DNA of 64,000 nucleotides from assembly GCF_030065545.1 (NCBI RefSeq), contig NZ_JASJNC010000002.1, positions 62,001 through 126,000 of the forward strand. Reading direction: 5' to 3'. The stretch's first letter is position 1. The number at the start of each line of letters is the position of its first letter. The notes below the pieces were generated by a model, which searched no databases, was not told where the DNA came from, and saw nothing but the letters and a program-made list of their open reading frames with translations. The DNA comes from Marinicella marina (GTDB taxonomy: Bacteria; Pseudomonadota; Gammaproteobacteria; Xanthomonadales; Marinicellaceae). The position numbers and the translations under genes were made by a program. This document shows positions 1-64,000 of the stretch, piece after piece.

Positions 1-1
1 T

Positions 2-922
2 CATGCCAGCTGCTTTGCTGAAATACTACCAACAATAAGCAGTCCAGTGATTTTTGAGCTGGGTGCTGGCAGTGGTCAGTTTTGTGTTGATGTTTTATTG
101 GCCTTGGATGAGCTCAACTGTTTGCCTGATGCTTACTGGATTTTCGAAGTCAGTGGCGCGTTGAAACAAACCCAACAAGAAGCGGTTAAGCAGCTGCCAG
201 CAGCATTGGCTGATCGGGTCAAGTGGTTGCACGCACCACCTGATGAGGTGTTCAATGGCATCATATATGCCAATGAAGTGCTCGATGCGTTGCCGGTGGA
301 AGTGTTTCGCTTTAAACATGATCAATATCAGCGGCTGATGCTGACCGATGAAGCGGGTCAATTGACAGAGACTTGGGATGATTTCCCCGCTGATTTGTCA
401 GCACAACTCACCCAGAAAGAGTTGCAGCTGGCAGCGGGCTACCGCTCTGAATTCATTCCCAACCTTTCGGCTTGGTTTGCATCTGTGGTGAAAAACCTGC
501 AACAAGGTGCGGTATTAATGGTTGATTATGGTTATGGACGTCCAACCTATTACCATCCTCAGCGGCACACCGGCACCCTGGTATGTCACCGCCGCCACCA
601 AGCCAATTTCAATCCATATCAGGATGTAGGCTTACAGGACATCACGGCTTTTGTGGATTTTACGGCCGTGGCAGAGGCCATGGAGTCTGTGGGTTTGACT
701 GTTTGTGGTTTCACTAATCAAGCCGATTTCTTGCTTAACAACGGCATTGATAAGCACCTCGATGCCGATGGTGAGTACCAAACTTACTTTCAACAAGTAA
801 CAGAAATGAAGCAATTGGTGATGCCTGAGGAAATGGGCGAGAAGTTCAAGGTCATTGCTGCGCACAGGAATTTACCACTGAATTTGTCCGGCTTTTCAGT
901 GAATTATTGGCAAACCCTATAA
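2..922 (+). CDS. MidA-family (DUF185/NDUFAF7-like) SAM-dependent methyltransferase, 5' end outside window
   Basis: The reading frame stays open to the left edge, so this is the C-terminal 306 residues of a longer gene. The GTG at 47 is an internal valine and not the start, because the codons before it (HASCFAEILPTISSPV) lead straight into the SAM-binding motif FELGAGSGQF. Family members run to about 380-400 residues, so roughly 80-90 are missing. Later motifs include the acidic YANEVLDALPVE segment, LMVDYGYGR and the QDVGLQDITAFVDF block, all typical of the MidA/NDUFAF7 family. Mitochondrial homologues methylate an arginine of complex I subunit NDUFS2. The bacterial substrate is not known from this sequence. 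It is cytoplasmic, with no signal peptide. Confidence 0.88.
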   Translation, partial: HASCFAEILPTISSPVIFELGAGSGQFCVDVLLALDELNCLPDAYWIFEVSGALKQTQQEAVKQLPAALADRVKWLHAPPDEVFNGIIYANEVLDALPVEVFRFKHDQYQRLMLTDEAGQLTETWDDFPADLSAQLTQKELQLAAGYRSEFIPNLSAWFASVVKNLQQGAVLMVDYGYGRPTYYHPQRHTGTLVCHRRHQANFNPYQDVGLQDITAFVDFTAVAEAMESVGLTVCGFTNQADFLLNNGIDKHLDADGEYQTYFQQVTEMKQLVMPEEMGEKFKVIAAHRNLPLNLSGFSVNYWQTL

Positions 923-952
923 CTTAGCCATGCATTCATAGCCAAATCATGC

Positions 953-980
953 TTGAATTTGTTAAGATAGGGCGCATTAT
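953..980 (+). promoter_or_regulatory. Candidate sigma-70 promoter for folE2
   Basis: TTGAAT at 953-958 and CATTAT at 975-980 are separated by 16 bp and lie 27 bp before the folE2 start. The match is by eye only. Confidence 0.4.
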
Positions 981-1007
981 AAGCATTACCCAGCAACAGT
1001 CAGTCCA

Positions 1008-1928
1008 GTGTTAGATTCAACCAACCAAACCCCAACCTTGCCAGATATTGCCGCAGAAGAGAAAGCCAAAGTCGGTGGCCAGCTGCAGTGGGTTGGCATG
1101 AGTGATATAGAAATGCCATTGGTATTGAGTGCCGATGCTGCAATTCCAAATTCAGTGGCTCGAGTCAGGGCCGAAGTGTCCTTGGATGATGAGGTGTCCA
1201 AAGGCATTCACATGTCACGTTTATACTTGGCTTGTGACGAAGTTTTCAGCCAACAAAAAATTGATTATGCAGTGTTGACTGAATTAACTCATCAGTTTCT
1301 TCGCACACACCATGAGTTGAGCAGCAATGCCTTGATTGAGGTTGAATCTGAAGCTTTGTTGCGACGTCCGGCCTTGGTCAGTGAATACGCTGGTTGGCGC
1401 TCATACCCCATTAAGTTGACGGTGGTGCAATGTCATAAATCGGGAATCAGTCAGTATTTAAGTTTTCAAGTGACTTACTCCAGTACCTGTCCGTGTTCAG
1501 CAGCGCTGGCCAGACAGCTGATACAAGAGAACTTCAAGCAAAATTTCGATGCAGAAAATTTTGACTACCAAGCGGTGGTTGATTGGCTGGGTTCAGAGAC
1601 TGGCATCAATGCCACACCCCACTCACAACGCAGTTCTGCAGTGATTAAAGTTAAATTGGATGAAGCGCAACAGCAAGTGCCGCTGCAGAAATTAATAGAC
1701 TTGGTTGAAAACGCACTTCAGACTGCGGTTCAAGCAGCCGTTAAGCGGGCCGATGAGCAAGCATTTGCTTTGAGAAATGGTCAGAATTTGATGTTTTGTG
1801 AAGATGCTGCACGCCGAATCAAGCAGGCTTTGATGAAAGACGAGCTGGTGAAGCAGTTTCACCTGCGGGTCACCCACCACGAATCACTGCACCCGCATGA
1901 TGCCACGGCTGAAGCGTACAGCGAATAA
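1008..1928 (+). CDS. folE2: GTP cyclohydrolase I type 2 (FolE2, GCYH-IB)
   Basis: FolE2 converts GTP to 7,8-dihydroneopterin triphosphate, the first step of tetrahydrofolate (and some deazapurine) synthesis. It is a metal-flexible enzyme unrelated in sequence to FolE. Signature segments are LPDIAAEEKAKVGG near the N-terminus, SLDDEVSKGIHMSRLY (about residues 63-78), the STCPCSAALARQL block with the metal-binding cysteine (about 163-175) and a histidine-rich SQRSSA/THHESLHPHD region. The length (306) suits the family. The start is a GTG with no clear Shine-Dalgarno, but the promoter elements upstream and the N-terminal motif leave little room for another. No FolE is visible nearby. The 3' end carries a 13-bp tandem duplication that includes the stop codon. 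Confidence 0.93.
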   Translation: MLDSTNQTPTLPDIAAEEKAKVGGQLQWVGMSDIEMPLVLSADAAIPNSVARVRAEVSLDDEVSKGIHMSRLYLACDEVFSQQKIDYAVLTELTHQFLRTHHELSSNALIEVESEALLRRPALVSEYAGWRSYPIKLTVVQCHKSGISQYLSFQVTYSSTCPCSAALARQLIQENFKQNFDAENFDYQAVVDWLGSETGINATPHSQRSSAVIKVKLDEAQQQVPLQKLIDLVENALQTAVQAAVKRADEQAFALRNGQNLMFCEDAARRIKQALMKDELVKQFHLRVTHHESLHPHDATAEAYSE

Positions 1929-1948
1929 GTACAGCGAATAAGTACAGC
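1918..1948 (+). repeat. 13-bp tandem duplication across the folE2 stop codon
   Basis: The unit TACAGCGAATAAG is present twice and followed by TACAGC. The first copy supplies the last two sense codons and the TAA of folE2, and the second lies just downstream. This is a recent-looking slip duplication. Confidence 0.8.
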
Positions 1949-2263
1949 ATGACTGCTAGTAAGTTAAAATAAAGACAAAATAATCATTGCTTTATTGATT
2001 TTATGCACATGGTGTCATGTTGAGGTCATAAAACAAGAATTTACTATATATATCTAAAATTCCACATCCACATATCCGTGTAAGTTGTTGATATTTAACG
2101 GCCTAATCAATATGGTTAAAAATTAACCATTCTGTCTGTGCAATCGACTGGCTGGTCTTGTTGGGCTTATTTTTGATACTTATTCACAAAGTTATCCACA
2201 GCGATTGTGGATAAAGACATTTTGCTTCATGCCATCATTGGTGGGCGGTTGTGTTGGTTTGGT
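1929..2263. promoter_or_regulatory. Intergenic region with four DnaA boxes and two palindromes
   Basis: Sites matching TTATNCACA occur at 2001-2009 (N=G), 2180-2188 (N=T) and 2192-2200 (N=C), with a reversed perfect box TGTGGATAA at 2206-2214. The last two form an inverted pair with a 5-bp spacer. Between them lies AT-rich DNA (about 2030-2135), including a perfect ATGGTTAA-AAA-TTAACCAT hairpin at 2112-2130. This resembles the make-up of a bacterial origin or a DnaA-titration locus. However, dnaA, dnaN, gyrB, mnmG and parAB are not visible here, so oriC is only a hypothesis. No gene was seen in the region. Confidence 0.5.
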
Positions 2264-3700
2264 TCAGCGGCCCGTGATACCACAACCGTTGCGCCTGAAA
2301 TCACTTATGGCTGAAGTTGTTGTGCCACTCTGTACGGCATTGACACCACCAAAATACAAGTTATGGTTATGCCATTGGGAGTGAATCGGGTTGGTCTTGA
2401 TTAACTGCTCCATTATTTGTGCACTGAATCCAGGCTCTAAGTCCAAGTGGCTGTTTTCATAGTGCATTCTCGGTGCTTCAATGGCATGTTTGAGGTGTTT
2501 TTTACCATTCACTAAGTGGTTTATGACCTGAAATAAGGTGGTTTTGATGCGATTGGATCCACCGGTACCCAGGGCGAACTGTGCATTCGGGCCCAGCACC
2601 AAGGTCGGAGACATCATAGAGCGCATGCGTTGTTTTTCCTGCCAAGCAAAAAAGCCATGGGTGTTGATGTCTTCTTCGCCCAAAAAGTTATTCAGCATAA
2701 AGCCACAATCACCAACAATTTGGCCATTGCCTTCGCCGTTTGAAAGGGTCAAGCTGGCCAAATTACCCTCGCCATCAGCCACGCTCATGTGGGTGGTGCC
2801 TCGGGATACTTCAGCCAGTGGATTGCGTTTGAGGTCATCGGCATGCTGCATGGCTTCCAATACCGCGAGCTCATCATGGCGGTTTTTTAATCGGCGTAAT
2901 TGTTCAATGATTAAATATCCGCCACTGCTGGGTTGTGGGTTGGTTAAAATTTGATATGAACCGACCGTCAATTCCAATGGGTTGCGGATTTGACATTGGT
3001 AGCTATCAAAATCGACTTGACTCAAAAGGCTTCCTTGGTTGGCGCTCAGCTCGGCAGCTATTTTTCCTTGATAAAACCAAGCGTGGTCGGACTTTGACAG
3101 GCTGTCAAGAAAACTTGCCAGCTGTGGATTTTTCCAGACACTGCCAGCATTGAACCCTTTGAATAATCCTTTACATGTATCGTTTGATTCAATGATGGGT
3201 TTAAGTATCATCGCCACATAAGCTTGTTGGTGATTGACGGTGATGCCTGTATTGGCTGCATCTATGGCCGGTTGAGCGATATCAGCCAATGGCAATGAAC
3301 ACAGCGACTCATGGATGCTGAAAATGCCAGCAGGCACGGCAGGCACAGCAGCCGCAGCTCGGCCAATGTGAAATTCTTGTTGGCGCGGGCCAAAATCCCC
3401 CATGATCGGATAAAAATCCACATCATCGATGTCAATGCTGGCGGCCGAGCGCTCAGGGGTATCAGAAAAAAAGTCTAAAACTTTGGGGCTTTGTTGGGGG
3501 CCAGAGGCAATTAAGAAACCACCGCCACCGGGTGAAGATAAAAGTGGCTCAGCCACAAATGACATCATCATTGCTGCCAAAACAGCGTCAAAAGCATTGC
3601 CACCTTGTTGTAAGATTTGGTGGGCTGCTGCTGTGGTTTTCTCGTGTCCGGATGCCACTGCATGCGGCCTTTGAGATGAAATTTTGAGCGATTTTTTCAA
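2264..3700 (-). CDS. Gamma-glutamyltransferase family protein (short, no signal peptide)
   Basis: The protein is an Ntn-hydrolase of the GGT family, which cleaves or transfers gamma-glutamyl groups from glutathione-like substrates after self-processing. The N-terminus HAVASGHEKTTAAAHQIL and QQGGNAFDAVLAA are family signatures. The nucleophile/processing threonine is T302 in RGTTHMSVAD, and MMSPTLVLGPNAQFALGTGG forms the oxyanion/substrate region. At 478 residues it is about 100 shorter than E. coli Ggt and starts directly at the catalytic fold without an export signal, so it is probably cytoplasmic. It is transcribed divergently from hemL. The true substrate cannot be told; cephalosporin acylase-like relatives share the same fold. 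Confidence 0.85.
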   Translation of the reverse strand: MKKSLKISSQRPHAVASGHEKTTAAAHQILQQGGNAFDAVLAAMMMSFVAEPLLSSPGGGGFLIASGPQQSPKVLDFFSDTPERSAASIDIDDVDFYPIMGDFGPRQQEFHIGRAAAAVPAVPAGIFSIHESLCSLPLADIAQPAIDAANTGITVNHQQAYVAMILKPIIESNDTCKGLFKGFNAGSVWKNPQLASFLDSLSKSDHAWFYQGKIAAELSANQGSLLSQVDFDSYQCQIRNPLELTVGSYQILTNPQPSSGGYLIIEQLRRLKNRHDELAVLEAMQHADDLKRNPLAEVSRGTTHMSVADGEGNLASLTLSNGEGNGQIVGDCGFMLNNFLGEEDINTHGFFAWQEKQRMRSMMSPTLVLGPNAQFALGTGGSNRIKTTLFQVINHLVNGKKHLKHAIEAPRMHYENSHLDLEPGFSAQIMEQLIKTNPIHSQWHNHNLYFGGVNAVQSGTTTSAISDFRRNGCGITGR

Positions 3701-3760
3701 AATGAATATGGCGGGCTAAAATGACCATTGTATGTCATCCCAAAATCATGTCAAAACCTT

Positions 3761-3766
3761 TATAAT
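3761..3766 (+). promoter_or_regulatory. Perfect -10 box (TATAAT) for hemL
   Basis: TATAAT lies 33 bp before the ATG at 3800. A -35 element is weak. Its position rules out the longer upstream ATG (3728) as the usual start. Confidence 0.5.
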
Positions 3767-3799
3767 AGCGGTTCATTTAATCGATGCCCAAATAATAAG

Positions 3800-5074
3800 A
3801 TGGATAACAACCACAGCCTATTCACCAAAGCACAACAGTTCATTCCCGGTGGCGTAAACTCACCAGTCAGGGCCTTCAAAGGCGTTGGCGGTGAACCTTT
3901 GTTTATAGCCACAGCAAAAGGACCCCATATGTATGACGTCAATGGCAAAGCCTATATTGACTACATAGGCAGTTGGGGGCCAATGATTGCTGGTCACAGC
4001 AATGAAGAAGTATTAGAGGCCGTTCATCAAGCGGTGGATCGTGGCTTGAGTTTTGGTGCACCGGCTGAGGCCGAAGTCACGCTGGCTGAACAAATCTGTC
4101 AAATGATTCCATCGATCGACATGGTGCGCATGGTGAACTCAGGCACTGAGGCCACCATGAGTGCGATTCGTTTGGCCAGAGGTTTTACTGGACGCGATAA
4201 AATCATTAAGTTTGAAGGTTGTTACCATGGCCATGCTGATTCATTTTTAGTGAAAGCAGGCAGTGGTGTTTTGACTTTGGGTATCCCCGGATCACCAGGT
4301 GTACCTAAAGCGGTGGCTGATTTGACTTTAACAGTGCCTTTCAATGACTTGGAGGCCCTCACTGAAGTGATGTCGGCAGTCGGTGATGAGGTGGCAGCCA
4401 TCATTGTTGAGCCAATCACCGGTAACATGAACATGATTGAACCAGCAGCCGGTTATTTGCAGGGCATGCGAGATTTGTGTGACCAACATAGTTCGGTGTT
4501 AATCTTTGATGAAGTCATGACTGGCTTCAGGGTGGCCAGGGGCGGTGCTCAAGAAGTCTATGACGTGAAACCAGACCTGACCACTTTTGGTAAAGTCATT
4601 GGTGGTGGTTTGCCGGTCGGTGCTTTTGGAGGTCGCCATGACATCATGAGTTACATTGCGCCATCTGGGCCAGTCTATCAAGCAGGTACGCTATCTGGAA
4701 ACCCATTGGCCATGGCAGCAGGTTCGGCGATGATGAAAATTGTTTCTCGCGATGGTTTCTATGAGCATTTATCGCAACAAACAGGCAAGTTGGTTAATGG
4801 TTTGCAAGCGGTGGCTGATGAGGCGGGTGTGCCTTTTTCAACTTGTCACAAAGGCGGCATGTTCGGCATGTATTTTCGCGATCAAAAAGCCGCTGGCTTT
4901 GCAGACTTGGCTGAATGCGATGAAGATCATTTCAAACGATTCTTCCATGCCATGTTGGTGCACGGCGTTTACCTCGCGCCTTCTGCTTATGAGGCGGGTT
5001 TTGTCAGTTCTAAACACAACGATGACATCATTGAACAAACATTAATTGCTGCTAAGACTGCCATCAGGGCCTGA
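3800..5074 (+). CDS. hemL: Glutamate-1-semialdehyde 2,1-aminomutase
   Basis: HemL converts glutamate-1-semialdehyde to 5-aminolevulinate in the C5 haem pathway, using PLP. The protein opens with [21 protein letters not shown], the standard HemL N-terminus. PLP-binding motifs include the phosphate-binding [12 protein letters not shown], the [10 protein letters not shown] aspartate region and the Schiff-base lysine in [18 protein letters not shown], which falls at K265 with the start chosen here, as in E. coli. An upstream in-frame ATG at 3728 would add 24 residues unlike the family and would lie before the -10 box, so the ATG at 3800 (424 aa) is preferred. The next gene starts 2 bp after the stop, suggesting cotranscription. 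Confidence 0.96.
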
Positions 5075-5076
5075 TT

Positions 5077-6972
5077 ATGGAGCCAACCGGATGGGTTAAG
5101 GACGTTTACGATTGGATTCAAGCCAATCCTAATTGGACTGGCATACTCATCTTTTTGTTTGCTTTCACTGAATCCATTTTATTGGTTGGTATCATTTTTC
5201 CAGGTGCCGCATTTTTGGTTAGTCTGGGTGCCTTGATTGGTCTGGGTGTGTTGGACTTTTACACCGCATGGATTTGGGCAACATTGGGGGCCTTTTTGGG
5301 CGATGGCATCAGTTTTTGGATCGGTCACAAATACAAACGTAAATTGTTGCAGATTTGGCCGATATATAAATTTCCAGACCTGATTCAAAAGGGTCAAACA
5401 TTCTTCGCCAAACACGGCGGTGTCAGTGTCTTTATTGGTCGTTTTGTGGGGCCAGTCCGGCCCATCATACCGGCCATAGCTGGCATGATGGGGATGCCGA
5501 TAAAACGTTACGTTGTAATCAGTTCAGTGGCTTCTGTGTTGTGGGCGCCGTTTTATTTATTACCGGGTATGTTATTCGGCACGGCGATGGAAACCATGGC
5601 TAAAGTGGCAGTCAAATTGTCTGTGCTGGTGCTGGTCTTGGTGGTCATGATTTGGGTGGTTTACTGGTTAATCAACTTCATTTATGCCTTACTCGTGCCC
5701 CGTACGTATCAGTGGTTGAGCCGCTTATTGGCCTGGACTCAAAACCATCCGAAATTGGGTCGCCTGACTTCTGGATTGGTCGATCCCAGACAGCCTGAAA
5801 AAGGTTCTCTGGCCATGTTGGCAGTGTTGATTTTGGTGTTTTTGATTGCCACCATTTGGTTTGCTGCCATCAATGACACCATGCTGCGCTGGAACCAAAG
5901 CACCGAGTCATTTTTCTTCGCTTTCCACAACCCATGGACCTTGTTGCCGATGAAGTGGTTGTTATTTTTGGGCCATGACATCAGTATTTTAGCGGTCACA
6001 TTGGTGGTTTCACTCTGGTTGGCTTATCGCCGATTGACCTTGGTCTTACAACACTGGTTGGTGATTTCTGTTTCGGCTTATTTTTTCTCTGTTTTGATCT
6101 GCTTGATTGGTCATGATGATTGGCACATTTGGTCCTCACACCATGTGTTTTGGTTCACTTCTGTGTCTGCTTTCTGGGCGATATTGGTGGCCGGTGCCTA
6201 CCCGGTTAAATGGCGCAGCTGGCCTTATGTAGTGGCTGGTGTGTTGATTATCATTTATGCTTTCAGCACATTGTTTTTCTATCAAATGAATTTGGCCATG
6301 GTGGTTCTATCGGTACTGACAGCCAGCATTTGGTCGATGTTGATTGGTATTGCTTATCGCACCCACAGTCGCAAGCAGTTTTTGGGTTTACCAATCAAAA
6401 TTTCCTACATCACCACCACATTGCTGATGCCATTGGTGGCTTGGGTATTATTTTCCTCGGCCACTGTGGTCAACAAACCGGTGTGGCTGCAACAACAAAT
6501 GACTGCCAAAACCACTGGATGGGCCAACAACGGACAACAAACCTTGGACATTACCTTGGTTGCCAGCTTGAATGATTTTGAACAACAAATGCTGCAAGCC
6601 GGTTGGCAAACTGTACAACCCAGAACTTGGGCCAATGTTTATCGAGCCATGCAAGTTGAACCCGATGCCGAAGATTTGCCGTTGTTTTCATACGTCCATC
6701 GTGGTGAAGTAGAGCGATTGTTGATGAGTAAACGCCAGGGTGATCAATTAATCGCGCTGCGGATTTGGTCTGATTTGGGCGCAGAAGATGAGTATTATCG
6801 TGGCTCATTGACCCTGCACAGCAGAGACACCGATCTTTATTTATTCAACCATTGGGGTTATGAGGCCACACAGAAAGACAAAACAATACTGACATCGGCT
6901 TTATCAGGCAGTCAATTTGTGGTCGACAGGCTAGATGATGAATCTCTGAGAGTGATACAAAAACGCAAGTGA
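5077..6972 (+). CDS. DedA/VTT - PAP2-like - LssY C-terminal fusion membrane protein
   Basis: This 631-residue inner-membrane protein has three parts. Residues about 20-210 are a DedA/VTT domain (FIGRFVGPVRPIIPAIAGMMGM is the re-entrant signature), a family tied to undecaprenyl-phosphate and phospholipid translocation. Residues about 245-440 are a multi-helix block in the position of a PAP2 phosphatase. Residues about 470-630 match the soluble LssY C-terminal domain. The PAP2 part looks degenerate: where PSGH is expected there is SSHH (in HIWSSHHVFW), and no SRxxxxxHxxxD motif follows, so lipid phosphatase activity is doubtful. The start is 2 bp after hemL. It probably works on lipid-linked carriers at the membrane, but this is inference from the domains. 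Confidence 0.82.
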   Translation: MEPTGWVKDVYDWIQANPNWTGILIFLFAFTESILLVGIIFPGAAFLVSLGALIGLGVLDFYTAWIWATLGAFLGDGISFWIGHKYKRKLLQIWPIYKFPDLIQKGQTFFAKHGGVSVFIGRFVGPVRPIIPAIAGMMGMPIKRYVVISSVASVLWAPFYLLPGMLFGTAMETMAKVAVKLSVLVLVLVVMIWVVYWLINFIYALLVPRTYQWLSRLLAWTQNHPKLGRLTSGLVDPRQPEKGSLAMLAVLILVFLIATIWFAAINDTMLRWNQSTESFFFAFHNPWTLLPMKWLLFLGHDISILAVTLVVSLWLAYRRLTLVLQHWLVISVSAYFFSVLICLIGHDDWHIWSSHHVFWFTSVSAFWAILVAGAYPVKWRSWPYVVAGVLIIIYAFSTLFFYQMNLAMVVLSVLTASIWSMLIGIAYRTHSRKQFLGLPIKISYITTTLLMPLVAWVLFSSATVVNKPVWLQQQMTAKTTGWANNGQQTLDITLVASLNDFEQQMLQAGWQTVQPRTWANVYRAMQVEPDAEDLPLFSYVHRGEVERLLMSKRQGDQLIALRIWSDLGAEDEYYRGSLTLHSRDTDLYLFNHWGYEATQKDKTILTSALSGSQFVVDRLDDESLRVIQKRK

Positions 6973-6973
6973 G

Positions 6974-7729
6974 TCAATCAGTGGTGATGAACTGTAGGCT
7001 GAGGTTTTTGTCAAAAACCGCCTGATACCTGGCATAGGGCAGGCTACCAATATTGTCCAAAACACTTTGCACTTCACTGTCTAATCCTGAACCATTGAAA
7101 CAGTCTTCCATCAGTTTAGTTTTGAATGGCACGCCGCCAGGCATTTGTTGTAACTCAACCGAGCAACTGCCTTGGCCTGTTTGATTCTGCCACACACCTT
7201 TGAACAGCAAGACCAGTTGGTTCAAATAACGGGTCAATGTGGCGTTTTCATTGTTGAGGTACTGTTTGTCTTCGTCATTGGTGAAGGTGGCGTAGAACAA
7301 ACTGCGGTAAATTTGATCGGCGAATAATTGGCTGCTGACTTCCAACTGCTTTGGATTCAAGATGACAGCACTGATGGTCGGTTTCAATACCAAAGTGTCA
7401 TTGATAGTCAGTGTCAGGTGCATGCTGTCGCGCTCTTCGAAAAGGTTACCCTGCAGCACATAACGAATGCCAGCAAATTGCCACCCCAGCATGTTGTCAT
7501 TATCCTGTGGTGGTTCATAACGCAAAGGCATGCTGAATAGGCCAGTACTGGAAAGTGCTTTGATGATGTGGTTTTCTACTGTGACAGCTGGGCTCAAGCC
7601 ATCGCCATGGTAGTCAAAAGGCAACACCACAAAGTGGATGGGTTGGGTTTGGTCACCGACAATCAACAACTCAATTTCAGCCCTTAGGGTTGAACTCAGT
7701 AGCAGTGAAATGAGATAAATAATGCGCAT
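6974..7729 (-). CDS. Exported chimera of a TolB N-terminal domain and a TolA C-terminal domain
   Basis: A signal peptide (about residues 1-17, ending TLRA) is followed by a TolB-N-like domain at about 18-145. Its landmarks are VVLPFDYHGDG, a helix with KALSSTGLF, the FAGIRYVLQGNL strand pair and FADQIYRSLF. The TolB beta-propeller is absent. Residues about 165-247 instead resemble TolA domain III: KGVWQNQ, a cysteine strand (C189), QQMPGGVPFKTKL, C210, LDSEVQSVLDNIGSLP and AVFDKNLSLQF. The two cysteines sit where TolA domain III forms a disulfide. The protein is expected in the periplasm and might bind TolQR/Pal-side partners. It converges on the DedA gene, 1 bp between stops. The domain assignment is by eye and should be tested by profile search. 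Confidence 0.7.
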   Translation of the reverse strand: MRIIYLISLLLSSTLRAEIELLIVGDQTQPIHFVVLPFDYHGDGLSPAVTVENHIIKALSSTGLFSMPLRYEPPQDNDNMLGWQFAGIRYVLQGNLFEERDSMHLTLTINDTLVLKPTISAVILNPKQLEVSSQLFADQIYRSLFYATFTNDEDKQYLNNENATLTRYLNQLVLLFKGVWQNQTGQGSCSVELQQMPGGVPFKTKLMEDCFNGSGLDSEVQSVLDNIGSLPYARYQAVFDKNLSLQFITTD

Positions 7730-7798
7730 AAGCTGAATTTTAGCACAATGAATTTAACGCCTTGAGCAGGGCGTCACAAAGTGCTTGGTTGAAAATGC

Positions 7799-7804
7799 TA
7801 CAAT
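7799..7804 (+). promoter_or_regulatory. Extended -10 (TGCTACAAT) before the solute-binding-like gene
   Basis: TGC directly precedes TACAAT at 7799-7804, giving an extended -10. It lies 24 bp before the ATG at 7828 and supports that start over the upstream GTG/ATG candidates. Confidence 0.35.
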
Positions 7805-7827
7805 GCGAATTTTTATTGAGCCTTATC

Positions 7828-8682
7828 ATGACCAGACTCAGAATTGGTGGCGTACCAGAGCATTATAATTTACCGTGGCACATGGCCAGAAAATCTGGCG
7901 AATTACAAGCCCAGGGCATCCAGCCTGAGTGGACCGATTTTTATGAAGGAACCGGGGGCATGATCCAAGCGATTAAGAACGATGAACTGGATGTGGCGGT
8001 TTTACTCACTGAAGGTGCCATTTCAGGGATTTCCCGCAGTGCCAATTATAAAATCGTGTCGTTTTACACCGACTCTCCCATCATCTGGGGTATCCATGTG
8101 CCAGCTGATTCAGACATAGTTGATGTCAATGAAATTTACCACCACCGTTACGCCATCAGCCGATACGGCTCAGGTTCACATCTGATGCCTTATGTTCACG
8201 CCAGAGAAAAGCAATGGCCGGTTCACAAACTTCAGTTCCGCGTGATCAATAACCTAGATGGTGCGCGCATGGCTTTTCGTGAAGACAAAGCAGACGTATT
8301 CTTTTGGGAGAAGTTCACCACCAAACCATATGTTGATAACGGTGAATTCAGGCGCATCGGTGAATGTCCCACACCGTGGTCTTGTTTTGTGGTGGTGGCC
8401 AGTCACCAAACCTTGGCACTGCATGCCGATAAGGTCAAAACTTTGATTGAAGTCACTTTGCAGCATGCACAAAAGTTATATCAAGATCCCAATCGGGTTT
8501 CAATCATCGCTGATAAATTTGATTTGTTGCCAGAAGATGTTGAGGCTTGGTTTGAATACACCAAGTGGGCTAAAAAAATTGAACTAAAAAAAGAAGTTTT
8601 GGCCGAAACCACTGAGACTTTGAAGGATTTGGGTTTGGTGCATCAAAAATTTAAGGTGGAACAAACCTACCATGAGTTGTAA
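7828..8682 (+). CDS. Periplasmic-binding-protein-like (NMT1/Thi5-type) protein without signal peptide
   Basis: The 284-residue protein has the layout of a type 2 periplasmic-binding fold. It starts with TRLRIGGVPEHYNLPWHMAR, has the ligand-loop EGTGGMIQAIKNDELDVAVLLTEG, and the second-lobe entry RYAISRYGSGSHLMPYVHA. Homologous folds bind sulfonates, nitrate, pyrimidine precursors or taurine. The start at 7828 is chosen because an extended -10 lies inside the longer reading frame and the first conserved strand follows at once. With that start there is no signal peptide or lipobox, and no ABC permease or ATPase is adjacent. It may therefore be a cytoplasmic ligand sensor or an enzyme. The ligand is unknown. 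Confidence 0.65.
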   Translation: MTRLRIGGVPEHYNLPWHMARKSGELQAQGIQPEWTDFYEGTGGMIQAIKNDELDVAVLLTEGAISGISRSANYKIVSFYTDSPIIWGIHVPADSDIVDVNEIYHHRYAISRYGSGSHLMPYVHAREKQWPVHKLQFRVINNLDGARMAFREDKADVFFWEKFTTKPYVDNGEFRRIGECPTPWSCFVVVASHQTLALHADKVKTLIEVTLQHAQKLYQDPNRVSIIADKFDLLPEDVEAWFEYTKWAKKIELKKEVLAETTETLKDLGLVHQKFKVEQTYHEL

Positions 8683-8771
8683 GTACACCATCAATAAGTC
8701 GATACTTATTCGAAAAATGGGCATTCAGTCATACTACTAAAAGAATATACCCATGCCATTAAGGAGCAGAT

Positions 8772-10109
8772 ATGGGGTTAAAACACCTCACACAATTAAT
8801 TTTTATTGTTTTACTGGCAGCCGTTATCTGGTTTTGGCAAAGCAGTCCTGATGGTCAAAAAAACCTGACATCAGCGAACACAATCAGTCGCCAAGACACC
8901 GAGCCAAACAGTCAAAATGCAGTGCAGCCCGTTGACGCAGCGATGCAAGCAACAGCAGCAACCACTGAGTGGGCGCTTGATGAGGCCGATGTGGTAACAG
9001 CCAAGGAACGTGCGCTGACCTATTTGGATGTTTATCGCATGTGGCGAAAATTCAGTGGCTGCCAAGAGTTTTTGTATCGGCTATTGGAGGAGGAGCAGTT
9101 TGATCCGGTGGCAGCATTCAGTGCCAGAATTCGAGCCGAGCAAAAAGCCACCAACCCCCAATGGCCATCAGCCATCCAAATCAAAGCGGTGGTTGAACAT
9201 GCAGCATCATGCCAGTACCTTTTGCGTCAAATGCAGGCTTTGAATTTGTATCAAAAGTCTGATGATGACAGTTTGAACCCGACCTACATCCAACTCAGAG
9301 ATCGGTTGCGCCAATACCTGTCAGAAATGACACCCAAATCGCCCAAGGAGATGGCGATTGCTGATGCTTTGAGTTTGGCTGCAGCATGGCAAAACGCTTT
9401 TGATGCAGTGCTTGAGGCGTCCAAAGGTGATGACACTGAACAGCCCCCTGAAGTGATGGAATTAGAAGCGCAAGTGGCCTCGCTTGAACAGGAGCGTCGT
9501 GGTCTTATGGCCATTGACAGAGCGATGAGAAGCCAACAAGAATCTGACCGCATTCATGAGATTTGGATTGAAGTCAGAGGGCTTAAACAACAAATCATCC
9601 AAGGCAAAAAAGTCAATTTAATACAACGAAATCAAGCCATTGCGGCTTTTGAGTTAATCAATGCACAGATGTTTTTGAAACTGCGCAGTCAAGATCCTGA
9701 TGTGTTTTTTGAGGTGCAAACTGCTTTAGAAATCAGCCAGCAAAACCTTTATGCATTTGGTTATTCACCGTATAAAAATATCGGTAAAAATAAGGTTGCT
9801 TTGCCTTTTATAGAATATGTATCGCCAGGTGAAGTGATCAAAAACGTCATTGGCATACAAGACAACCAAATCTTTGCCAGAGTCATCAATCATGCCACCA
9901 AAATTTATCATTGTGAACTGGGTGCTGATTGCGGGCCAGCTGGTCAGTGGAGCCCGATGTACTGTCATTTGGGTTACAGTTTTTTTCATGAAGCAGCCTG
10001 CCAGGCAGACTTAGTGAGCTTTTATCAGGATGCCTATATGAGCGAAAACCAGTGGCAAGACGTCCAGTATGTTGTCAATGTTTTGAGACAGACCTATGCA
10101 GCCCCTTAA
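8772..10109 (+). CDS. Membrane-anchored protein of unknown function with central coiled coil
   Basis: Not recognised. An N-terminal membrane anchor (residues about 5-22, LTQLIFIVLLAAVIWFW) is followed by a low-complexity linker. Then comes a helical region beginning ERALTYLDVYRMWRKFSGC, a charged coiled-coil segment (about residues 225-280) and a C-terminal portion with six cysteines (YHCELGADCGPAGQW, YCHLGY, AACQAD). The bulk should face the periplasm, where the cysteines could pair. An AAGGAG ribosome-binding site lies 5 bp upstream. The stop overlaps the start of the next gene by 14 bp. The neighbour shares the same plan (anchor, linker, helical region, cysteine-containing end), so the two are probably distant paralogues expressed together. 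Confidence 0.75.
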   Translation: MGLKHLTQLIFIVLLAAVIWFWQSSPDGQKNLTSANTISRQDTEPNSQNAVQPVDAAMQATAATTEWALDEADVVTAKERALTYLDVYRMWRKFSGCQEFLYRLLEEEQFDPVAAFSARIRAEQKATNPQWPSAIQIKAVVEHAASCQYLLRQMQALNLYQKSDDDSLNPTYIQLRDRLRQYLSEMTPKSPKEMAIADALSLAAAWQNAFDAVLEASKGDDTEQPPEVMELEAQVASLEQERRGLMAIDRAMRSQQESDRIHEIWIEVRGLKQQIIQGKKVNLIQRNQAIAAFELINAQMFLKLRSQDPDVFFEVQTALEISQQNLYAFGYSPYKNIGKNKVALPFIEYVSPGEVIKNVIGIQDNQIFARVINHATKIYHCELGADCGPAGQWSPMYCHLGYSFFHEAACQADLVSFYQDAYMSENQWQDVQYVVNVLRQTYAAP

Positions 10110-11052
10110 GTACCTTTTTCTGGTGGTGATGTTGGCTTGGGTGGTCATCATTATCCAGCGCGATAAACTGTTTGAAAGCAATGATCAACGGCAAGTGATT
10201 GAGGCAGAAGTATCACCGCAGCTTAACCAAGACAACGCAGCAAATAAAACCCAAAGGGGTGTTAATTTGGCTGCTGAAGAAAATACCGAATTCAATACAT
10301 TGGACATTATTGCGCCCGATATACAACAGCCAAAATCGCAACAACCCGAGTCTGAACGAGATGCAGTCATGCTTGAAATCAGTGAGCGGCAATACAGTGA
10401 TGATGCCTACGTCGAGCTGTATGCGCTGCGGGGTATTTCAAAACTTTGCTCTGAGACCGATGCCATCGAAGAGTGGATGGATTCTTCGTTGGGGTACATG
10501 ACTCCTGAACAAAAAAACATCATGGGTGGCGTCAAAGTCAAGTGTAAATCTCACAATGCACAATACCCCACAGTCAGTTCATTGAGCAGCGATGATTTGA
10601 TGAATCAAATCAGCCCCAACAGCCAGCTGGGACAGCTGTTAAAACAACGCAAAAACGATCAAGAGCTGAGCAGGGCGGAAAAAGGTGAATTGGCCGAGCG
10701 TATCTTACTGGCAGCGATTGAAAGCAAAAACAGTTTCATTGCCATCGAATCATCCTTTAATTATTCTTTCGGCTATCAGGCTTATAATAATTCTGCACAG
10801 GCACTGAAAAGTAATGATCAGTTATACCTCTCGCAAATCAAGCAATTGGCTGTAACCCATATGGCTTGTGGTTTCACCCCAGCAGAGGCTTGTCAACCAG
10901 ACGGCTATTTGATGGTCATCATGTGCGCCCAACAGCCCGATTCATGTGGCATGGATTACTACACCTGGTTCCAAAATAACACCTTGCCGGGCATGCGCCA
11001 AGATGTCAATATCATGATTGATTTCCTCCAGAGCCAGAGCCAAGTAAGGTAA
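10096..11052 (+). CDS. Membrane-anchored protein of unknown function, partner of the preceding gene
   Basis: Not recognised. It has one N-terminal membrane helix (YLFLVVMLAWVVIII), a glutamine/asparagine-rich linker and a periplasmic-facing domain of about 230 residues. That domain contains LYALRGISKLC, a KVKCKSH cysteine, and a C-terminal block HMACGFTPAEACQPDGYLMV/MCAQQPDSCGMDYYTWFQ with paired cysteines. The final segment GMRQDVNIMIDFLQ ends the protein much as the preceding one ends in VQYVVNVLRQ. It overlaps the preceding gene by 14 bp in another frame, so the pair is likely translationally coupled. Confidence 0.72.
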   Translation: MQPLKYLFLVVMLAWVVIIIQRDKLFESNDQRQVIEAEVSPQLNQDNAANKTQRGVNLAAEENTEFNTLDIIAPDIQQPKSQQPESERDAVMLEISERQYSDDAYVELYALRGISKLCSETDAIEEWMDSSLGYMTPEQKNIMGGVKVKCKSHNAQYPTVSSLSSDDLMNQISPNSQLGQLLKQRKNDQELSRAEKGELAERILLAAIESKNSFIAIESSFNYSFGYQAYNNSAQALKSNDQLYLSQIKQLAVTHMACGFTPAEACQPDGYLMVIMCAQQPDSCGMDYYTWFQNNTLPGMRQDVNIMIDFLQSQSQVR

Positions 11053-11220
11053 TTTAAATCATGCTAAATTGTTTGAGGTCTCCACACCATCCCCCCAGCG
11101 TAAATCCATAGTCATTCCTAATTGATTGAACCAGCAATTTTTTTATTGCATTTCATGGGTGCTTTGTGAATAATGCGCCAACTTTTTCTGTTCGCCTATG
11201 TTGAGCAGTTTTTTTTGCAA

Positions 11221-11250
11221 GGCTGCGAATCAACGTCAGCCGCTTTTTTT
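11221..11250 (+). terminator. Rho-independent terminator before speD
   Basis: GGCTG (11221-11225) pairs with CAGCC (11237-11241) and is followed after GC by seven T. It probably ends the transcript of the unknown gene pair. Confidence 0.55.
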
Positions 11251-11296
11251 ATTGTGAAATTAGCATTCACAATGTTTTTTTAAAGTGGAAAAAATC

Positions 11297-11788
11297 ATGT
11301 TAAAAAACCCTTATTACCAGCACCATGATGCTGATGAAAATGACTCATGGGACCAAAAAGCAACTGAGAGCCAGTTGTCCTGGCCCTCTTTTCAACAAGA
11401 TGCGGATGATGATCGTTTGGATCATTTCATTCACCGTGACGGTAAAGTTTTTGCTGGCACCCACTTGATCATAGATTTGTGGGGTGCATCAGGTCTTGAT
11501 GACTTGGTGCAGATGGAAGCTGCAATGCGCTTGGCTGTTGAAAAATCAAAAGCAACATTGCTGCACATCCACTTACATCATTTCACACCGAATGGAGGCA
11601 TTTCAGGAGTGGCCGTATTAGCAGAATCTCACATCAGTGTGCACACTTGGCCAGAAAAGAACTTTGCCGCTTTTGATGTATTCATGTGTGGTGATGCAGA
11701 ACCTGAGCAAGCGGTTGAGGTTTTTAAATCATTTTTCAAGCCATCCTCTTGTCAAGTAGATAACCTCTTGCGCGGTCAAATTTCATGA
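11297..11788 (+). CDS. speD: S-adenosylmethionine decarboxylase proenzyme
   Basis: SpeD decarboxylates AdoMet to give the aminopropyl donor for spermidine synthesis. The bacterial-type proenzyme self-cleaves between glutamate and serine to form a pyruvoyl group; the site is in [12 protein letters not shown] (serine 111 from this start). Other landmarks are [16 protein letters not shown] and [12 protein letters not shown]. The ATG at 11297 is preferred over the GTG at 11285 because AGTGGA sits at ribosome-binding distance. The first 45 residues are an extra acidic, hydrophilic extension relative to short SpeD forms. The stop overlaps the speE start (ATGA), so the two are coupled. Confidence 0.95.
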
Positions 11789-12648
11789 ACCGCCCAGAGA
11801 TGAAAATAGAGCGCTTGTACCCTTCTTGGGGCCAAGCGTTCAGTCCCGAGAAGGTGCTTTTTGAACATCAAACTGAACACCAACATTTGGTGATTTTTAA
11901 GAACCAACAATGGGGTAAAGTGATGATGTTAGATGGTGTGGTACAGACCACTGAGAAAGATGAGTTCATTTATCACGAGATGATGACTCATGTGCCGATG
12001 TTCAGTCACCATAACCCACAAAAGGTATTAATAATTGGCGGTGGTGACGGTGGTATATTGCGAGAGGTGTTGAAACACCAGTCAGTCAAGCACGTTACTC
12101 AAGTGGAAATTGATCAAGCTGTAATCGACATGTGCATCAAATATTTACCTAATCATTCAGCTGGAGCTTTTACTGATGAACGGGTTGATGTGGTGATTGA
12201 TGATGGAGTGAATTATGTCAGCCGATGCAGCCAGAAGTTTGATGTGATTATTTCTGATTCAACCGACCCAATAGGGCCCGGTGAGTCACTATTCACCTCA
12301 GAGTTTTATCATGGCGTACAATCTTGCTTGGCCGATGATGGAGTGTTTGTGGCCCAGAATGGTGTCAGTTTTATGCAACTTGATGAAGTCATTACCACCC
12401 ATAAAAGACTGAGTCCTTGTTTCAAAGACGTGGGCTTTTATGCTGCAGCCGTGCCTACCTATGTTGGTGGCATCATGACTTTTGCATGGGCCAGTCAAAA
12501 TCCAACTTTGAGGCAGTTCGATCTCAGTCAACTGGAACATAAGATTCAGCAAGCTGCTATCAAAACCCAATACCACACAGCTGCCATACACCAGGCCAGT
12601 TTTGCATTGCCACGGTATATTTTAACTGCCCTTGGAACATCGGTATGA
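11785..12648 (+). CDS. speE: Spermidine synthase
   Basis: This enzyme transfers the aminopropyl group from decarboxylated AdoMet to putrescine. Diagnostic segments are [23 protein letters not shown], the nucleotide-binding [18 protein letters not shown], and the catalytic-aspartate loop [16 protein letters not shown], where family members use a D-x-x-D-P-x-G-P motif to bind putrescine. The length (287) is typical. It overlaps speD by 4 bp at the start and the following decarboxylase gene by 4 bp at the end, placing it in a tightly coupled polyamine operon. Confidence 0.96.
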
Positions 12649-13844
12649 ACCAGGTCCAGGAGCTCAAAGCGCACTTTGCTGAACAGGTTTACCCCGATCA
12701 ACTGGGCAATTACTCGCGCCGCAAACTGGCTCAGTTGGCGGCACAACACGGCACCCCAACTGTGATCATCGACCAAGACATCATCACCCGTCAGTACCAG
12801 AACCTCATCAAGGCTTTGCCGCAGGTGAAGATGCGTTATGCCATCAAAGCCCTGCCACACCCTGAAGTGGTCAAGCATTTGGCTCAACTGGGTTGTGGTT
12901 TTGATCTGGCCACTGCCGGGGAAATTGAATTATTGAGAAGCCTGTCTTTAGATGCTGCTGACACTATTCATACCCACCCCATCAAAAAGGATTCGGAAAT
13001 CCGTCACGCCATCGAATTCGGCTGTCAATACTTTGTGGTGGATAACAGCCATGAATTAGATAAGTTCATTGCCTATAAAGATCAGGTTGAACTGTTGATT
13101 CGGGTTAATTTCCGCAATCAAGATGCGGTGGTTGATTTATCACGGAAATTTGGTTGTGAATTAACCAAGCTACCGGCGCTGGTGGCCCAGGCCAAATCAT
13201 TGGGTATCAACATCGTGGGTTTATCCTTTCATGTGGGTTCACAGGTACCGGCACCCTATGCACATGTAGAGGCCATTGAACAGTGTCTTGATGTGTTTGC
13301 CAACATGCCTGAGGTGAACTGGAAAATATTGGATATCGGTGGCGGGTTTCCCATCGAGTACACCGGTCCCGGACCAGTGATTGAAGATTTTTGTGCGCCC
13401 ATCAACGCCGCTTTGCAGGCAGTTGGTAGTGAGGTTGAGGTTTTGGCTGAACCGGGTCGGTACATTGCTGGGCCCAGTGCCATCCAACTGCTGAGTGTGG
13501 TAGGGATGGCGCAACGAGGTGCGCGAACCTGGTATTACCTCGATGATGGCGTTTATGGTGTCTTAAGTGGCCAAATGTTTGACCATGCCAAGTACCCCAT
13601 CGCGCCATTAAAATCTCATGACATGACCCAGGGTTTGATGCCCAGTGTTCTGGCTGGACCGACATGTGACAGCATTGATGTGATTGATGATGACATTGTT
13701 TTGCCACCATTAGAAATCGGTGATATATTTGTAGTAACTCAGGTGGGCGCCTACAGTTTGGCTTCAGCCACCGAGTTTAATTTATACCCTAAGGCCAATG
13801 CCCTGTGGTTAAGTGGCCAGAAGGAATTAATGGCTGGAAATTAA
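12645..13844 (+). CDS. Type III (alanine-racemase-fold) ornithine/lysine decarboxylase
   Basis: This PLP enzyme most likely makes putrescine from ornithine for the spermidine synthase encoded just upstream. PLP lysine is K68 in [14 protein letters not shown], the glycine loop is [15 protein letters not shown], the phosphate-binding [11 protein letters not shown] follows, and the catalytic cysteine/aspartate lie in [20 protein letters not shown] is also conserved. All match the eukaryotic-like group IV decarboxylases rather than the large E. coli SpeC fold. Whether it prefers ornithine, lysine or both cannot be read from the sequence. It overlaps speE by 4 bp, and the stop is 1 bp from the next small gene. 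Confidence 0.9.
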
Positions 13845-13845
13845 C

Positions 13846-14040
13846 ATGAACAAAAACGAAAAAGTCATCCTGCAGTGTGCCGATTGTGATCACAAGTTCA
13901 AGAAAACCATCAAATGGTTAGAAAACACCCATCAATATGAATGCGCTTTTTGTCATTCAGAACTGGATATTGATGAAGTGATTAAAGACATTAATAATCG
14001 GCAAGACGACAAAACCACATTCTTGATATACCAAAAATAA
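13846..14040 (+). CDS. Small zinc-ribbon-like protein in the polyamine operon
   Basis: The 64-residue protein has two CxxC knuckles, C11/C14 and C33/C36, spaced as in a zinc ribbon, followed by an acidic helix and a short basic tail. It starts 1 bp after the decarboxylase stop, so it is probably the last gene of the speD-speE-decarboxylase operon. Function is unknown. A role in RNA or protein binding linked to polyamine levels is only a guess. Confidence 0.7.
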   Translation: MNKNEKVILQCADCDHKFKKTIKWLENTHQYECAFCHSELDIDEVIKDINNRQDDKTTFLIYQK

Positions 14041-14194
14041 GTTGAAGCCCTCGGTGCCCGAGTTCATGGTGGTTACTATCTGTTTTAACTGTTGATGTTT
14101 GGCGTGAACGGACTGTGGCGTGAGTTTTGGGTTATAATTTTTTGATAAGCCGGCGTGCCAACGTCAATAAAACAATAAAAAACGGGAGCAATAT

Positions 14195-15934
14195 ATGTCT
14201 GATTCGCAGGTAACTGCTACAGGCCCAATCACGCGTGGCGCGTATCCGGAACTGACGCCACATGCGGTGCTGGTGGGCTATTTCTTGGGTGTGATTTTAG
14301 CCATTTCAATTGGTTATGCATCACTCAAATTGGGTTTTTCTATTGAGGGTTCTGAACTGGCCGCAATACTGGGTTTTGGTATTTTGCGGGGGATATTAAG
14401 GCGTCGATCTATCATCGAGAACAACGTTGCTCAAACAGTGGCCTCAGCTGTCAATGGCGCATCATCTGGTATGATGTTTTCAGTACCAGCTATTTTCATT
14501 CTTGGCTATGGCTTGGAGTTCAATCCCTATGTGTTAACTTTCGGCGCGATTGCCGGTGCTTTTTTGGGCATCGCCTTTATCATACCATTGCGAAAACAGA
14601 TGATTGACTTCGAGCGGCTGACCTACCCTGGTGGGGTGGCTGTGGCTTCAATTCTCAAATCACCCGGTGCTGGCATCAAAAAAGCCATGTTGTTGGTCGG
14701 TGCCATGGTGGTTTCCGGTTTGGTGCATGTTTTGAGTCTATACACCGGTGTTGAGTACTGGCCTTTATTCGAACAATTGGGCCTGCCTGACTACCTCAAC
14801 GGTACTTGGTATTTGTCTTTGATGACCATAGGTGTGGCTTTCATTGCCGGTCGTGGCGGTTTGGCTTTTATTATAGGTGGCTTTGTTTGTTATTGGTTCA
14901 TAGCGCCAATGTTGGACTTGACCAATTCATTCCCGGTGGTCGATGGAGTAGCTGTTACTGATCCAAATCAATTGCGTTTGATGCTGTTCAGACCCACAGG
15001 CATTGGCATGCTGATTGGTGGTGCAGTGATTGGTGTGTTGTTTGCGCTGCCATTGATTAAATCTGCAATCAAATCGATGCAATCCTCGGCCAAAAAAGAG
15101 GCGGCCATGAGTAAGGATGAACTGCCCATTAAACTGTTATATTTTGCGGTGGTAGGTGCGGCTATATTGTTGGGAGTTATGGCGGTAACCTCTGCCCAAG
15201 AAGTGGGTCTGATTCGCGGTATCATGATGGCAGTTTTAGGTACCTTGTGGATCTGGATGGCTGGTATTATTTTATCCGAGGCCATAGGTCGAACCAATTG
15301 GTCGCCGTTATCAGGTATGACGCTTATTGCAGTAACGCTGCTGATTATGATCACCCAAACCTTCGGTGGTATGAGTACGGGCTCGGCCATTGTCGCTGCG
15401 GTAACAGTTGGTGCAGCTACTTGTGTGGCGATGAGCCAAGCCACTGATTTGATGTTGGATATGAAAACCGGTTACTTGGTCGGTGCCACACCCAGGCAAC
15501 AACAACTGGGGCAGTTTTTTGGTGCCTGGTTAGGCCCCATCGTTATCATTATTCTGATATTCACATTAGACAAGGCGTTTGGTTTGGGCGGTGATGAATT
15601 TCCGGCGCCACAAGGCCAAGCTTTGGCTTCTATGGTGCAAGGCATAACCGGTGGTGATGTGCCCTCTGAAAAATACTTTGCTGGTGCATTACTGGGTGGC
15701 TTGTTGAGCTTGCTACAAGCTGGCTTGGGCATCACCGTTGGACTGGGTTTTTATCTGCCGTTTGAAATTGTTTTGACTTACGCCTTAGGTACTTTGTTGC
15801 GTGAGGTGGTGGATCGCACCAAAGGCAAATCATGGTCAGAATCGGTGGGTATTCCCATAGCGGCTGGTCTGATTGTTGGTGAAGCTTTGGTTGGTGTGGG
15901 TAACGCCGTTTATGTGATTTCAACCGCAGGATAA
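14195..15934 (+). CDS. OPT-family oligopeptide transporter
   Basis: The 579-residue polytopic inner-membrane protein has about 14-16 hydrophobic helices. The OPT signature region is seen in GSELAAILGFGILRG and RRRSIIENNVAQTVASAVNGASSGMMFSVPA, with RLTYPGGVAVASILKS following. These secondary transporters take up oligopeptides or metal-siderophore conjugates in symport with protons. The start is supported by GGGAG 7 bp upstream. The next gene begins 11 bp later with its own AAGGAG, so the two are probably one transcript. Confidence 0.9.
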   Translation: MSDSQVTATGPITRGAYPELTPHAVLVGYFLGVILAISIGYASLKLGFSIEGSELAAILGFGILRGILRRRSIIENNVAQTVASAVNGASSGMMFSVPAIFILGYGLEFNPYVLTFGAIAGAFLGIAFIIPLRKQMIDFERLTYPGGVAVASILKSPGAGIKKAMLLVGAMVVSGLVHVLSLYTGVEYWPLFEQLGLPDYLNGTWYLSLMTIGVAFIAGRGGLAFIIGGFVCYWFIAPMLDLTNSFPVVDGVAVTDPNQLRLMLFRPTGIGMLIGGAVIGVLFALPLIKSAIKSMQSSAKKEAAMSKDELPIKLLYFAVVGAAILLGVMAVTSAQEVGLIRGIMMAVLGTLWIWMAGIILSEAIGRTNWSPLSGMTLIAVTLLIMITQTFGGMSTGSAIVAAVTVGAATCVAMSQATDLMLDMKTGYLVGATPRQQQLGQFFGAWLGPIVIIILIFTLDKAFGLGGDEFPAPQGQALASMVQGITGGDVPSEKYFAGALLGGLLSLLQAGLGITVGLGFYLPFEIVLTYALGTLLREVVDRTKGKSWSESVGIPIAAGLIVGEALVGVGNAVYVISTAG

Positions 15935-15945
15935 GGAGAATTAAT

Positions 15946-16482
15946 ATGAAAAATACAGCGTTAATAACAGTGATGGCGGCATTCTTGGCAGGAGCCTATT
16001 TGGCCTCATTAGATGAAAAGGTCATGAATTGGACTTATTTTGTCCCGGTCATGTTGATTGGTTTTGTGGCTGCGATAGTTTATAAAAAGGAATCGAATGC
16101 AGCAGCGAAACACGGTGACTTGTTGAAAAAGAACCGTGAAATATTGGTGGTTTCATTGGCCAATATTCTGGATAATTTAAAGGCACTGAATGGCCGAAAA
16201 GATAAGGTGCCAACCTATGAAATGCGCTTTGAGATTGATCGATTATTTCGTGAAGATTTAATGAATTTTGCCGATGCCCGTGACAGCATGAAGCATTTAT
16301 TTGGCATTCAATCCTATGCCGATGTCATGTCCAGTTTTGCTGCTGGTGAACGATACATCAATCGTGTTTGGTCGGCTTCGACAGATGGTTATATCGATGA
16401 AGTGATGATGTATGTTGAGAAATCTTTGGCGCAGTTTGAACATGCCAAAGAGGAGTTCGAGGCAGCATCAGCCGGGCGGTAA
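15946..16482 (+). CDS. Small membrane protein of unknown function
   Basis: Not recognised. Two N-terminal membrane helices (residues about 4-20 and 28-46) carry a cytoplasmic or periplasmic helical domain of about 130 residues rich in charged residues. Conserved-looking segments are DLLKKNREILVVSLANILDNL and FGIQSYADVMSSFAAGERYINRVWSA, kept here only as landmarks. The AAGGAG site 6 bp before the ATG fixes the start. It follows the OPT transporter closely and is ended by a strong terminator, so it could be an accessory subunit of that transporter. Confidence 0.7.
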   Translation: MKNTALITVMAAFLAGAYLASLDEKVMNWTYFVPVMLIGFVAAIVYKKESNAAAKHGDLLKKNREILVVSLANILDNLKALNGRKDKVPTYEMRFEIDRLFREDLMNFADARDSMKHLFGIQSYADVMSSFAAGERYINRVWSASTDGYIDEVMMYVEKSLAQFEHAKEEFEAASAGR

Positions 16483-16504
16483 GTTGGCAATTTTGGTTGC
16501 GTTC

Positions 16505-16530
16505 AAAGGCCGCTTTTTGCGGCCTTTTTT
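16505..16530 (+). terminator. Rho-independent terminator of the OPT transporter unit
   Basis: AAAGGCCGC and GCGGCCTTT form a perfect 9-bp stem with a TTTTT loop, followed by a T run. Confidence 0.85.
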
Positions 16531-16647
16531 CTATCGTTGCGCGCATTTTTGTTGCCACTATGGGTACTAAAAAACCCTCTTACTGTTAGCTTAGTACGAA
16601 AATCTTCCATTTTAATTAAACTACTAATCTAATCGTAAGGAGGTTTT

Positions 16648-16956
16648 ATGAAAAGTATATTGTTGATTATTGTCGTGGTTGCTTTAGCGGCTTGTGGCAG
16701 CAACCCCAATAAAGTGGCTGCTGTGAAAGTGGGTGATGAGTTGTATAAGCCTGATAATTCAGCTGCCATGGCTCTGGATAATGACACCAAGGAAAAAATC
16801 GTTTGTGAAAGGCGCATTGTCACCGGTTCACACCGCAAACAAAAAGTCTGTACCACGGTCGGTCAAAAAGAGCGAGATCGTGAAGCGGCGCAACAAACCA
16901 TTGAAAGCAACGCCACCTTGATTCAGCTTAGACTGGCTGAGGAAAAAGGCGGTTAA
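16648..16956 (+). CDS. Small predicted lipoprotein
   Basis: A 102-residue protein with a lipoprotein signal: MKSILLIIVVVALAACGS places the lipobox LAAC with the modified cysteine at residue 16. The mature part contains CERRIVTGSHRKQKVC, a motif with two cysteines around a TGSxxxxxxC core that recurs in small gammaproteobacterial envelope proteins, then a charged helix. The ribosome-binding site AAGGAGG at ideal spacing makes the start certain. It is a single-gene unit. Function unknown. Confidence 0.75.
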   Translation: MKSILLIIVVVALAACGSNPNKVAAVKVGDELYKPDNSAAMALDNDTKEKIVCERRIVTGSHRKQKVCTTVGQKERDREAAQQTIESNATLIQLRLAEEKGG

Positions 16957-17083
16957 GGCCGTTCTGATTTAATAGCGTAGTTGTTGTCGTAGAATCATGC
17001 CCTGAGTTATTTAATTATTGAGATGATTGAAATCTCAGGGTTGCAGTTTTATGCTGGTATCTCATTTGAGTGTGGAGAATGTT

Positions 17084-17647
17084 ATGTCAGTGACTTTAAT
17101 TTCGTTGTGGTTGCCCATTTTATTGGGTGGCATTTTTTGTTGGGTTGTTAGCGCCCTTTTTCATATGGTGGTTAAACACCATGACAAAGATTACCAAGCC
17201 TTGGGAGCTGAGGACGCGGTCTCAGACGCGCTCCGTGGAACAGCACCGGGTTTGTATACCTTGCCGCATTGTAAGGACATGCAGGCCATGAACGATGAGG
17301 GCATGCAACAAAAATTCAAACAGGGCCCGGTTGCCATGGTCAGCGTCATGGATAATGGCATGCCACCGATGGGTAAGTTGATGGTGCAACAAATCATCTA
17401 CTATTGGGTGGCCGTTTTATTGATAGCTTATGTGGCGCACCTCTCGCTGCCAATGGGTGCTGATTATTTGGCAGTTTTCAGGCAGGTGATGGCAACCGGT
17501 TTCCTGACTTTTGGCTTTGGCCTGATTCCTTTCTCAATCTGGTATGGTCATCCATGGTCGAATACGGTACGTTATTTGATTGATGCCTTGATTTATGCCG
17601 CAGTGGTGGCTGGTACGTTTGCATGGTTGTGGCCTGCAGCTGCTTGA
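17084..17647 (+). CDS. Membrane protein of unknown function
   Basis: Not recognised. Starting at the ATG at 17084 (GGAG 8 bp upstream), the 187-residue protein has an N-terminal helix (LISLWLPILLGGIFCWVVSAL), a cytoplasmic loop of about 85 residues with HHDKDYQALGAEDAVSDALRG and GTAPGLYTLPH, and three further helices (YYWVAVLLIAYVAHL, VFRQVMATGFLTFGFGLI, YLIDALIYAAVVAGTFAWLW). The longer start at 17027 would add a hydrophilic leader with no ribosome-binding site. The PGxYTxPxC/H loop recurs in uncharacterised bacterial membrane proteins. Confidence 0.72.
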   Translation: MSVTLISLWLPILLGGIFCWVVSALFHMVVKHHDKDYQALGAEDAVSDALRGTAPGLYTLPHCKDMQAMNDEGMQQKFKQGPVAMVSVMDNGMPPMGKLMVQQIIYYWVAVLLIAYVAHLSLPMGADYLAVFRQVMATGFLTFGFGLIPFSIWYGHPWSNTVRYLIDALIYAAVVAGTFAWLWPAAA

Positions 17648-17707
17648 TGCCCAGTGCGCATTGAGTAAAATCGTAACTTTGTAAAACAGCACCTTTATGC
17701 GTTGCTG

Positions 17708-18391
17708 TCAGATATGAGTGAGCAGTTGATCAAACTGCTTGATTTCATAGTGGTGGTCACTGTGGTTGTGTTTAATTTGACGCAGGTTGAACCAACAACT
17801 GCGCATGCCAAAATCCACCGCACCTTGCACATCGCAGGTGTAATTATCACCCACCATCAAAACCTTCGCAGGATCCTCCCAGCCCATTAAGTCACAAGTG
17901 TGAGCAAATATTTCTGGGTTGGGTTTGGCCACACCAAGCTCCTCTGAAATGACCAATGCACCAAAGTGATCTTGAATACTGCTGTTGGCAAAACGCGGTT
18001 TTTGAACCCGTGCCAGGCCGTTGGTGATGATGGCCATTTCACAATGTGGCGTTAAATGCGCCAATGTGTCAGCCACACCAGGTAACAGGATTTGTTGTTT
18101 GGCCAGCTCATCCAAGTAGTGCAGGCTGAAGGTTTTGATGTCTGCTTGTTGTCCAACGAAATCAAAGAGCTGCTCGGCACGGCGTTGTTTTAATTGTTCA
18201 ATGTTGATGGTTCTGGCCTCCAGTTGCTGCCACAAACCAACATTCATCTGGCGGTAAAAATCAATCAATCCAGGTGGTCTTGGCATCTTGAAGTGGGCCA
18301 AGGTAGCGACCAAGGCGGCGGCTTCGGCTTGGTCAAAATCGAACAGTGTGTTATCGGCATCGAAAATGATTTGTTGGTACTTAAACATCAC
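17708..18391 (-). CDS. yjjG: HAD-family pyrimidine 5'-nucleotidase, YjjG-like
   Basis: HAD motif I is FDADNTLFDFD (nucleophile and acid aspartates at about 11 and 13), motif II is AIITNGLARVQKPR, motif III lysine is in ELGVAKPNPEIF, and motif IV is VLMVGDNYTCDVQGA. This arrangement and the NGxxxVQxxR sequence are typical of YjjG, which dephosphorylates non-canonical pyrimidine nucleotides such as 5-fluoro- or thymidine monophosphates. Length (227) fits. Its start overlaps the stop of the upstream SDR gene by 4 bp, so the two form an operon. Confidence 0.87.
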   Translation of the reverse strand: MMFKYQQIIFDADNTLFDFDQAEAAALVATLAHFKMPRPPGLIDFYRQMNVGLWQQLEARTINIEQLKQRRAEQLFDFVGQQADIKTFSLHYLDELAKQQILLPGVADTLAHLTPHCEMAIITNGLARVQKPRFANSSIQDHFGALVISEELGVAKPNPEIFAHTCDLMGWEDPAKVLMVGDNYTCDVQGAVDFGMRSCWFNLRQIKHNHSDHHYEIKQFDQLLTHI

Positions 18392-19365
18392 AAAATACCG
18401 CGCTGCTCCAAATCTGTCTTGATGTCTTTCAAGCTGTTCTCTATGGGCCTGATTACATAACCCAATTCAGTTTTGGCTTTGTTGCTGGTGGTGGTGAATT
18501 GATGTGAAATGATTTGTAAGGATTCCGGTGTCAGATCGGGTTGTTTTCTGGTCAAATGGCTCAGTGACAGCTTAATGGCAGCCACCGCTTTCAACAACCA
18601 CTGTGGTTTGTTACGCAAGGTAACTTTGAGCTGTAATACTTCAGCCGATTGTTTGACAAACTCAACGAAGCTCAAATTGTTACCACCCAAAATATAGTTT
18701 TCGCCAGGTTGGCCTTTTTCCGCAGCCAAGATACAGCCTCGAGCCACGTCTCTGACATCCACAAACGAGCCTGAACCAATCGGCACAGTAGGCAATGAAT
18801 CACTGATCATCATTTTGAACAAACGTATCCAATTGTGTTGATCATCAGGGCCAATGATGTGGGTGGGGTTAACCACCAGGGCGTTGAGTTTGTCGGCATG
18901 GTCTTTGACCAGCCCTTCAGCCAAGCTCTTGGTGCGGACATAATTGACCCAACTGGATTCGCCTTCCTGTGGGGTGTTCTCGTCCAATTCAATCAGTCCA
19001 TGGTGATCGACACCAAAAGTAGTGATGGATGAGACATAGATGAACTTTTTGGCATTTTTTTCGATTGCCACTTGCATCAAATTCAGCGTGCCTTGGACAT
19101 TGGTTTGGGTTTGTTGTGCACTTTCCAATCGCCAAGTGCTGGTGTCTGCTGCGGTGTGAAAAATAACATGTACATGATCAGGCAGGACAGCCGCCATGGC
19201 TGCTTTGTCAGACAAGTCAGCGGTGACATACTTGACCCCATCAACTGGATTTTCTGGTATGCTGCGACACATGGCAGTGACATGCCAGTCAGCATCAACC
19301 AGCTGTTGACATAAGTGTCGGCCCAAAAACCCCGTTGAGCCGGTAACAAAAGCGGTAGCAGTCAT
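18388..19365 (-). CDS. NAD(P)-dependent epimerase/dehydratase (extended SDR)
   Basis: The Rossmann start is TAFVTGSTGFLGRHLCQQL, followed by TADLSD and the YVSSITTFG strand. The catalytic YxxxK is Y-V-R-T-K in NYVRTKSLAEG, and VVNPTHIIGPDD matches the substrate loop of dihydroflavonol-reductase-like and HpnA-like members. The ATG at 19365 (325 aa) is chosen because the glycine motif follows within ten residues; a longer frame to 19482 would run into the divergent MATE gene. Substrate is unknown. It is cotranscribed with yjjG by a 4-bp overlap. Confidence 0.85.
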   Translation of the reverse strand: MTATAFVTGSTGFLGRHLCQQLVDADWHVTAMCRSIPENPVDGVKYVTADLSDKAAMAAVLPDHVHVIFHTAADTSTWRLESAQQTQTNVQGTLNLMQVAIEKNAKKFIYVSSITTFGVDHHGLIELDENTPQEGESSWVNYVRTKSLAEGLVKDHADKLNALVVNPTHIIGPDDQHNWIRLFKMMISDSLPTVPIGSGSFVDVRDVARGCILAAEKGQPGENYILGGNNLSFVEFVKQSAEVLQLKVTLRNKPQWLLKAVAAIKLSLSHLTRKQPDLTPESLQIISHQFTTTSNKAKTELGYVIRPIENSLKDIKTDLEQRGIL

Positions 19366-19448
19366 ATGAAATCGTCTGTTTAAATACAACAGTTTAATCG
19401 ATTCTTTGACTGATTTAGAACCATTCTGAAAGTAATTTAGGTGAAACC

Positions 19449-20780
19449 ATGGATGTGATGCCAGCCAAACGGCACATAACACAAACCATCAAATTGTCCT
19501 TACCCTTGATCATCAGTCAGGTCACGGTGGTGGCCATGACTTTTGTGGATACGGTGATGGCAGGTCGCCTCGGTTCAGTGACCTTAGCGGCAGTCGCTGT
19601 CGGCAGTTCTCTGTGGTCAGCTGCGATTCTTTTTGTGTTTGGTATTTTAATGGCCATACCATCGGTGGTGGCAGACATGGATGGTGCCAAGGCCCACCAC
19701 AAAATAGCGCCTTTCTTCCGGCAGGCCATGTGGTTGGCACTGATATTGGGTATTATTTTTACTGTGGTAATCCTCTCAATGGGTCCGATGTTTGCTCTGT
19801 TCAACACCCAAGCTGAGGTGATTCCAGAGGCCGAAGCCTATCTGCATGCTTTGGCTTGGGGTGTGATTCCATTGTCCTTTTTCGTTGCCATGCGCTATTT
19901 GGCCGATGGCTTATCGGTGACCAAAACCACCATGTATGTGAGCTTTTTGGGTTTGTTGTTGAACATCCCATTGAACTACATATTGATGTTTGGGAAATTG
20001 GGTTTTCCAGCCATGGGCGCACAGGGTTGTGGTTACGCTACTGCCATCGTTATCACAGTACAAATGTTGGCTTATTTCATCATCACCCACAAACACAAGG
20101 TGATGGGTTCTTTCCAGGTTTTCAGTCAAATCGATCGACCCGATTGGAGCGAAATTGGACGCTTTTTTAAACTCGGCCTGCCAGTAGGTGTTTCAATGTT
20201 TGCCGAAGTGGGCTTTTTTGCGGTGATTACCTTGCTGGCCTCATCACTGGCGACGGAAACCGTGGCGGCTCATCAGATTGCTTTGAACTTTTCGTCGCTG
20301 TTATTCATGGTGCCGTTGGGCTTATCCATGGGCATCACCATAAGGGTCGGCAATGCCGTTGGTCGAGGTAATCCGGTTGACATCAAAAATGCTGGTTTCA
20401 TTGGGGTGGGTATGGTGCTGTTTACTCAAGTAATATCGGCCAGCATCACGATTTTATTTGCGACGCAGATTGTGGCCCTGTACACCAATGACGAAGCGGT
20501 CGGTTTGATTGCTGTTGGTTTGCTGTTTTATGCCGCAGTTTTCCAGCTGTCAGATGGCATTCAAGTGGCTGTTGCAGGTGCTTTGCGTGGCATCAAGGAC
20601 ATGAACTTCATCATGCTTTCTAACCTGCTTTCATTTTGGGGCTTGGGCTTCGCCGCATCGTGGTATTTGTGCTTCGAGAAGGGTATGGGTGCGCCCGGTC
20701 TGTGGGTCGGCATCATCGTTGGCTTAACAGCTGCTGCCATCTTGAATACTTGGCGATTTAAGTACAAAACTGCACCATAA
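19449..20780 (+). CDS. MATE-family multidrug efflux transporter
   Basis: The 443-residue protein has twelve predicted helices in two halves. Typical NorM-type landmarks are LSLPLIISQVTVVAMTFVDTVMAGRLG in the first helices, LADGLSVTKTTMYVSFLGLLLNIPLNYI and the second-half GLPVGVSMFAEVGFFAVITLL, with VAGALRGIKDMNFIML near the end. These carriers export cationic compounds using a sodium or proton gradient. It is transcribed divergently from the SDR gene, from an 83-bp gap. Confidence 0.92.
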   Translation: MDVMPAKRHITQTIKLSLPLIISQVTVVAMTFVDTVMAGRLGSVTLAAVAVGSSLWSAAILFVFGILMAIPSVVADMDGAKAHHKIAPFFRQAMWLALILGIIFTVVILSMGPMFALFNTQAEVIPEAEAYLHALAWGVIPLSFFVAMRYLADGLSVTKTTMYVSFLGLLLNIPLNYILMFGKLGFPAMGAQGCGYATAIVITVQMLAYFIITHKHKVMGSFQVFSQIDRPDWSEIGRFFKLGLPVGVSMFAEVGFFAVITLLASSLATETVAAHQIALNFSSLLFMVPLGLSMGITIRVGNAVGRGNPVDIKNAGFIGVGMVLFTQVISASITILFATQIVALYTNDEAVGLIAVGLLFYAAVFQLSDGIQVAVAGALRGIKDMNFIMLSNLLSFWGLGFAASWYLCFEKGMGAPGLWVGIIVGLTAAAILNTWRFKYKTAP

Positions 20781-21055
20781 ACTTAACAACCACTTCACAG
20801 ATTTATTACCTTTTTGGGCCTATCATATTAAGCATGATTTCACACTTATTTTGATGAGAAATTGAGAATCATTTGCTAAGTTATTGATATTGGGTTGAGG
20901 AAAAAAATAAACAAATTTTATCCTTGCCAGCAGTCAAACGGTTGCGATAACATCCTTGATTAACAAAAGAAATCTAGGGGCGAAGATTGGGCTGTTTTCA
21001 ACAGCTTGAATCTTAAAATTTTTACTACACTAAACAACAAAAATCAGCGAGTCTT

Positions 21056-23941
21056 ATGCAACATACAGATCAATCGGAAAGCCAAGCAAGCACAGTTCAA
21101 GGAACCGAACCCAAATCAACCACCAACGAAAATACCACCACCGACCAACAAAACAGTCGCTTCAAAGTCATCAGAAGAAATGGCAAGGTCACGTCGTATG
21201 ACCAGTCAAAAATTCAGGTGGCAATGACCAAAGCATTTTTGGCGGTTGAGGGCGGTCAAGCGGCTGCCTCCAGGCGCATCAGGGAAACCGTGGAAAAGTT
21301 GGCCGAACAAGTACACTTTGCTTTGTTCAGACACATGGAAGACGGTGGCACCGTTCACATCGAAGACATCCAAGACCAAGTTGAGTTATCAATGATGCGT
21401 GCTGGCGAACACAAAGCGGCACGTAATTATGTTTTGTATCGTGAAAAACAAAACGAAAAACGTGCTCGCGCCAAAGCCAAAGCCGACAAGCAAGACCCTT
21501 CACCTGCAGCAGCGGAAGATGTGTTGCATGTGATTGATGCCAAGGGTAACCGCAAACCACTGGATTTTAATCGCCTTGACACCTTGATCACCGAAGCCAC
21601 CCGTGGCTTGAAAGGTGTGACCAAAGATTTGATTGCCAAAGACGTGCGCCGCAATGTTTTTGATGGCATGGCAGAATCTGATGTCAATGCTTCACTGACC
21701 ATGTCAGCCAGGGCGTTGATTGAAAAAGACCCTAATTATTCTCAAGTCACTGCCCGTTTGTTATTGGATGGCATCCGCACCGAAGCTTTGAGCTTCATAT
21801 ACGGTGAGGAAAAACACGCCACTCAGAAAGACATGAATGAGATTTACCCTGATTACTTCGGTAAATACATCCAGCGCGGTGCTGAATTGAATTTGTTAGA
21901 CAAAGAATTGACCCGTTACGACCTCCCGCGTTTGGCCAAAGCCATTAAACCAGAACGCGATAAAAAATTCACTTACTTGGGTTTACAAACCCTGTTCGAT
22001 CGTTACTTCATCCACATGGGCAAAACCCGCATTGAATTGCCACAGGCATTTTTCATGCGTGTCTCTATGGGCTTGGCGATCAACGAAATCGACCGTGAAG
22101 CCAGAGCCATTGAGTTTTATGACTTACTCTCATCATTCGATTTCATGAGTTCAACCCCAACACTGTTTAACTCTGGTACCTTGCGTCCGCAGTTATCGTC
22201 TTGTTACTTGACCACCGTGCCAGATGATCTGGACGGTATTTTCAGTGCCATCAAAGACGATGCGTTGTTATCTAAATACGCCGGTGGTTTGGGCAATGAC
22301 TGGTCACGTGTTCGTGGCCTGGGTGCGCACATCAAAGGCACCAACGGTGAATCACAAGGCGTGGTTCCTTTCTTGAAAGTGGCCAATGACACCGCAGTGG
22401 CGGTTAACCAAGGTGGCAAACGCAAAGGCGCCATGTGTGCTTATTTGGAAACTTGGCACATCGATATGGAAGAGTTCTTAGAGTTGCGTAAAAACACCGG
22501 TGATGACCGTCGCCGCACGCATGATATGAACACCGCGAATTGGATTCCAGATCTATTCATGGAGCGCGTGGCCAACAATGCAAGCTGGACCTTGTTTTCA
22601 CCTGAAGAAACACCTGAACTGCATGATTTATACGGCAAAGCTTTCAAGGAAAAATACGAATACTACGAACAAAAAGCCGAAGCCGGTGAAATCATCAATT
22701 TCAAAAAAGTCGAAGCCAACGTACTGTGGCGCAAGATGTTAGGCATGTTGTTTGAAACGGGTCATCCTTGGATCACTTTCAAAGACCCATGCAACATCCG
22801 CTCACCACAACAACATGTCGGTGTGGTGCACTCATCTAACTTGTGTACTGAAATCACCTTGAACACTTCCGATGAAGAAATCGCGGTGTGTAATTTAGGT
22901 TCAGTGAACTTGCCGCACCATGTGAATGAAAAAGGCATTGACCATAAGAAATTGAAGAAAACCATCACCACCGCCATGCGCATGCTGGATAACGTGATCG
23001 ATTACAACTTCTATTCAGTGCCACAAGCCAGGCGTTCGAACCTGAAGCACCGTCCAGTAGGCTTGGGTCTGATGGGTTTCCAAGACGCACTGTACATCCA
23101 AGACATGGCTTATGCCACTGAAGAAGCGATTAACTTCGCTGATAACACCATGGAAGCGGTTTCTTATTACGCGATTAATGCCTCCAGTGACTTGGCAGCC
23201 GAGCGCGGTGCCTATCCTTCTTATGAAGGTTCATTGTGGTCACAAGGCATCCTACCCATTGATTCGGTACAAATGCTCAAAGATGAACGCGGTCAATTCA
23301 TTGACCAAGACCAAAGCATGGCGATGGATTGGGATGATCTGCGTGAAAAAGTCAAAGAGCAGGGCATGCGTAACTCCAACACCATGGCCATCGCACCAAC
23401 CGCTACCATTTCAAACATCTCAGGTGTGTCACAATCGGTTGAGCCGGTGTATCAGAACCTGTTCGTGAAATCGAACCTCTCTGGTGAGTTCACCGTGATT
23501 AACCCGTATTTAGTCGAAGACTTGAAAGCGCTGGACTTATGGGATGATGTGATGGTTAACGACTTGAAATACTTCGATGGCAGCGTACAGCCGATCGATC
23601 GTGTGCCGGATCACCTGAAAGCCAAATACGCCACTGCTTTTGAAGTGGATTCGCGCTGGTTGGTTGAAGCGGCATCGCGCCGTCAGAAATGGATTGACCA
23701 AGGTCAGTCATTGAACCTGTACATGGTAGAACCTTCTGGCAAGAAACTGGATTCATTGTACAAACTGGCTTGGGTGCGTGGTTTAAAAACCACTTACTAC
23801 CTGCGTTCAGTCGGTGCAACGCACGTTGAGAAGAGCGTTGATTCCAGCTCTAACCAAGCGCCGGTGGTTGATACCCAGCCCGGTTCAGCAGCGCCACAGG
23901 CCTGTTCAATCCTTGACCCGGATTGTGAAGCCTGTCAGTAA
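21056..23941 (+). CDS. nrdA: Ribonucleoside-diphosphate reductase, alpha subunit (class Ia, two ATP cones)
   Basis: NrdA reduces ribonucleoside diphosphates to deoxy forms. After a hydrophilic N-terminus, two ATP-cone domains (about residues 40-135 and 155-245) suggest allosteric activity control. The catalytic barrel includes SCYLTTVPDDLDGIF with an active-site cysteine, the NLCTEITLNTSDEEIAVCNLGSVNL radical-site region and NSNTMAIAPTATISNISG. The C-terminal shuttle pair is C957-x2-C960 in the last five residues. The 961-residue length fits the long class with a tandem cone. nrdB lies 290 bp downstream on the same strand. The region upstream (275 bp) shows no clear NrdR box. Confidence 0.95.
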   Translation: MQHTDQSESQASTVQGTEPKSTTNENTTTDQQNSRFKVIRRNGKVTSYDQSKIQVAMTKAFLAVEGGQAAASRRIRETVEKLAEQVHFALFRHMEDGGTVHIEDIQDQVELSMMRAGEHKAARNYVLYREKQNEKRARAKAKADKQDPSPAAAEDVLHVIDAKGNRKPLDFNRLDTLITEATRGLKGVTKDLIAKDVRRNVFDGMAESDVNASLTMSARALIEKDPNYSQVTARLLLDGIRTEALSFIYGEEKHATQKDMNEIYPDYFGKYIQRGAELNLLDKELTRYDLPRLAKAIKPERDKKFTYLGLQTLFDRYFIHMGKTRIELPQAFFMRVSMGLAINEIDREARAIEFYDLLSSFDFMSSTPTLFNSGTLRPQLSSCYLTTVPDDLDGIFSAIKDDALLSKYAGGLGNDWSRVRGLGAHIKGTNGESQGVVPFLKVANDTAVAVNQGGKRKGAMCAYLETWHIDMEEFLELRKNTGDDRRRTHDMNTANWIPDLFMERVANNASWTLFSPEETPELHDLYGKAFKEKYEYYEQKAEAGEIINFKKVEANVLWRKMLGMLFETGHPWITFKDPCNIRSPQQHVGVVHSSNLCTEITLNTSDEEIAVCNLGSVNLPHHVNEKGIDHKKLKKTITTAMRMLDNVIDYNFYSVPQARRSNLKHRPVGLGLMGFQDALYIQDMAYATEEAINFADNTMEAVSYYAINASSDLAAERGAYPSYEGSLWSQGILPIDSVQMLKDERGQFIDQDQSMAMDWDDLREKVKEQGMRNSNTMAIAPTATISNISGVSQSVEPVYQNLFVKSNLSGEFTVINPYLVEDLKALDLWDDVMVNDLKYFDGSVQPIDRVPDHLKAKYATAFEVDSRWLVEAASRRQKWIDQGQSLNLYMVEPSGKKLDSLYKLAWVRGLKTTYYLRSVGATHVEKSVDSSSNQAPVVDTQPGSAAPQACSILDPDCEACQ

Positions 23942-23973
23942 ATAAAAAATCTTAAATATAAAACAGCAAATAC

Positions 23974-24012
23974 TCAGCTGGCCAAAACTCAGTGTTTGGG
24001 TCGGCCAGCTGA
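23974..24012 (+). promoter_or_regulatory. Large stem-loop between nrdA and nrdB
   Basis: TCAGCTGGCC (23974-23983) pairs perfectly with GGCCAGCTGA (24003-24012), and CCAAA/TTTGG can pair further within the loop. There is no T run, so it is unlikely to be a simple terminator. It may stabilise the nrdA message or set the NrdA to NrdB ratio. Confidence 0.6.
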
Positions 24013-24231
24013 AGTACCCCAAGCAGTGAATTGAACATGAAATGCCATAGAATTGGCCTTGAATGAGCAGCACATAATTGGGTAGAATAAATAGGGAGTG
24101 ATCACAGGATGGTGTGGCATCCAGTCACTCAACAAAAAAACAACAACTAAAAGAACCCTGAAATAAAGATGTATCAATGATGTAAAAATGCTACATCGTG
24201 CAGGGCTCAAAACAATCGCGGAGTAATTAAC

Positions 24232-25476
24232 ATGATGAATTGGGACGATCCGCTCGGACTCGGTAACAATCAAGAGGCAGCCAAACCTCAAATACCTCAA
24301 ACCAACAAAGCACCAGCCGCCAAGCCAGCTGAACCAAAGTCAGCAGCACCAGAGGCAGCTGAAAAACCGGCAGTGGTCACAGAAACCACGGTTAAACCTG
24401 CAGCGACTGAAACTCCAGCTGCAGCGATTAACGTGACACCAGAGAACACCCACCAAAACGCCATGCGTGGTGTGGAACCAGTGCGTGCTGAGGACAAACG
24501 CGTGATCAACGGTTTAACCGATGTGAACCAACTGGCACCGTTCAAATACCCGTGGGCTTGGAAGTTCTTTTTGAACGCCAACAAAAACCACTGGACGCCC
24601 TTGGACATCAACATGACCCAAGACGTCCACGACTACAACAAAACACTGACTGAAGATGAAAAACACGTGTACCAGAACGTGTTGTCCTATCTGACCACTT
24701 CAGACATTCTGGCGATGCGCAACATTGGCCTGGCGGTGATGGAAAAAATGACTGCCCCAGAATTACAAATTTACCAAGCGCGTCAGGTTTATGAAGAAGC
24801 CTTACACACTTGGACCTATCAGCACTGTATTGAGACCATTGGTCTGGACCAAGGTGAAATCTATAACCGCTACCGCGTGATCCCAGAGATCAACCAAAAA
24901 ATCCAAGTCGCTAACCGCCGTTTGGATTCCATCATGCGTCCAGACATCGATTTGAACGACAAAGACGAGATGGAAAACTTCGTGCTGGCCTATATGTTCT
25001 TTGGCGCCGTGTTCGAAGGCTGTTGGTTCTACAACGGTTTCAGCCCCATTTTCGCGCTACAAAGACGCGGCCTGATGAAAGGCACCGCCGAGCAGCTACA
25101 GTACATCATGCGTGATGAAGTGATGCATTGTTCATTCGGTATCCGCGTGGTGAAACAAATCATCGAAGAGAACAACGTCAAACTCGACCCAGCTAAAGTC
25201 CGCGAAATGTGGGACGAGTCTGAGGCCGCTGAAACCACCTACGCCAAATTCCTGCTGCGTCGCCCCATCCTCGGCTACTCCGCCGAAGACCACAGCGAAC
25301 AGTTCCGCTACATCGCCAACCGACGCGCCCGCCAACTCGGCATTGACGAGCCGTTCCCCGGCGCCGAATGCACCCTGTCATGGCTCGATGAACAATCCAA
25401 CTTGAGAAAAGAAAAGAATTTCTTTGAAACAAGGGTGACTGAGTATCAGACCGGTGGGGCTTTGAGTTGGGATTGA
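24232..25476 (+). CDS. nrdB: Ribonucleoside-diphosphate reductase, beta subunit (canonical R2)
   Basis: NrdB houses the di-metal tyrosyl-radical cofactor for NrdA. Aligned by spacing to E. coli R2, the ligands are D84 in TTSDILAMRN, E115 and H118 with the radical tyrosine Y122 in YEEALHTWTY, E204 in AVFEGCW, and E238 and H241 in RDEVMH. The C-terminal tail TEYQTGGALSWD retains a tyrosine in the Y356 region, needed for radical transfer. The first 85 residues are an alanine/proline-rich extension not needed for the fold. CGGAG lies before the double ATG at 24232. A ligand-depleted paralogue occurs at 55651-56772. Confidence 0.95.
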   Translation: MMNWDDPLGLGNNQEAAKPQIPQTNKAPAAKPAEPKSAAPEAAEKPAVVTETTVKPAATETPAAAINVTPENTHQNAMRGVEPVRAEDKRVINGLTDVNQLAPFKYPWAWKFFLNANKNHWTPLDINMTQDVHDYNKTLTEDEKHVYQNVLSYLTTSDILAMRNIGLAVMEKMTAPELQIYQARQVYEEALHTWTYQHCIETIGLDQGEIYNRYRVIPEINQKIQVANRRLDSIMRPDIDLNDKDEMENFVLAYMFFGAVFEGCWFYNGFSPIFALQRRGLMKGTAEQLQYIMRDEVMHCSFGIRVVKQIIEENNVKLDPAKVREMWDESEAAETTYAKFLLRRPILGYSAEDHSEQFRYIANRRARQLGIDEPFPGAECTLSWLDEQSNLRKEKNFFETRVTEYQTGGALSWD

Positions 25477-25502
25477 GGTAAACCCAATAAGATTAAAAAA
25501 TA

Positions 25503-25529
25503 AAAGCCTGTCAGATGATGGGCTTTTTT
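25503..25529 (+). terminator. Rho-independent terminator of nrdB
   Basis: AAAGCC (25503-25508) and GGCTTT (25521-25526) flank a 12-nt loop and are followed by a T run. Confidence 0.7.
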
Positions 25530-25549
25530 ATGCGCAGTATGAATCCCTC

Positions 25550-25570
25550 GTAGGGTGGGCTCCGCCCACC
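25550..25570 (+). repeat. Short palindromic element, copy 1 (GGTGGGC-TCC-GCCCACC)
   Basis: A perfect 7-bp inverted repeat preceded by GTAG. It belongs to a dispersed family with at least seven further copies at 26363-32206. Confidence 0.8.
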
Positions 25571-25670
25571 ACAATTCTGTCTTGCAACGACAATATGATT
25601 AACTCTATTGATGCACAATATCTGAAATATTTAGATTATAGAGAGGAATAGTTTTACCATTAGAAAAACG

Positions 25671-25703
25671 AAAAGCCCGATCAGTGATGAATCGGGCTTT
25701 TTT
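25671..25703 (+). terminator. Strong terminator with no visible gene upstream
   Basis: AAAAGCCCGAT (25671-25681) pairs with ATCGGGCTTTT, followed by more T. No protein-coding frame ends here on the plus strand. It could end a small RNA made from 25571-25700, or act in both directions. Confidence 0.7.
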
Positions 25704-25791
25704 GTTGGAGCAGTAATAATTCAAATATTAAAGGGTACTGTTCCCTTTAGTTTCATATGTAAAATAACCTAAATTATTTATTGATGTAATT

Positions 25792-26355
25792 ATGTTGATT
25801 CTTGTTATATTTTTTCTAAATATTCAAAGTTATGAAAGTTCAGAGACTGCTATTAGAACTGAAGAATTGTTATCTAATACAGAGAACATATATTTAGCTG
25901 AGCCAATTCAAATTTATCGAAGTAAAACGACTTTAATTGATTCCAGAAATCAATCTGATAAAATGAATTTGGATGATTTAGTGAATGTAGTACGGATTAA
26001 TGCTGTGGCGCCTAATGCTACTTATTACTTGTTTCAAGTTAAAGAAGTTTTAAAGGGTAAAGAAGAATCAACAATTATTATAAGGATTGAAGAAACTGAA
26101 TTGACAGATCCTTGCAAACTTAATAATGACTTTACTGGTCATACTGAGTCAAACTTTTGGAGTTCCAATGCAGGTCGGATGGTTATGTCAAATCACAGAG
26201 AAGATCATGGTTTGACTACCTGCTTTAACTTTGATACTGATTACTTGATTCTTAATGAATCCCAATTTAACTATAAGTCATACGAAATGATTAAGTCAGA
26301 AGATGACGAATGGTATCAATTCATAAAAAATTCATTGAATCATAATATAAAATAA
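25792..26355 (+). CDS. AT-rich orphan gene, predicted exported protein
   Basis: Not recognised. The 187-residue product has a short hydrophobic N-terminus (LILVIFFLNI) that might serve as a signal or anchor, then a domain with NIYLAEPIQIYRS, TYYLFQVKEVLKGKEESTIIIRIEE and two cysteines (DPCKLNN, TTCFNFD). The pattern (a value returned, 'VxEVLKG' then 'CxF') resembles small exported proteins in which a phrase like 'FxVxxVxKGxxxxxI' marks a beta domain. Base composition is clearly more AT-rich than the flanking genes, and it sits among palindromic repeats, so acquisition by transfer is likely. Confidence 0.6.
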   Translation: MLILVIFFLNIQSYESSETAIRTEELLSNTENIYLAEPIQIYRSKTTLIDSRNQSDKMNLDDLVNVVRINAVAPNATYYLFQVKEVLKGKEESTIIIRIEETELTDPCKLNNDFTGHTESNFWSSNAGRMVMSNHREDHGLTTCFNFDTDYLILNESQFNYKSYEMIKSEDDEWYQFIKNSLNHNIK

Positions 26356-26362
26356 AAGTTAG

Positions 26363-26384
26363 GTAGGATGGGCTCCACCCATCA
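26363..26384 (+). repeat. Short palindromic element, copy 2 (GATGGG type)
   Basis: GTAGGATGGGCTCCACCCATCA. The GATGGG/CCCATC arms differ from copy 1 by a paired change that keeps the hairpin. Confidence 0.75.
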
Positions 26385-26433
26385 ATTCGCATCATAAATT
26401 TTAGTTCCACTAAATAAAAACCATTGAATTATC

Positions 26434-26454
26434 GGTGGGCAGAGCCCACCCTAC
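26434..26454 (-). repeat. Short palindromic element, copy 3, inverted orientation
   Basis: GGTGGGCAGAGCCCACCCTAC, the reverse complement of the GTAGGGTGGGC form. Confidence 0.78.
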
Positions 26455-26519
26455 GGGATTCATCATAAATTTGGTGTTTCCTTAGAATCCCGATTCAAAA
26501 AGAAAAAAATGAAAAAACA

Positions 26520-26545
26520 AATCAATGGGGTCAGAGTCATTGATT
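26520..26545. repeat. Hairpin with GGGTCAGAGT loop
   Basis: AATCAATG and CATTGATT form a perfect 8-bp inverted repeat around GGGTCAGAGT. A related GGGTCAGACT sequence, also inside an inverted repeat, is at 32248-32278. It may be a remnant of a mobile element end. Confidence 0.5.
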
Positions 26546-26601
26546 TGGTCTCTGTCTATCGAATTTCCGGGTGTCATGAGTCTTGCCAATCATATATCTT
26601 T

Positions 26602-26652
26602 GGTGGGCTTAGCCCACACTATAAAGTCAGGTAGGATGGGCTCTGCCCATCA
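26602..26652 (+). repeat. Short palindromic elements, copies 4 and 5
   Basis: Copy 4 is GGTGGGCTTAGCCCAC at 26602-26617. Copy 5 is GTAGGATGGGCTCTGCCCAT at 26631-26650. They are 13 bp apart. Confidence 0.75.
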
Positions 26653-26864
26653 AAATAACAAAGGTTTTTTTATTTTTGACCCTGAAATAAAACGCCAACT
26701 GATTCAACTAAGCACTGATTTTGTTTTGACAAACAAAAGTTGTATCAGTATTCTTGCCGCCTATGAATTTTTATCGCACACATTCGGATCTGCAAAATAG
26801 CCTGATGAAATCGGGAATGGAGAGGTGCGCGCGATAATTTTGTAAGTTACATATTAAATTATTT

Positions 26865-26902
26865 AAAAACCCTCTCAGATTATTCCGAGAGGGTTTTTTT
26901 TT
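26865..26902 (+). terminator. Strong terminator 13 nt before the tRNA-like gene
   Basis: AAAAACCCTCTC (26865-26876) pairs with GAGAGGGTTTTT (26887-26898) around a 10-nt loop, then more T. It insulates the tRNA-like gene from upstream transcription. Its 3' arm overlaps a possible sigma-54 promoter. Confidence 0.8.
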
Positions 26903-26905
26903 GCT
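26891..26905 (+). promoter_or_regulatory. Possible sigma-54 (-24/-12) promoter for the tRNA-like/rtcB unit
   Basis: GG (26891-26892) and TTGCT (26901-26905) are spaced as GG-N10-GC, the core of sigma-54 promoters. The expected start, about 12 nt past GC, falls at the tRNA-like 5' end (26915). The T run between belongs to a terminator, so the match may be chance. In E. coli and Salmonella the rtcBA promoter is sigma-54 dependent; no RtcR gene is visible here. Confidence 0.25.
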
Positions 26906-26914
26906 TAAATTTAT

Positions 26915-26991
26915 ACCCAAGTGATGGAATTGGTATACGTGCCGGTTTTAGAAACCGGATTTTGTGGGTTCGACTCCCACCTTGGGTACCA
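26915..26991 (+). tRNA. Leu(UAG) tRNA or tRNA-like gene with a 5-nt variable loop
   Basis: A full cloverleaf can be drawn: acceptor ACCCAAG/CTTGGGT, D arm ATG-GAATTGGTATA-CGT of the leucine type, anticodon stem CCGGT/ACCGG with loop TTTAGAA (anticodon UAG at 26949-26951), T arm GTGGG-TTCGACT-CCCAC, discriminator A and an encoded CCA. Leucine tRNAs normally have a long variable arm; here only ATTTT separates the anticodon and T stems, as in class I tRNAs. The first base pair is A-T instead of the usual G-C. It starts 195 bp before rtcB on the same strand. It may be a functional minor tRNA, a decoy or a regulatory tRNA mimic. Confidence 0.75.
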
Positions 26992-27015
26992 CACTTTTGA
27001 TTGGCGTAAAAAACA

Positions 27016-27094
27016 CCAGTTGAAGTAAGCGAACTGGAGACATCCAGTTTCAAAGCTGAAAAAGGGTTTTTCAGCACAGCAGGCAATCAATGCC
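27016..27094 (+). promoter_or_regulatory. Hairpin-rich rtcB leader with mutually exclusive stems
   Basis: CCAGTT/AACTGG (27016-27037) overlaps and competes with CTGGA-GACA-TCCAG (27034-27047). Next come a perfect GCTGAAAAA-GGG-TTTTTCAGC hairpin (27055-27075) and GGCA-ATCAA-TGCC (27082-27094), then AAGGAG before the ATG. The layout suggests an RNA switch or processing signals, but no known riboswitch is recognised. Confidence 0.45.
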
Positions 27095-27109
27095 GTAATA
27101 AGGAGAAAA

Positions 27110-28315
27110 ATGATGAGAAATTATGAAGTATATGAATCAAAAAACAAACATATAAAAGCGTGGACCAAAGGGGTTCCTGTGGAACCTGAAGCGATTAAGC
27201 AATTACAAAACACCGCTTCTTTGCCTTTTATCTTTAATCACATTGCGGTGATGCCTGATGTGCATTTTGGCTTAGGTGCAACCATTGGTTCGGTTGTTGC
27301 CACCAAAGGTGCGGTGATTCCTGCTGCGGTGGGTGTGGATATTGGCTGTGGCATGATGGCCATCCAATTAAGCTTGAATGCCAAAGATCTTCCTGAGAGC
27401 TTAGCGGCTGTTCGTAGCGAGATAGAAAAGGCCGTTCCGGTTGGGTTTGCACAACACAAAGAAAATGTACTTGATGATGCGCAACAAAAGATTTGGGCGA
27501 AGGATGTTAAGGATCTAACAGATCAGCATCCTGAAATAAACAAGATGCTTAAGGATCCTGTTGCTAAAGTGATGAACCAATCCGGAACATTGGGTGGTGG
27601 CAACCACTTCATTGAATTGTGCCTGGATGAAAACGATGATGTTTGGGTGATGTTACACTCTGGGTCACGTGGAATTGGGAACATCATTGGTCGTCATTTT
27701 ATTGAGAAAGCCAAGAATGACATGCGTGTTCATCACATCAACTTGGAAGACACCAACCTGTCTTACTTAAGTGAAGGCACTCAGTATTTTGATGAGTATG
27801 TGACTTGGGTTGAGTGGGCGCAAAAATATGCAGCTAAAAATCGTCAAGTGATGATGAATTTGGTGTTGGAAGCTTTGGCTAAACATTTACCTGAATTCGG
27901 TATCAAAAAACAGGCCATCAACTGTCACCACAATTATATTTCGCGCGAAAATCACTTTGGTTCAAACGTGATTGTAACCAGGAAAGGTGCAGTCAGAGCC
28001 CGAGTCGATGATTATGGAATCATTCCCGGATCTATGGGTGCCAAGTCTTTCATTGTGAAAGGATTGGGTAATGAAGATTCTTTTTGTTCGTGTTCTCATG
28101 GCGCAGGACGCGTGATGAGCCGTACCAAGGCCAAAAAAGTGTTTTCATTACAAGACCACATTGATGCCACCAAAGGCGTTGAGTGTAGAAAAGATGCCGC
28201 AGTCATCGATGAAACACCCAAAGCCTATAAAGACATCGACGCAGTGATGAACGCACAAAAAGATTTGGTTGAAATCGTGCACACATTAAAGCAAGTGGTG
28301 TGTGTTAAAGGCTAA
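27110..28315 (+). CDS. rtcB: RtcB-family RNA ligase
   Basis: RtcB joins RNA ends bearing 3'-phosphate (or 2',3'-cyclic phosphate) and 5'-hydroxyl, using GTP and manganese, and so repairs tRNAs or rRNA cut by ribotoxins. Key segments are GVDIGCGMMAIQL with the metal cysteine, NHFIELCLDEN, the histidine motif HSGSRGIGN, NCHHNYISRENHFG, and CSCSHGAGRVMSRTKAK near the guanylated histidine. At 401 residues it is a short bacterial form. AAGGAG lies 5 nt before the ATG. It is preceded by a tRNA-like gene and a structured leader. No rtcA, archease, prfH or rtcR is adjacent. Confidence 0.93.
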   Translation: MMRNYEVYESKNKHIKAWTKGVPVEPEAIKQLQNTASLPFIFNHIAVMPDVHFGLGATIGSVVATKGAVIPAAVGVDIGCGMMAIQLSLNAKDLPESLAAVRSEIEKAVPVGFAQHKENVLDDAQQKIWAKDVKDLTDQHPEINKMLKDPVAKVMNQSGTLGGGNHFIELCLDENDDVWVMLHSGSRGIGNIIGRHFIEKAKNDMRVHHINLEDTNLSYLSEGTQYFDEYVTWVEWAQKYAAKNRQVMMNLVLEALAKHLPEFGIKKQAINCHHNYISRENHFGSNVIVTRKGAVRARVDDYGIIPGSMGAKSFIVKGLGNEDSFCSCSHGAGRVMSRTKAKKVFSLQDHIDATKGVECRKDAAVIDETPKAYKDIDAVMNAQKDLVEIVHTLKQVVCVKG

Positions 28316-28380
28316 TGGCAGTAGCATGTCTGGGGTGTTGAGGTTCAATGCCCTAGATTATTAAAAATAAAGAATACTTA

Positions 28381-28430
28381 GTAGGATGGGCTCTGCCCAT
28401 CAAGACCTAGGGTGGGCTCTGCCAACCCTA
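28381..28430 (+). repeat. Short palindromic elements, copies 6 and 7
   Basis: GTAGGATGGGCTCTGCCCAT at 28381-28400 is followed by a decayed copy, CTAGGGTGGGCTCTGCCAAC, at 28407-28426. They lie between the convergent ends of rtcB and the AraC gene and may act as transcript ends. Confidence 0.7.
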
Positions 28431-28440
28431 AAAAGTAAAA

Positions 28441-29565
28441 TCATCGCTGTGATTTGATAAATGCTTTGGGCGTTTGGCCGGTGTTGTTTTTGAAAACTCG
28501 ATAAAAGCTGGCCTCCGAATTAAAACCTGATTCTAATGCCAGTGATAAAATTGAAGCGGTGTTCTCTGGCTCAATGAGTTTAACTTTGATGTCTTCAATG
28601 CGGTATTCATTGATGAGTTCTCGAAAACTTTTATTGAGTTGTTCATTGATGACTTTTGACATAATCGATGGACTGACAGAGAGTTTTTTGGCTACTTGAC
28701 GGATGTTCAAACCCGGTTCCAGGTAAATTTTTTCATGCTCCAATAACAGCAATAACTCTTGGGCCAATGACTTTGCGGTTTCGGCGGAAACGCCGTTGTT
28801 TTTTCTATGGTCTTCTGATGGGTAAATTTGTTGCAGATCGGGTTTTTGTTGCCGATAGGCCATAAAACTCAAATAATAGGTGACCGCGGCTTGATAGATA
28901 AAGTACAGCTTCCAATGTATTTCTGTGTCTGCTTCAAGCAAATTCAAGCGACTGATGGTCATGTTGATTAACAGCCATACCACCAACAACGCACTCAACA
29001 TCAATATGTTGCGTAGCCATGATAAGGTGGGGTAAGCACTGTCTGCGGTGTTGTCTTTGACCTGCTTGTGAAATTGTATGTATTTTCTGTAACCAAAAAA
29101 CAAGTAAGAGAAAATTGAGATGACTATCAACCAGTCTTCAACTTCTTTAATCAAAACATAATGAAGTTCTGAGGCGATTGAATCTTTGGCATGGATGGTT
29201 GGCAGGTCATGAACGACAAAAAACAGTAACAAAGCATAGCCCTGTGCCAAAGCAAAAGGCAGGAAGTGAATTAAATTCCGCATGCGCCATTTGAAACCAT
29301 TGTCTGTCAGGGCCAAGAGATAAAAGTAAAACAACGGTGCTGTAGCCAGCTCAAAGGAGTTAGGAAAATACCTGAATGACAGCATGCTTAACATACCGTT
29401 GTAATTCATTATGATCTTTAAAAATAATAAACAAAAGCTCAGGATGGCCAATGCCAAAAACACATGACTTGGATTTTCATCACGTGTGAATAGCAATAAC
29501 AAAGAAGCGATAACCCCTTGAGTCATGCCAATGAGTAACAACAGGTCAAAAAACGAGAAAGTCAT
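28441..29565 (-). CDS. AraC-family regulator with an N-terminal seven-helix membrane domain
   Basis: Residues about 1-225 form six or seven membrane helices, beginning FFDLLLLIGMTQGVIASLLLLF. The C-terminal 100 residues are an AraC-type double helix-turn-helix: LNIRQVAKKLSVSPSIMSKV and the second motif ILSLALESGFNSEASFYRVFKNNTGQTPKAF. This layout senses signals at the inner membrane while binding DNA. It is divergent from the two following genes, separated by 176 bp, and may control them. The inducer is unknown. Confidence 0.88.
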   Translation of the reverse strand: MTFSFFDLLLLIGMTQGVIASLLLLFTRDENPSHVFLALAILSFCLLFLKIIMNYNGMLSMLSFRYFPNSFELATAPLFYFYLLALTDNGFKWRMRNLIHFLPFALAQGYALLLFFVVHDLPTIHAKDSIASELHYVLIKEVEDWLIVISIFSYLFFGYRKYIQFHKQVKDNTADSAYPTLSWLRNILMLSALLVVWLLINMTISRLNLLEADTEIHWKLYFIYQAAVTYYLSFMAYRQQKPDLQQIYPSEDHRKNNGVSAETAKSLAQELLLLLEHEKIYLEPGLNIRQVAKKLSVSPSIMSKVINEQLNKSFRELINEYRIEDIKVKLIEPENTASILSLALESGFNSEASFYRVFKNNTGQTPKAFIKSQR

Positions 29566-29741
29566 AAATAAATTATTGTGGAACTAATTTAATAATACAA
29601 GAGCGCCGATTATGCGGTAATCATTTCTACAATCAATGCAAAATAGGCAGAAATACCAATAAATATACTCTCAAAAGACCTTTTAAGAGGTTTTGTAGTG
29701 CCAAAATCATTAAATTTCACATTTTTAAATGGTTCAAGCCA

Positions 29742-30533
29742 ATGACTCATCTCGTACAAAACAAATCATTTCTGATGACTGCTGTTTGCAGTTTGTTAGG
29801 CATTTTCTTACTTCATTTTATTTACGATTTTCGTTTAGTTAATGCCTTAATAGTGGTGCATGTGGTTTTAGGATCACTGGCATTTATCATGGGCGCGCCA
29901 GCTTTATTGGCCAAAAAAGGCAGTCAACTGCATGTCATTTCAGGAAAAATATTTTTCTGGTTAATGACTTTTTCAGCATCATTTACCCTGGTGGTTTCTG
30001 TGATGCCATTTCATGTCAGCCCTTCGATGTTTCAAATCAGTGTGATGACACTGTATTTCCTCATTGGTGGTATTCGCAGCCTGTCATTCAGAAAGGATAC
30101 CCACCGTTTATTGATAGACAAAGCGATGACTTACACGCTTATTGTTGTCAGTGTGGCGCTGTTTTTACAACCGATATTTGTTTATGGCGAAATAAGTCCA
30201 TTACGAACAGTTTTTGGCGCTGTAGCAGTGTTGTTCGGCACGGTCGATCTATGGATTTTCAACAGTTCACATAAGTTGAAAAGGTTTTGGCTGTTCTGTC
30301 ACCTTTCCAAAATGTTGGCCGGTTATGCCACTGCTGTAACAGGTTTTTTTGTCGCACAGGACATTCTGGGTGGTTATTACAATTGGTTCACACCTACAGT
30401 TATTTGTTTGGCGTACATAAGTTTTTGGGCTTGGAAATTAAAAATACTTAAGCAAAATAACAATCAATCCAACACAGTTTTGAAGTCTTCAGCACAGCCT
30501 AATGAATTTAACTATGAGGGATCACAGTCATGA
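29742..30533 (+). CDS. Multi-helix membrane protein (DUF2306-like)
   Basis: A 263-residue protein with about seven hydrophobic helices. The segment HVVLGSLAFIMGAPALLAKKGSQLHVISGKIFFWLM is typical of DUF2306-like proteins, where a conserved histidine-glycine loop links helices two and three. No catalytic motif can be named. It overlaps the following TPR gene by 4 bp (ATGA), so the two are coupled, and it is divergent from the membrane AraC regulator. Confidence 0.7.
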   Translation: MTHLVQNKSFLMTAVCSLLGIFLLHFIYDFRLVNALIVVHVVLGSLAFIMGAPALLAKKGSQLHVISGKIFFWLMTFSASFTLVVSVMPFHVSPSMFQISVMTLYFLIGGIRSLSFRKDTHRLLIDKAMTYTLIVVSVALFLQPIFVYGEISPLRTVFGAVAVLFGTVDLWIFNSSHKLKRFWLFCHLSKMLAGYATAVTGFFVAQDILGGYYNWFTPTVICLAYISFWAWKLKILKQNNNQSNTVLKSSAQPNEFNYEGSQS

Positions 30534-31480
30534 AGTCATGCAGCCAATCAAATCTCAGAATTGTAAATAGGCTTATTTCTTGCATTCAATTCAGCCTGTT
30601 TATATTGCTATTTTCAACCGCGCTCAAAGCCAATCCACTGTCACTGAACCAAGACCTTTATGACCAAGCCCGAGTGGCCTTGTCTGAAAAAAAATTGGCA
30701 GAGGCTGAACACCTTATTGCAAGGCTGAACAGTCAATCTGTCGATGATGTCAGCACCCTGTACTTGGCTGCACAGATTGCTGAAGCACAAACCAAGCAGG
30801 CCAACTTCATCAGTCAAACCTATTACTTTTATAAGGTAAAAAAACACTACATACAGATTTTAAACCTCAACCCAAAACATACCGAATCAATCATTGGATT
30901 AATTCGCTTTCATCAACAGGCTCCTGTTATGGCAGGTGCTGACAAGCAATCCATCCAAGAATTATTCCAACATTTAAGTACCGTGGATGCCAAGGTGGCA
31001 TTTGTGATGCAAGCACCCAAGCTGTTGGAGAAGAATGCGTTTGAATCTGTCGAACAAATGTATTTAAAAGCATTAAACTCACCATCAAAAATGGATAAAG
31101 GACAATTCCAGTTTGATGTTGCCATGTGGTTTTCTGCTTATGGTCATTTTCAAAAAGCACTGACAATCATGCAATCAATCGATGTGAATAAAAATGGCCT
31201 CAATGACGAATCTTTGGTCATGCGCCATTATCAATTGGCCAAACTTTCGGCAGAAAGCCAATCCCAATTTGATGTTGGCCTGAAACACATACAACGCTAT
31301 GCCAACTTTCCCAGTGCAGCGAAAACAATTCCACAAGATTGGATCAGGTTCAGAATGGCCCAATTGGAATTTTTAAATAATCAAGGAAGCCGTGACAAAA
31401 CAGAATTATTGGCCATTAGATCCACAACTGACTTGGATGAATTGAAAGATAAAATTGATTCATTTTTGAGTCAATATTGA
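30530..31480 (+). CDS. Exported TPR-like repeat protein
   Basis: A 316-residue protein with a signal peptide that probably ends near FSTALKANP (about residue 36). The mature part is all-helical with TPR-like pairs: YDQARVALSEKKLAEAEHLIARL, DVSTLYLAAQIAEAQTKQ, YFYKVKKHYIQILNLNPKHTESIIGLIRFHQ. It likely acts in the periplasm as an interaction scaffold for the coupled membrane protein encoded upstream. Function unknown. Confidence 0.7.
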   Translation: MKSCSQSNLRIVNRLISCIQFSLFILLFSTALKANPLSLNQDLYDQARVALSEKKLAEAEHLIARLNSQSVDDVSTLYLAAQIAEAQTKQANFISQTYYFYKVKKHYIQILNLNPKHTESIIGLIRFHQQAPVMAGADKQSIQELFQHLSTVDAKVAFVMQAPKLLEKNAFESVEQMYLKALNSPSKMDKGQFQFDVAMWFSAYGHFQKALTIMQSIDVNKNGLNDESLVMRHYQLAKLSAESQSQFDVGLKHIQRYANFPSAAKTIPQDWIRFRMAQLEFLNNQGSRDKTELLAIRSTTDLDELKDKIDSFLSQY

Positions 31481-31631
31481 ATTTAGGTGGACTAAAACCG
31501 CTGGGGTTAGAATTGATGGGTTCGGTAAAGGTGTGGATAGGCAAGTTACAAAAAGGTCATGTACAAAGTTCAAAATGGAGTTAAGCCAAACTGAAACCCT
31601 GAAAATCATGGCGTACTGCCCAGCACATGAT

Positions 31632-32051
31632 TCATTCATTACCTGAAACCGGTTGGCGCATTTTTTTGATCTGGCCTTTGTGGGTTTTGGCATCCAGACG
31701 TTTTTTATTCGCGGCTTTGCCAGGACGTGATTTTTTGCGTTTCTTGCGCTGAACAACCGCTGATTTTATCAGTTGTGCCAGGCGATTGAGGGCGTCTTCC
31801 CGGTTTTTATCTTGGGTTCTGAATTGTTGGGCTTTGATGATGATAACGCCGTCTTTGGTGATGCGTTGGTCAGATAACTGCAGCAGCTGCTCTTTATAAA
31901 AAGTCGGCAAACTGGAATCTTGAATGTCAAAACGCAGGTGTATGGCACTGGCCACTTTGTTGACATTTTGGCCGCCAGGTCCTTGGGCCCTGATGGCGGT
32001 CAGTTCAATTTCAGCAGCAGGTATTTCTACGGTATTGGATAGTTTGAGCAT
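31632..32051 (-). CDS. arfB: Alternative ribosome-rescue peptidyl-tRNA hydrolase ArfB
   Basis: ArfB (YaeJ) rescues ribosomes stalled on non-stop messages by binding an empty mRNA channel and hydrolysing peptidyl-tRNA. The GGQ catalytic motif is RAQGPGGQNVNKVASAIHLRF (Gly26-Gly27-Gln28). The basic C-terminal tail (QRKKRKKSRPGKAANKKR, with KTHKGQIKK) is the part that enters the mRNA channel in E. coli. The length (139) is as expected. It is separated from the TPR gene by 151 bp, converging on it. Confidence 0.94.
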   Translation of the reverse strand: MLKLSNTVEIPAAEIELTAIRAQGPGGQNVNKVASAIHLRFDIQDSSLPTFYKEQLLQLSDQRITKDGVIIIKAQQFRTQDKNREDALNRLAQLIKSAVVQRKKRKKSRPGKAANKKRLDAKTHKGQIKKMRQPVSGNE

Positions 32052-32154
32052 TAAATATTAGGTTCAGTTTTTATCAGCAATAATCAGTTTTGATCAGCTA
32101 CTGTATGATAGCAAGGAATACCAAGGGACAATGTATTTTTCGCGAAGCCATACA

Positions 32155-32206
32155 GGTTAGGCTTTATCCATCAAAAGCCACCTGTGCTGGGTGGAGCCCA
32201 ACCTAA
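32155..32206 (+). repeat. Decayed palindromic element, copy 8
   Basis: GGTTAGGCTTTATCCATC and GCTGGGTGGAGCCCAACC recall the dispersed GTAGG(A/G)TGGGC family in broken form. Confidence 0.4.
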
Positions 32207-32247
32207 GATAAAATATTGAAGGTTATTTCTGTCTCACTGAATAAACT

Positions 32248-32278
32248 GGGTCAGACTCCTTAGTGACTGCATCTGACC
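32248..32278. repeat. Inverted repeat with GGGTCAGACT
   Basis: GGTCAGA (32249-32255) pairs with TCTGACC (32272-32278). The same GGGTCAGA core occurs at 26528-26535. Confidence 0.45.
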
Positions 32279-32323
32279 AGAACCAAGCTATAATGGATAA
32301 CAACAAGGAAAATTCATATTTAA

Positions 32324-33058
32324 TGCTTTGTAACTAACGAGAAATATATTTCTACTGACAAACCCATTCGAATCAATAAGTACATTTGTTCCACTGGTCT
32401 GTATTCCAGAAAAGCGGCAGATGGCTTGGTCAAGGATGGCGTGGTGTTCATAGCCGGGAGGCAGGCCGTGCTGGGCGATTTAGTGGCGGTGGGTGATGAG
32501 GTTATTGTCAATGGCCGATGGATCGAACCATTGACTGATGATCAGGTGATTGTTATCGCGCTGAATAAACCGGTTGGGGTGGTTTGTACGGCCGCTGAAG
32601 CTGTGCAAGGTAATATCATCGATTATGTCGGGCACCATTCACGGATTTTCCCCATCGGACGATTGGATAAGGATTCTCAAGGCTTGATTTTTCTGACCAA
32701 CAAAGCTGATTTGGCTGATAAAATCTTAGGTGTTGGGAATCACCACGAAAAAGAATATCGCGTGACGGTGAATAAGGAAATTACCGATGGGTTCATAGCC
32801 AAGATGAGCAGCGGTGTGTCCATACTTGGCAAGGTCACCCAAACATGTCAGGTAGTTAAGGAGTCGGCATTTGTTTTCAGAATCACTTTAATGCAAGGGC
32901 TTAACCGACAAATCCGTCGCATGTGCCAACACCACAACTATCGGGTAAAAAAACTGGAACGCATTCGAATCATGCACATCAACTTAGATGGCATCGCGCT
33001 GGGTGAATGGCGTGATTTAACCGACGATGAATTCTCTGAACTGATTCAAAGCATCTAA
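32324..33058 (+). CDS. rluF: 23S rRNA pseudouridine(2604) synthase RluF, start codon unclear
   Basis: The protein is close to E. coli RluF, which modifies U2604 of 23S rRNA (and U35 of tRNA-Tyr). An S4 RNA-binding domain ([24 protein letters not shown]) is followed by the synthase core with the catalytic aspartate in [16 protein letters not shown] and the terminal [10 protein letters not shown]. No ATG, GTG or TTG opens the frame before the S4 domain; the first TTG (32426) would cut it in half. Coordinates give the open frame after the TAA at 32321. Either an ATT start near 32348, or a frameshift joining ATG 32323 (which soon meets TAA), could be used. The long basic tail of E. coli RluF is missing. 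Confidence 0.85.
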
Positions 33059-33168
33059 CGTTGAGGCCGGTTGCGCTGTTATCTGTAGGTGTCGCAGATA
33101 TATTTTTAGAATTAACAATATCCTACAAGTCATTTGATAACTTATGGGCTTTTTTAACCATCAAAAAC

Positions 33169-34008
33169 ATGAAAATTAAAACAGTTCTGTTGTTCGTCTC
33201 AATCTTTTTAACCACCGATGCACTGTCAATGATCATCCGTCATGATGTTGACCCAGCGCTTTACCTGGCCAACGAAAGTGATTATCCAGCGGTATTTCCT
33301 GTGCAGGTTAAAGAAAAAAGAAAAGAGTGCGTGGCTACTTTGATAGCGCCGAACTGGGCCATCACTGCCGCACATTGTACGGTATTGATCAATCTCGAGA
33401 GTAAGCAACCGCATGAGGTCTTAATCAATAAAGCGTACCATGCAGTCAAGTCAGTTTTTATTCACCCAAAATTCGGCAAAGTACAAGGAGTCCGTGGTGA
33501 GGATGGAGCGCTGGTAGATATCATTATGGAGCCGAAAAATATGAGCTATGATGTAGCGTTGATTGAGTTATCACGCGCCGTTCAAGGAGTAAGGCCAGTT
33601 AAACTGTATACCAGCAGTGATGAAATCAATCAAAAAATAGTGCTGTTAGGCTGGGGCGATTTTGCCAACGGAAAAACGGGAACACTTCGAAACGAACCGG
33701 CTAATGATGGACAGTTCAGAAAAGCCCACAATCTAATTGAGGGCATTGAGGATAATTACTTGGCCTTCAGTTTTGATTCGCCTGGTTCCAGCCGGGTATT
33801 GGAATTAGAAGGAGTGAATGGGCCGGGTGACAGTGGAGGACCGGCTTTGATAGAAAAAAATAAAAATTTGTATATCGCTGGTGTCAGTTCGAGAGGATAT
33901 TATGCCAACGAGAGTGATGAGATAAGCGCTGAAGGAAAATATGGTTGGACAGAAAATTATGTTCGAATCAGTACGATAAGCAATTGGATAAAAAATCATA
34001 TTGATTAA
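33169..34008 (+). CDS. Secreted trypsin-like serine protease (S1 family)
   Basis: A signal peptide (MKIKTVLLFVSIFLTTDALS) leads to a chymotrypsin-fold domain. The triad is visible: His in NWAITAAHCTV, Asp in YDVALIELSRAV and Ser in NGPGDSGGPALIEK. The ATG at 33169 is preferred over an upstream frame to 33061 because the signal peptide starts there. It is 279 residues. The first residues of the mature form do not show an obvious activation site. Exported enzyme, target proteins unknown. Confidence 0.9.
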   Translation: MKIKTVLLFVSIFLTTDALSMIIRHDVDPALYLANESDYPAVFPVQVKEKRKECVATLIAPNWAITAAHCTVLINLESKQPHEVLINKAYHAVKSVFIHPKFGKVQGVRGEDGALVDIIMEPKNMSYDVALIELSRAVQGVRPVKLYTSSDEINQKIVLLGWGDFANGKTGTLRNEPANDGQFRKAHNLIEGIEDNYLAFSFDSPGSSRVLELEGVNGPGDSGGPALIEKNKNLYIAGVSSRGYYANESDEISAEGKYGWTENYVRISTISNWIKNHID

Positions 34009-34179
34009 CTTTAGTTAACCAATACACCTAAACGGCATATCGTACTGATTGTAATCAAGATTGTTGGGAAACCTTCCCAAAACAACCCCAGAAACTGCCC
34101 CAAAGGCACCCTTGAAGTCGCTTAACTTGATGGTGTTCATTTCTATAATTGAGTCACTTCAATTAAACAGGAGAATATC

Positions 34180-34413
34180 ATGAAGAAATTTATTTGCGCC
34201 GCTTTGTTCGCATCTACCTTATCGTTTGAGAGTCAAGCTGATTATATGATTTGCTTGCATAATTCAAACACAGGTAATTCACATTATCAGTCTTGGGTCA
34301 CTTCTTTTCCCAGTGGTGATACACAGAGCCTAACCAATGCCATCGATGCTTGTTCGGGTAACGGTGGATTGATGTACTTTGGTGCTGGCGACCCAATGGT
34401 GAACTATCCATAA
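34180..34413 (+). CDS. Small exported two-cysteine protein, paralogue A
   Basis: Not a known family. The 77-residue product has a signal peptide (MKKFICAALFASTLSFESQA, cleavage after QA) and a mature part of about 57 residues with ICLHNSNTGNSHYQSWVTSF and AIDACSGNGGLMYFG. AGGAG lies 7 nt before the ATG. It is strongly similar to the gene at 34614, so the two are tandem duplicates. The two mature cysteines may form a disulfide. Function unknown. Confidence 0.75.
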   Translation: MKKFICAALFASTLSFESQADYMICLHNSNTGNSHYQSWVTSFPSGDTQSLTNAIDACSGNGGLMYFGAGDPMVNYP

Positions 34414-34613
34414 CTGATAAATAGCATGACCAGTCTGCTTAATCTTTAAGTGTGATTTTAAGGGGATGATCAGATTACAACAACATGTGCTGATTAACCG
34501 CAGTGGTGATGTTTCGCGACTATCACTGAATCATCATAAAACCAGACTAAGCGTTCAAGAGCAGATCCAGGTCATTGATAAAGTCATTCATTTTATAAAA
34601 AGAGGAAAACAAC

Positions 34614-34829
34614 ATGAAAAAATTCATATTCGCAACACTATTCGCATCAACGCTGTCTTTTGATAGCCAAGCATACCACTTGTTTTGTTTACACAACTCA
34701 ACCACTGAAAATCCACACTATGAATCTTGGATTACCCATTTCGCAGACGATGACCATCAAAGTTGGGAGAATGCTTTTGATGCCTGCGCGCGCGATGGCG
34801 GTATTATTTATGAAGGTTATGATCTGTAA
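34614..34829 (+). CDS. Small exported two-cysteine protein, paralogue B
   Basis: A 71-residue protein with signal MKKFIFATLFASTLSFDSQA and a mature part FCLHNSTTENPHYESWITHF...AFDACARDGGIIYEG. The signal peptide and the LHNSxTxNxHYxSW and AxDACxxxGG patterns match the upstream paralogue, with diverged middle residues. AGAGG lies upstream. A terminator follows at 34886. The pair sits next to a secreted protease and could be inhibitors or small effectors, but no evidence in the sequence proves that. Confidence 0.75.
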   Translation: MKKFIFATLFASTLSFDSQAYHLFCLHNSTTENPHYESWITHFADDDHQSWENAFDACARDGGIIYEGYDL

Positions 34830-34885
34830 CCATCAGCTCAAGACCCATAACCTAAAAACCTGACTGACATCAGGTATTGAATTTG

Positions 34886-34910
34886 AAAGCAGGCCAAGTG
34901 CCTGCTTTTT
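34886..34910 (+). terminator. Rho-independent terminator after the small exported pair
   Basis: AAAGCAGGC and GCCTGCTTT flank CAAGT, followed by T residues. Confidence 0.8.
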
Positions 34911-35024
34911 ACCTTTAAAGCATTGATACAGCTTCTAAAACAACAGGTTGAGTTCACAGAAACAGAAATAACAAGTGGTATAATGTGTGTACAATTTATC
35001 CCACCTCAATTGACCTAAATACCC

Positions 35025-35807
35025 ATGAACAAAATAACCCAAACATTGACCCTATTGCTCTTTTTATTGTCGCTGTCACTGCCAACCATGGCCACGTTTT
35101 CGATTGTCGCTGTTGATCCTGAAACGGGTGAGTTGGGCAGTGCCGGTGCCACTTGTATTGGTGCGGAGGATGGTGCGATTGTGATCAGTGATATTGTGCT
35201 GAATACAGGGGTGATTCATACCCAGTCTTTTTATAGCCCCACCAACCAAAACAATGCCAGAGTGCGCATGGAACTGGGTGAAAGCCCACAACAAATCATG
35301 GATTGGCTGGTTTCGAATGACGTCAGTAACAACCCGCCCAGCAGACAGTACATTGCGGTGGATTTGAATGAAGGTAGCCCACGCAGTGCTGGGTTCACAG
35401 GTTCGGGAAATTTTGATGAAAAGATCCATGTAGCCGGTCCTGGGTACGCCATAGCGGGCAATATTCTTATTTCTGAAGCGGTGGTCACAGATATGGAAAC
35501 TGCTTTCACCACCAGTCAGGGCTCGTTGGCTGAACGACTGATGGCGGCGATGCAAGCGGCCAAACGGGTTGGCGCCGATTCTCGATGTTCAGAATTGGGT
35601 GTGAGCTCGGCATCGGCTTTTATCCGGGTGGCACGATCATGCGATACAAACAGTGATATAGGGCAGTTACCAATAGATTTAAACGTCTGGATCAGCAACA
35701 GCAATGATGTCTTTGAACCCATCGATGAGCTGCAGTCACAGTTCAACGCATTGCCTGAACCAGAACCCTGTATCACTGACGTGATTTTTGTAGATGGATT
35801 TGACTGA
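35025..35807 (+). CDS. Exported DUF1028 (Ntn-hydrolase-like) protein with IFxDGF tail
   Basis: A signal peptide (about residues 1-24, ending PTMA) precedes TFSIVAVDPETGELGSAGATC, the standard start of DUF1028, a family with an Ntn-hydrolase-like fold where the T/S following the cleavage could be the nucleophile. The core continues with GVIHTQSFYSP, GESPQQIMDWLV and RQYIAVDLN. The last residues CITDVIFVDGFD form a tail that recurs on the protein ending at 43523, where it may be a sorting signal. TATAAT lies at 34979-34984. Substrate unknown. Confidence 0.82.
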   Translation: MNKITQTLTLLLFLLSLSLPTMATFSIVAVDPETGELGSAGATCIGAEDGAIVISDIVLNTGVIHTQSFYSPTNQNNARVRMELGESPQQIMDWLVSNDVSNNPPSRQYIAVDLNEGSPRSAGFTGSGNFDEKIHVAGPGYAIAGNILISEAVVTDMETAFTTSQGSLAERLMAAMQAAKRVGADSRCSELGVSSASAFIRVARSCDTNSDIGQLPIDLNVWISNSNDVFEPIDELQSQFNALPEPEPCITDVIFVDGFD

Positions 35808-35974
35808 GCTCAAGCAAATTTAATCTTTTACAAGCGCCCAGGTAAAAGGATTCGGCCTGAATTCAGGTTCAGGCGTATTTGTGCATTAATGTCAATTAAT
35901 GCGATTACCTCACCTTCTTATCCTAATTACATATTATAATAATTAATAATGTCAGGTTTCGAATCAAATTTTAT

Positions 35975-36409
35975 GTGATGAAAGGAAATAATCAGCAAGA
36001 CTTGTTTGCCTTGGCTTACATCAGTAACTCAATATACAAGGACGAGGCAGATTTAAAGAAAGCCAATGATGATATTATTTATACATGTGACCTTAAAAAC
36101 AAGATAACTGGTGTCACCGGTTTGTTGTATTTCAGTCATGGCGTCTATTTACAATACCTAGAAGGCGAGGAAATCAATGTTCTCGAGACCTTCAAAAAGA
36201 TTTCAAAAGATCACAGGCACAGTGACATAACCCTCATCTATTCAGGCAGAACCAGCGCAAGAAAATTTGAAAAATGGGCTATGAGATTCGTCAGTAATCG
36301 GCATTACGTTGATAATTTATTCCAACAAATCACTCACTTCGGCTTTGCTAAAGGCCAATTGAATCCAAACAATAAACACTTGCTTGAGACTTTTCTGAAA
36401 ATGATATGA
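35975..36409 (+). CDS. Single-domain BLUF blue-light photoreceptor
   Basis: The 144-residue protein consists of a BLUF domain that binds FAD and changes a hydrogen-bond network on blue light. The key residues are Y15 in LAYISNS, N42 in LKNKITGVTGLLYF and Q60 in YLQYLEGEE; the N to Q spacing (18) matches AppA and PixD. DHRHSDITLIYSG follows, as expected. The C-terminal extension of about 50 residues has no recognised output domain, so it probably signals through a protein partner, as PixD does with PixE. No PixE-like gene is obvious beside it. Confidence 0.88.
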   Translation: MMKGNNQQDLFALAYISNSIYKDEADLKKANDDIIYTCDLKNKITGVTGLLYFSHGVYLQYLEGEEINVLETFKKISKDHRHSDITLIYSGRTSARKFEKWAMRFVSNRHYVDNLFQQITHFGFAKGQLNPNNKHLLETFLKMI

Positions 36410-36484
36410 TCACCCGCCGCAATAAAGCAACTTTGGGTGGCTGGTTTTTCAGTGATAAATAGCAGTTATGGGATGAAGTCTGAA

Positions 36485-36498
36485 CCCAATATTTTGGG
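36485..36498. terminator. Small hairpin between convergent genes
   Basis: CCCAA-TATT-TTGGG lies between the BLUF gene and the VOC gene, which converge on it. No long T run, so its role as a terminator is uncertain. Confidence 0.35.
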
Positions 36499-36520
36499 CT
36501 CAGATAACCCTTAGCAGTTA

Positions 36521-36913
36521 TTATTCGACCATACAAAACGCATTCAATTTGTTGCCATCCAAGTCCCTGAAATAACCGGCATAAAAACCTTTGTCAGCGT
36601 TTTCAGGGCGGAAGCCTGGTTTGCCCTCATCGGTGCCACCTAATTCAAGCGCCTTTTTGTGAAATGCATTTACTTGCTCGGGTGTTTTTAAAAAAACCGC
36701 CACCATGGTGCCGTTGCCGGCGGTCGCAGGTTCTTTGTTAAAAGGTTTTGTGATGGCCATACCAGCTTCTTCGATGGCCGGTGACCAAGCCACAAAATAG
36801 TTTTCCTCCTCCATCGAACGACCCACGCCGATGGACTTAAACAGCTCATCATAGTAAGCGGTGGCTTGAGGTAAATCGTTAGTTCCTAAAGTGACGTATC
36901 CAATCATTTTCAT
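36521..36913 (-). CDS. VOC-family (glyoxalase/dioxygenase-like) protein
   Basis: The 130-residue protein has the beta-alpha-beta-beta-beta pattern of the VOC superfamily. It starts KMIGYVTLGTNDLPQATAYYDELF and ends GYFRDLDGNKLNAFCMVE, with the usual C-terminal metal-ligand glutamate replaced in the DGNKLNAF segment. The ATG at 36913 has AGGAGC just upstream and is preferred over a longer frame to 36970. It is divergent from the WYL regulator, and the pair probably forms one detoxification or antibiotic-resistance unit. The substrate is unknown. Confidence 0.8.
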   Translation of the reverse strand: MKMIGYVTLGTNDLPQATAYYDELFKSIGVGRSMEEENYFVAWSPAIEEAGMAITKPFNKEPATAGNGTMVAVFLKTPEQVNAFHKKALELGGTDEGKPGFRPENADKGFYAGYFRDLDGNKLNAFCMVE

Positions 36914-36994
36914 TGCTCCTGTTGTTGTGTTGTTAAAAATGCCATTGTAAAAAAGGTCTACTGACAGCATGGTGTCAGCAGTGTTTTGCTAAGC

Positions 36995-37000
36995 TATAAT
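36995..37000 (+). promoter_or_regulatory. Candidate -10 (TATAAT) of the WYL-regulator gene
   Basis: TATAAT at 36995-37000 lies 28 bp before the ATG at 37028. The -35 element is weak. Confidence 0.35.
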
Positions 37001-37027
37001 TATTACCATTACACTTAAAAATGAATC

Positions 37028-37717
37028 ATGAGAAGAGCTGACAGACTGATGAAAATCACCCACTACCTGCGCCAACGACGACAGGCTGTTACCGCCAAAC
37101 AAGTGGCTGAGGCTTTTGATATTTGCCAACGCACGGTGTATCGAGACATCCAATGCCTGATGGACAGTGGTGTACCCATCCGTGGTGAGGCTGGTGTCGG
37201 TTACACCATTGATAAAAAGTATTACCTGCCACCGATAACTTTTGATGCCGATGAATTAGAAGCCATTGGCTTGGGTATCAATATGGTTCGGCAATGGACT
37301 GACGATCGGTTTGCTGAAAAAGCGGCCAGTGCCTTTGCAAAAATAGAGGCCGTGCTACCAACTGCACTGCAAGGTGAATTGAAACAAATCACCACTTATG
37401 CCGTACTCAACCAACCGATCCGAACTTGGAGCGTTAGCTTTTCAGAATTGCGTGAGCACATTCGCGCAAAGACCAAGCTCGAAATTGAATACGTTGATCA
37501 GCATAATCATGAAACCATTCGAGTGATTAATCCTTTGGCCTTGTTCTTTTTTAACCCAGTCTGGCTGTTGTTAGGTTGGTGTGAAAAACGCCAAGATTTC
37601 CGCAATTTCCGCCTGGATCGAATTCGTTCTACAGCAATCACAGAGCAAAAATTTGTTGATGAAGTAGGCAAGAATCTTTCGGCTTATTTGGTCTCGGTGG
37701 GTGTGTGCCATGAATGA
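37028..37717 (+). CDS. YafY-type HTH/WYL-domain transcriptional regulator
   Basis: An N-terminal winged helix (MRRADRLMKITHYLRQRRQAVTAKQVAEAF and ICQRTVYRDIQCLMDSGVPI) is followed by a linker and a WYL domain (VINPLALFFFNPVWLLLGWCEKRQDFRNFRLDRI). WYL domains bind nucleic acids or small ligands and control stress genes. Length (229) and order match the YafY group. The divergent VOC gene, 114 bp away, is the natural candidate target. Confidence 0.88.
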   Translation: MRRADRLMKITHYLRQRRQAVTAKQVAEAFDICQRTVYRDIQCLMDSGVPIRGEAGVGYTIDKKYYLPPITFDADELEAIGLGINMVRQWTDDRFAEKAASAFAKIEAVLPTALQGELKQITTYAVLNQPIRTWSVSFSELREHIRAKTKLEIEYVDQHNHETIRVINPLALFFFNPVWLLLGWCEKRQDFRNFRLDRIRSTAITEQKFVDEVGKNLSAYLVSVGVCHE

Positions 37718-37770
37718 TAGTTTGTTACCGAGTTTTTTAAATAACGGGCCAGTATTTGAAAGAGCAGTAA

Positions 37771-37795
37771 AAAAGGGGCAAAAAAGCCCCTTTAA
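37771..37795 (+). terminator. Terminator after the WYL regulator (possibly bidirectional)
   Basis: AAAAGGGGC and GCCCCTTT flank a short A loop; the T run is short on the plus strand. Confidence 0.6.
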
Positions 37796-37820
37796 GGTGT
37801 CCTGATTAAATCATTGATTT

Positions 37821-39434
37821 TCAATCATCTGATAAGGGACTGGCATTCAATACCCCCCAAACAAAATCTGATCGCGCGGTGTTTAATTGTGTCGTGCCGG
37901 GCTGGAAGAACACGGCTTTTTCTGGTGCGCCGTTGGTGACTTTACCGATGCCATCAAGTGACAGTTGTTGGATGCCACCGACGGTGTTGCCATTGGGCCC
38001 TTCCGCATTGGCACCGGCTTGGACGTGGCAGCTCATGCACGAGGCGGTGTTAACAAAGCCGCCTTCGGTTACCGAAGCGCCAAGAATCACCGGTGTGCCG
38101 TCATTGTTGTAGTAACTGGTCTGAGTGCCTTTGAGGCGGTAACTTTGCCAGGCTGCACTGGTCGTGGTTGGCATGGGGTTTTTCTTACTGACATGAGACA
38201 CTTTGCCTTGGCCGATGTCCATGCCTTTGAATAAGGCGGCCAACTGAGGTGTCATGTCAGCAGAAGGGTACTTTTCATTCCTGACAAATAAGTTATCTCC
38301 CAAATCTGAAGTCACTTGTTTCGGTGGGATGTAGTGGCTCATGAATTGTTTTTGGGTGCCATCAGCGGTGTTCAGTGCAACGGTGGTTTTGAAACCAAAG
38401 CTGTCATTACAGCCGATGTAGTCACAGCGACCGATGTTATTCACATGCTCGAAGGCATACCAGTGCCAGTTGGGCAGTGCTTTTGAGGCACCGGTAACCG
38501 CCACCAAATAATGGGTCCTGGTTTTTTTACTTTCAGGACTTTGAATTTCCATGGTGATGTAAGGGTGCTCAGCATGGTTCATCGGTGTGTCTGGGTTGTT
38601 ATCATGATCGCTGATGTAGCCCAATGCCAACATGACTTCTTCAGACACAAAATCCACTTTGAACATCACTGCTTCTTGTGGGTAACTGACACCTTGACCC
38701 ACGGGCCGATAGGGCGCTTGTTCACTGGCTTGGTATTGTTCTTGCTTATAAATATCCACCAAGCCGTTGGTGTGGTACAGGTTGTTTTCAACACTGTAAT
38801 TAAAGAACGGTTTGTTGTGGTAAACAATTTCAGCCTCGACGTCTCTGGCCACCCGCGAGACATCATCATCTAAGTGACTGGCTTCACTGGCCGAATGCGG
38901 CGAGAGTTGTTGTTTGTCATTGAACTCGGTTAATTTGATACCGCCAATTGATGCTGGGTAGAGTGGGCAATGTGCATCGCCGTTTTTAGCTGAGCCCCGG
39001 TATTTGGTGCCGCCTGTTTTGGCATCCAAGGCACAGCAATCGGTGGCATTTTTATCGGCACAAAAAGCTTTTGGCTTGGCCACCCAAATTTGTTGGTCAA
39101 TCGCCCAATTCTGCCAAAATTCTGCTTTTACAGCTTCTAAGAATTGTTTCCAAGCAAAGGCATCTGGACACGACATGGCTGGGCTGCTGACTTGACTGAA
39201 TATAAGTGCCTCATCTTTGACACTGATTCTGTTTTTGCAGTAATCAGCGTCACGCACATGACTCTTAAAATACATGGCTTGATCAATGCCGGTTGGTGAT
39301 TGATCTGCCATGGCCGTGTTGATAGTGGTGATGAGCAGCAGCATAAGGCAGGCTTGAATCGATGGAACACGCCTTCTGTCGCCGTATGTTTTGTGCTGTA
39401 GATGCTCTTTTAAATTAAAGATAAGTTGCTTCAT
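37821..39434 (-). CDS. Exported c-type cytochrome-like protein with one haem motif
   Basis: A 537-residue protein with a signal sequence (hydrophobic core at about residues 28-43, ending TAMADQ). One CxxCH haem-binding motif (CMSCH, cysteine 466) is near the C-terminus. Additional cysteines occur in KAFCADKNATDCCALD and HCPLYP. The start has GGGGGAAG, a very strong ribosome-binding site. It shares a general plan with the hexahaem protein at 56955-60029 (W-rich N-terminal block, then haem motif), so it may be a distant relative. A redox role in the periplasm is likely; the substrate is unknown. Confidence 0.72.
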   Translation of the reverse strand: MKQLIFNLKEHLQHKTYGDRRRVPSIQACLMLLLITTINTAMADQSPTGIDQAMYFKSHVRDADYCKNRISVKDEALIFSQVSSPAMSCPDAFAWKQFLEAVKAEFWQNWAIDQQIWVAKPKAFCADKNATDCCALDAKTGGTKYRGSAKNGDAHCPLYPASIGGIKLTEFNDKQQLSPHSASEASHLDDDVSRVARDVEAEIVYHNKPFFNYSVENNLYHTNGLVDIYKQEQYQASEQAPYRPVGQGVSYPQEAVMFKVDFVSEEVMLALGYISDHDNNPDTPMNHAEHPYITMEIQSPESKKTRTHYLVAVTGASKALPNWHWYAFEHVNNIGRCDYIGCNDSFGFKTTVALNTADGTQKQFMSHYIPPKQVTSDLGDNLFVRNEKYPSADMTPQLAALFKGMDIGQGKVSHVSKKNPMPTTTSAAWQSYRLKGTQTSYYNNDGTPVILGASVTEGGFVNTASCMSCHVQAGANAEGPNGNTVGGIQQLSLDGIGKVTNGAPEKAVFFQPGTTQLNTARSDFVWGVLNASPLSDD

Positions 39435-39815
39435 TTTCTTCCCCCTAGTAATGATTGGATTTAATAGTTTTTAACGCTTAAGACAGATAAAGATTTAACA
39501 AGTTTTGCCTATAGTGCGCATTTTAATTATACACATATGTTTAAATTTAACAGCAGGGAATTTCAGTTACGTAAAATATTTAATGAATTACAACTGAAAT
39601 AATTAATTGTATGAGCAGGAAAGCAACAGCTATTTTCAGTCATGCAAGGCGTTGATTTAACTGTCTCAAAGGGACATTTAAAAATCCATAAAAAATTGCA
39701 ATGATAAATCGGATGTAAATAAACCCAACAACGAATATAATGTTGATGGGGAGAAATGAACCATGCTAGTTCAATTCCATAACGAACACCAATACACAAA
39801 ACAGAGATGCTTACC
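39435..39815. other. Intergenic region before the fibre gene
   Basis: AT-rich. It holds the ribosome-binding site of the minus-strand cytochrome gene at the left, a TATAAT box at 39736-39741 and a GGGGAGA site with a short leader reading frame at 39763-39819. Nothing else is recognised. Confidence 0.6.
39736..39741 (+). promoter_or_regulatory. Candidate -10 (TATAAT) of the fibre operon
   Basis: TATAAT lies 22 bp before the short leader ATG and 75 bp before the fibre gene ATG. The -35 is not clear. Confidence 0.35.
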
Positions 39816-39819
39816 ATGA
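39763..39819 (+). CDS. 18-residue leader reading frame overlapping the fibre-gene start
   Basis: ATG at 39763 follows GGGGAG by 9 nt and encodes MLVQFHNEHQYTKQRCLP, stopping at TGA 39817-39819. That stop overlaps the fibre-gene ATG (39816) as ATGA. The fibre gene has only a poor ribosome-binding site itself, so translation coupling through this short frame is plausible. It could also be chance. Confidence 0.35.
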   Translation: MLVQFHNEHQYTKQRCLP

Positions 39820-41678
39820 AAAAACTATGTCAGATAGCTGTGATCCTATCATTCACTCCAATCACTTTCGCCCAAACTGCCAATGAAGTTCAAGGAACTC
39901 GCGCGGGACAAGACATAACCACTGGTGATTACAATGTGATCTACGGCGATGATGCCGGGGTAACTATTGATGCTGAGTCACAAAATGTAATCATGGGTTA
40001 TCGGGCTTGTGTTGGAGATTTAGATGATGGATCAGTTTCTGGCACACCAGATCCGGGTGATGGCAATGCTGCTCCAATAACAATAGCTGATTGTGACCCA
40101 ACTGACTCTGTCATCATAGGTTACCGTGCTAACCATGAAGGTACCGGTGGCACCGACAATGTGATTATCGGTGGTCGAGCAGGTGCCAACAGCGCAGCCA
40201 CAGATGCTACTTTTGTTGGTGCTGAGGCTGGTTTTAACAACACCACCGGTTCTGACAATGTTTTTATTGGAGAAGAGTCTGGCTTTGAAAACACCACAGG
40301 TTCTGACAATGTGTTTGTGGGTGAGGATGCAGGTTTTAACAACACCACGGCTTCGGATAACACTGGATTAGGTAATCAAGCACTGCGTTCAAACACAGCC
40401 GGACGATTTAATACAGCTGTTGGAAATGAAGCAGGTTATGATATCGGTGGCAGAACGGCGGATTTTAATGCGGCAAGAAACACTGCGGTAGGAAATGTGG
40501 CGGGTATTGACATTGGGGACGGAGTTGGAAACACTTGTTTGGGATCTAATTCCTGTGAAGCCACTGAATACGCTGATTTCAATACTTTTGTGGGCGCATT
40601 TTCTGGTTCTGACAACAACAGGACCAACACAACAGATAATAACAGGGCCCAACGCAACACTGGTTTGGGAACTTTGTCAGGTTACATCAATAGAGAAGGA
40701 TCAGATAATGTGTGGGTGGGTGCCTTTGCTGATTCTGGCAGGCGTTTACCTAGCTACAACCATGACACGGCTGTGGCTGATTTTCAAAATGGAATTGACT
40801 GGTTACCTGGAACTTCTTTAGGGGCTTCAGGGTCAGATAACACCATATTTCGAACCACCGTGCTGGGGGCTTTTGCTTCGGCAGGAGAAGATGATTCCAT
40901 TGCTATAGGATACAACTCACGCAGTGATAATACCAATTCGATTGCCATTGGCGTCAGTACCGAAGCGACATTCAGAAACTCAATCGCGTTGGGTAACGGC
41001 GCAACCACCAAGGCTGTTGATACCGTTGTGATTGGTAATGACACCACAGTGGCTCAAATGCCCAATCTGGATTCATTCACTAGTTTAGGCAGCGTGGATT
41101 ATCGCTATGCAGATGTGATCAGTAATCAGGTTTCAGTGGATGCACCGTTGGCTAACAACGCACGCATCAACATGTTCGCCAATAATGCGACCAACGCAGA
41201 TGACCAATGGTCAATCAATGCAGCCACCGGTGGCAGTTTTTCAATCACATCATTTGCAACAGGTGCTGATGTAGATTTGTTGAGTATCAATAACACTGGT
41301 GATGCTACGCTTGCCGGTGATTTGACATTAAATTCTGATGCACGGTTGAAGAAAAACGTGGAGCCCATCTCTGGCGCTTTGGGTTTGATTCAGCAAATTG
41401 ATGGTAAAACCTACCAATGGCGAGATGCCTCAAAAGGTAATGGCGCCAGCTATGGATTAATCGCTCAAGAGCTAGAAAAAGTGATTCCAGAATTAGTTAA
41501 GGTCAAAGATGATGGCATGAAGTCTGTCAACTACCAAGGCTTGATTCCAGTTATGGTTAATGCCATCAATGAGATGAATGAGGCCAATGAAAAACAAAAG
41601 CAGCATATTCTGAGCTTAGAAGAGAAACTTGAAAGACAAAGTGATTTGATCAATCAATTATTGGATCAAATGGACTGA
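39816..41678 (+). CDS. Exported beta-roll fibre protein with S74 intramolecular chaperone
   Basis: A signal peptide (MKKLCQIAVILSFTPITFAQ) precedes a long stretch of glycine/asparagine-rich short repeats: NNTTGSDNVFIGE, ENTTGSDNVFVGE, NNTTASDNTGLGN and later NSIAIGV, NSIALGN. These resemble trimeric YadA-type head or phage-tail beta-rolls. The C-terminus, from S510 (SDARLKKNVEPISG), is an S74 chaperone domain that trimerises and then cleaves itself before the serine, via a Ser-Lys dyad. It ends in a coiled coil (about 585-620). It is probably an external trimeric fibre. The next gene starts 3 bp after the stop, so the two are coexpressed. Confidence 0.8.
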   Translation: MKKLCQIAVILSFTPITFAQTANEVQGTRAGQDITTGDYNVIYGDDAGVTIDAESQNVIMGYRACVGDLDDGSVSGTPDPGDGNAAPITIADCDPTDSVIIGYRANHEGTGGTDNVIIGGRAGANSAATDATFVGAEAGFNNTTGSDNVFIGEESGFENTTGSDNVFVGEDAGFNNTTASDNTGLGNQALRSNTAGRFNTAVGNEAGYDIGGRTADFNAARNTAVGNVAGIDIGDGVGNTCLGSNSCEATEYADFNTFVGAFSGSDNNRTNTTDNNRAQRNTGLGTLSGYINREGSDNVWVGAFADSGRRLPSYNHDTAVADFQNGIDWLPGTSLGASGSDNTIFRTTVLGAFASAGEDDSIAIGYNSRSDNTNSIAIGVSTEATFRNSIALGNGATTKAVDTVVIGNDTTVAQMPNLDSFTSLGSVDYRYADVISNQVSVDAPLANNARINMFANNATNADDQWSINAATGGSFSITSFATGADVDLLSINNTGDATLAGDLTLNSDARLKKNVEPISGALGLIQQIDGKTYQWRDASKGNGASYGLIAQELEKVIPELVKVKDDGMKSVNYQGLIPVMVNAINEMNEANEKQKQHILSLEEKLERQSDLINQLLDQMD

Positions 41679-41681
41679 TCG

Positions 41682-43523
41682 ATGAATTCACAAAAAAACA
41701 AGCTGACTGATTTGGTTACATTGCTGCTGGTTTTATTGGTCACACAAATGGTTCAAGCAGGCACCTTAACAGTCAATGATGGCGCCACATTACGCGGTAC
41801 TGGAGTCATTGTGGGTGATTTGGCAGTCAATACTGGTGGCACAGTTGAGCCATTTACATCATGTTTATCGGTCTCAAATGCGAGCTTTTCTAGTGGTAGT
41901 GAACTCAAGACGACAATCTCAGGAAACAGCCCTTGCAGTACCTATTCTCAGTTGTTGGTCAATGGAACTGTTGATTTGAATGAAGCTTCATTGAACGCCA
42001 CCACCAACGGTTACAGCATGCAAGTTTTGGATGAGTATGTGTTTATCGATAATGATGGGGCAGATTCGATACTCAGTCCTTTTGATGCGATTGGAGAAAA
42101 TTCTACATATACCATTGATGGGGAATTACTCTACGCCAGCTACTTTGCTGGTGATGGTAATGATTTCAGTTTATTGTTTAAATTTATTTATCCAGTGGGT
42201 GGTAACGTCACCGGATTGGCTGCAGGTAACGAGGTATTTCTACAAATCAATGGCGGCGAAATCATCAATGTCAATGCCAATGGAGCCTACCAATTCCCAA
42301 CCGATTTGGACGATAACAGTAACTATGAAGTTTTGGTTATCAACCAGCCATCAACACCGAACCAAACTTGTACAGTCAACAACGGAACAGGAACCGTTAC
42401 CGGTGGTGCTGTCACCAATGTCGATGTGAATTGTGTGACCAATACGTATGCCGTAGGTGGCAACGTCATTGGTTTGGCAGCCGGCAATCAAGTCGTGATT
42501 CAAAACAACGGAACAGATGATTTGCTATTAAATGGCAATGGTGGCTTTGTTTTCCCCACAGCACTGGATGATGAATCAACATATAACATTCTGGTGACCG
42601 GAAACCCAACAACACCAAACCAAACCTGTGAAGTGATTAATGGTGGTGGTGTGATTAATGGTGTCAATGTAACAGATGTTGTTATCAGCTGTTCAACCAA
42701 TACTTATAGCATCGGTGGCACGGTCAGTGGTTTGGCGCCCGGTAATTCAGTGGTGTTACAAAACAACCTGACCGATGACTTATCTGTCAGCGCCAATGGT
42801 GCATTCCTGTTTTTGACTGCGTTAGAAGATGAAAGTGTTTATACAGTCACCGTGTTAAGCCAACCTGACACGCCGAATCAAACTTGTACTGTTACCAATG
42901 CATCAAGTACCTTGGCTGGCGCTGATGTCAATGATGTTTCAGTGTCATGTGAAGTCAATGAATATTTTGTGGGTGGCGGCTTAACAGGCTTAGTCACAGA
43001 AAATGGCAATACACTGATTCTGCAAAATAACTCCGGTGATGATTTGATTTTAAGTGACAACGGACCCTTTGTCTTCTCACAGCCGTTGGCTGATAAGACT
43101 GATTACGACGTGACAGTAGCTACTGCTCCAACCGAGCCAGATCAAAACTGTCAAATCAACCAAGGAGCTGGAACTGTAACAGGAGATGATGTCATCAATG
43201 TGAATGTCAATTGTGTGGTTGTTACCTATACGATTGGTGGTAGTTTGAATGGGCTTTTGCCTGGAGAGACCTTAACCATTGAAAACAACGGCAATGATGA
43301 ATTGATCTTGAGTGAGAACGGTGATTTCGTTTTTACTGATCAGGTTGATGATTTGGGCACATATGAAGTGACCATAATCGAAAAACCAACATCACCCATA
43401 CAGACCTGTACCATTGAAAATGCAACTGGAAATGTATCAGGTCAAGCTGTTGTTGATGTGATCATTGGTTGTGGCAGCGCTGATTTGATATTTAAGGATG
43501 GTTTTGAGCCATTGAATCAATAA
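41682..43523 (+). CDS. Secreted repeat protein with about five 78-residue modules and IFxDGF tail
   Basis: A signal peptide (MNSQKNKLTDLVTLLLVLLVT...QA) and an autotransporter-like beta segment (about 27-165) precede five tandem modules of about 78 residues. Each has GG.V.GLAAGN, VVIQNNGTDDL, F..ALDDESTYNILV, P.TPNQTCEV and V.C, with two cysteines about 35 residues apart that may pair. The protein ends CGSADLIFKDGFEPLNQ, echoing the tail of the DUF1028 protein. It starts 3 bp after the fibre gene stop. Modules of this kind may bind sugars or other cell-surface ligands; that is inference. Confidence 0.8.
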   Translation: MNSQKNKLTDLVTLLLVLLVTQMVQAGTLTVNDGATLRGTGVIVGDLAVNTGGTVEPFTSCLSVSNASFSSGSELKTTISGNSPCSTYSQLLVNGTVDLNEASLNATTNGYSMQVLDEYVFIDNDGADSILSPFDAIGENSTYTIDGELLYASYFAGDGNDFSLLFKFIYPVGGNVTGLAAGNEVFLQINGGEIINVNANGAYQFPTDLDDNSNYEVLVINQPSTPNQTCTVNNGTGTVTGGAVTNVDVNCVTNTYAVGGNVIGLAAGNQVVIQNNGTDDLLLNGNGGFVFPTALDDESTYNILVTGNPTTPNQTCEVINGGGVINGVNVTDVVISCSTNTYSIGGTVSGLAPGNSVVLQNNLTDDLSVSANGAFLFLTALEDESVYTVTVLSQPDTPNQTCTVTNASSTLAGADVNDVSVSCEVNEYFVGGGLTGLVTENGNTLILQNNSGDDLILSDNGPFVFSQPLADKTDYDVTVATAPTEPDQNCQINQGAGTVTGDDVINVNVNCVVVTYTIGGSLNGLLPGETLTIENNGNDELILSENGDFVFTDQVDDLGTYEVTIIEKPTSPIQTCTIENATGNVSGQAVVDVIIGCGSADLIFKDGFEPLNQ

Positions 43524-43572
43524 AGCCTTTACTGAAACTCAAAGTGTTCAGTTTTATGGCATGTCTATTCAA

Positions 43573-43605
43573 GAGGAGTTACCTTGACCGTGCAGGTAAC
43601 TTCTC
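43573..43605. terminator. Stem-loop after the repeat-protein gene
   Basis: GAGGAGTTACC (43573-43583) pairs with GGTAACTTCTC (43595-43605) across one G-T pair. There is no clear T run. It lies between the repeat-protein gene and a convergent MAPEG gene. Confidence 0.45.
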
Positions 43606-43700
43606 ATGCAACATAGCTTGATTAAAAGAATATTCAGCTTTTTCTAAACAGAGTAAGCTACTTCAGACACATGCCACGGAATACTGCTGAATAGTCTTTT

Positions 43701-44117
43701 TTAAATCAAAGCCATGGCACACAACACCAACAGACCAATGGTAGATGCCATACCAATTAAGTAGAAGTAGGAACGTGGGCTGGGGTTTTTCTCTGTGGCT
43801 ATGGCATAGTATAAAGTCATGTGTACGATTCGTGCGGCTGCAAAAGTCAAAACCAAGGCGTTGACCCAAATCACATTGGCACCTGTCATCACAGCCAATA
43901 ACGCGGCTCCCAAAAAGGCAGGAAAATTTTCTAATGAGTTCATAAAGGTTCGGTGTGCCCGAAAAACAAAAGAGGAATGACTCAGATCTTTATCGATTTT
44001 TCCAGGTACAGCCCCTTTTTGACTGGCTTTGGTGGTCGCAGCTATCAACGATTGTGTGACCAAGGTCGTCAGTGCAATGAGTATTCCAAGGTAGGCCAAG
44101 GTGTATGTTTCTTTCAT
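43701..44117 (-). CDS. MAPEG-family membrane protein
   Basis: A 138-residue protein with four membrane helices, typical of membrane-associated eicosanoid/glutathione-metabolism proteins: YLGILIALTTLVTQSLIAAT, the conserved FRAHRTFMNSLENFPAFLGAALL (the RxxxxxxxNxxExxP signature) and VHMTLYYAIA. Family members conjugate or reduce lipid-type substrates with glutathione. Which one cannot be decided. Confidence 0.88.
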   Translation of the reverse strand: MKETYTLAYLGILIALTTLVTQSLIAATTKASQKGAVPGKIDKDLSHSSFVFRAHRTFMNSLENFPAFLGAALLAVMTGANVIWVNALVLTFAAARIVHMTLYYAIATEKNPSPRSYFYLIGMASTIGLLVLCAMALI

Positions 44118-44298
44118 TCTATGTTCATGTTTTATAGCGCGTTAAATCAATCTACAGCCACTGAATGACCCGCTGTTTCTAGACCCCATCCAATGACCAT
44201 TTGGTTTTTTTATACAAGCTGTTAATGATATTCTGACACACTTTTTACCGCATGTTTGAAAAGATTATTCTTGAGCAATTAATTATCTAGGAGGATAC

Positions 44299-44457
44299 GT
44301 GGACTTAATCAGAATCTTATTTTAAATATTAATCCCACCACTGGGGGTATTTCTGCAAGTGGGATTGGGCGGTGCGTTTTGGTTGAACATTATTTTAACC
44401 ATCTTGGGTTATATTCCTGGCGTGGTTCATGCGAGCTATGTCATTGCAAAAAAATAA
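44299..44457 (+). pseudogene. Pmp3/YqaE (UPF0057) small membrane-protein gene with an internal TAA
   Basis: An AGGAGG site precedes a GTG at 44299. The frame reads MDLIRILF, then TAA at 44323-44325, then ILIPPLGVFLQVGIGGAF and WLNIILTILGYIPGVVHA, SYVIAKK and a stop. Except for the one nonsense codon this is a complete 52-codon Pmp3-type protein, with two helices and the conserved PPLGV and GGxxWxN motifs. It may be a recent inactivation or a sequencing error. A natural stop readthrough is possible but unsupported. Confidence 0.75.
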
Positions 44458-44474
44458 GGTCATTTAAATAACAA

Positions 44475-46793
44475 GTGGCTAAAAAGGATGCCAACTATGT
44501 GAATGGGGCAAGCTGTGTTAAAGTAAAAAAGACCTTCATAGACATTGAAATTTTGATCTTTTATCCATTCAGAAAACGCCTTTTAATAAACTGGTTTGTA
44601 TCAATTTTGAGCCTTTCTTTGTGTCTCAGTGTGGCTGCTCAGCAACAGTCTGATTGTTGGCAAAAAGATCAGGATACTGATGTATTGGCATTGTGTTTGC
44701 AGGCATATGATAGTGCAGCTTACAGCGCCAATAACCACGGTGCCATTGAGGTCGGTTTTAGGGTGGCTGATTTATACCAACAGCAAGGCGAATTCGCACG
44801 CAGTAATGAATTTTTATTGTCAATGTCGCAGCAGTTCCCGGATTTGACCAATCAGTTTCTAATCAGGCATCAACTGCTCCGAGACATGGGTATCAACCAT
44901 TACTATTTAAAAGATTATTCACAGGCGTTACAAATTTTTCAACAAGCTTTTGATATTGCGGATGTTCAACAGGACTTGTTGGCCTTATCAAAAAGCTACA
45001 ATGATTTGGGTGTGGTTTATAAAGCCCAATCTAGATTTGCTGACTCACTGTCTGCTTATCAGCAAAGCTTAAAAATCAAAGAAACGCTTGGCATTGATTT
45101 GGAGATTGCCAAGTCTTTGAATAACATTGCTAATGTGCTGTTGTTAATGGGAAAGTACGAGTCAGCCATCACCTACCACCGTCGCTCGTTGGCATTGTTT
45201 GAACAATTTGATCAACAAGACTTTGATGGTCGAGAACAAGTCATCCACATCAAAGACCAAATAGCCTTAGCGCTCAGCCGGATCGGTAAAGTAGATGAAG
45301 CCATTGAGATCTTGGAACAGTCAATTCAACAGACAAGTGAATGGCCTGCGCATGAATTGTTGTTATTTGAAACCCATTGTAATTTAGCGAAAATTTACTT
45401 ACTTAATGGACAAGTTGCAGCAGCATATGATGCCATTAATAAAACTCAGGATATATCAGGCATGAGGTCTGACCAAGTGCTGTTAAGGCATGAGGTGTAT
45501 GCCGCAGTTCATAGGGCCCAAAACGATTTTTTTCAAGCAGAGCGTGAAGCTTTGGCTGGACTTAATTTGGCTCAATTGAACAAAGACCAAGAACAGATTT
45601 CATTGTTTTTTAAGATGTTATCGGACATCAACCAGGCCCAAGGTGATGATGCCGCTGCATTGAATTATTTGCGTCAATTCATTGCTTCTCATGAAAATAA
45701 CTTGAAACAAAACTACGACACAGGCATCAAGTACTTACAAAACGAAATCGAATTACAGGTGCAACAAAAGAATTTAAGCCTGTTACAGAAGAACAATGAA
45801 ATTCAAGAGCTTCAAATCAGGAATCAACAGTGGTTGGTTTTTTCGGTGTTGTTGTTGGCAGCAATTTCAGCATTGTTGGTGTGGTGGTATTTCAAGAAAA
45901 AAGCCGCAGAAAAACAACAGTTATTAAATCAAATCACCTACCACAGAAAACAATTAGATGAGTTGAAAACACCAAAACAGCGCTTGGAATCATTTTTTAA
46001 AAACATCAAAGAACCAATGGTGTGCGTTGATCAAACCTATCGCATCACTCACCTCAACAGCGCTTTTTGTCAGTTTTTTAAACTACAAATGGATTCCAGT
46101 TTACAAATGCATTTACCAACCCTCCTGCCGGTTTTTGAGGTTGCGATTAATGGCATCACATTCAATCAGGATGAATTACCCAAGCAGCAGTTTGTGCCGG
46201 TGCAGATCAGTCAAACCAAACAAGTGCTGATGTGGATCAACGTCATGAGTCATATGGATAATACCATCGTGTTGTCATTACAACTTGAGCAGCACCAACA
46301 ACCGCTGCCAACAGATAGTTTCAACCTGGTAGCAAACAGCAACCAAATCAATGCCATTGTTGCTAAATTGAATGTGCTGAAAAACACCAATAACATCCTG
46401 ACCAAAGATTTAATCTTACAAATTGATCAAAAGCTTAAACTGGCTGATTCCGGGGTCGATGATTTGTCCCAAGCATACCGTACTTCGATGGTTGAGCTGA
46501 TGACCAGCAATCTGGAAGTGTGGCGCAAAAACACCCAAGGTGATCGCATCACACTGGCAGAAAAAAGTGCCGTTTGGAAAGTGACCATTGATGATGGCAG
46601 GTTACGTACTCGGGCCATGGACCGTTACTTGAGTTTAAAAACATTACCGAAAACACCGCGTTGGCGTTCTGTGGTAAAAACCAGTCATTATATTTTGGCT
46701 GAATGTCAACTCTCATTTGAGCAGCGCAAGTACCTCAATGATCGTTTGGAAGTATTTATGGTTAACTTAAAAGCTTATACTTCAGGTATTTAA
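44475..46793 (+). CDS. Exported TPR sensor with membrane helix, PAS-like segment and unknown C-terminal domain
   Basis: The product carries a signal-like segment ending AAQQ (about residue 57), then seven or eight TPR units (for example YSQALQIFQQAFDIADVQQD, FADSLSAYQQSLKIKETLG), a membrane helix (WLVFSVLLLAAISALLVWWYF), a coiled coil, a PAS-like part (IKEPMVCVDQTYRITHLNSAFCQFF) and an unassigned C-terminal domain ending DGRLRTRAMDRYLSLKTLP and PRWRSVVKTSHYILAEC. No kinase or GGDEF part is present. The start is uncertain: the GTG at 44475 gives a long N-terminal leader, and a TTG about 25 codons later would give a better signal peptide. Confidence 0.65.
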   Translation: MAKKDANYVNGASCVKVKKTFIDIEILIFYPFRKRLLINWFVSILSLSLCLSVAAQQQSDCWQKDQDTDVLALCLQAYDSAAYSANNHGAIEVGFRVADLYQQQGEFARSNEFLLSMSQQFPDLTNQFLIRHQLLRDMGINHYYLKDYSQALQIFQQAFDIADVQQDLLALSKSYNDLGVVYKAQSRFADSLSAYQQSLKIKETLGIDLEIAKSLNNIANVLLLMGKYESAITYHRRSLALFEQFDQQDFDGREQVIHIKDQIALALSRIGKVDEAIEILEQSIQQTSEWPAHELLLFETHCNLAKIYLLNGQVAAAYDAINKTQDISGMRSDQVLLRHEVYAAVHRAQNDFFQAEREALAGLNLAQLNKDQEQISLFFKMLSDINQAQGDDAAALNYLRQFIASHENNLKQNYDTGIKYLQNEIELQVQQKNLSLLQKNNEIQELQIRNQQWLVFSVLLLAAISALLVWWYFKKKAAEKQQLLNQITYHRKQLDELKTPKQRLESFFKNIKEPMVCVDQTYRITHLNSAFCQFFKLQMDSSLQMHLPTLLPVFEVAINGITFNQDELPKQQFVPVQISQTKQVLMWINVMSHMDNTIVLSLQLEQHQQPLPTDSFNLVANSNQINAIVAKLNVLKNTNNILTKDLILQIDQKLKLADSGVDDLSQAYRTSMVELMTSNLEVWRKNTQGDRITLAEKSAVWKVTIDDGRLRTRAMDRYLSLKTLPKTPRWRSVVKTSHYILAECQLSFEQRKYLNDRLEVFMVNLKAYTSGI

Positions 46794-46823
46794 ATCAGGT
46801 AATGATGACTGGTTAACTTTATT

Positions 46824-47336
46824 TTACTGTCTGGTTTTACAAACTTGGCAAGAGAACTCCAAGCCTTCACTCAAGTCATAATCAACATGGTGATTCTCAT
46901 CAAGTAGCACAGCTGGGCCAAGAATCAATGGCCTTACTTCACTGGGACTGTAATCTTGGTTGGACATGCTGGCGCAAACACAACTGGCATAAGCATAAGC
47001 CAGCCTGGCGGGCGTGTTATCAAAAAAATCATGTCTTTTCACTGGGTTTCGATTGACTAAAACGCCACCCACATAAATTTTGAGCTCCTTGTCATTGCCA
47101 CTCAGTTGTTTCACATCTTTGATGCCAATAGGGCAATCAACCGGTTTGTCTTTCAGCATCCCTTCCATGGCATTGCCGGTGATGTTGACCGTACCAATTT
47201 CAATCAACGATCCCTCTGAACAGAATGTCGGATCCGATGCATCTTGGTGAGCCATCACATTGTTGCTGACATACAGTAGACCCAAGGTCAAAGCTGCTGC
47301 TGTTTTCAATAGGGTGCTGTGCTTGTTATCACTCAT
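46824..47336 (-). CDS. Small exported protein of unknown function
   Basis: The 170-residue protein has a signal peptide (TAAALTLGLLYVSNNVMA) and a mature domain with cysteines in TFCSEG, VDCPIG, SCVCAS and SCQVCKTR. No known motif. It lies downstream of the calcium-binding-repeat gene on the same strand, with a terminator between, so it probably has its own promoter. The CxC and CxxC motifs could bind metal or form disulfides. Confidence 0.65.
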   Translation of the reverse strand: MSDNKHSTLLKTAAALTLGLLYVSNNVMAHQDASDPTFCSEGSLIEIGTVNITGNAMEGMLKDKPVDCPIGIKDVKQLSGNDKELKIYVGGVLVNRNPVKRHDFFDNTPARLAYAYASCVCASMSNQDYSPSEVRPLILGPAVLLDENHHVDYDLSEGLEFSCQVCKTRQ

Positions 47337-47483
47337 TTTGTTACCTCTTTTTTTATCGCTTTTATCGGGAAAAATAATTATAGCCTGTAGTTAAAATATA
47401 GGTGTTAAAACATGGGTATAAAGCGGGAAGCTTTGATAAAAAACCATTGGCATCAGCCAGTTAGGTGGAAGGAGTTTGATGGT

Positions 47484-47515
47484 TGAAAAACAAGAAAGGC
47501 CCCGCGGGGCCCTTC
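47484..47515 (-). terminator. Rho-independent terminator of the repeat-protein gene (minus strand)
   Basis: GGCCCCGCGGGGCC is a perfect 14-bp palindrome with a further paired AAG/CTT around one mismatch, followed on the minus strand by CTTGTTTTTC. Confidence 0.75.
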
Positions 47516-47534
47516 TGTTAAATGCGGTTTAAAG

Positions 47535-50500
47535 TTATTGTAAACATGCATCCACCGCATAAGTGGGCTCATTGAATAAATTTGCAGGCAATAAAGTAAC
47601 GTTCCTCATTTTGGTGTCACTGCCCCAACCACCGCGTAATTTATCGCGAGAATTAGAACTGTTACCGGTCAGCGTATCGCTGTGGCGGTTGCCACGTAAT
47701 TTATCTTTGGTATCACCGCCTGCCAGGTAGCCATCCAAAGTATCATCGCCGCGATTGCCCCAAATGCGATTTTTACCAGACAGGCCACGGATGCGATCGT
47801 TGCCACGGTTACCCCAGATCCAGTCAGTACCAGAGCCTGCGTTGATTAAATCATTATCACGATTACCAAAGATGATGTCACCGCTGCTGCCTCCATCTAT
47901 GGTGTCATGGCCTCGATTACCCCAAATAAAGTCTTTATCCGCGCCACCTGCGATGTAGTCATTGCCGCTGTTACCCCAAATGATGTCTTTGTTATCACCG
48001 CCAATGATGTGGTCATTTCCACTGTTACCAAAAGTAATGTTGGTGCCACTGCCGTTATTGATGTAGTCATTGTCTGAATTACCAAACAGCACATCTGTAC
48101 CGGATTCACCATAAATCATGTCGTTTCCGGTGTTACCGAATGCGACATCGGTGCCATCTCCGCCCATGATTCGATCGGCGCCACTGTTACCAAATAACAC
48201 ATCAGTGGAGCCATCACCTGAAATTATGTCACAGCCAGAATTACCGAATATGACATCAGTTGATCCACCACCTGAGATGGTATCGTTGCCTGAGTTACCA
48301 AAAGCCACATCCGTTCCGCCTTCTCCAGAGAGGTTATCATCACCAGTATTCCCGAACATGATATCAACGCCTTCTCCGCCAATGATTTCATCGTTGTCAC
48401 TGTTACCAAATAGCACATCGGTATCAGCACCGCCGTTGATGTAATCTTCGCCGCGATTACCAAAAATGATATCTACACCAGCATCACCGTATAAGCGGTC
48501 ACGTTTACTGCCCTCGCCATTTTCATTGCCGAATATCACATCTGTAGAACCACCGCCTGAAATGTAATCAGCATCGTCGCCTCCAAAGATGATGTCAACA
48601 CCATCGTTACCATATAAAAAGTCAGCGCCTTGGCTGCCAAAAATAAGGTCAACGCCATTACCGCCATTAACGGTGTCAGATGCATCGCCAGCAAAAATCA
48701 AATCAACCCCATCATTGCCTTCAATGCGATCAGCATCTTGACTACCAAAAATTAAGTCAACGCCATTGCCGCCATACATGGCATCGGTTCCGACACCACC
48801 TAACAACAAATCAAAGGGACCATCGTTGCCATAAACTTTGTCGTTACCGGTGTCACCAGAGACTAAATCAGCACCGTCATTGCCCTTTACGGTGTCATCG
48901 TCTTTGTTGCCAAAAACCAGGTCAAAATATTTTCCACCAGATAAGTTGTCGTTACCTTCGCCACCAAAGATGAAATCAAAACCACCTTTGCCATCGGCGG
49001 TGTCGTTGCCTTGGCTGCCAAAAACAAAGTCACCCAACAACTGGGTCAGGCCTGCACCAGTGGAATCAGAACCGGTGATGTTGTCGTTGCCATCGCCGGC
49101 GAAGAAAAAGCTGCCTAGTTTGAAATTAATGCCATACAAATTAATGGCTCCAGTCTTGGCATTACTTAGGGTGTCATCTTTTTGTTCACCAAAAATAAAA
49201 TCAATACCACGCTCACCTTTGATGGTGTCTTTACCTGGCTCACCGGTGTACCACAAATCACCTAAAATGATGTCAGTGAAACCTTCAGTGGCAACAATGC
49301 CGTCTTCACCTTTGTCAGCATCATCCTCACCACCAAACAACTTATCATCACCACCAGCGCCCAGAATCAGGTTGCCGATGTCAACATTGCCAGAAGCCCA
49401 GCTGTAGGTCTTACCCGCGCTGCCGTGGATTTCATCATCTCCTTTTCCACCAATCAAAAAATCATGGTGGTCGCCACCAAAAATTTTATCTTCATCGGGG
49501 CCAGCGAAAACGAAGTCCACACCGTCATGGGTCTCGATACAGTCATCACCTTGTAGTGTCACCACCAAATTGGGCTCATCTCCTGTTTTGATGCTGTCAT
49601 CCAAAGGGGTGCCAATCACCACACCGACGCCAAATACATCAAATTCAATGTCAAAATCTGTGTAATCTTCACACAAAGTCTCGCTTAACTTTTGTGCGAT
49701 TTCATCAGCATCTGTAGGCTTTCTGCGGTTGAGCCATTGATCGGAGTTTTTGTTAAGTTGATCAACACCTTCGCTTGTGGCTTCGAGGTAAGCAGGACTG
49801 ATCCAAGCATCAAATGCATGTTCAATTGAGGCCAGTTCATCAACGTTTACGATGGCAGTGGCGGTATCAACAAAGCTCATTCCTTTGTCATAGGCTAGAA
49901 CTCCCAATGATTCAGCCTCTGTCATGAGGCCTGTGGCCCTGACTTCAAATGCTGCAACTTCTTGGTAATCACCTGTTTCAGTGATGTTTACCGTCGGCAA
50001 ATAATTGGCCATTTGTTCAATTGATTCTTCGGTGCCAACGCAGTTGTGCATCTCCTCCTGTAACGCATCATAGTGTGCCTCTTCAGCTTCAGATAAATCA
50101 TCCAAAGGGTCTTCCAAAGGATCTTCACGGTCACTTTCCTCTTCATAGGCGTCAGCCACCAATTCAAACTCATTCAAATCATTTTCAAGCTGGATACCAC
50201 CTTGGTCAATACAATTAAAATAATGCGCTGTGTTGTGCTTGTTTTTATCCAAGTAAACCAGAATTTCATTGATTGTCTCATCGGCTGCTGCCAAATCTTG
50301 TTCAATTTGTGTGGTGCCAGCATTGACCACTTCGAGCACTTCGGTCTCGTTGTTGGTGAGTAACAGTTCACCAGCTTCGCTCAATTGTAAAACAGCGTTG
50401 GTGTAGTCTTCTAATAACTGACTGGTTTGAGACACAAATACTTCTGTTTGGCTGACTTGTTGTTCTTTCACTCTTTCCGCTTGAGCATAGATGTCCATTT

Positions 50501-51062
50501 GCTGAGCAAACAGCGCCTCAAGGCCGCGGAATTCAGACAACGGTTTGGGTTCATTTTGCCGCACATTGAACAGTGGGTCATAAACGCCCTTTGCCATTGG
50601 CAATACCACTCGGCCGCGATCAAACTTGCCGGTGACAGAGTAACTGATGTCGGTGTCAGCCGCGTTAGCCAACAGTTGATCGGAATAGAACACACTGCTG
50701 ATGCCTTCGATGATGATGTTGACGCGAACTGGTTCAATGGTATCAGGCACCTCAAGTATGCTGTGTAATTTTACCTGTGCAGCTTCGTTTTCGCCTTGTA
50801 TCAACCAAAACCAGATTTCTGCATCGGCTTTGTGTACATACAAGGCGCCAGAATCAACGACATCATTGAATAGCTCGATTGGGCTGGCTTTGTTTGTGGT
50901 ATTGGTTTGGACCAATGAGGTTTGAGATGCATGGTTATTTGTTAATGGTTGGTTTGGTTGTAGTTGATAGCCACTGACCATGGTGGCCCCTAAGGTCAAT
51001 CCGCTTAAGGCGGATATTTTTAAGATTTTCCGTAAATCCCAACGTAAATTATTCATTGTCAT
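47535..51062 (-). CDS. Large calcium-binding-repeat (RTX-like) surface or secreted protein
   Basis: The 1175-residue protein starts with a Sec-like signal (ILKISALSGLTLGATMVSG) and an acidic helical region (to about 490) with coiled coils. From about residue 490 it is nearly all glycine/aspartate nonapeptide repeats, in a pattern of 18-residue pairs such as GDGSTDVLFGNSGADRIM. These should bind calcium and fold as parallel beta-rolls. Unlike classical RTX proteins there is no C-terminal type I secretion signal and no hlyBD-like gene nearby. The ribosome-binding site AGAGGG precedes the ATG. The protein probably reaches the surface through a Sec-dependent path. Role may be adhesion, but there is no direct evidence. 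Confidence 0.8.
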   Translation of the reverse strand: MTMNNLRWDLRKILKISALSGLTLGATMVSGYQLQPNQPLTNNHASQTSLVQTNTTNKASPIELFNDVVDSGALYVHKADAEIWFWLIQGENEAAQVKLHSILEVPDTIEPVRVNIIIEGISSVFYSDQLLANAADTDISYSVTGKFDRGRVVLPMAKGVYDPLFNVRQNEPKPLSEFRGLEALFAQQMDIYAQAERVKEQQVSQTEVFVSQTSQLLEDYTNAVLQLSEAGELLLTNNETEVLEVVNAGTTQIEQDLAAADETINEILVYLDKNKHNTAHYFNCIDQGGIQLENDLNEFELVADAYEEESDREDPLEDPLDDLSEAEEAHYDALQEEMHNCVGTEESIEQMANYLPTVNITETGDYQEVAAFEVRATGLMTEAESLGVLAYDKGMSFVDTATAIVNVDELASIEHAFDAWISPAYLEATSEGVDQLNKNSDQWLNRRKPTDADEIAQKLSETLCEDYTDFDIEFDVFGVGVVIGTPLDDSIKTGDEPNLVVTLQGDDCIETHDGVDFVFAGPDEDKIFGGDHHDFLIGGKGDDEIHGSAGKTYSWASGNVDIGNLILGAGGDDKLFGGEDDADKGEDGIVATEGFTDIILGDLWYTGEPGKDTIKGERGIDFIFGEQKDDTLSNAKTGAINLYGINFKLGSFFFAGDGNDNITGSDSTGAGLTQLLGDFVFGSQGNDTADGKGGFDFIFGGEGNDNLSGGKYFDLVFGNKDDDTVKGNDGADLVSGDTGNDKVYGNDGPFDLLLGGVGTDAMYGGNGVDLIFGSQDADRIEGNDGVDLIFAGDASDTVNGGNGVDLIFGSQGADFLYGNDGVDIIFGGDDADYISGGGSTDVIFGNENGEGSKRDRLYGDAGVDIIFGNRGEDYINGGADTDVLFGNSDNDEIIGGEGVDIMFGNTGDDNLSGEGGTDVAFGNSGNDTISGGGSTDVIFGNSGCDIISGDGSTDVLFGNSGADRIMGGDGTDVAFGNTGNDMIYGESGTDVLFGNSDNDYINNGSGTNITFGNSGNDHIIGGDNKDIIWGNSGNDYIAGGADKDFIWGNRGHDTIDGGSSGDIIFGNRDNDLINAGSGTDWIWGNRGNDRIRGLSGKNRIWGNRGDDTLDGYLAGGDTKDKLRGNRHSDTLTGNSSNSRDKLRGGWGSDTKMRNVTLLPANLFNEPTYAVDACLQ

Positions 51063-51393
51063 TACCCTCTAAAAAGTATGTGTGAATGGTTCGGCTAAAT
51101 TACCGAGACCTAACCTCAGGTTAATCTCAGAGCCTCATTCAGCCCAGCAAATCAGCGGGGTAAATCGGGATTTTTTGGGTATATTTAGGGAAGGTGCTGA
51201 GAATATGTTACTGATAATGTTGATGATTATGGTTCCAGCAACAATGACAATGATACTTTCAAATCAGCTGGTGATTGGGGTGGCTGTTTTCTGTACCCAA
51301 AAACAATTTTTTCATTTTGTGCCCATCAGCACATGTAAATGACACAACTTCTGCTAAATTAATTGACTTTACTTTACTAACCACAGGTGATTT
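51063..51393. other. Divergent intergenic region
   Basis: The gap separates the calcium-binding-repeat gene and the S9 peptidase gene. A small hairpin TAACC-TCA-GGTTA lies at 51111-51123. No other gene or signal is recognised; a reading frame at 51082-51342 lacks a ribosome-binding site and protein features. Confidence 0.6.
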
Positions 51394-53373
51394 ATGACAC
51401 GCACAAGTAAACAGTTTTTCACTTTTTTACTATTGGTAATTTCGCTGGTAGCGTATGCCAAACAGTCCACACTTAACAACGGTAATTTGGTGATGCAGAA
51501 CATGCCAGCTATCCCGCAACAAATCAAAGCTGAATTGAACCGCTATCAAAACATCCGCTCAGCCAGTTTTGTTGAGTGGGCGGAAGATGATGAAAGCCTT
51601 TATATCAGCACACGATTTGGTGATGTCTCGCAGTTACACCGAGTCAGTCAGGCTGGTGGTACCAGGTATCAAATGACTTTCTTCGATGAGCCCATTGGTG
51701 CGGTTAGTAAACAACCAGGTGGGGCTGAATTGAGTTTTACCATGGATGCTGGTGGCAGTGAGTTTGCACAAATATTTGTGCTCGATCCGAGCACGGGCGA
51801 GAGTCGCATGATCAGTGATGGTGAATCACGTAACGGTCAAGTGGTGTGGAACAACGCGGGTACAGCCATGGCTTTTCAGAGCACCCGCAGGAATGGTGCT
51901 GCCAATGACTTATGGATTATTGAGCCTGATAATCCAGAAACAGCAGACATGATCCTGCCATCACCTGATGGCAGCTGGTGGGGCGTGACCGATTTCAGTG
52001 CAGATGACAGCCAGGTTTTGGTGGCTAATTACATCAGTGCCAATCAGTCAGGTGTCTATTTGTTAAATTTAGCTAACAAAAAGCTGACCCCTTTAGTGAA
52101 AACCGATGACAGCAAAAGCACTAACTTACCAATTGCTTTTGATGATTTAAACAACGGTTTTTTCTATATCACAGATCAGTACAGTGAGTTTTCACAATTG
52201 GCTTGGCAATCATTAGATAAGCCAAGTGCAAAACCAACCATCATCACGGCTGATATCAGCTGGGATATTGATAACATGGTGCTCAGTAATGATGGTCGTA
52301 GGGCCGCTTTCAGTAGCAATGAAAATGGACGTTCAGAATTGTATTTGATGGACGTGAAAAAACAAACCTATACAAAAATAACAGGCATGCCATTGGGTGT
52401 TTTTGGCGGCTATGACTTCAATCAGAGTGGCGATAAATTGGCCATTACCATCAACACGGCCCAAACGCCCAGTGATGTTTATGTCATTGAGCTTGAGAAA
52501 GATTTACTTAAAAGTAGTGCACTTACTCGCTGGACTTACAGTGAAGTCGGTGGTTTGAATACCAATCAGTTTGTGGTACCTGAAGTGATTTCATACCCGA
52601 CATTTGACCAGGTTGATGGTAAAGCTAGGCAGATTCCGGCCTTTGTTTACCGACCCAAAACAGCCGGGCCACACCCAGTGGTGATATCAATCCATGGTGG
52701 ACCTGAAGGACAAGCCAGGCCTTGGTTCAGTAGCACCTACCAAATGTGGGTGGATGAGTTGGGTGTTGCTGTGGTGGTGCCCAATGTACGTGGCTCTGAT
52801 GGTTATGGCAAAAGCTATTTACAAATGGACAATGGTTTTAAACGTGAAGACTCAGTCAAAGACATTGGTGCGCTGTTGGATTGGGTGGCACAACAAAATG
52901 ACTTAGATCAGGACCGCGTCGCAGTCTATGGTGGTAGCTACGGTGGATACATGGTTTTGGCCTCTTCAGTGCATTACAGCGACCGGCTTAAAGCTGCGGT
53001 GAATATTGTGGGCATTTCTAACTTTGTGACTTTTTTGGAAAACACCCAAGACTACAGACGTGACCTCAGACGGGTTGAATACGGTGATGAGAGAATCCCC
53101 GAAATGCGTGAATTTCTGAACAACATCAGCCCTTTGAACAACGTCGATAAAATCAACGTACCGATGTTTGTGGTTCAAGGTCAAAATGATCCCAGGGTGC
53201 CGGTCACAGAAGCCGATCAAATAGTCGCGGCACTGGAGGAAAAGCAACAAATAGTGTGGTACATGAACGCATTGAATGAGGGTCATGGATATCGCAAGAA
53301 AGAGAATCGCGATGTTTACCAACAAGCGGTTATACTGTTTTTGCAAAAATATTTGATCCCTAAGGAAGGATAA
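51394..53373 (+). CDS. Exported S9-family serine peptidase (prolyl oligopeptidase-like)
   Basis: A signal peptide (about 1-22, FLLLVISLVAYA) precedes a seven-blade propeller region and an alpha/beta-hydrolase catalytic domain. The triad is Ser515 in YGGSYGGYMVLAS, Asp about 599 in QGQNDPRVPVTEA and His631 in NEGHGYRKKENR. The length (659) suits the exported S9 group (acyl-aminoacyl or dipeptidyl type). It should digest proline-containing or N-blocked oligopeptides in the periplasm or outside. The AGGTGA site supports the start. Confidence 0.92.
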   Translation: MTRTSKQFFTFLLLVISLVAYAKQSTLNNGNLVMQNMPAIPQQIKAELNRYQNIRSASFVEWAEDDESLYISTRFGDVSQLHRVSQAGGTRYQMTFFDEPIGAVSKQPGGAELSFTMDAGGSEFAQIFVLDPSTGESRMISDGESRNGQVVWNNAGTAMAFQSTRRNGAANDLWIIEPDNPETADMILPSPDGSWWGVTDFSADDSQVLVANYISANQSGVYLLNLANKKLTPLVKTDDSKSTNLPIAFDDLNNGFFYITDQYSEFSQLAWQSLDKPSAKPTIITADISWDIDNMVLSNDGRRAAFSSNENGRSELYLMDVKKQTYTKITGMPLGVFGGYDFNQSGDKLAITINTAQTPSDVYVIELEKDLLKSSALTRWTYSEVGGLNTNQFVVPEVISYPTFDQVDGKARQIPAFVYRPKTAGPHPVVISIHGGPEGQARPWFSSTYQMWVDELGVAVVVPNVRGSDGYGKSYLQMDNGFKREDSVKDIGALLDWVAQQNDLDQDRVAVYGGSYGGYMVLASSVHYSDRLKAAVNIVGISNFVTFLENTQDYRRDLRRVEYGDERIPEMREFLNNISPLNNVDKINVPMFVVQGQNDPRVPVTEADQIVAALEEKQQIVWYMNALNEGHGYRKKENRDVYQQAVILFLQKYLIPKEG

Positions 53374-53457
53374 ATAGAGCAGCAGTTGTGTTGGTAGGGT
53401 GAGACAGAATTGATTGCGCTCACTCTGCCGATGCAGCGCTGATACCAACCAACCGGT

Positions 53458-53709
53458 TCAGTCTATCAGCAACTCGGAATCAACCAAATGCATGTGTTCT
53501 TTGACCAGTTGGTTGACCAATTCGATCACTTCTTTACGTGAGTTGTTGAAATGGTTTTTTTGATCAGGAAAAACTTGAATCTTAATGGCCAACATTTGAT
53601 TCCACTTTTCAAGAATCCTCAGTTTGTCTTCGTAATCGAGCTCTGAATCATTCATCACTTGTTGAGGTGATCGATAACCTTCAACAATCATGACATCATG
53701 CTCGATCAT
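53458..53709 (-). CDS. Small cytoplasmic protein of unknown function
   Basis: Starting at the ATG at 53709 the protein has 83 residues, with GYRSPQQVMNDSELDYEDKLRILEKWNQMLAIK as the main landmark. The pattern SPxxVxxDxxLxxxEKxxILxxW recurs in small bacterial proteins of unknown role. A longer frame to 53736 has no ribosome-binding site either. It lies between the S9 peptidase gene and a convergent terminator-free gap. Confidence 0.5.
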   Translation of the reverse strand: MIEHDVMIVEGYRSPQQVMNDSELDYEDKLRILEKWNQMLAIKIQVFPDQKNHFNNSRKEVIELVNQLVKEHMHLVDSELLID

Positions 53710-53882
53710 GGATATAAAACCAATAAAAATACACACATGTTTTAATTGTATGAATGGGTTGTGAAAAAAAAGGTGAAAGTTACATCAAAAAATTATCATT
53801 TCTTCTCGAACCAATCAGTTTGTAAAAAAACAGCGTACTTTTTAACCAGCGAATCGCGCCGTGAATCTCTAAAACTAGGCTA

Positions 53883-53891
53883 ATGCTATAA
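53883..53891 (+). promoter_or_regulatory. Extended -10 (TGCTATAAT) before the METTL21-like gene
   Basis: TGCTATAAT is at 53883-53891, about 99 nt before the ATG at 53990. Confidence 0.35.
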
Positions 53892-53989
53892 TAATTAATT
53901 AGGCAACAGAGAGGTTGTGATCCAATCTCGCGTGGCGAATCAGTGAACTTGATGGCTTGTTACGTTTTTTTAAACGTTCAGAGAAAACC

Positions 53990-54649
53990 ATGTCACCCTA
54001 CCGAATCAAGTACCAAACTATTGAATTCAACAACCACGATATCCACATCAAAACCCTGCGTGATCGTCAGCAATTTTCAGACCCTGATGGTGTGGCCGCG
54101 GACTTGGGCATCTCTTCAGCGCAGTGGTCATTGTTTGGGGTGATATGGAATGCCAGTCAAGTCATGGCACATTTAATTGATACCAAAGACACCACTGGTT
54201 TGAGGATATTGGAGGTGGGCTGTGGTATTGGGCTGACCAGTTTGTTGTTGAATGCTCGCAACGAAGACATCACAGCCATCGATCACCACCCAGAGGCGGG
54301 AGCGTTTTTATTGAGTAATGCCGCATTGAATCAAGATGAGGCCATTCCGTTCCTGCGAACCGGTTGGGACAATGAAGCCACTGGCCTGGGGTTGTTCGAT
54401 TTGATTATAGGCAGCGACTTGCTGTATGAGATAGAACACATCCAGCTGTTGTCACAATTCATCTATCAGCATGCCAAATCGAATTGTGAAGTGATTATTG
54501 TTGATCCAGGTAGGGGGTTTCATACCAAATTCAGTCGTGTCATGACTGCATTGGGGTTCTCTCACACCCAAACAGAAACTGCTGATACAAGTCGTTTGAC
54601 AGAACCATTCAAAGGCAAAGTATTGTATTACTTGAAGAAACCTCGGTAA
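53990..54649 (+). CDS. Class I SAM-dependent methyltransferase (METTL21/methyltransferase_16-like)
   Basis: The 219-residue protein has the SAM-binding motif ILEVGCGIGLTSLL, post-motif AIDHHPEAG, and the LIIGSDLLYEIEH strand (DxxY) typical of seven-beta-strand protein-lysine or small-molecule methyltransferases. The preceding RDRQQFSDPDG and ISSAQWSLFGVIWNASQVMA fits this group. The ATG at 53990 has AGAGAA upstream. Target unknown. Confidence 0.8.
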   Translation: MSPYRIKYQTIEFNNHDIHIKTLRDRQQFSDPDGVAADLGISSAQWSLFGVIWNASQVMAHLIDTKDTTGLRILEVGCGIGLTSLLLNARNEDITAIDHHPEAGAFLLSNAALNQDEAIPFLRTGWDNEATGLGLFDLIIGSDLLYEIEHIQLLSQFIYQHAKSNCEVIIVDPGRGFHTKFSRVMTALGFSHTQTETADTSRLTEPFKGKVLYYLKKPR

Positions 54650-54974
54650 CCGCACTTGACGGCAACCATACAAACGGTTGAAAGCGGGCAAAATAGCCAG
54701 TTGATATTGGCTAAAATGAAAATAACTAAAATTGTGCCCTAAAACGGCAGTCTATTTATTGGCACAGTTTTTTAAACCTTGAGATAGCTGGTAAATGTGA
54801 TTTTTAAACATAAAACATCTACTTTTTAACAGTAGTTTTCATTGTTTGTCTTATCGGTGTTGTTCAATACTGTTTGAATGACTATCATTAATTATGTGTT
54901 CAGTTATTAAATTTCTAACTGTTCATAAAGTAAGCTTTGAGCGGTCAGTAGAGATTAATTTGGAGGTATCAACA
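54650..54974. other. Intergenic region before the 54975 gene
   Basis: A hairpin TAGCCA-GTTGATAT-TGGCTA is at 54694-54713. A reading frame from 54894 runs into the 54975 gene, but its earlier codons lack a ribosome-binding site. Nothing else is recognised. Confidence 0.5.
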
Positions 54975-55403
54975 GTGAGCAATTTTTCAGGTAAAGATTT
55001 ATTTATTGAAATGATGAACTGGGACTTTATCGGTCCTGGCAATCAGTTTAAGAAAGGCATGTTAATGAATGATCATGGCAAACGTTTATTGATCAAACAA
55101 GTCTATCCAAAGAAATCCCCTGCTTTTGTTGATGTGTTCATGCAATACGCCCATGTGGTTTCAGTCAATGGCCAGTTGAAACTTGATCCAGGCGTGGTGT
55201 TGGGTTTCGATGTCAAAAATAAAACCATTCATCCAGTGCTTTATCGCAATGATTTATTGGATCACACCATCAGCGTCTATGACAAAGATGGCTTGAACCA
55301 AGACAAAGCTGATTGGTTATTGGAGTATTGGTCGGCTTGGTTTGATGAACTCAAATCAGGTGACTATGATTACCTTGATCAAGCCCAATTGAAGACCGGT
55401 TGA
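54975..55403 (+). CDS. Conserved-looking protein of unknown function
   Basis: Not recognised. GTG at 54975 is chosen because TGGAGG lies 8 nt upstream, giving 142 residues (SNFSGKDLFIEMMNWDFIGPGNQ...). Earlier in-frame ATGs from 54894 lack a ribosome-binding site. It is mostly beta-rich with FDVKNKTIHPVLYRNDLLDH and a C-terminal helical segment WLLEYWSAWFDELKSGDYDYLDQ. No signal peptide. Confidence 0.55.
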   Translation: MSNFSGKDLFIEMMNWDFIGPGNQFKKGMLMNDHGKRLLIKQVYPKKSPAFVDVFMQYAHVVSVNGQLKLDPGVVLGFDVKNKTIHPVLYRNDLLDHTISVYDKDGLNQDKADWLLEYWSAWFDELKSGDYDYLDQAQLKTG

Positions 55404-55650
55404 AACCCATCGAAGAAACATGTTGTCGGTGATTGATACCCTAAAAGTCTGTAGACACAATTAACCCAATCAGACGACAACTTAATGGGTTTGAATTATA
55501 GTTGGGTTCAATTGTTATCTTGATGTTTTCTAAATATTAAGCAAACACCTGTTGGTGCAACCAGCATTTCCTTAATTGGTCCGTGAACAACAAGCCACGG
55601 TCTGACTGATGGCATAAATTTTTTATACAGCGAACCTATAACATCTTACT

Positions 55651-56772
55651 TCAGTCCCAACTCAAAGAACCGCCTTCGTGTTCATCGGCGTGTTCTTCTT
55701 GATGGCGGTCCTGATCATTGACTTTGACTTGTCCGTCTAACCAGGGCAGTGCGTTTTCAGCGCCAGGGAATGGCTGAATCATGCCCAGTGCAGCAGCACG
55801 TTGGTTGGCAATGTAACGGTGTTGTTCCATGTGTTCATCGGCACTGTAGCTACTGATGGGTTGTTTGAACAGGAAGTTGACGTATTTCTGTTCGGCAGCT
55901 TCAGCTTCTTCCCACATGTTCTTGACTTTGATTGGGTCGAGTTTGAGGTTGTTTTCTTTCAGAATTTGTTTGATGGCACGGATGCCAAAAGCATAATGCA
56001 ACGATTTGTCGCGCATGATGAACTGAAGCATTTGGGCGGTGTTTTTCATCAGGCCACGGCGCTGAAAGGCGAAAATCGGACTGAAACCGTGGTACAACCA
56101 ATTGCCTTCAAACACCACTGAGAAGAACAAGTAAGCCATGGTGAATTTTTCAAGCTCAACTGGGTCATTGAGATCTAAATCAGGACGCATAACAGGTTCC
56201 AGGTAACGGTTGGACATCTGTATTTTCTGGTCAATTTCTGGAATCAGGCGGTAACGGTTGTATAAGTCACCCTGGTCTAAACCAATACCCTCAATACAGT
56301 GTTGATAAGCAGAAGTGTGCAAGCCTTCCTCATAAATTTGACGAGCCTGGTAAATTTGTAATTCTGGTGCCGTCATTTTTTCCATCACAGCCAGACCGAT
56401 GTTGCGCATCGCCAAGATACCTGAAGTGGTCAAGTAGGACATGACGTTTTGAAACACATGTTTTTCTTCTGTGCTCAAGGTGTTGTTGTAATCTTGGACA
56501 TCTTGCTCCATCTTGATGTCCAAGGGCGACCAATGATTTTTATTGGCATTAAGAAAGAAGTTCCAGGCCCAAGGGTATTTAAATGGGGCTAATTGGTTGA
56601 CGTCGGTCAGGCCATTGATGACGCGCTTGTCCTCGGCCTTCACTGGCTCTACTGATGAGGATTTAGGAGCAGCAGGTACCGCCTGGACTTGATCATTTTC
56701 TGGTTTATCTTGTGTCGATTTATTGTTGCTGTTGTTTGATGAAGATAGCGGATCGTCCCAAAGGTTGCTCAT
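55651..56772 (-). CDS. NrdB-like protein with two lost metal ligands (second R2 paralogue)
   Basis: The protein is about two-thirds identical by eye to the NrdB at 24232-25476 across the ferritin-like core. At the D84 position (E. coli numbering) it has glycine (TTSGILAMRN; codon GGT), and at the E238 position lysine (RDKSLH; codon AAA). E115, H118, Y122 (YEEGLHTSAY), E204 (VVFEGNW) and H241 remain. The C-terminal tail EHEGGSLSWD keeps the R1-binding residues but lacks the tyrosine present in the canonical tail (TEYQTGGALSWD). The start at 56772 has AGAGAA upstream and matches MMNWDDPL of the canonical protein. It lies 31 kb from nrdAB without an R1 partner. Confidence 0.9.
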   Translation of the reverse strand: MSNLWDDPLSSSNNSNNKSTQDKPENDQVQAVPAAPKSSSVEPVKAEDKRVINGLTDVNQLAPFKYPWAWNFFLNANKNHWSPLDIKMEQDVQDYNNTLSTEEKHVFQNVMSYLTTSGILAMRNIGLAVMEKMTAPELQIYQARQIYEEGLHTSAYQHCIEGIGLDQGDLYNRYRLIPEIDQKIQMSNRYLEPVMRPDLDLNDPVELEKFTMAYLFFSVVFEGNWLYHGFSPIFAFQRRGLMKNTAQMLQFIMRDKSLHYAFGIRAIKQILKENNLKLDPIKVKNMWEEAEAAEQKYVNFLFKQPISSYSADEHMEQHRYIANQRAAALGMIQPFPGAENALPWLDGQVKVNDQDRHQEEHADEHEGGSLSWD

Positions 56773-56954
56773 AAAATTCTCTGTTGATTTGAAGCTCAAT
56801 ATTATAGGTAATCAATGATGAAAGCCCAATCAAAAATAGCAGTTTTAAATACTAATAGCCAATCACTTATGCACCACTGAACGGATTCATGTTCAATGGT
56901 GCCTATTTGTTTCAGTAAGCGGTTTTATTGGTTCAAGGTGTATGATCTGTTTTA

Positions 56955-59900
56955 TTAATCCTCGCAGCTGTTTTGTTGATTGTCTATACAGGCGCCACTG
57001 ATAAAAAAGCGCCAATCCTTGATCGGTTTGATGCCTTCAGCAGTGACAGTGTCTGTATTGAGGTGGCTGGTGAGGTAATACAGCCTTTGGATGTCATCTT
57101 TTTCTGCCGGACCCACATGCGCATCACTGAAACGATCTTGTAAATAAACCGGTGGTATGGACTGGTTATACAGCTTCACTGTGACGTGACTGAACTGGTT
57201 TTTTTGTTCAGTGCTTAATTTCATTACATATTTCAAACGGTCTTTGCCAGTGAGGTTTTTGTCACTGTAGTCTTTGTCCTTGGCCGCCTCGCCCAGTAAC
57301 ACACCCAACATTTGGATGTAGGGTGATTGGCTGTCGAGATAAAATTGTGGATCAAAGCCTTTGGCCCTGATGCGGTTGTCTTTTTTATCACTAACCCGTC
57401 GCATGAATGAGGTGGTGTTGTGACCGGCAGAATCTTGGATGATCTCTTGGTAAATTTGCACTTGGTCTTGTGCATCAATCACCTGATAATGAGGTTGATA
57501 GGTGGATTGTCCAGCACCGCCCTGTTCGGTTGAAAGTGGCTTATCGGTGCTGCCTTCCAAAATCACACCCAGTGCATTGCTGCGGCCTGATGCCCACAGG
57601 ATTTCGCCTGATTTGCCATGTGCCACAGCTTCGATAAACACCCGCCTGAAACCCACACCTGAGGGCAGAAAGTGGCCTGTTTTATTTTCTATTTCGACCG
57701 ATAAATCAATGGTGTTGTCATCCAGCCATTGCATGTGGGTGATTGACACGTTGGCGGTTTGTTGGGTGGCCATTTCAATCATTGAGTCGCGGCCTGTTAT
57801 CAAAGCTGGTTGCACATCGTTGTTAACCATGTAGTCCATTTGACGCAAACCTAAAATCATGGGGAACTGCTGGAACATTTCATTCAAAAAGACATTCAGA
57901 CCATGCAAAGAATGCCGAGCAAATTTATCCCGTGGTGTCAGCGTGATGTCTTTATTGGGTAGGCGATGGGTGGTGGGCGCAAAGTCACTGCTTTCTATAT
58001 TGGCAATGCGCATGTCTTTTAATTCGTGATAAGTGTCACCGACATCAAACTTTGTGGGCATGTGACAATCCTGACAACTTTCGAACGAACCTTTCTTTGA
58101 AAAGTCAGAATTAACCCATTCGAGGTGGGTGGTTTGTTCATAGGTGGCATTAACCACCAAGCCACCCGGTGCGGTGTGCTGGTGCGGTGTGCCATCATTG
58201 TTAAAGGTTGGCAGCAGGATGTTATGACAAGAACCACACATGTCGGAATTCTGAATTTGGGCGCCGAATTGTGGTGTGATGTCCAAGGCATTTTGCATTG
58301 GTTGGGTAATCACACTTTCACTGGCATAAGGTCCAACCACTTGGCCTGGTTGATTGGTGACAAAATTACCGGTATATCCCGATTCAGTGCCCAGCCCTTT
58401 GTCATCAATTTGATGACAGACCATGCATGAAATGCCATCACGCGCCAGGGCGCCGTATTTCGCATCATGATTATTGGGTGGATCATCTTGCCATTGGGTG
58501 ACCATTGATTTGGCCATGGGCTGGCCAAAGGGCACACCCTCTGGTGGTGCCACAGCAAAAATATCTTTGCACGCTTCGGAGGCCGGTGTGTCAATCGCTA
58601 ACTGTCTTTGGCCCATGACGCCATGACAATGCAAACAGGTGTTTTCTATACATTTTTTGGCCGCTGGTAAGTTGTTGGTTTCACTTTGTAGCTGGGAGAA
58701 GAAAATCGGATCGCGTCCAGCCAAACCCATGGGAGAAACACGCCACTCGCCATAGGGCGATACGTTGATCTTAAGTTTACTTTTCGGCTTCTTGGTTGAT
58801 AAGTTTGATTTATCAATCAACATATTGGCTTCGGCCGAATTGGCGTAAGTGGCATCGTGGCAGTTGATGCACTGGTCAGAGGTAAGGAATTGGTCCAAAC
58901 CGCTGCGCATGGATAAATTGTGATCAAAGGTTTCAGCTGGAAAACGCAAAGGCCAGGCTTGTGCATAGTCTTTGATGCCTAAATCACCAAAATAAGCCTC
59001 AAAGTTGGGGTTGATGGTGGTCAATGGTTGCGAGAATATTGGTTGGTATACAGTGACTTGTTTGGCATCATCCAATGGCTGGCTGTGCAGCGATTCTCTC
59101 TGTTGAGGTGCGGTTATACTTTTATCAAGTGGGTACCATTTGTAACGCAGTCCTGCGGAAACAATGTTGTCCAAAGATGAAAAAGTCATTTCATTGACTG
59201 CTGTGGCATGGCAGTTGATACACGCTGCGCCATATAAGTTATAAGGATAGACAATGGTATTGATTTTTTCTTTATCGCTAAAATCGTAACCAGTAGGAAA
59301 CCAGTGTTGGTTTGGCTTAACGGGGTCAGAGGGCAGGGCGCCAGGGTCAGTGAATGCCGATTTATCAACAACCGGCGGGTTGCCATCACCGGTCATGGTT
59401 GGATTGGCATAATACCAGCCATCATGGGTGGTGTTGGTTCGATACATCACGGTCCAAGAAGAGGGTAGCCGCTGATCATCAGTTTTGATCTGCATGCAGT
59501 TATCTGGTTTTTCCACGCCTAATGCCGCATCAATATTGGCCATTTCTTTGATGATCATGGCACCAAAAGGTAACTCGCCCTCTCTGCCGGCACATAACCA
59601 GGCCACCATTTCAGGTGAATAGTAAACGCGAACCGCTGGATGAACGCCATAGCTTTTGCCCTCACCAAAGGGGCCTTTGTAGGGGCCGGTCAAACGCCAG
59701 TCGCGGTCATGGGCCCAATTGAGTTTGTGGTCATAAACCCTGGCTCTGAGAAAATCGCGTAATTGAAAATCAAAGGCGTTCTTTTTCTCCATTTCAGTCA
59801 ATTGTCCGGGTTGCAGCGTGAAGCCAATTGCATCGCGCCAAGCCAATGCTTCAGGTGTTGGTTCATTGATTGCACACCATTTTTGACTGGCTGCTGCTGT

Positions 59901-60029
59901 TTTGGATTCATCGGGTTGTGAGCAGACCCAATCAGCCGGCTTATCCGGCAAGTCAGCAGAAGCTTGTGCTTGAGATTCGGTACCAAAGAGCGACACCGTG
60001 AGCAGTAAAATAAAAAACAATATGTGCAT
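56955..60029 (-). CDS. Exported hexahaem c-type cytochrome
   Basis: The 1024-residue protein has a signal peptide (FFILLLTVSLFGTESQAQA) and six CxxCH haem-binding motifs, with first cysteines near residues 270, 387, 465, 535, 598 and 652. The haem domain is followed by a beta-rich C-terminal part (about 730-1020) with no haem sites. It probably works in the periplasm or at the outer membrane in electron transfer. The partner oxidase or reductase is not visible. A shorter one-haem protein at 37821-39434 has a related plan. Confidence 0.85.
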   Translation of the reverse strand: MHILFFILLLTVSLFGTESQAQASADLPDKPADWVCSQPDESKTAAASQKWCAINEPTPEALAWRDAIGFTLQPGQLTEMEKKNAFDFQLRDFLRARVYDHKLNWAHDRDWRLTGPYKGPFGEGKSYGVHPAVRVYYSPEMVAWLCAGREGELPFGAMIIKEMANIDAALGVEKPDNCMQIKTDDQRLPSSWTVMYRTNTTHDGWYYANPTMTGDGNPPVVDKSAFTDPGALPSDPVKPNQHWFPTGYDFSDKEKINTIVYPYNLYGAACINCHATAVNEMTFSSLDNIVSAGLRYKWYPLDKSITAPQQRESLHSQPLDDAKQVTVYQPIFSQPLTTINPNFEAYFGDLGIKDYAQAWPLRFPAETFDHNLSMRSGLDQFLTSDQCINCHDATYANSAEANMLIDKSNLSTKKPKSKLKINVSPYGEWRVSPMGLAGRDPIFFSQLQSETNNLPAAKKCIENTCLHCHGVMGQRQLAIDTPASEACKDIFAVAPPEGVPFGQPMAKSMVTQWQDDPPNNHDAKYGALARDGISCMVCHQIDDKGLGTESGYTGNFVTNQPGQVVGPYASESVITQPMQNALDITPQFGAQIQNSDMCGSCHNILLPTFNNDGTPHQHTAPGGLVVNATYEQTTHLEWVNSDFSKKGSFESCQDCHMPTKFDVGDTYHELKDMRIANIESSDFAPTTHRLPNKDITLTPRDKFARHSLHGLNVFLNEMFQQFPMILGLRQMDYMVNNDVQPALITGRDSMIEMATQQTANVSITHMQWLDDNTIDLSVEIENKTGHFLPSGVGFRRVFIEAVAHGKSGEILWASGRSNALGVILEGSTDKPLSTEQGGAGQSTYQPHYQVIDAQDQVQIYQEIIQDSAGHNTTSFMRRVSDKKDNRIRAKGFDPQFYLDSQSPYIQMLGVLLGEAAKDKDYSDKNLTGKDRLKYVMKLSTEQKNQFSHVTVKLYNQSIPPVYLQDRFSDAHVGPAEKDDIQRLYYLTSHLNTDTVTAEGIKPIKDWRFFISGACIDNQQNSCED

Positions 60030-60231
60030 AACAACCCCCTATTTGTTGTATTTTCTTACGCACACGTTAATAATAGTAAGAGTTTGTTTTGGATATTGCA
60101 ATCAATTATTGGCTCAGTTTGTAGAAATATGTGCATAGCGATTCTGCTAATCATGCTAAATCAACTGATGTATCTAAAACAATCGACGGTGCATAGTTAT
60201 AATGAACCCAAGATTTAACAGGTTTTTTTAG

Positions 60232-60864
60232 ATGAAAGCAGATTTTTGGCATGAAAAGTGGCACAGCAATGAAATTGGTTTTGACCAAGCCAAGGTCAAT
60301 CCTTTGCTGCAACAACATTTTGCTGTGTTGGAATTGACACCCGGCTCAAAGGTTTTTGTGCCTTTGTGCGGCAAATCGATAGATATGGTTTGGTTGCTAG
60401 AACAAGGCATGCATGTGGTTGGGGTGGAACTCAGTGAGGATGCCATCAAACGTTTCTTCGCAGCCATTGAGGTGGCACCAGCAATCGCTGAAGTTGATGG
60501 ATTTAAATGCTATCAGGCCGAACAATTAACCATCTACGTGGGGGATATTTTTGCTTTAAAGACCAAACATGTGGGAGACATCGCTGTCACGTATGACCGG
60601 GCATCCTTGGTGGCACTGCCTGAGGAAATGCGTCTGAATTACTGTCAGCACTTACGTCAAATAACTTCAGGTGCACCGCAATTGTTAATCACTTTTGACT
60701 ACGACCAATCGGCTCAGGATGGTCCTCCATTTTCAATCAGCGCATCAGAGGTGGCGCATCATTATGCCAACCATTATGCCATCAAGCTGTTAGCCAGTGT
60801 GCCAGTGAAGGGCGGCTTGAAAGGAGGCTGCGACGCGCTCGAAGAATTGCGACTGTTACAATAA
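60232..60864 (+). CDS. tpm: Thiopurine S-methyltransferase
   Basis: The TPMT signature is intact: FWHEKWHSNEIGFDQAKVNPLL near the N-terminus, KVFVPLCGKSIDMVWLLEQGMHVVGVELSEDAIKRFF for SAM binding, and YDRASLVALPEEMRLNYCQHL. The bacterial enzymes methylate thiopurines, selenium or tellurium compounds. Length (210) fits. The stop is directly followed by the convergent methyltransferase gene. Confidence 0.94.
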   Translation: MKADFWHEKWHSNEIGFDQAKVNPLLQQHFAVLELTPGSKVFVPLCGKSIDMVWLLEQGMHVVGVELSEDAIKRFFAAIEVAPAIAEVDGFKCYQAEQLTIYVGDIFALKTKHVGDIAVTYDRASLVALPEEMRLNYCQHLRQITSGAPQLLITFDYDQSAQDGPPFSISASEVAHHYANHYAIKLLASVPVKGGLKGGCDALEELRLLQ

Positions 60865-61641
60865 CTACTTTTCAAATACCAATATAAATCGATCAGTTTT
60901 ACCTCTGATGTCAGGGGCAAATACCGAGACATCTTTGTCATCTTCAAGGTTGGCCAACACAGCTGATTCGGCCACCAGTTTAAAACCAATTTGGGTCAGT
61001 TTATTAACCGCAAACTCTGACTCTATGCGATGCAAGGTTTGGCTGTCCAAAGCGCCACGGCCGTCGTTGGCTTGGTGATCTACAATCATAAAACGTCCGC
61101 CAGCTTTTAAACCAGAGTATATTTGTAGCATGAAGTCATCATGATTGATTTGAGGCCAGCCACTGGCAGGGTCATCATAAAACAAATCATGATAGGACAT
61201 GATAATCATGGCCGCATCCAATGAGTTTGGTTCAATGTCCAATGCGTCCACTTCTCGATCATGCTGAACCATTTGGGGCATGTTATTTTGCGCCAATCTT
61301 TGTTGTAATGCTTCATTGACAAAATTACGGTAGGCCTGATTGTTGTGTAAGAAGACTTTACCGTCCTCGCCCACCACTCTGGCAATTAAATCACTGTAGT
61401 AGCCGCCTCCTGCAAACACGTCGAAAACCACATCGCCAGGGCCGATGTCGAGCATTTTTAAGGTGACATCAGGTCGACTGCGGGCATCTCTGCTGCGATC
61501 AGCTGCACTGCGGTCTTGGGCCGCAATGGCTTGTTCGATGGCAGCATTGGTTGGGCTCACTTGTGACTCGGAATCAGGCTTGTTGTGGTGCTGACAAGCT
61601 GTCAAGCATGTCAGCAATGTCAACAGGATTAATTTGTTCAT
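60865..61641 (-). CDS. Lipoprotein-type class I SAM methyltransferase
   Basis: A signal with lipobox LTAC (MNKLILLTLLTCLTACQ, modified cysteine 16) precedes a methyltransferase fold: VVFDVFAGGGYYSDLIARVVG is the SAM-binding glycine motif, followed by VDALDIEPNSLDAAMIIMSYHDLFYDD. Members of this predicted-methyltransferase group are exported to the periplasm, which is odd for SAM use, as SAM is not known to be abundant there. It converges on tpm with no gap. Function unknown. Confidence 0.78.
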   Translation of the reverse strand: MNKLILLTLLTCLTACQHHNKPDSESQVSPTNAAIEQAIAAQDRSAADRSRDARSRPDVTLKMLDIGPGDVVFDVFAGGGYYSDLIARVVGEDGKVFLHNNQAYRNFVNEALQQRLAQNNMPQMVQHDREVDALDIEPNSLDAAMIIMSYHDLFYDDPASGWPQINHDDFMLQIYSGLKAGGRFMIVDHQANDGRGALDSQTLHRIESEFAVNKLTQIGFKLVAESAVLANLEDDKDVSVFAPDIRGKTDRFILVFEK

Positions 61642-61741
61642 GATTGTTGCTCCAATTGAGATTTAATCACCCATGATTATAGCGAACGTGAGTATGGCAG
61701 GTTTTGATGGATGTCATATACTGCCTAGAGAGGTGAATGAT

Positions 61742-61765
61742 TGACTCGACATCCTTGTCGAGTCA
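61742..61765. terminator. Stem-loop after the serine-hydrolase gene
   Basis: TGACTCGACA and TGTCGAGTCA pair perfectly around TCCT. There is no clear T run on either strand. Confidence 0.45.
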
Positions 61766-61774
61766 GTGTTGGCA

Positions 61775-64000
61775 TCATGGTTTCAGAATGAAGTGTTCTG
61801 GTTTGAATTTTCTGTTGGCTTTGACTTTTTTGTAGTTGATTTCAGCGCGGCCCATCATGGGGTCTTTCATGATAGTTTGCATCGGCAGTCGCAAGCCATG
61901 GTGCTGTTCATAGTCAAAGTAATCAATGGTGATTGGTACACTGCCTACCGCAGGATTAATTAATCTGGTTTTCATCCTCAGGATGTCACCATTTTCTGTA
62001 TCAATGTAATAATTCCTACTTGGTAAATCGTTCACTTTAAAGGACACAACGTAGGCCTTACGATCATTGACTTCGGCTTTACCTGTGACAGTTAACTCAT
62101 CGGCATGCTTGGCCAAATTCATGCTGATACTTGGGTGTTCAAGTTGTGCTTGTTTGCGGTAGGCGCCTTTGAATTCAGTGTAGGGGTTGATGCCATCAGT
62201 TGCTGCTTGGTCTTCATTGGCAACCACGGTTATTTCACCAAATACCCCAAAATCCAGTTGTTGGCGATAACTGTATTCATCATCAAATTCCATCATAATT
62301 TTGCCTTTGACACCCGAATTAACCATGTTGATTTCACCTTTGATTTGAAACCCGGCTTTTTGGCTCAACATATCACTGCGCTCCTTTGCCTGCATCAGCT
62401 GCATCAGTGCCGCTACAGTAGGTAGCGGTTCAGTTTCTTTTGTGGTCATTTTCGGTGCGGTATCAACGACCTTTTGCTTGTCCCTGTAAAGTACCAAATG
62501 GGTCACTTGGTTGGTCTCATCTGTGTCGAACTTGGCACTCATGTCGGACTTGATGCGGAATTGCCTGAAACCATCTTCATCGGGTAAATGCAGCTCAAAA
62601 GCCATCTGATTTGGAACATCAAGGGTCAAGCGGTGGTTCTGAATCTTGGCTTTAATGGCGCCTTTGAATTGCTTGGATTGGTACTCACCAAGGAAGGGTT
62701 GTAATTCACTGGCAGCTATTTCTGGCTTGATTTCTACGCCTTTTTTAGGCAGTTCAAAATCAAGGCGATTTTGGTGCATGCGCATGGCAGTGATGCTGTT
62801 ATCCGCAGCACGATCAAAAGAAACAGCTATGGTATCGGTCAGTTTGAAATACCATTTACCGCTTTCATCTGGGTCTTTCAGCTCGTACACCATTTGTCCT
62901 GGAACATCTACCGCAGGCACACCACTTTCATTGATCAAGAAGGTGAAAATGCTGTCTTTGAAGGTAGCAAAATTGGCATGGTATTCACCCACATACTCGT
63001 TGTAGTCTAAGGCCGTATCAACCGATGTTGTACCAGTTGCAGGTGCCGCAGTGGCCAAGTGATCCCAGACCATATTAATGGACTCTTGCTGCAGGGGGGT
63101 GGCGGTGTGGTTGGTTAATAGCACAAAACCCAAGTTTTCATCAGGTAATAAGGCCACTTGAGCGCCGTAACCATCGATGCTACCACCGTGTTCGATGACT
63201 TTTTTATCCTGCCACTGGCGCAGGAACCAGCCCATGCCGTAATTGATGTCGCCGGCAATGTTAATAGCAGGCTGCCAGGTGGCTTGCAGCTGTTCTGTTG
63301 AAACCAATTGTTGCTGCTGCCACTGGCCTTGATTGAGTAAAAGGCGCAGCCACTGTGCCATGTCATTGACGTTGGAGTAGATTCCACCGGCTGGTGCGAT
63401 GTTGTTGAGGTTGCGTCGAGGCATAAAGTCATTGGTTTCGGAGGCATCATTCCATTGGTAGCCTGTGGCGATGTTGGTATCAGCCAAGGCAGTCTCATGA
63501 ACTGATGTGGTGCTGGTCATACCCAATGGCTTGAGTATTTTCTCTGCCAATAATTCATTCCAATCCTGCTTGGCAACGGTTGCTGTGAGTTCTCCGGCTG
63601 CCAAATACATCACATTGTTGTAGTGGAAGTTTTTTCTGAATTCATCCCAAGGCTCAGCGGCTGTGGCTGTTTTTAGAATCAATTTGGAACTGGCTTGACC
63701 ATTGGCCCATAGTAAGTCATTGCGGGTGTAGCCGGTGCGATGAGACAGCATGTCCTTGATGGTTATGGGTAATGCTTCATCACCCACATTGAACTCATAT
63801 CTGGGTAAATAATCAGTGACAAGATCGTCCCAGTTGAGTTTATCAGCATCGACCATCATGGCCGCTAGGGTGGCGGTGAAGGCTTTGCTGGTTGAGCCAA
63901 TGGCAAACAATGTCTCAGCTGTCACTGGTTTGTTGTTGCTGGTATCCATCACGCCAAAACCATGGGCAATGATGACTTGATCGTTATGAACTACGGCCAG
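61775..64000 (-). CDS. Serine hydrolase (class C beta-lactamase/DD-peptidase fold), 5' end outside window
   Basis: The frame is still open at the right edge, so 742 codons of a longer gene are seen; the GTG near 63952 is internal. The SxxK motif is S-T-S-K in AIGSTSKAFT, YxN is Y-N-N in NFHYNNVMYLAAGE, and HxG is HGG in VIEHGGSIDGYG. After the hydrolase core (about 1-330 of the visible part) come two beta-rich repeats (about 340-500) and a C-terminal LolA-like domain (about 540-725). Such modular exported hydrolases act on peptides or esters in the periplasm. Substrate unknown. Confidence 0.85.
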   Translation of the reverse strand: MAVVHNDQVIIAHGFGVMDTSNNKPVTAETLFAIGSTSKAFTATLAAMMVDADKLNWDDLVTDYLPRYEFNVGDEALPITIKDMLSHRTGYTRNDLLWANGQASSKLILKTATAAEPWDEFRKNFHYNNVMYLAAGELTATVAKQDWNELLAEKILKPLGMTSTTSVHETALADTNIATGYQWNDASETNDFMPRRNLNNIAPAGGIYSNVNDMAQWLRLLLNQGQWQQQQLVSTEQLQATWQPAINIAGDINYGMGWFLRQWQDKKVIEHGGSIDGYGAQVALLPDENLGFVLLTNHTATPLQQESINMVWDHLATAAPATGTTSVDTALDYNEYVGEYHANFATFKDSIFTFLINESGVPAVDVPGQMVYELKDPDESGKWYFKLTDTIAVSFDRAADNSITAMRMHQNRLDFELPKKGVEIKPEIAASELQPFLGEYQSKQFKGAIKAKIQNHRLTLDVPNQMAFELHLPDEDGFRQFRIKSDMSAKFDTDETNQVTHLVLYRDKQKVVDTAPKMTTKETEPLPTVAALMQLMQAKERSDMLSQKAGFQIKGEINMVNSGVKGKIMMEFDDEYSYRQQLDFGVFGEITVVANEDQAATDGINPYTEFKGAYRKQAQLEHPSISMNLAKHADELTVTGKAEVNDRKAYVVSFKVNDLPSRNYYIDTENGDILRMKTRLINPAVGSVPITIDYFDYEQHHGLRLPMQTIMKDPMMGRAEINYKKVKANRKFKPEHFILKP

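What the first reader, a model, noticed from the sequence alone, without database searches (positions are those of the whole stretch)
55651..56772. Second NrdB that has lost two metal ligands and the C-terminal relay tyrosine
Seen directly: where the canonical NrdB at 24232-25476 has D84 and E238 (E. coli numbering) this copy has Gly and Lys, both verified codon by codon on the minus strand (GGT, AAA). The Y122 position, H118, E115, E204 and H241 remain, and the R1-binding C-terminal tail (GGSLSWD) is kept but the tail tyrosine is lost. Established: class Ie R2 proteins lose three of the four carboxylates (VPK or QSK variants, with Lys at a comparable position) and use a metal-free DOPA radical. 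Inference: this may be a non-canonical or metal-poor R2, or a decoy subunit that competes for NrdA.
Basis: partly seen in the sequence, partly recalled or inferred. Interest (0 to 1): 0.8.

Follow-up and report, generated by a model that had tools for sequence, protein, structure and literature searches.

The report
Radical-dead second NrdB in Marinicella
This marine bacterium carries, beside its normal ribonucleotide reductase small subunit, a second copy whose radical-making and radical-passing residues are replaced in the same way in five related genomes while its docking tail is kept, so it probably works as a helper or brake for the enzyme that makes DNA building blocks rather than as an enzyme itself.

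Summary
Confirmed. The minus-strand ORF 55651-56772 encodes a 373-aa NrdB paralogue, 60% identical to the canonical NrdB at 24232-25473, with Gly for D84, Lys for E238 and His for the tail tyrosine Y356. The other ligands, Y122, W48, D237 and the C-terminal tail GG(A/S)LSWD are kept. The genus is Marinicella. Five of 18 Marinicella genomes carry the gene; all five copies share the three changes, and no canonical copy read has any. Of 369 gammaproteobacterial genomes, 67 hold this NrdB type, and only the window's paralogue has the Lys. The gene arose by duplication within Marinicella, is under purifying selection (omega 0.078 against 0.034 for canonical copies) and has its own conserved promoter-like block. 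The linker before the Y356 position has drifted to 38% identity (99% in canonical copies), while the docking tail is retained. So it is neither decaying nor class Ie, which keeps the Asp and changes three Glu. Best reading: a radical-dead R2 that still docks on NrdA, probably as a mixed dimer with canonical NrdB, comparable to yeast Rnr4. Binding, dimerisation and outcome (assembly helper, brake or competitor) are inferred, not shown.

The parts
55651..56772 (-). Paralogous NrdB (pseudo-R2, 373 aa plus stop)
   Evidence: (PF00268, 181.9 bits); omega 0.078
56419..56421 (-). Gly118, position of metal ligand D84
56005..56007 (-). Lys256, position of metal ligand E238, in motif MRDK..H
55678..55680 (-). 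His365, position of radical-transfer tyrosine Y356
56305..56328 (-). Retained E115, H118, Y122 cluster (E149 to Y156), with W120S and T121A inside it
55681..55734 (-). C-terminal linker (residues 347-364) just before the Y356 position, drifted: 38% mean identity among 5 paralogues, 99% among 8 canonicals
55654..55677 (-). Retained C-terminal tail (residues 366-373), presumed NrdA-docking peptide
56799..56830 (-). Conserved promoter-like block of the paralogue (TTGGGC, 17 nt, TATAAT, 28 nt before the ATG; the first hexamer fits the sigma-70 consensus poorly)
   Evidence: not listed by the consensus scan
24232..25476 (+). Canonical NrdB with all ligands intact
   Evidence: NF005550, 363 bits, cut-off 309
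21056..23941 (+). NrdA (R1), the likely docking partner

Best explanation
It is a pseudo-R2: an NrdB duplicated within the genus that keeps the R2 fold and the C-terminal peptide that docks on NrdA, but can no longer build the normal dimetal-tyrosyl cofactor or pass a radical to NrdA. It most likely acts by subunit replacement: it pairs with canonical NrdB in a mixed beta-beta-prime dimer (or alone as beta-prime2) and occupies NrdA, so it helps assemble, tunes or limits ribonucleotide reduction; yeast Rnr4 is the functional model. Shown here by sequence: the losses, their fixation in five genomes, purifying selection, the retained tail, a predicted R2 fold and a conserved upstream block. Inferred: no cofactor, no radical transfer, dimerisation with NrdB, binding to NrdA, and the regulatory outcome.
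For: G/K/H at the D84/E238/Y356 positions in 5 of 5 paralogues; of 127 R2 ORFs read (duplicate loci included) 108 show the intact set, 16 are copies of the five paralogues and 3 have a gap from truncation. 155 columns are invariant in 88 canonical proteins; 119 stay identical in all five paralogues and 11 are fixed to another residue, among them D84, W120, T121, F208, E238 and Y356. Linker 38% against 99% identity, docking tail 85% against 100%. Omega 0.078 in 5 paralogues, 0.034 in 8 canonicals (final values; first-pass 0.083 and 0.037). Conserved upstream block, one exact hit in each of 5 carriers (the pattern was built from them). Predicted R2 fold, pLDDT 79.2, pTM 0.77, against 77.9 and 0.73 for the canonical control; best PDB match is an R2. 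Y356 is described as essential and the E. coli enzyme as engaging one half at a time (PMC8463856 passages). Yeast Rnr4 and Plasmodium PfR4 are described as R2s lacking key residues yet part of alpha2-beta-beta-prime complexes (PMC3824934 section 22).
Against: No interaction, expression or activity data. Only 5 of 18 genomes carry it, so it is dispensable in the genus (3 of the other 13 gave no R2 match at all and are not true absences). Retention of the other ligands is not above background: 119 of 155 canonical-invariant columns are kept anyway. Enrichment of fixed changes in ten catalytic positions is modest (3 of 10 against 8 of 145, Fisher p = 0.024) and not blind, because the three losses were known from the finding. 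Counting any non-conserved column instead of fixed changes gives no enrichment (p = 0.70). The dimer interface was not tested; the models were single chains.
Confidence: 0.6

Rival explanations
1. Pure decoy: a beta-prime2 homodimer that competes with canonical NrdB for NrdA and works as a brake, without mixed dimers.
For: Docking tail conserved while the radical-transfer linker drifted; an upstream block of its own, with no exact hit elsewhere in the genome.
Against: About 69% identity to canonical NrdB over residues 39-373 makes mixed dimers hard to avoid if both are expressed; no expression data.
Confidence: 0.2
2. A still-active R2 with unusual chemistry: metal-free (Lys as surrogate cation, as in class Ie) or a mononuclear metal bound by E115, H118, E204 and H241, forming a radical at Y122.
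For: Lys sits in the same RDK position as Lys213 of M. florum R2e (inferred from passages); Y122, W48 and D237 kept.
Against: The tail tyrosine described as essential is His in 5 of 5; the Asp that class Ie keeps is Gly; pocket residues W120, T121 and F208 are changed. nrdI was not looked for.
Confidence: 0.06
3. A decaying duplicate on its way to loss.
For: Omega about twice that of canonical copies; patchy presence, 5 of 18; long stem branch.
Against: Intact ORF in 5 of 5 with synonymous sites near saturation (pS 0.67-0.79), omega 0.078, conserved upstream block, same three derived residues in all five.
Confidence: 0.06
4. A new function unrelated to ribonucleotide reduction (for example an R2lox-like oxidase or a metal-handling protein).
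For: Four potential metal ligands remain; the nearest PDB folds include class Ic Mn/Fe R2s.
Against: The docking tail is retained, and the R2lox models of NCBIfam score far below their cut-offs, 51.4 bits at best against 194.
Confidence: 0.08

Closest known systems
NrdB of NCBIfam NF005550 (PRK07209), the canonical Marinicella NrdB
   Same: Direct parent: 60% identity over the whole alignment, 69% over residues 39-373, same tail; the paralogues branch within Marinicella canonical NrdB
   Different: D84G, E238K, Y356H and W120S/T121A/F208L; all five paralogues score 266-294 bits, below the 309-bit cut-off that the window's canonical copy passes at 363
Yeast Rnr4 and Plasmodium PfR4 (R2_e2)
   Same: An R2 paralogue lacking key radical residues beside a competent R2 (PMC3824934 section 22)
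   Different: Separate origin, eukaryotic, a different set of lost residues (recalled for Rnr4); complexes shown experimentally there, not here
Class Ie R2 (VPK/QSK)
   Same: Lys in place of the Glu of RDE..H
   Different: Class Ie changes three Glu and keeps the Asp (Asp88) and the tail Tyr; here the Asp is lost, two Glu are kept and the Tyr is lost
Short NrdB of Candidatus Liberibacter asiaticus, and the truncated beta-prime of an E. coli strain cited in the same paper
   Same: An NrdB form without function; the authors suggest a regulatory heterodimer and cite half-site behaviour of an E. coli beta/beta-prime dimer (PMC5154197 passages)
   Different: The Liberibacter form is a 125-aa fragment, over 99% identical to the 3' end of the long copy, and the E. 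coli form is truncated; here a full-length, diverged protein has residue-level losses and keeps its tail

Membership tests
Ribonuc_red_sm (PF00268) | Score over the Pfam gathering cut-off | tested here: met
   181.9 bits against 33.6
NF005550 equivalog (functional NrdB of this type) | Score over the curated cut-off of 309 bits | tested here: not met
   266.2, 266.8, 275.3, 265.6 and 294 bits for the five paralogues
Metal-dependent class I R2 | Four carboxylate and two His metal ligands | tested here: not met
   D84G and E238K in 5 of 5
Functional class I R2 | C-terminal tyrosine Y356 | tested here: not met
   His in 5 of 5
Class Ie R2 | Three Glu ligands replaced by V/P/K or Q/S/K, Asp kept | tested here: not met
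   E115 and E204 kept, Asp replaced by Gly; definition
Class Ie R2 | NrdI partner and DOPA at Y122 | not tested
   nrdI was not searched for; DOPA needs protein
Rnr4-like beta-prime subunit | Lacks residues for the cofactor, coexists with one competent R2 in the genome | tested here: met
   Two R2 matches in G000, one intact; G009, G015 and G016 also hold an intact copy, G007 (91% complete) shows none
Rnr4-like beta-prime subunit | Forms a heterodimer with the competent R2 and binds R1 | not testable with these tools
   Tail retained, but no complex could be modelled or measured
R2lox | Score over the NCBIfam R2lox cut-offs | tested here: not met
   Best 51.4 bits against 194

The most novel reading that the evidence does not exclude
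A new kind of R2 chemistry: with Asp84 gone and Lys238 in the site, the four remaining ligands (two Glu, two His) hold a mononuclear or metal-free cofactor at Y122, and the radical leaves by a route that does not use Y356, for example through His365 or through the partner subunit of a mixed dimer.
Probability: 0.06. Interest if true: 0.9.

Novelty: new variant of a known kind. Interest (0 to 1): 0.58.

Why it matters
R2 paralogues that lack radical residues but assemble with a competent R2 are reported from yeast and Plasmodium. A full-length case fixed across several bacterial species would show that the same solution arose independently in bacteria, and would give a small, testable system for asking what a dead beta-prime subunit does: assembly, half-of-sites control, or a brake on dNTP supply. 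Five literature searches aimed at bacterial inactive or extra R2 copies listed no full-length dead NrdB from bacteria; I looked at the listings and at passages of one paper from them on this question, about the short Liberibacter NrdB. The library lacks most subscription journals, so this is weak evidence of absence.

Tried and rejected
Class Ie membership: rejected on the residue pattern.

Decaying duplicate: not favoured, on conservation, omega and upstream block.

Mobile or phage origin: the best listed match was 32% identity among phage records and 57% among plasmid records; the best place of every matching record was below 60%. All six IMG/VR R2s found have the intact residues. The trees put the paralogues within Marinicella. 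Transfer between Marinicella lineages is not excluded for G015.

Regulation by NrdR: a comparison with a recalled 16-base consensus reached at most 11 of 16 in the five upstream regions and 9 of 16 before nrdA of the window; no evidence. A first version of the upstream-block pattern had a wrong spacer and found nothing; one search is the corrected search.

Functional linkage to the neighbour 54894-55400: found in 10 of 18 Marinicella genomes, six of them without a detected paralogue; rejected.

Correlation with lack of class II RNR: no second PF02867 hit in four of five carriers (G007, G009, G015, G016), but G007 and G015 are 91 and 81% complete; a second hit is present in carrier G000 and lacking in non-carrier G010; inconclusive. 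Only the G000 gene was confirmed as NrdJ. Hits in G005 and G008 are fragments and cannot be counted safely.

Label and number errors of mine: the column called W48 is the Trp of KYPWAW; the Trp of NHW(T/S)P, the true W48 equivalent, was checked (W in 125 of 127 rows, gap in 2). The ten catalytic positions in the Fisher test were entered by hand under this label; both Trp columns are W wherever present. Canonical residue numbers printed are one too low, because that row starts at the second Met; this report uses the numbers. The omega values are first-pass estimates; the final ones are.

Rows dropped before counts: the 88 canonical proteins leave out identical rows, rows under 330 residues and the viral rows.

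Full report
What is there. The minus strand at 55651-56772 encodes a 373-residue R2 protein (PF00268, 181.9 bits), 60% identical to the canonical NrdB at 24232-25473, which follows nrdA (21056-23941). A PF00268 search of the whole genome gives two matches, both in this window. Records of relatives name the genus as Marinicella: three of the four other carriers are titled Marinicella and the fourth only Gammaproteobacteria. E115, H118, Y122, E204, D237, H241 and W48 remain.

Conservation. Of 18 Marinicella genomes (the window's and 17 others, among 151 genomes searched), five carry the paralogue (G000, G007, G009, G015, G016); the four others are 75-81% identical to the window copy. Three (G004, G005, G008) gave no R2 match at all and are not true absences. 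All five copies have the G/K/H triple. Among 127 R2 ORFs read from all loci then held, duplicates included, 108 have the intact set, 16 are copies of the five paralogues, and 3 have a gap from truncation. In a pattern survey of 369 gammaproteobacterial genomes, 67 hold this NrdB type; only the window's paralogue has RDK in place of RDE. That survey sees only this NrdB type and exact codon patterns, and the genomes are an even draw from a larger group; other kinds of R2 were not surveyed.

Origin and selection. In a careful tree of 42 rows the five paralogues form one clade (100/100), with the canonical NrdB of G006 nearest (97/93). A tree that keeps the 14 canonical Marinicella NrdBs together without the paralogues is rejected (p-AU 0.012); that group was chosen after a first tree had been seen. 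The first, wider tree (98 rows, quick) also places them inside Marinicella (95 for the set of nine rows). So the gene is most simply a duplicate made inside the genus, with a long stem on which all three changes occurred. G015 is out of step: its paralogue groups with G000, its canonical copy with G010; it is an 81% complete bin with 4% contamination, so mixing or transfer is possible. Synonymous differences between paralogues are near saturation (pS 0.67-0.79), yet omega is 0.078 (5 sequences) against 0.034 for 8 canonical copies. This is purifying selection, somewhat relaxed.

Where it changed. Of 358 alignable columns, 155 are invariant in 88 non-redundant, non-viral canonical proteins. In the paralogues 119 of these are unchanged, 25 vary, and 11 are fixed to a different residue: T122S, D158G (D84), V186I, W194S (W120), T195A (T121), E209D, F266L (F208), E296K (E238), F358H, R364Q and Y405H (Y356), in canonical residue numbers. 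Six of the eleven lie at the cofactor, its pocket or the transfer path by recalled E. coli numbering; the pocket positions were picked after seeing them. For ten catalytic positions the count of fixed changes is 3 of 10 against 8 of 145 (p = 0.024), but the three were known from the finding, and counting any departure gives p = 0.70. Keeping the other ligands is not by itself above background. The clearest contrast is in the C terminus: the linker just before the Y356 position (residues 347-364) has 38% mean identity among the five paralogues and 99% among eight canonical copies, while the last eight residues have 85% and 100%. Docking appears to be kept and radical transfer released.

Structure. 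AlphaFold2 gives the R2 helical fold for both proteins (paralogue pLDDT 79.2, pTM 0.77; canonical control 77.9, 0.73); the N- and C-terminal stretches of both have low confidence. The best solved match is the R2 of 6y2n, 36% identity, TM-score 0.92 by target length. Site geometry and dimers were not examined.

Expression unit. The gene has its own upstream region. In a 300-base alignment of the five carriers the conserved part is a block 27-58 bases before the ATG, in the window TTGGGC-17-TATAAT (56829-56801, minus strand), with TATAAT in all five. The derived pattern has one exact hit in each carrier and none in the other 13 Marinicella genomes; two looser hits (two mismatches) lie elsewhere in G016 and in G010. 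Since the pattern came from the five, only its being single-copy is informative. TTGGGC matches the usual first hexamer at 3 of 6 positions, and the generic promoter scan did not list this site.

Interpretation. Passages that I read state: all class I RNRs characterised keep the Y356 equivalent and it is essential, and the E. coli enzyme engages one half at a time (PMC8463856); class Ie R2 replaces three Glu (PMC11846895); in M. florum Lys213 stands next to Arg211 and Asp212 in number, and Asp88 is required in a computational study (PMC8902622). Thus the Lys here is at the class Ie position but the rest of the pattern differs. One section that I read says that yeast Rnr4 and Plasmodium PfR4, R2s lacking key residues, are part of alpha2-beta-beta-prime complexes (PMC3824934, section 22). 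By analogy the Marinicella protein is most likely a beta-prime subunit; whether it assists or restrains the enzyme cannot be told from sequence. A pure competitor is the main rival.

Membership. It belongs to the R2 superfamily by Pfam, fails the NCBIfam cut-off of its parent family in 5 of 5 copies, fails class Ie and R2lox, and meets only the sequence half of an Rnr4-like definition.

Noticed in passing
window 54894-55400 (+) and 36524-37714: A weakly DUF6908-like gene convergent with the paralogue, and a pair of genes 18 kb away in the window, lie beside or near the paralogue in G007, G009 and G016, so the locus has been rearranged; the first gene is also found in six Marinicella genomes without a detected paralogue.
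   Followed up: partly
G015 (loci L006, L036, L043, L051): The paralogue of G015 groups with that of G000 while its canonical NrdB groups with G010: a mixed bin or transfer between lineages.
   Followed up: partly
G000:C12:211010-213553 (L177:411-2954): A class II NrdJ (TIGR02504, 553 bits) is in the window's genome; a second PF02867 hit is seen in 11 of 18 Marinicella genomes, with G005 and G008 (fragments) unclear, and not in G007, G009, G010, G015 and G016.
   Followed up: partly
window 56955-60029 (-): A 1024-aa protein with several CxxCH motifs and weak MtrC/MtrF-like and cytochrome matches lies upstream of the paralogue.
   Followed up: no
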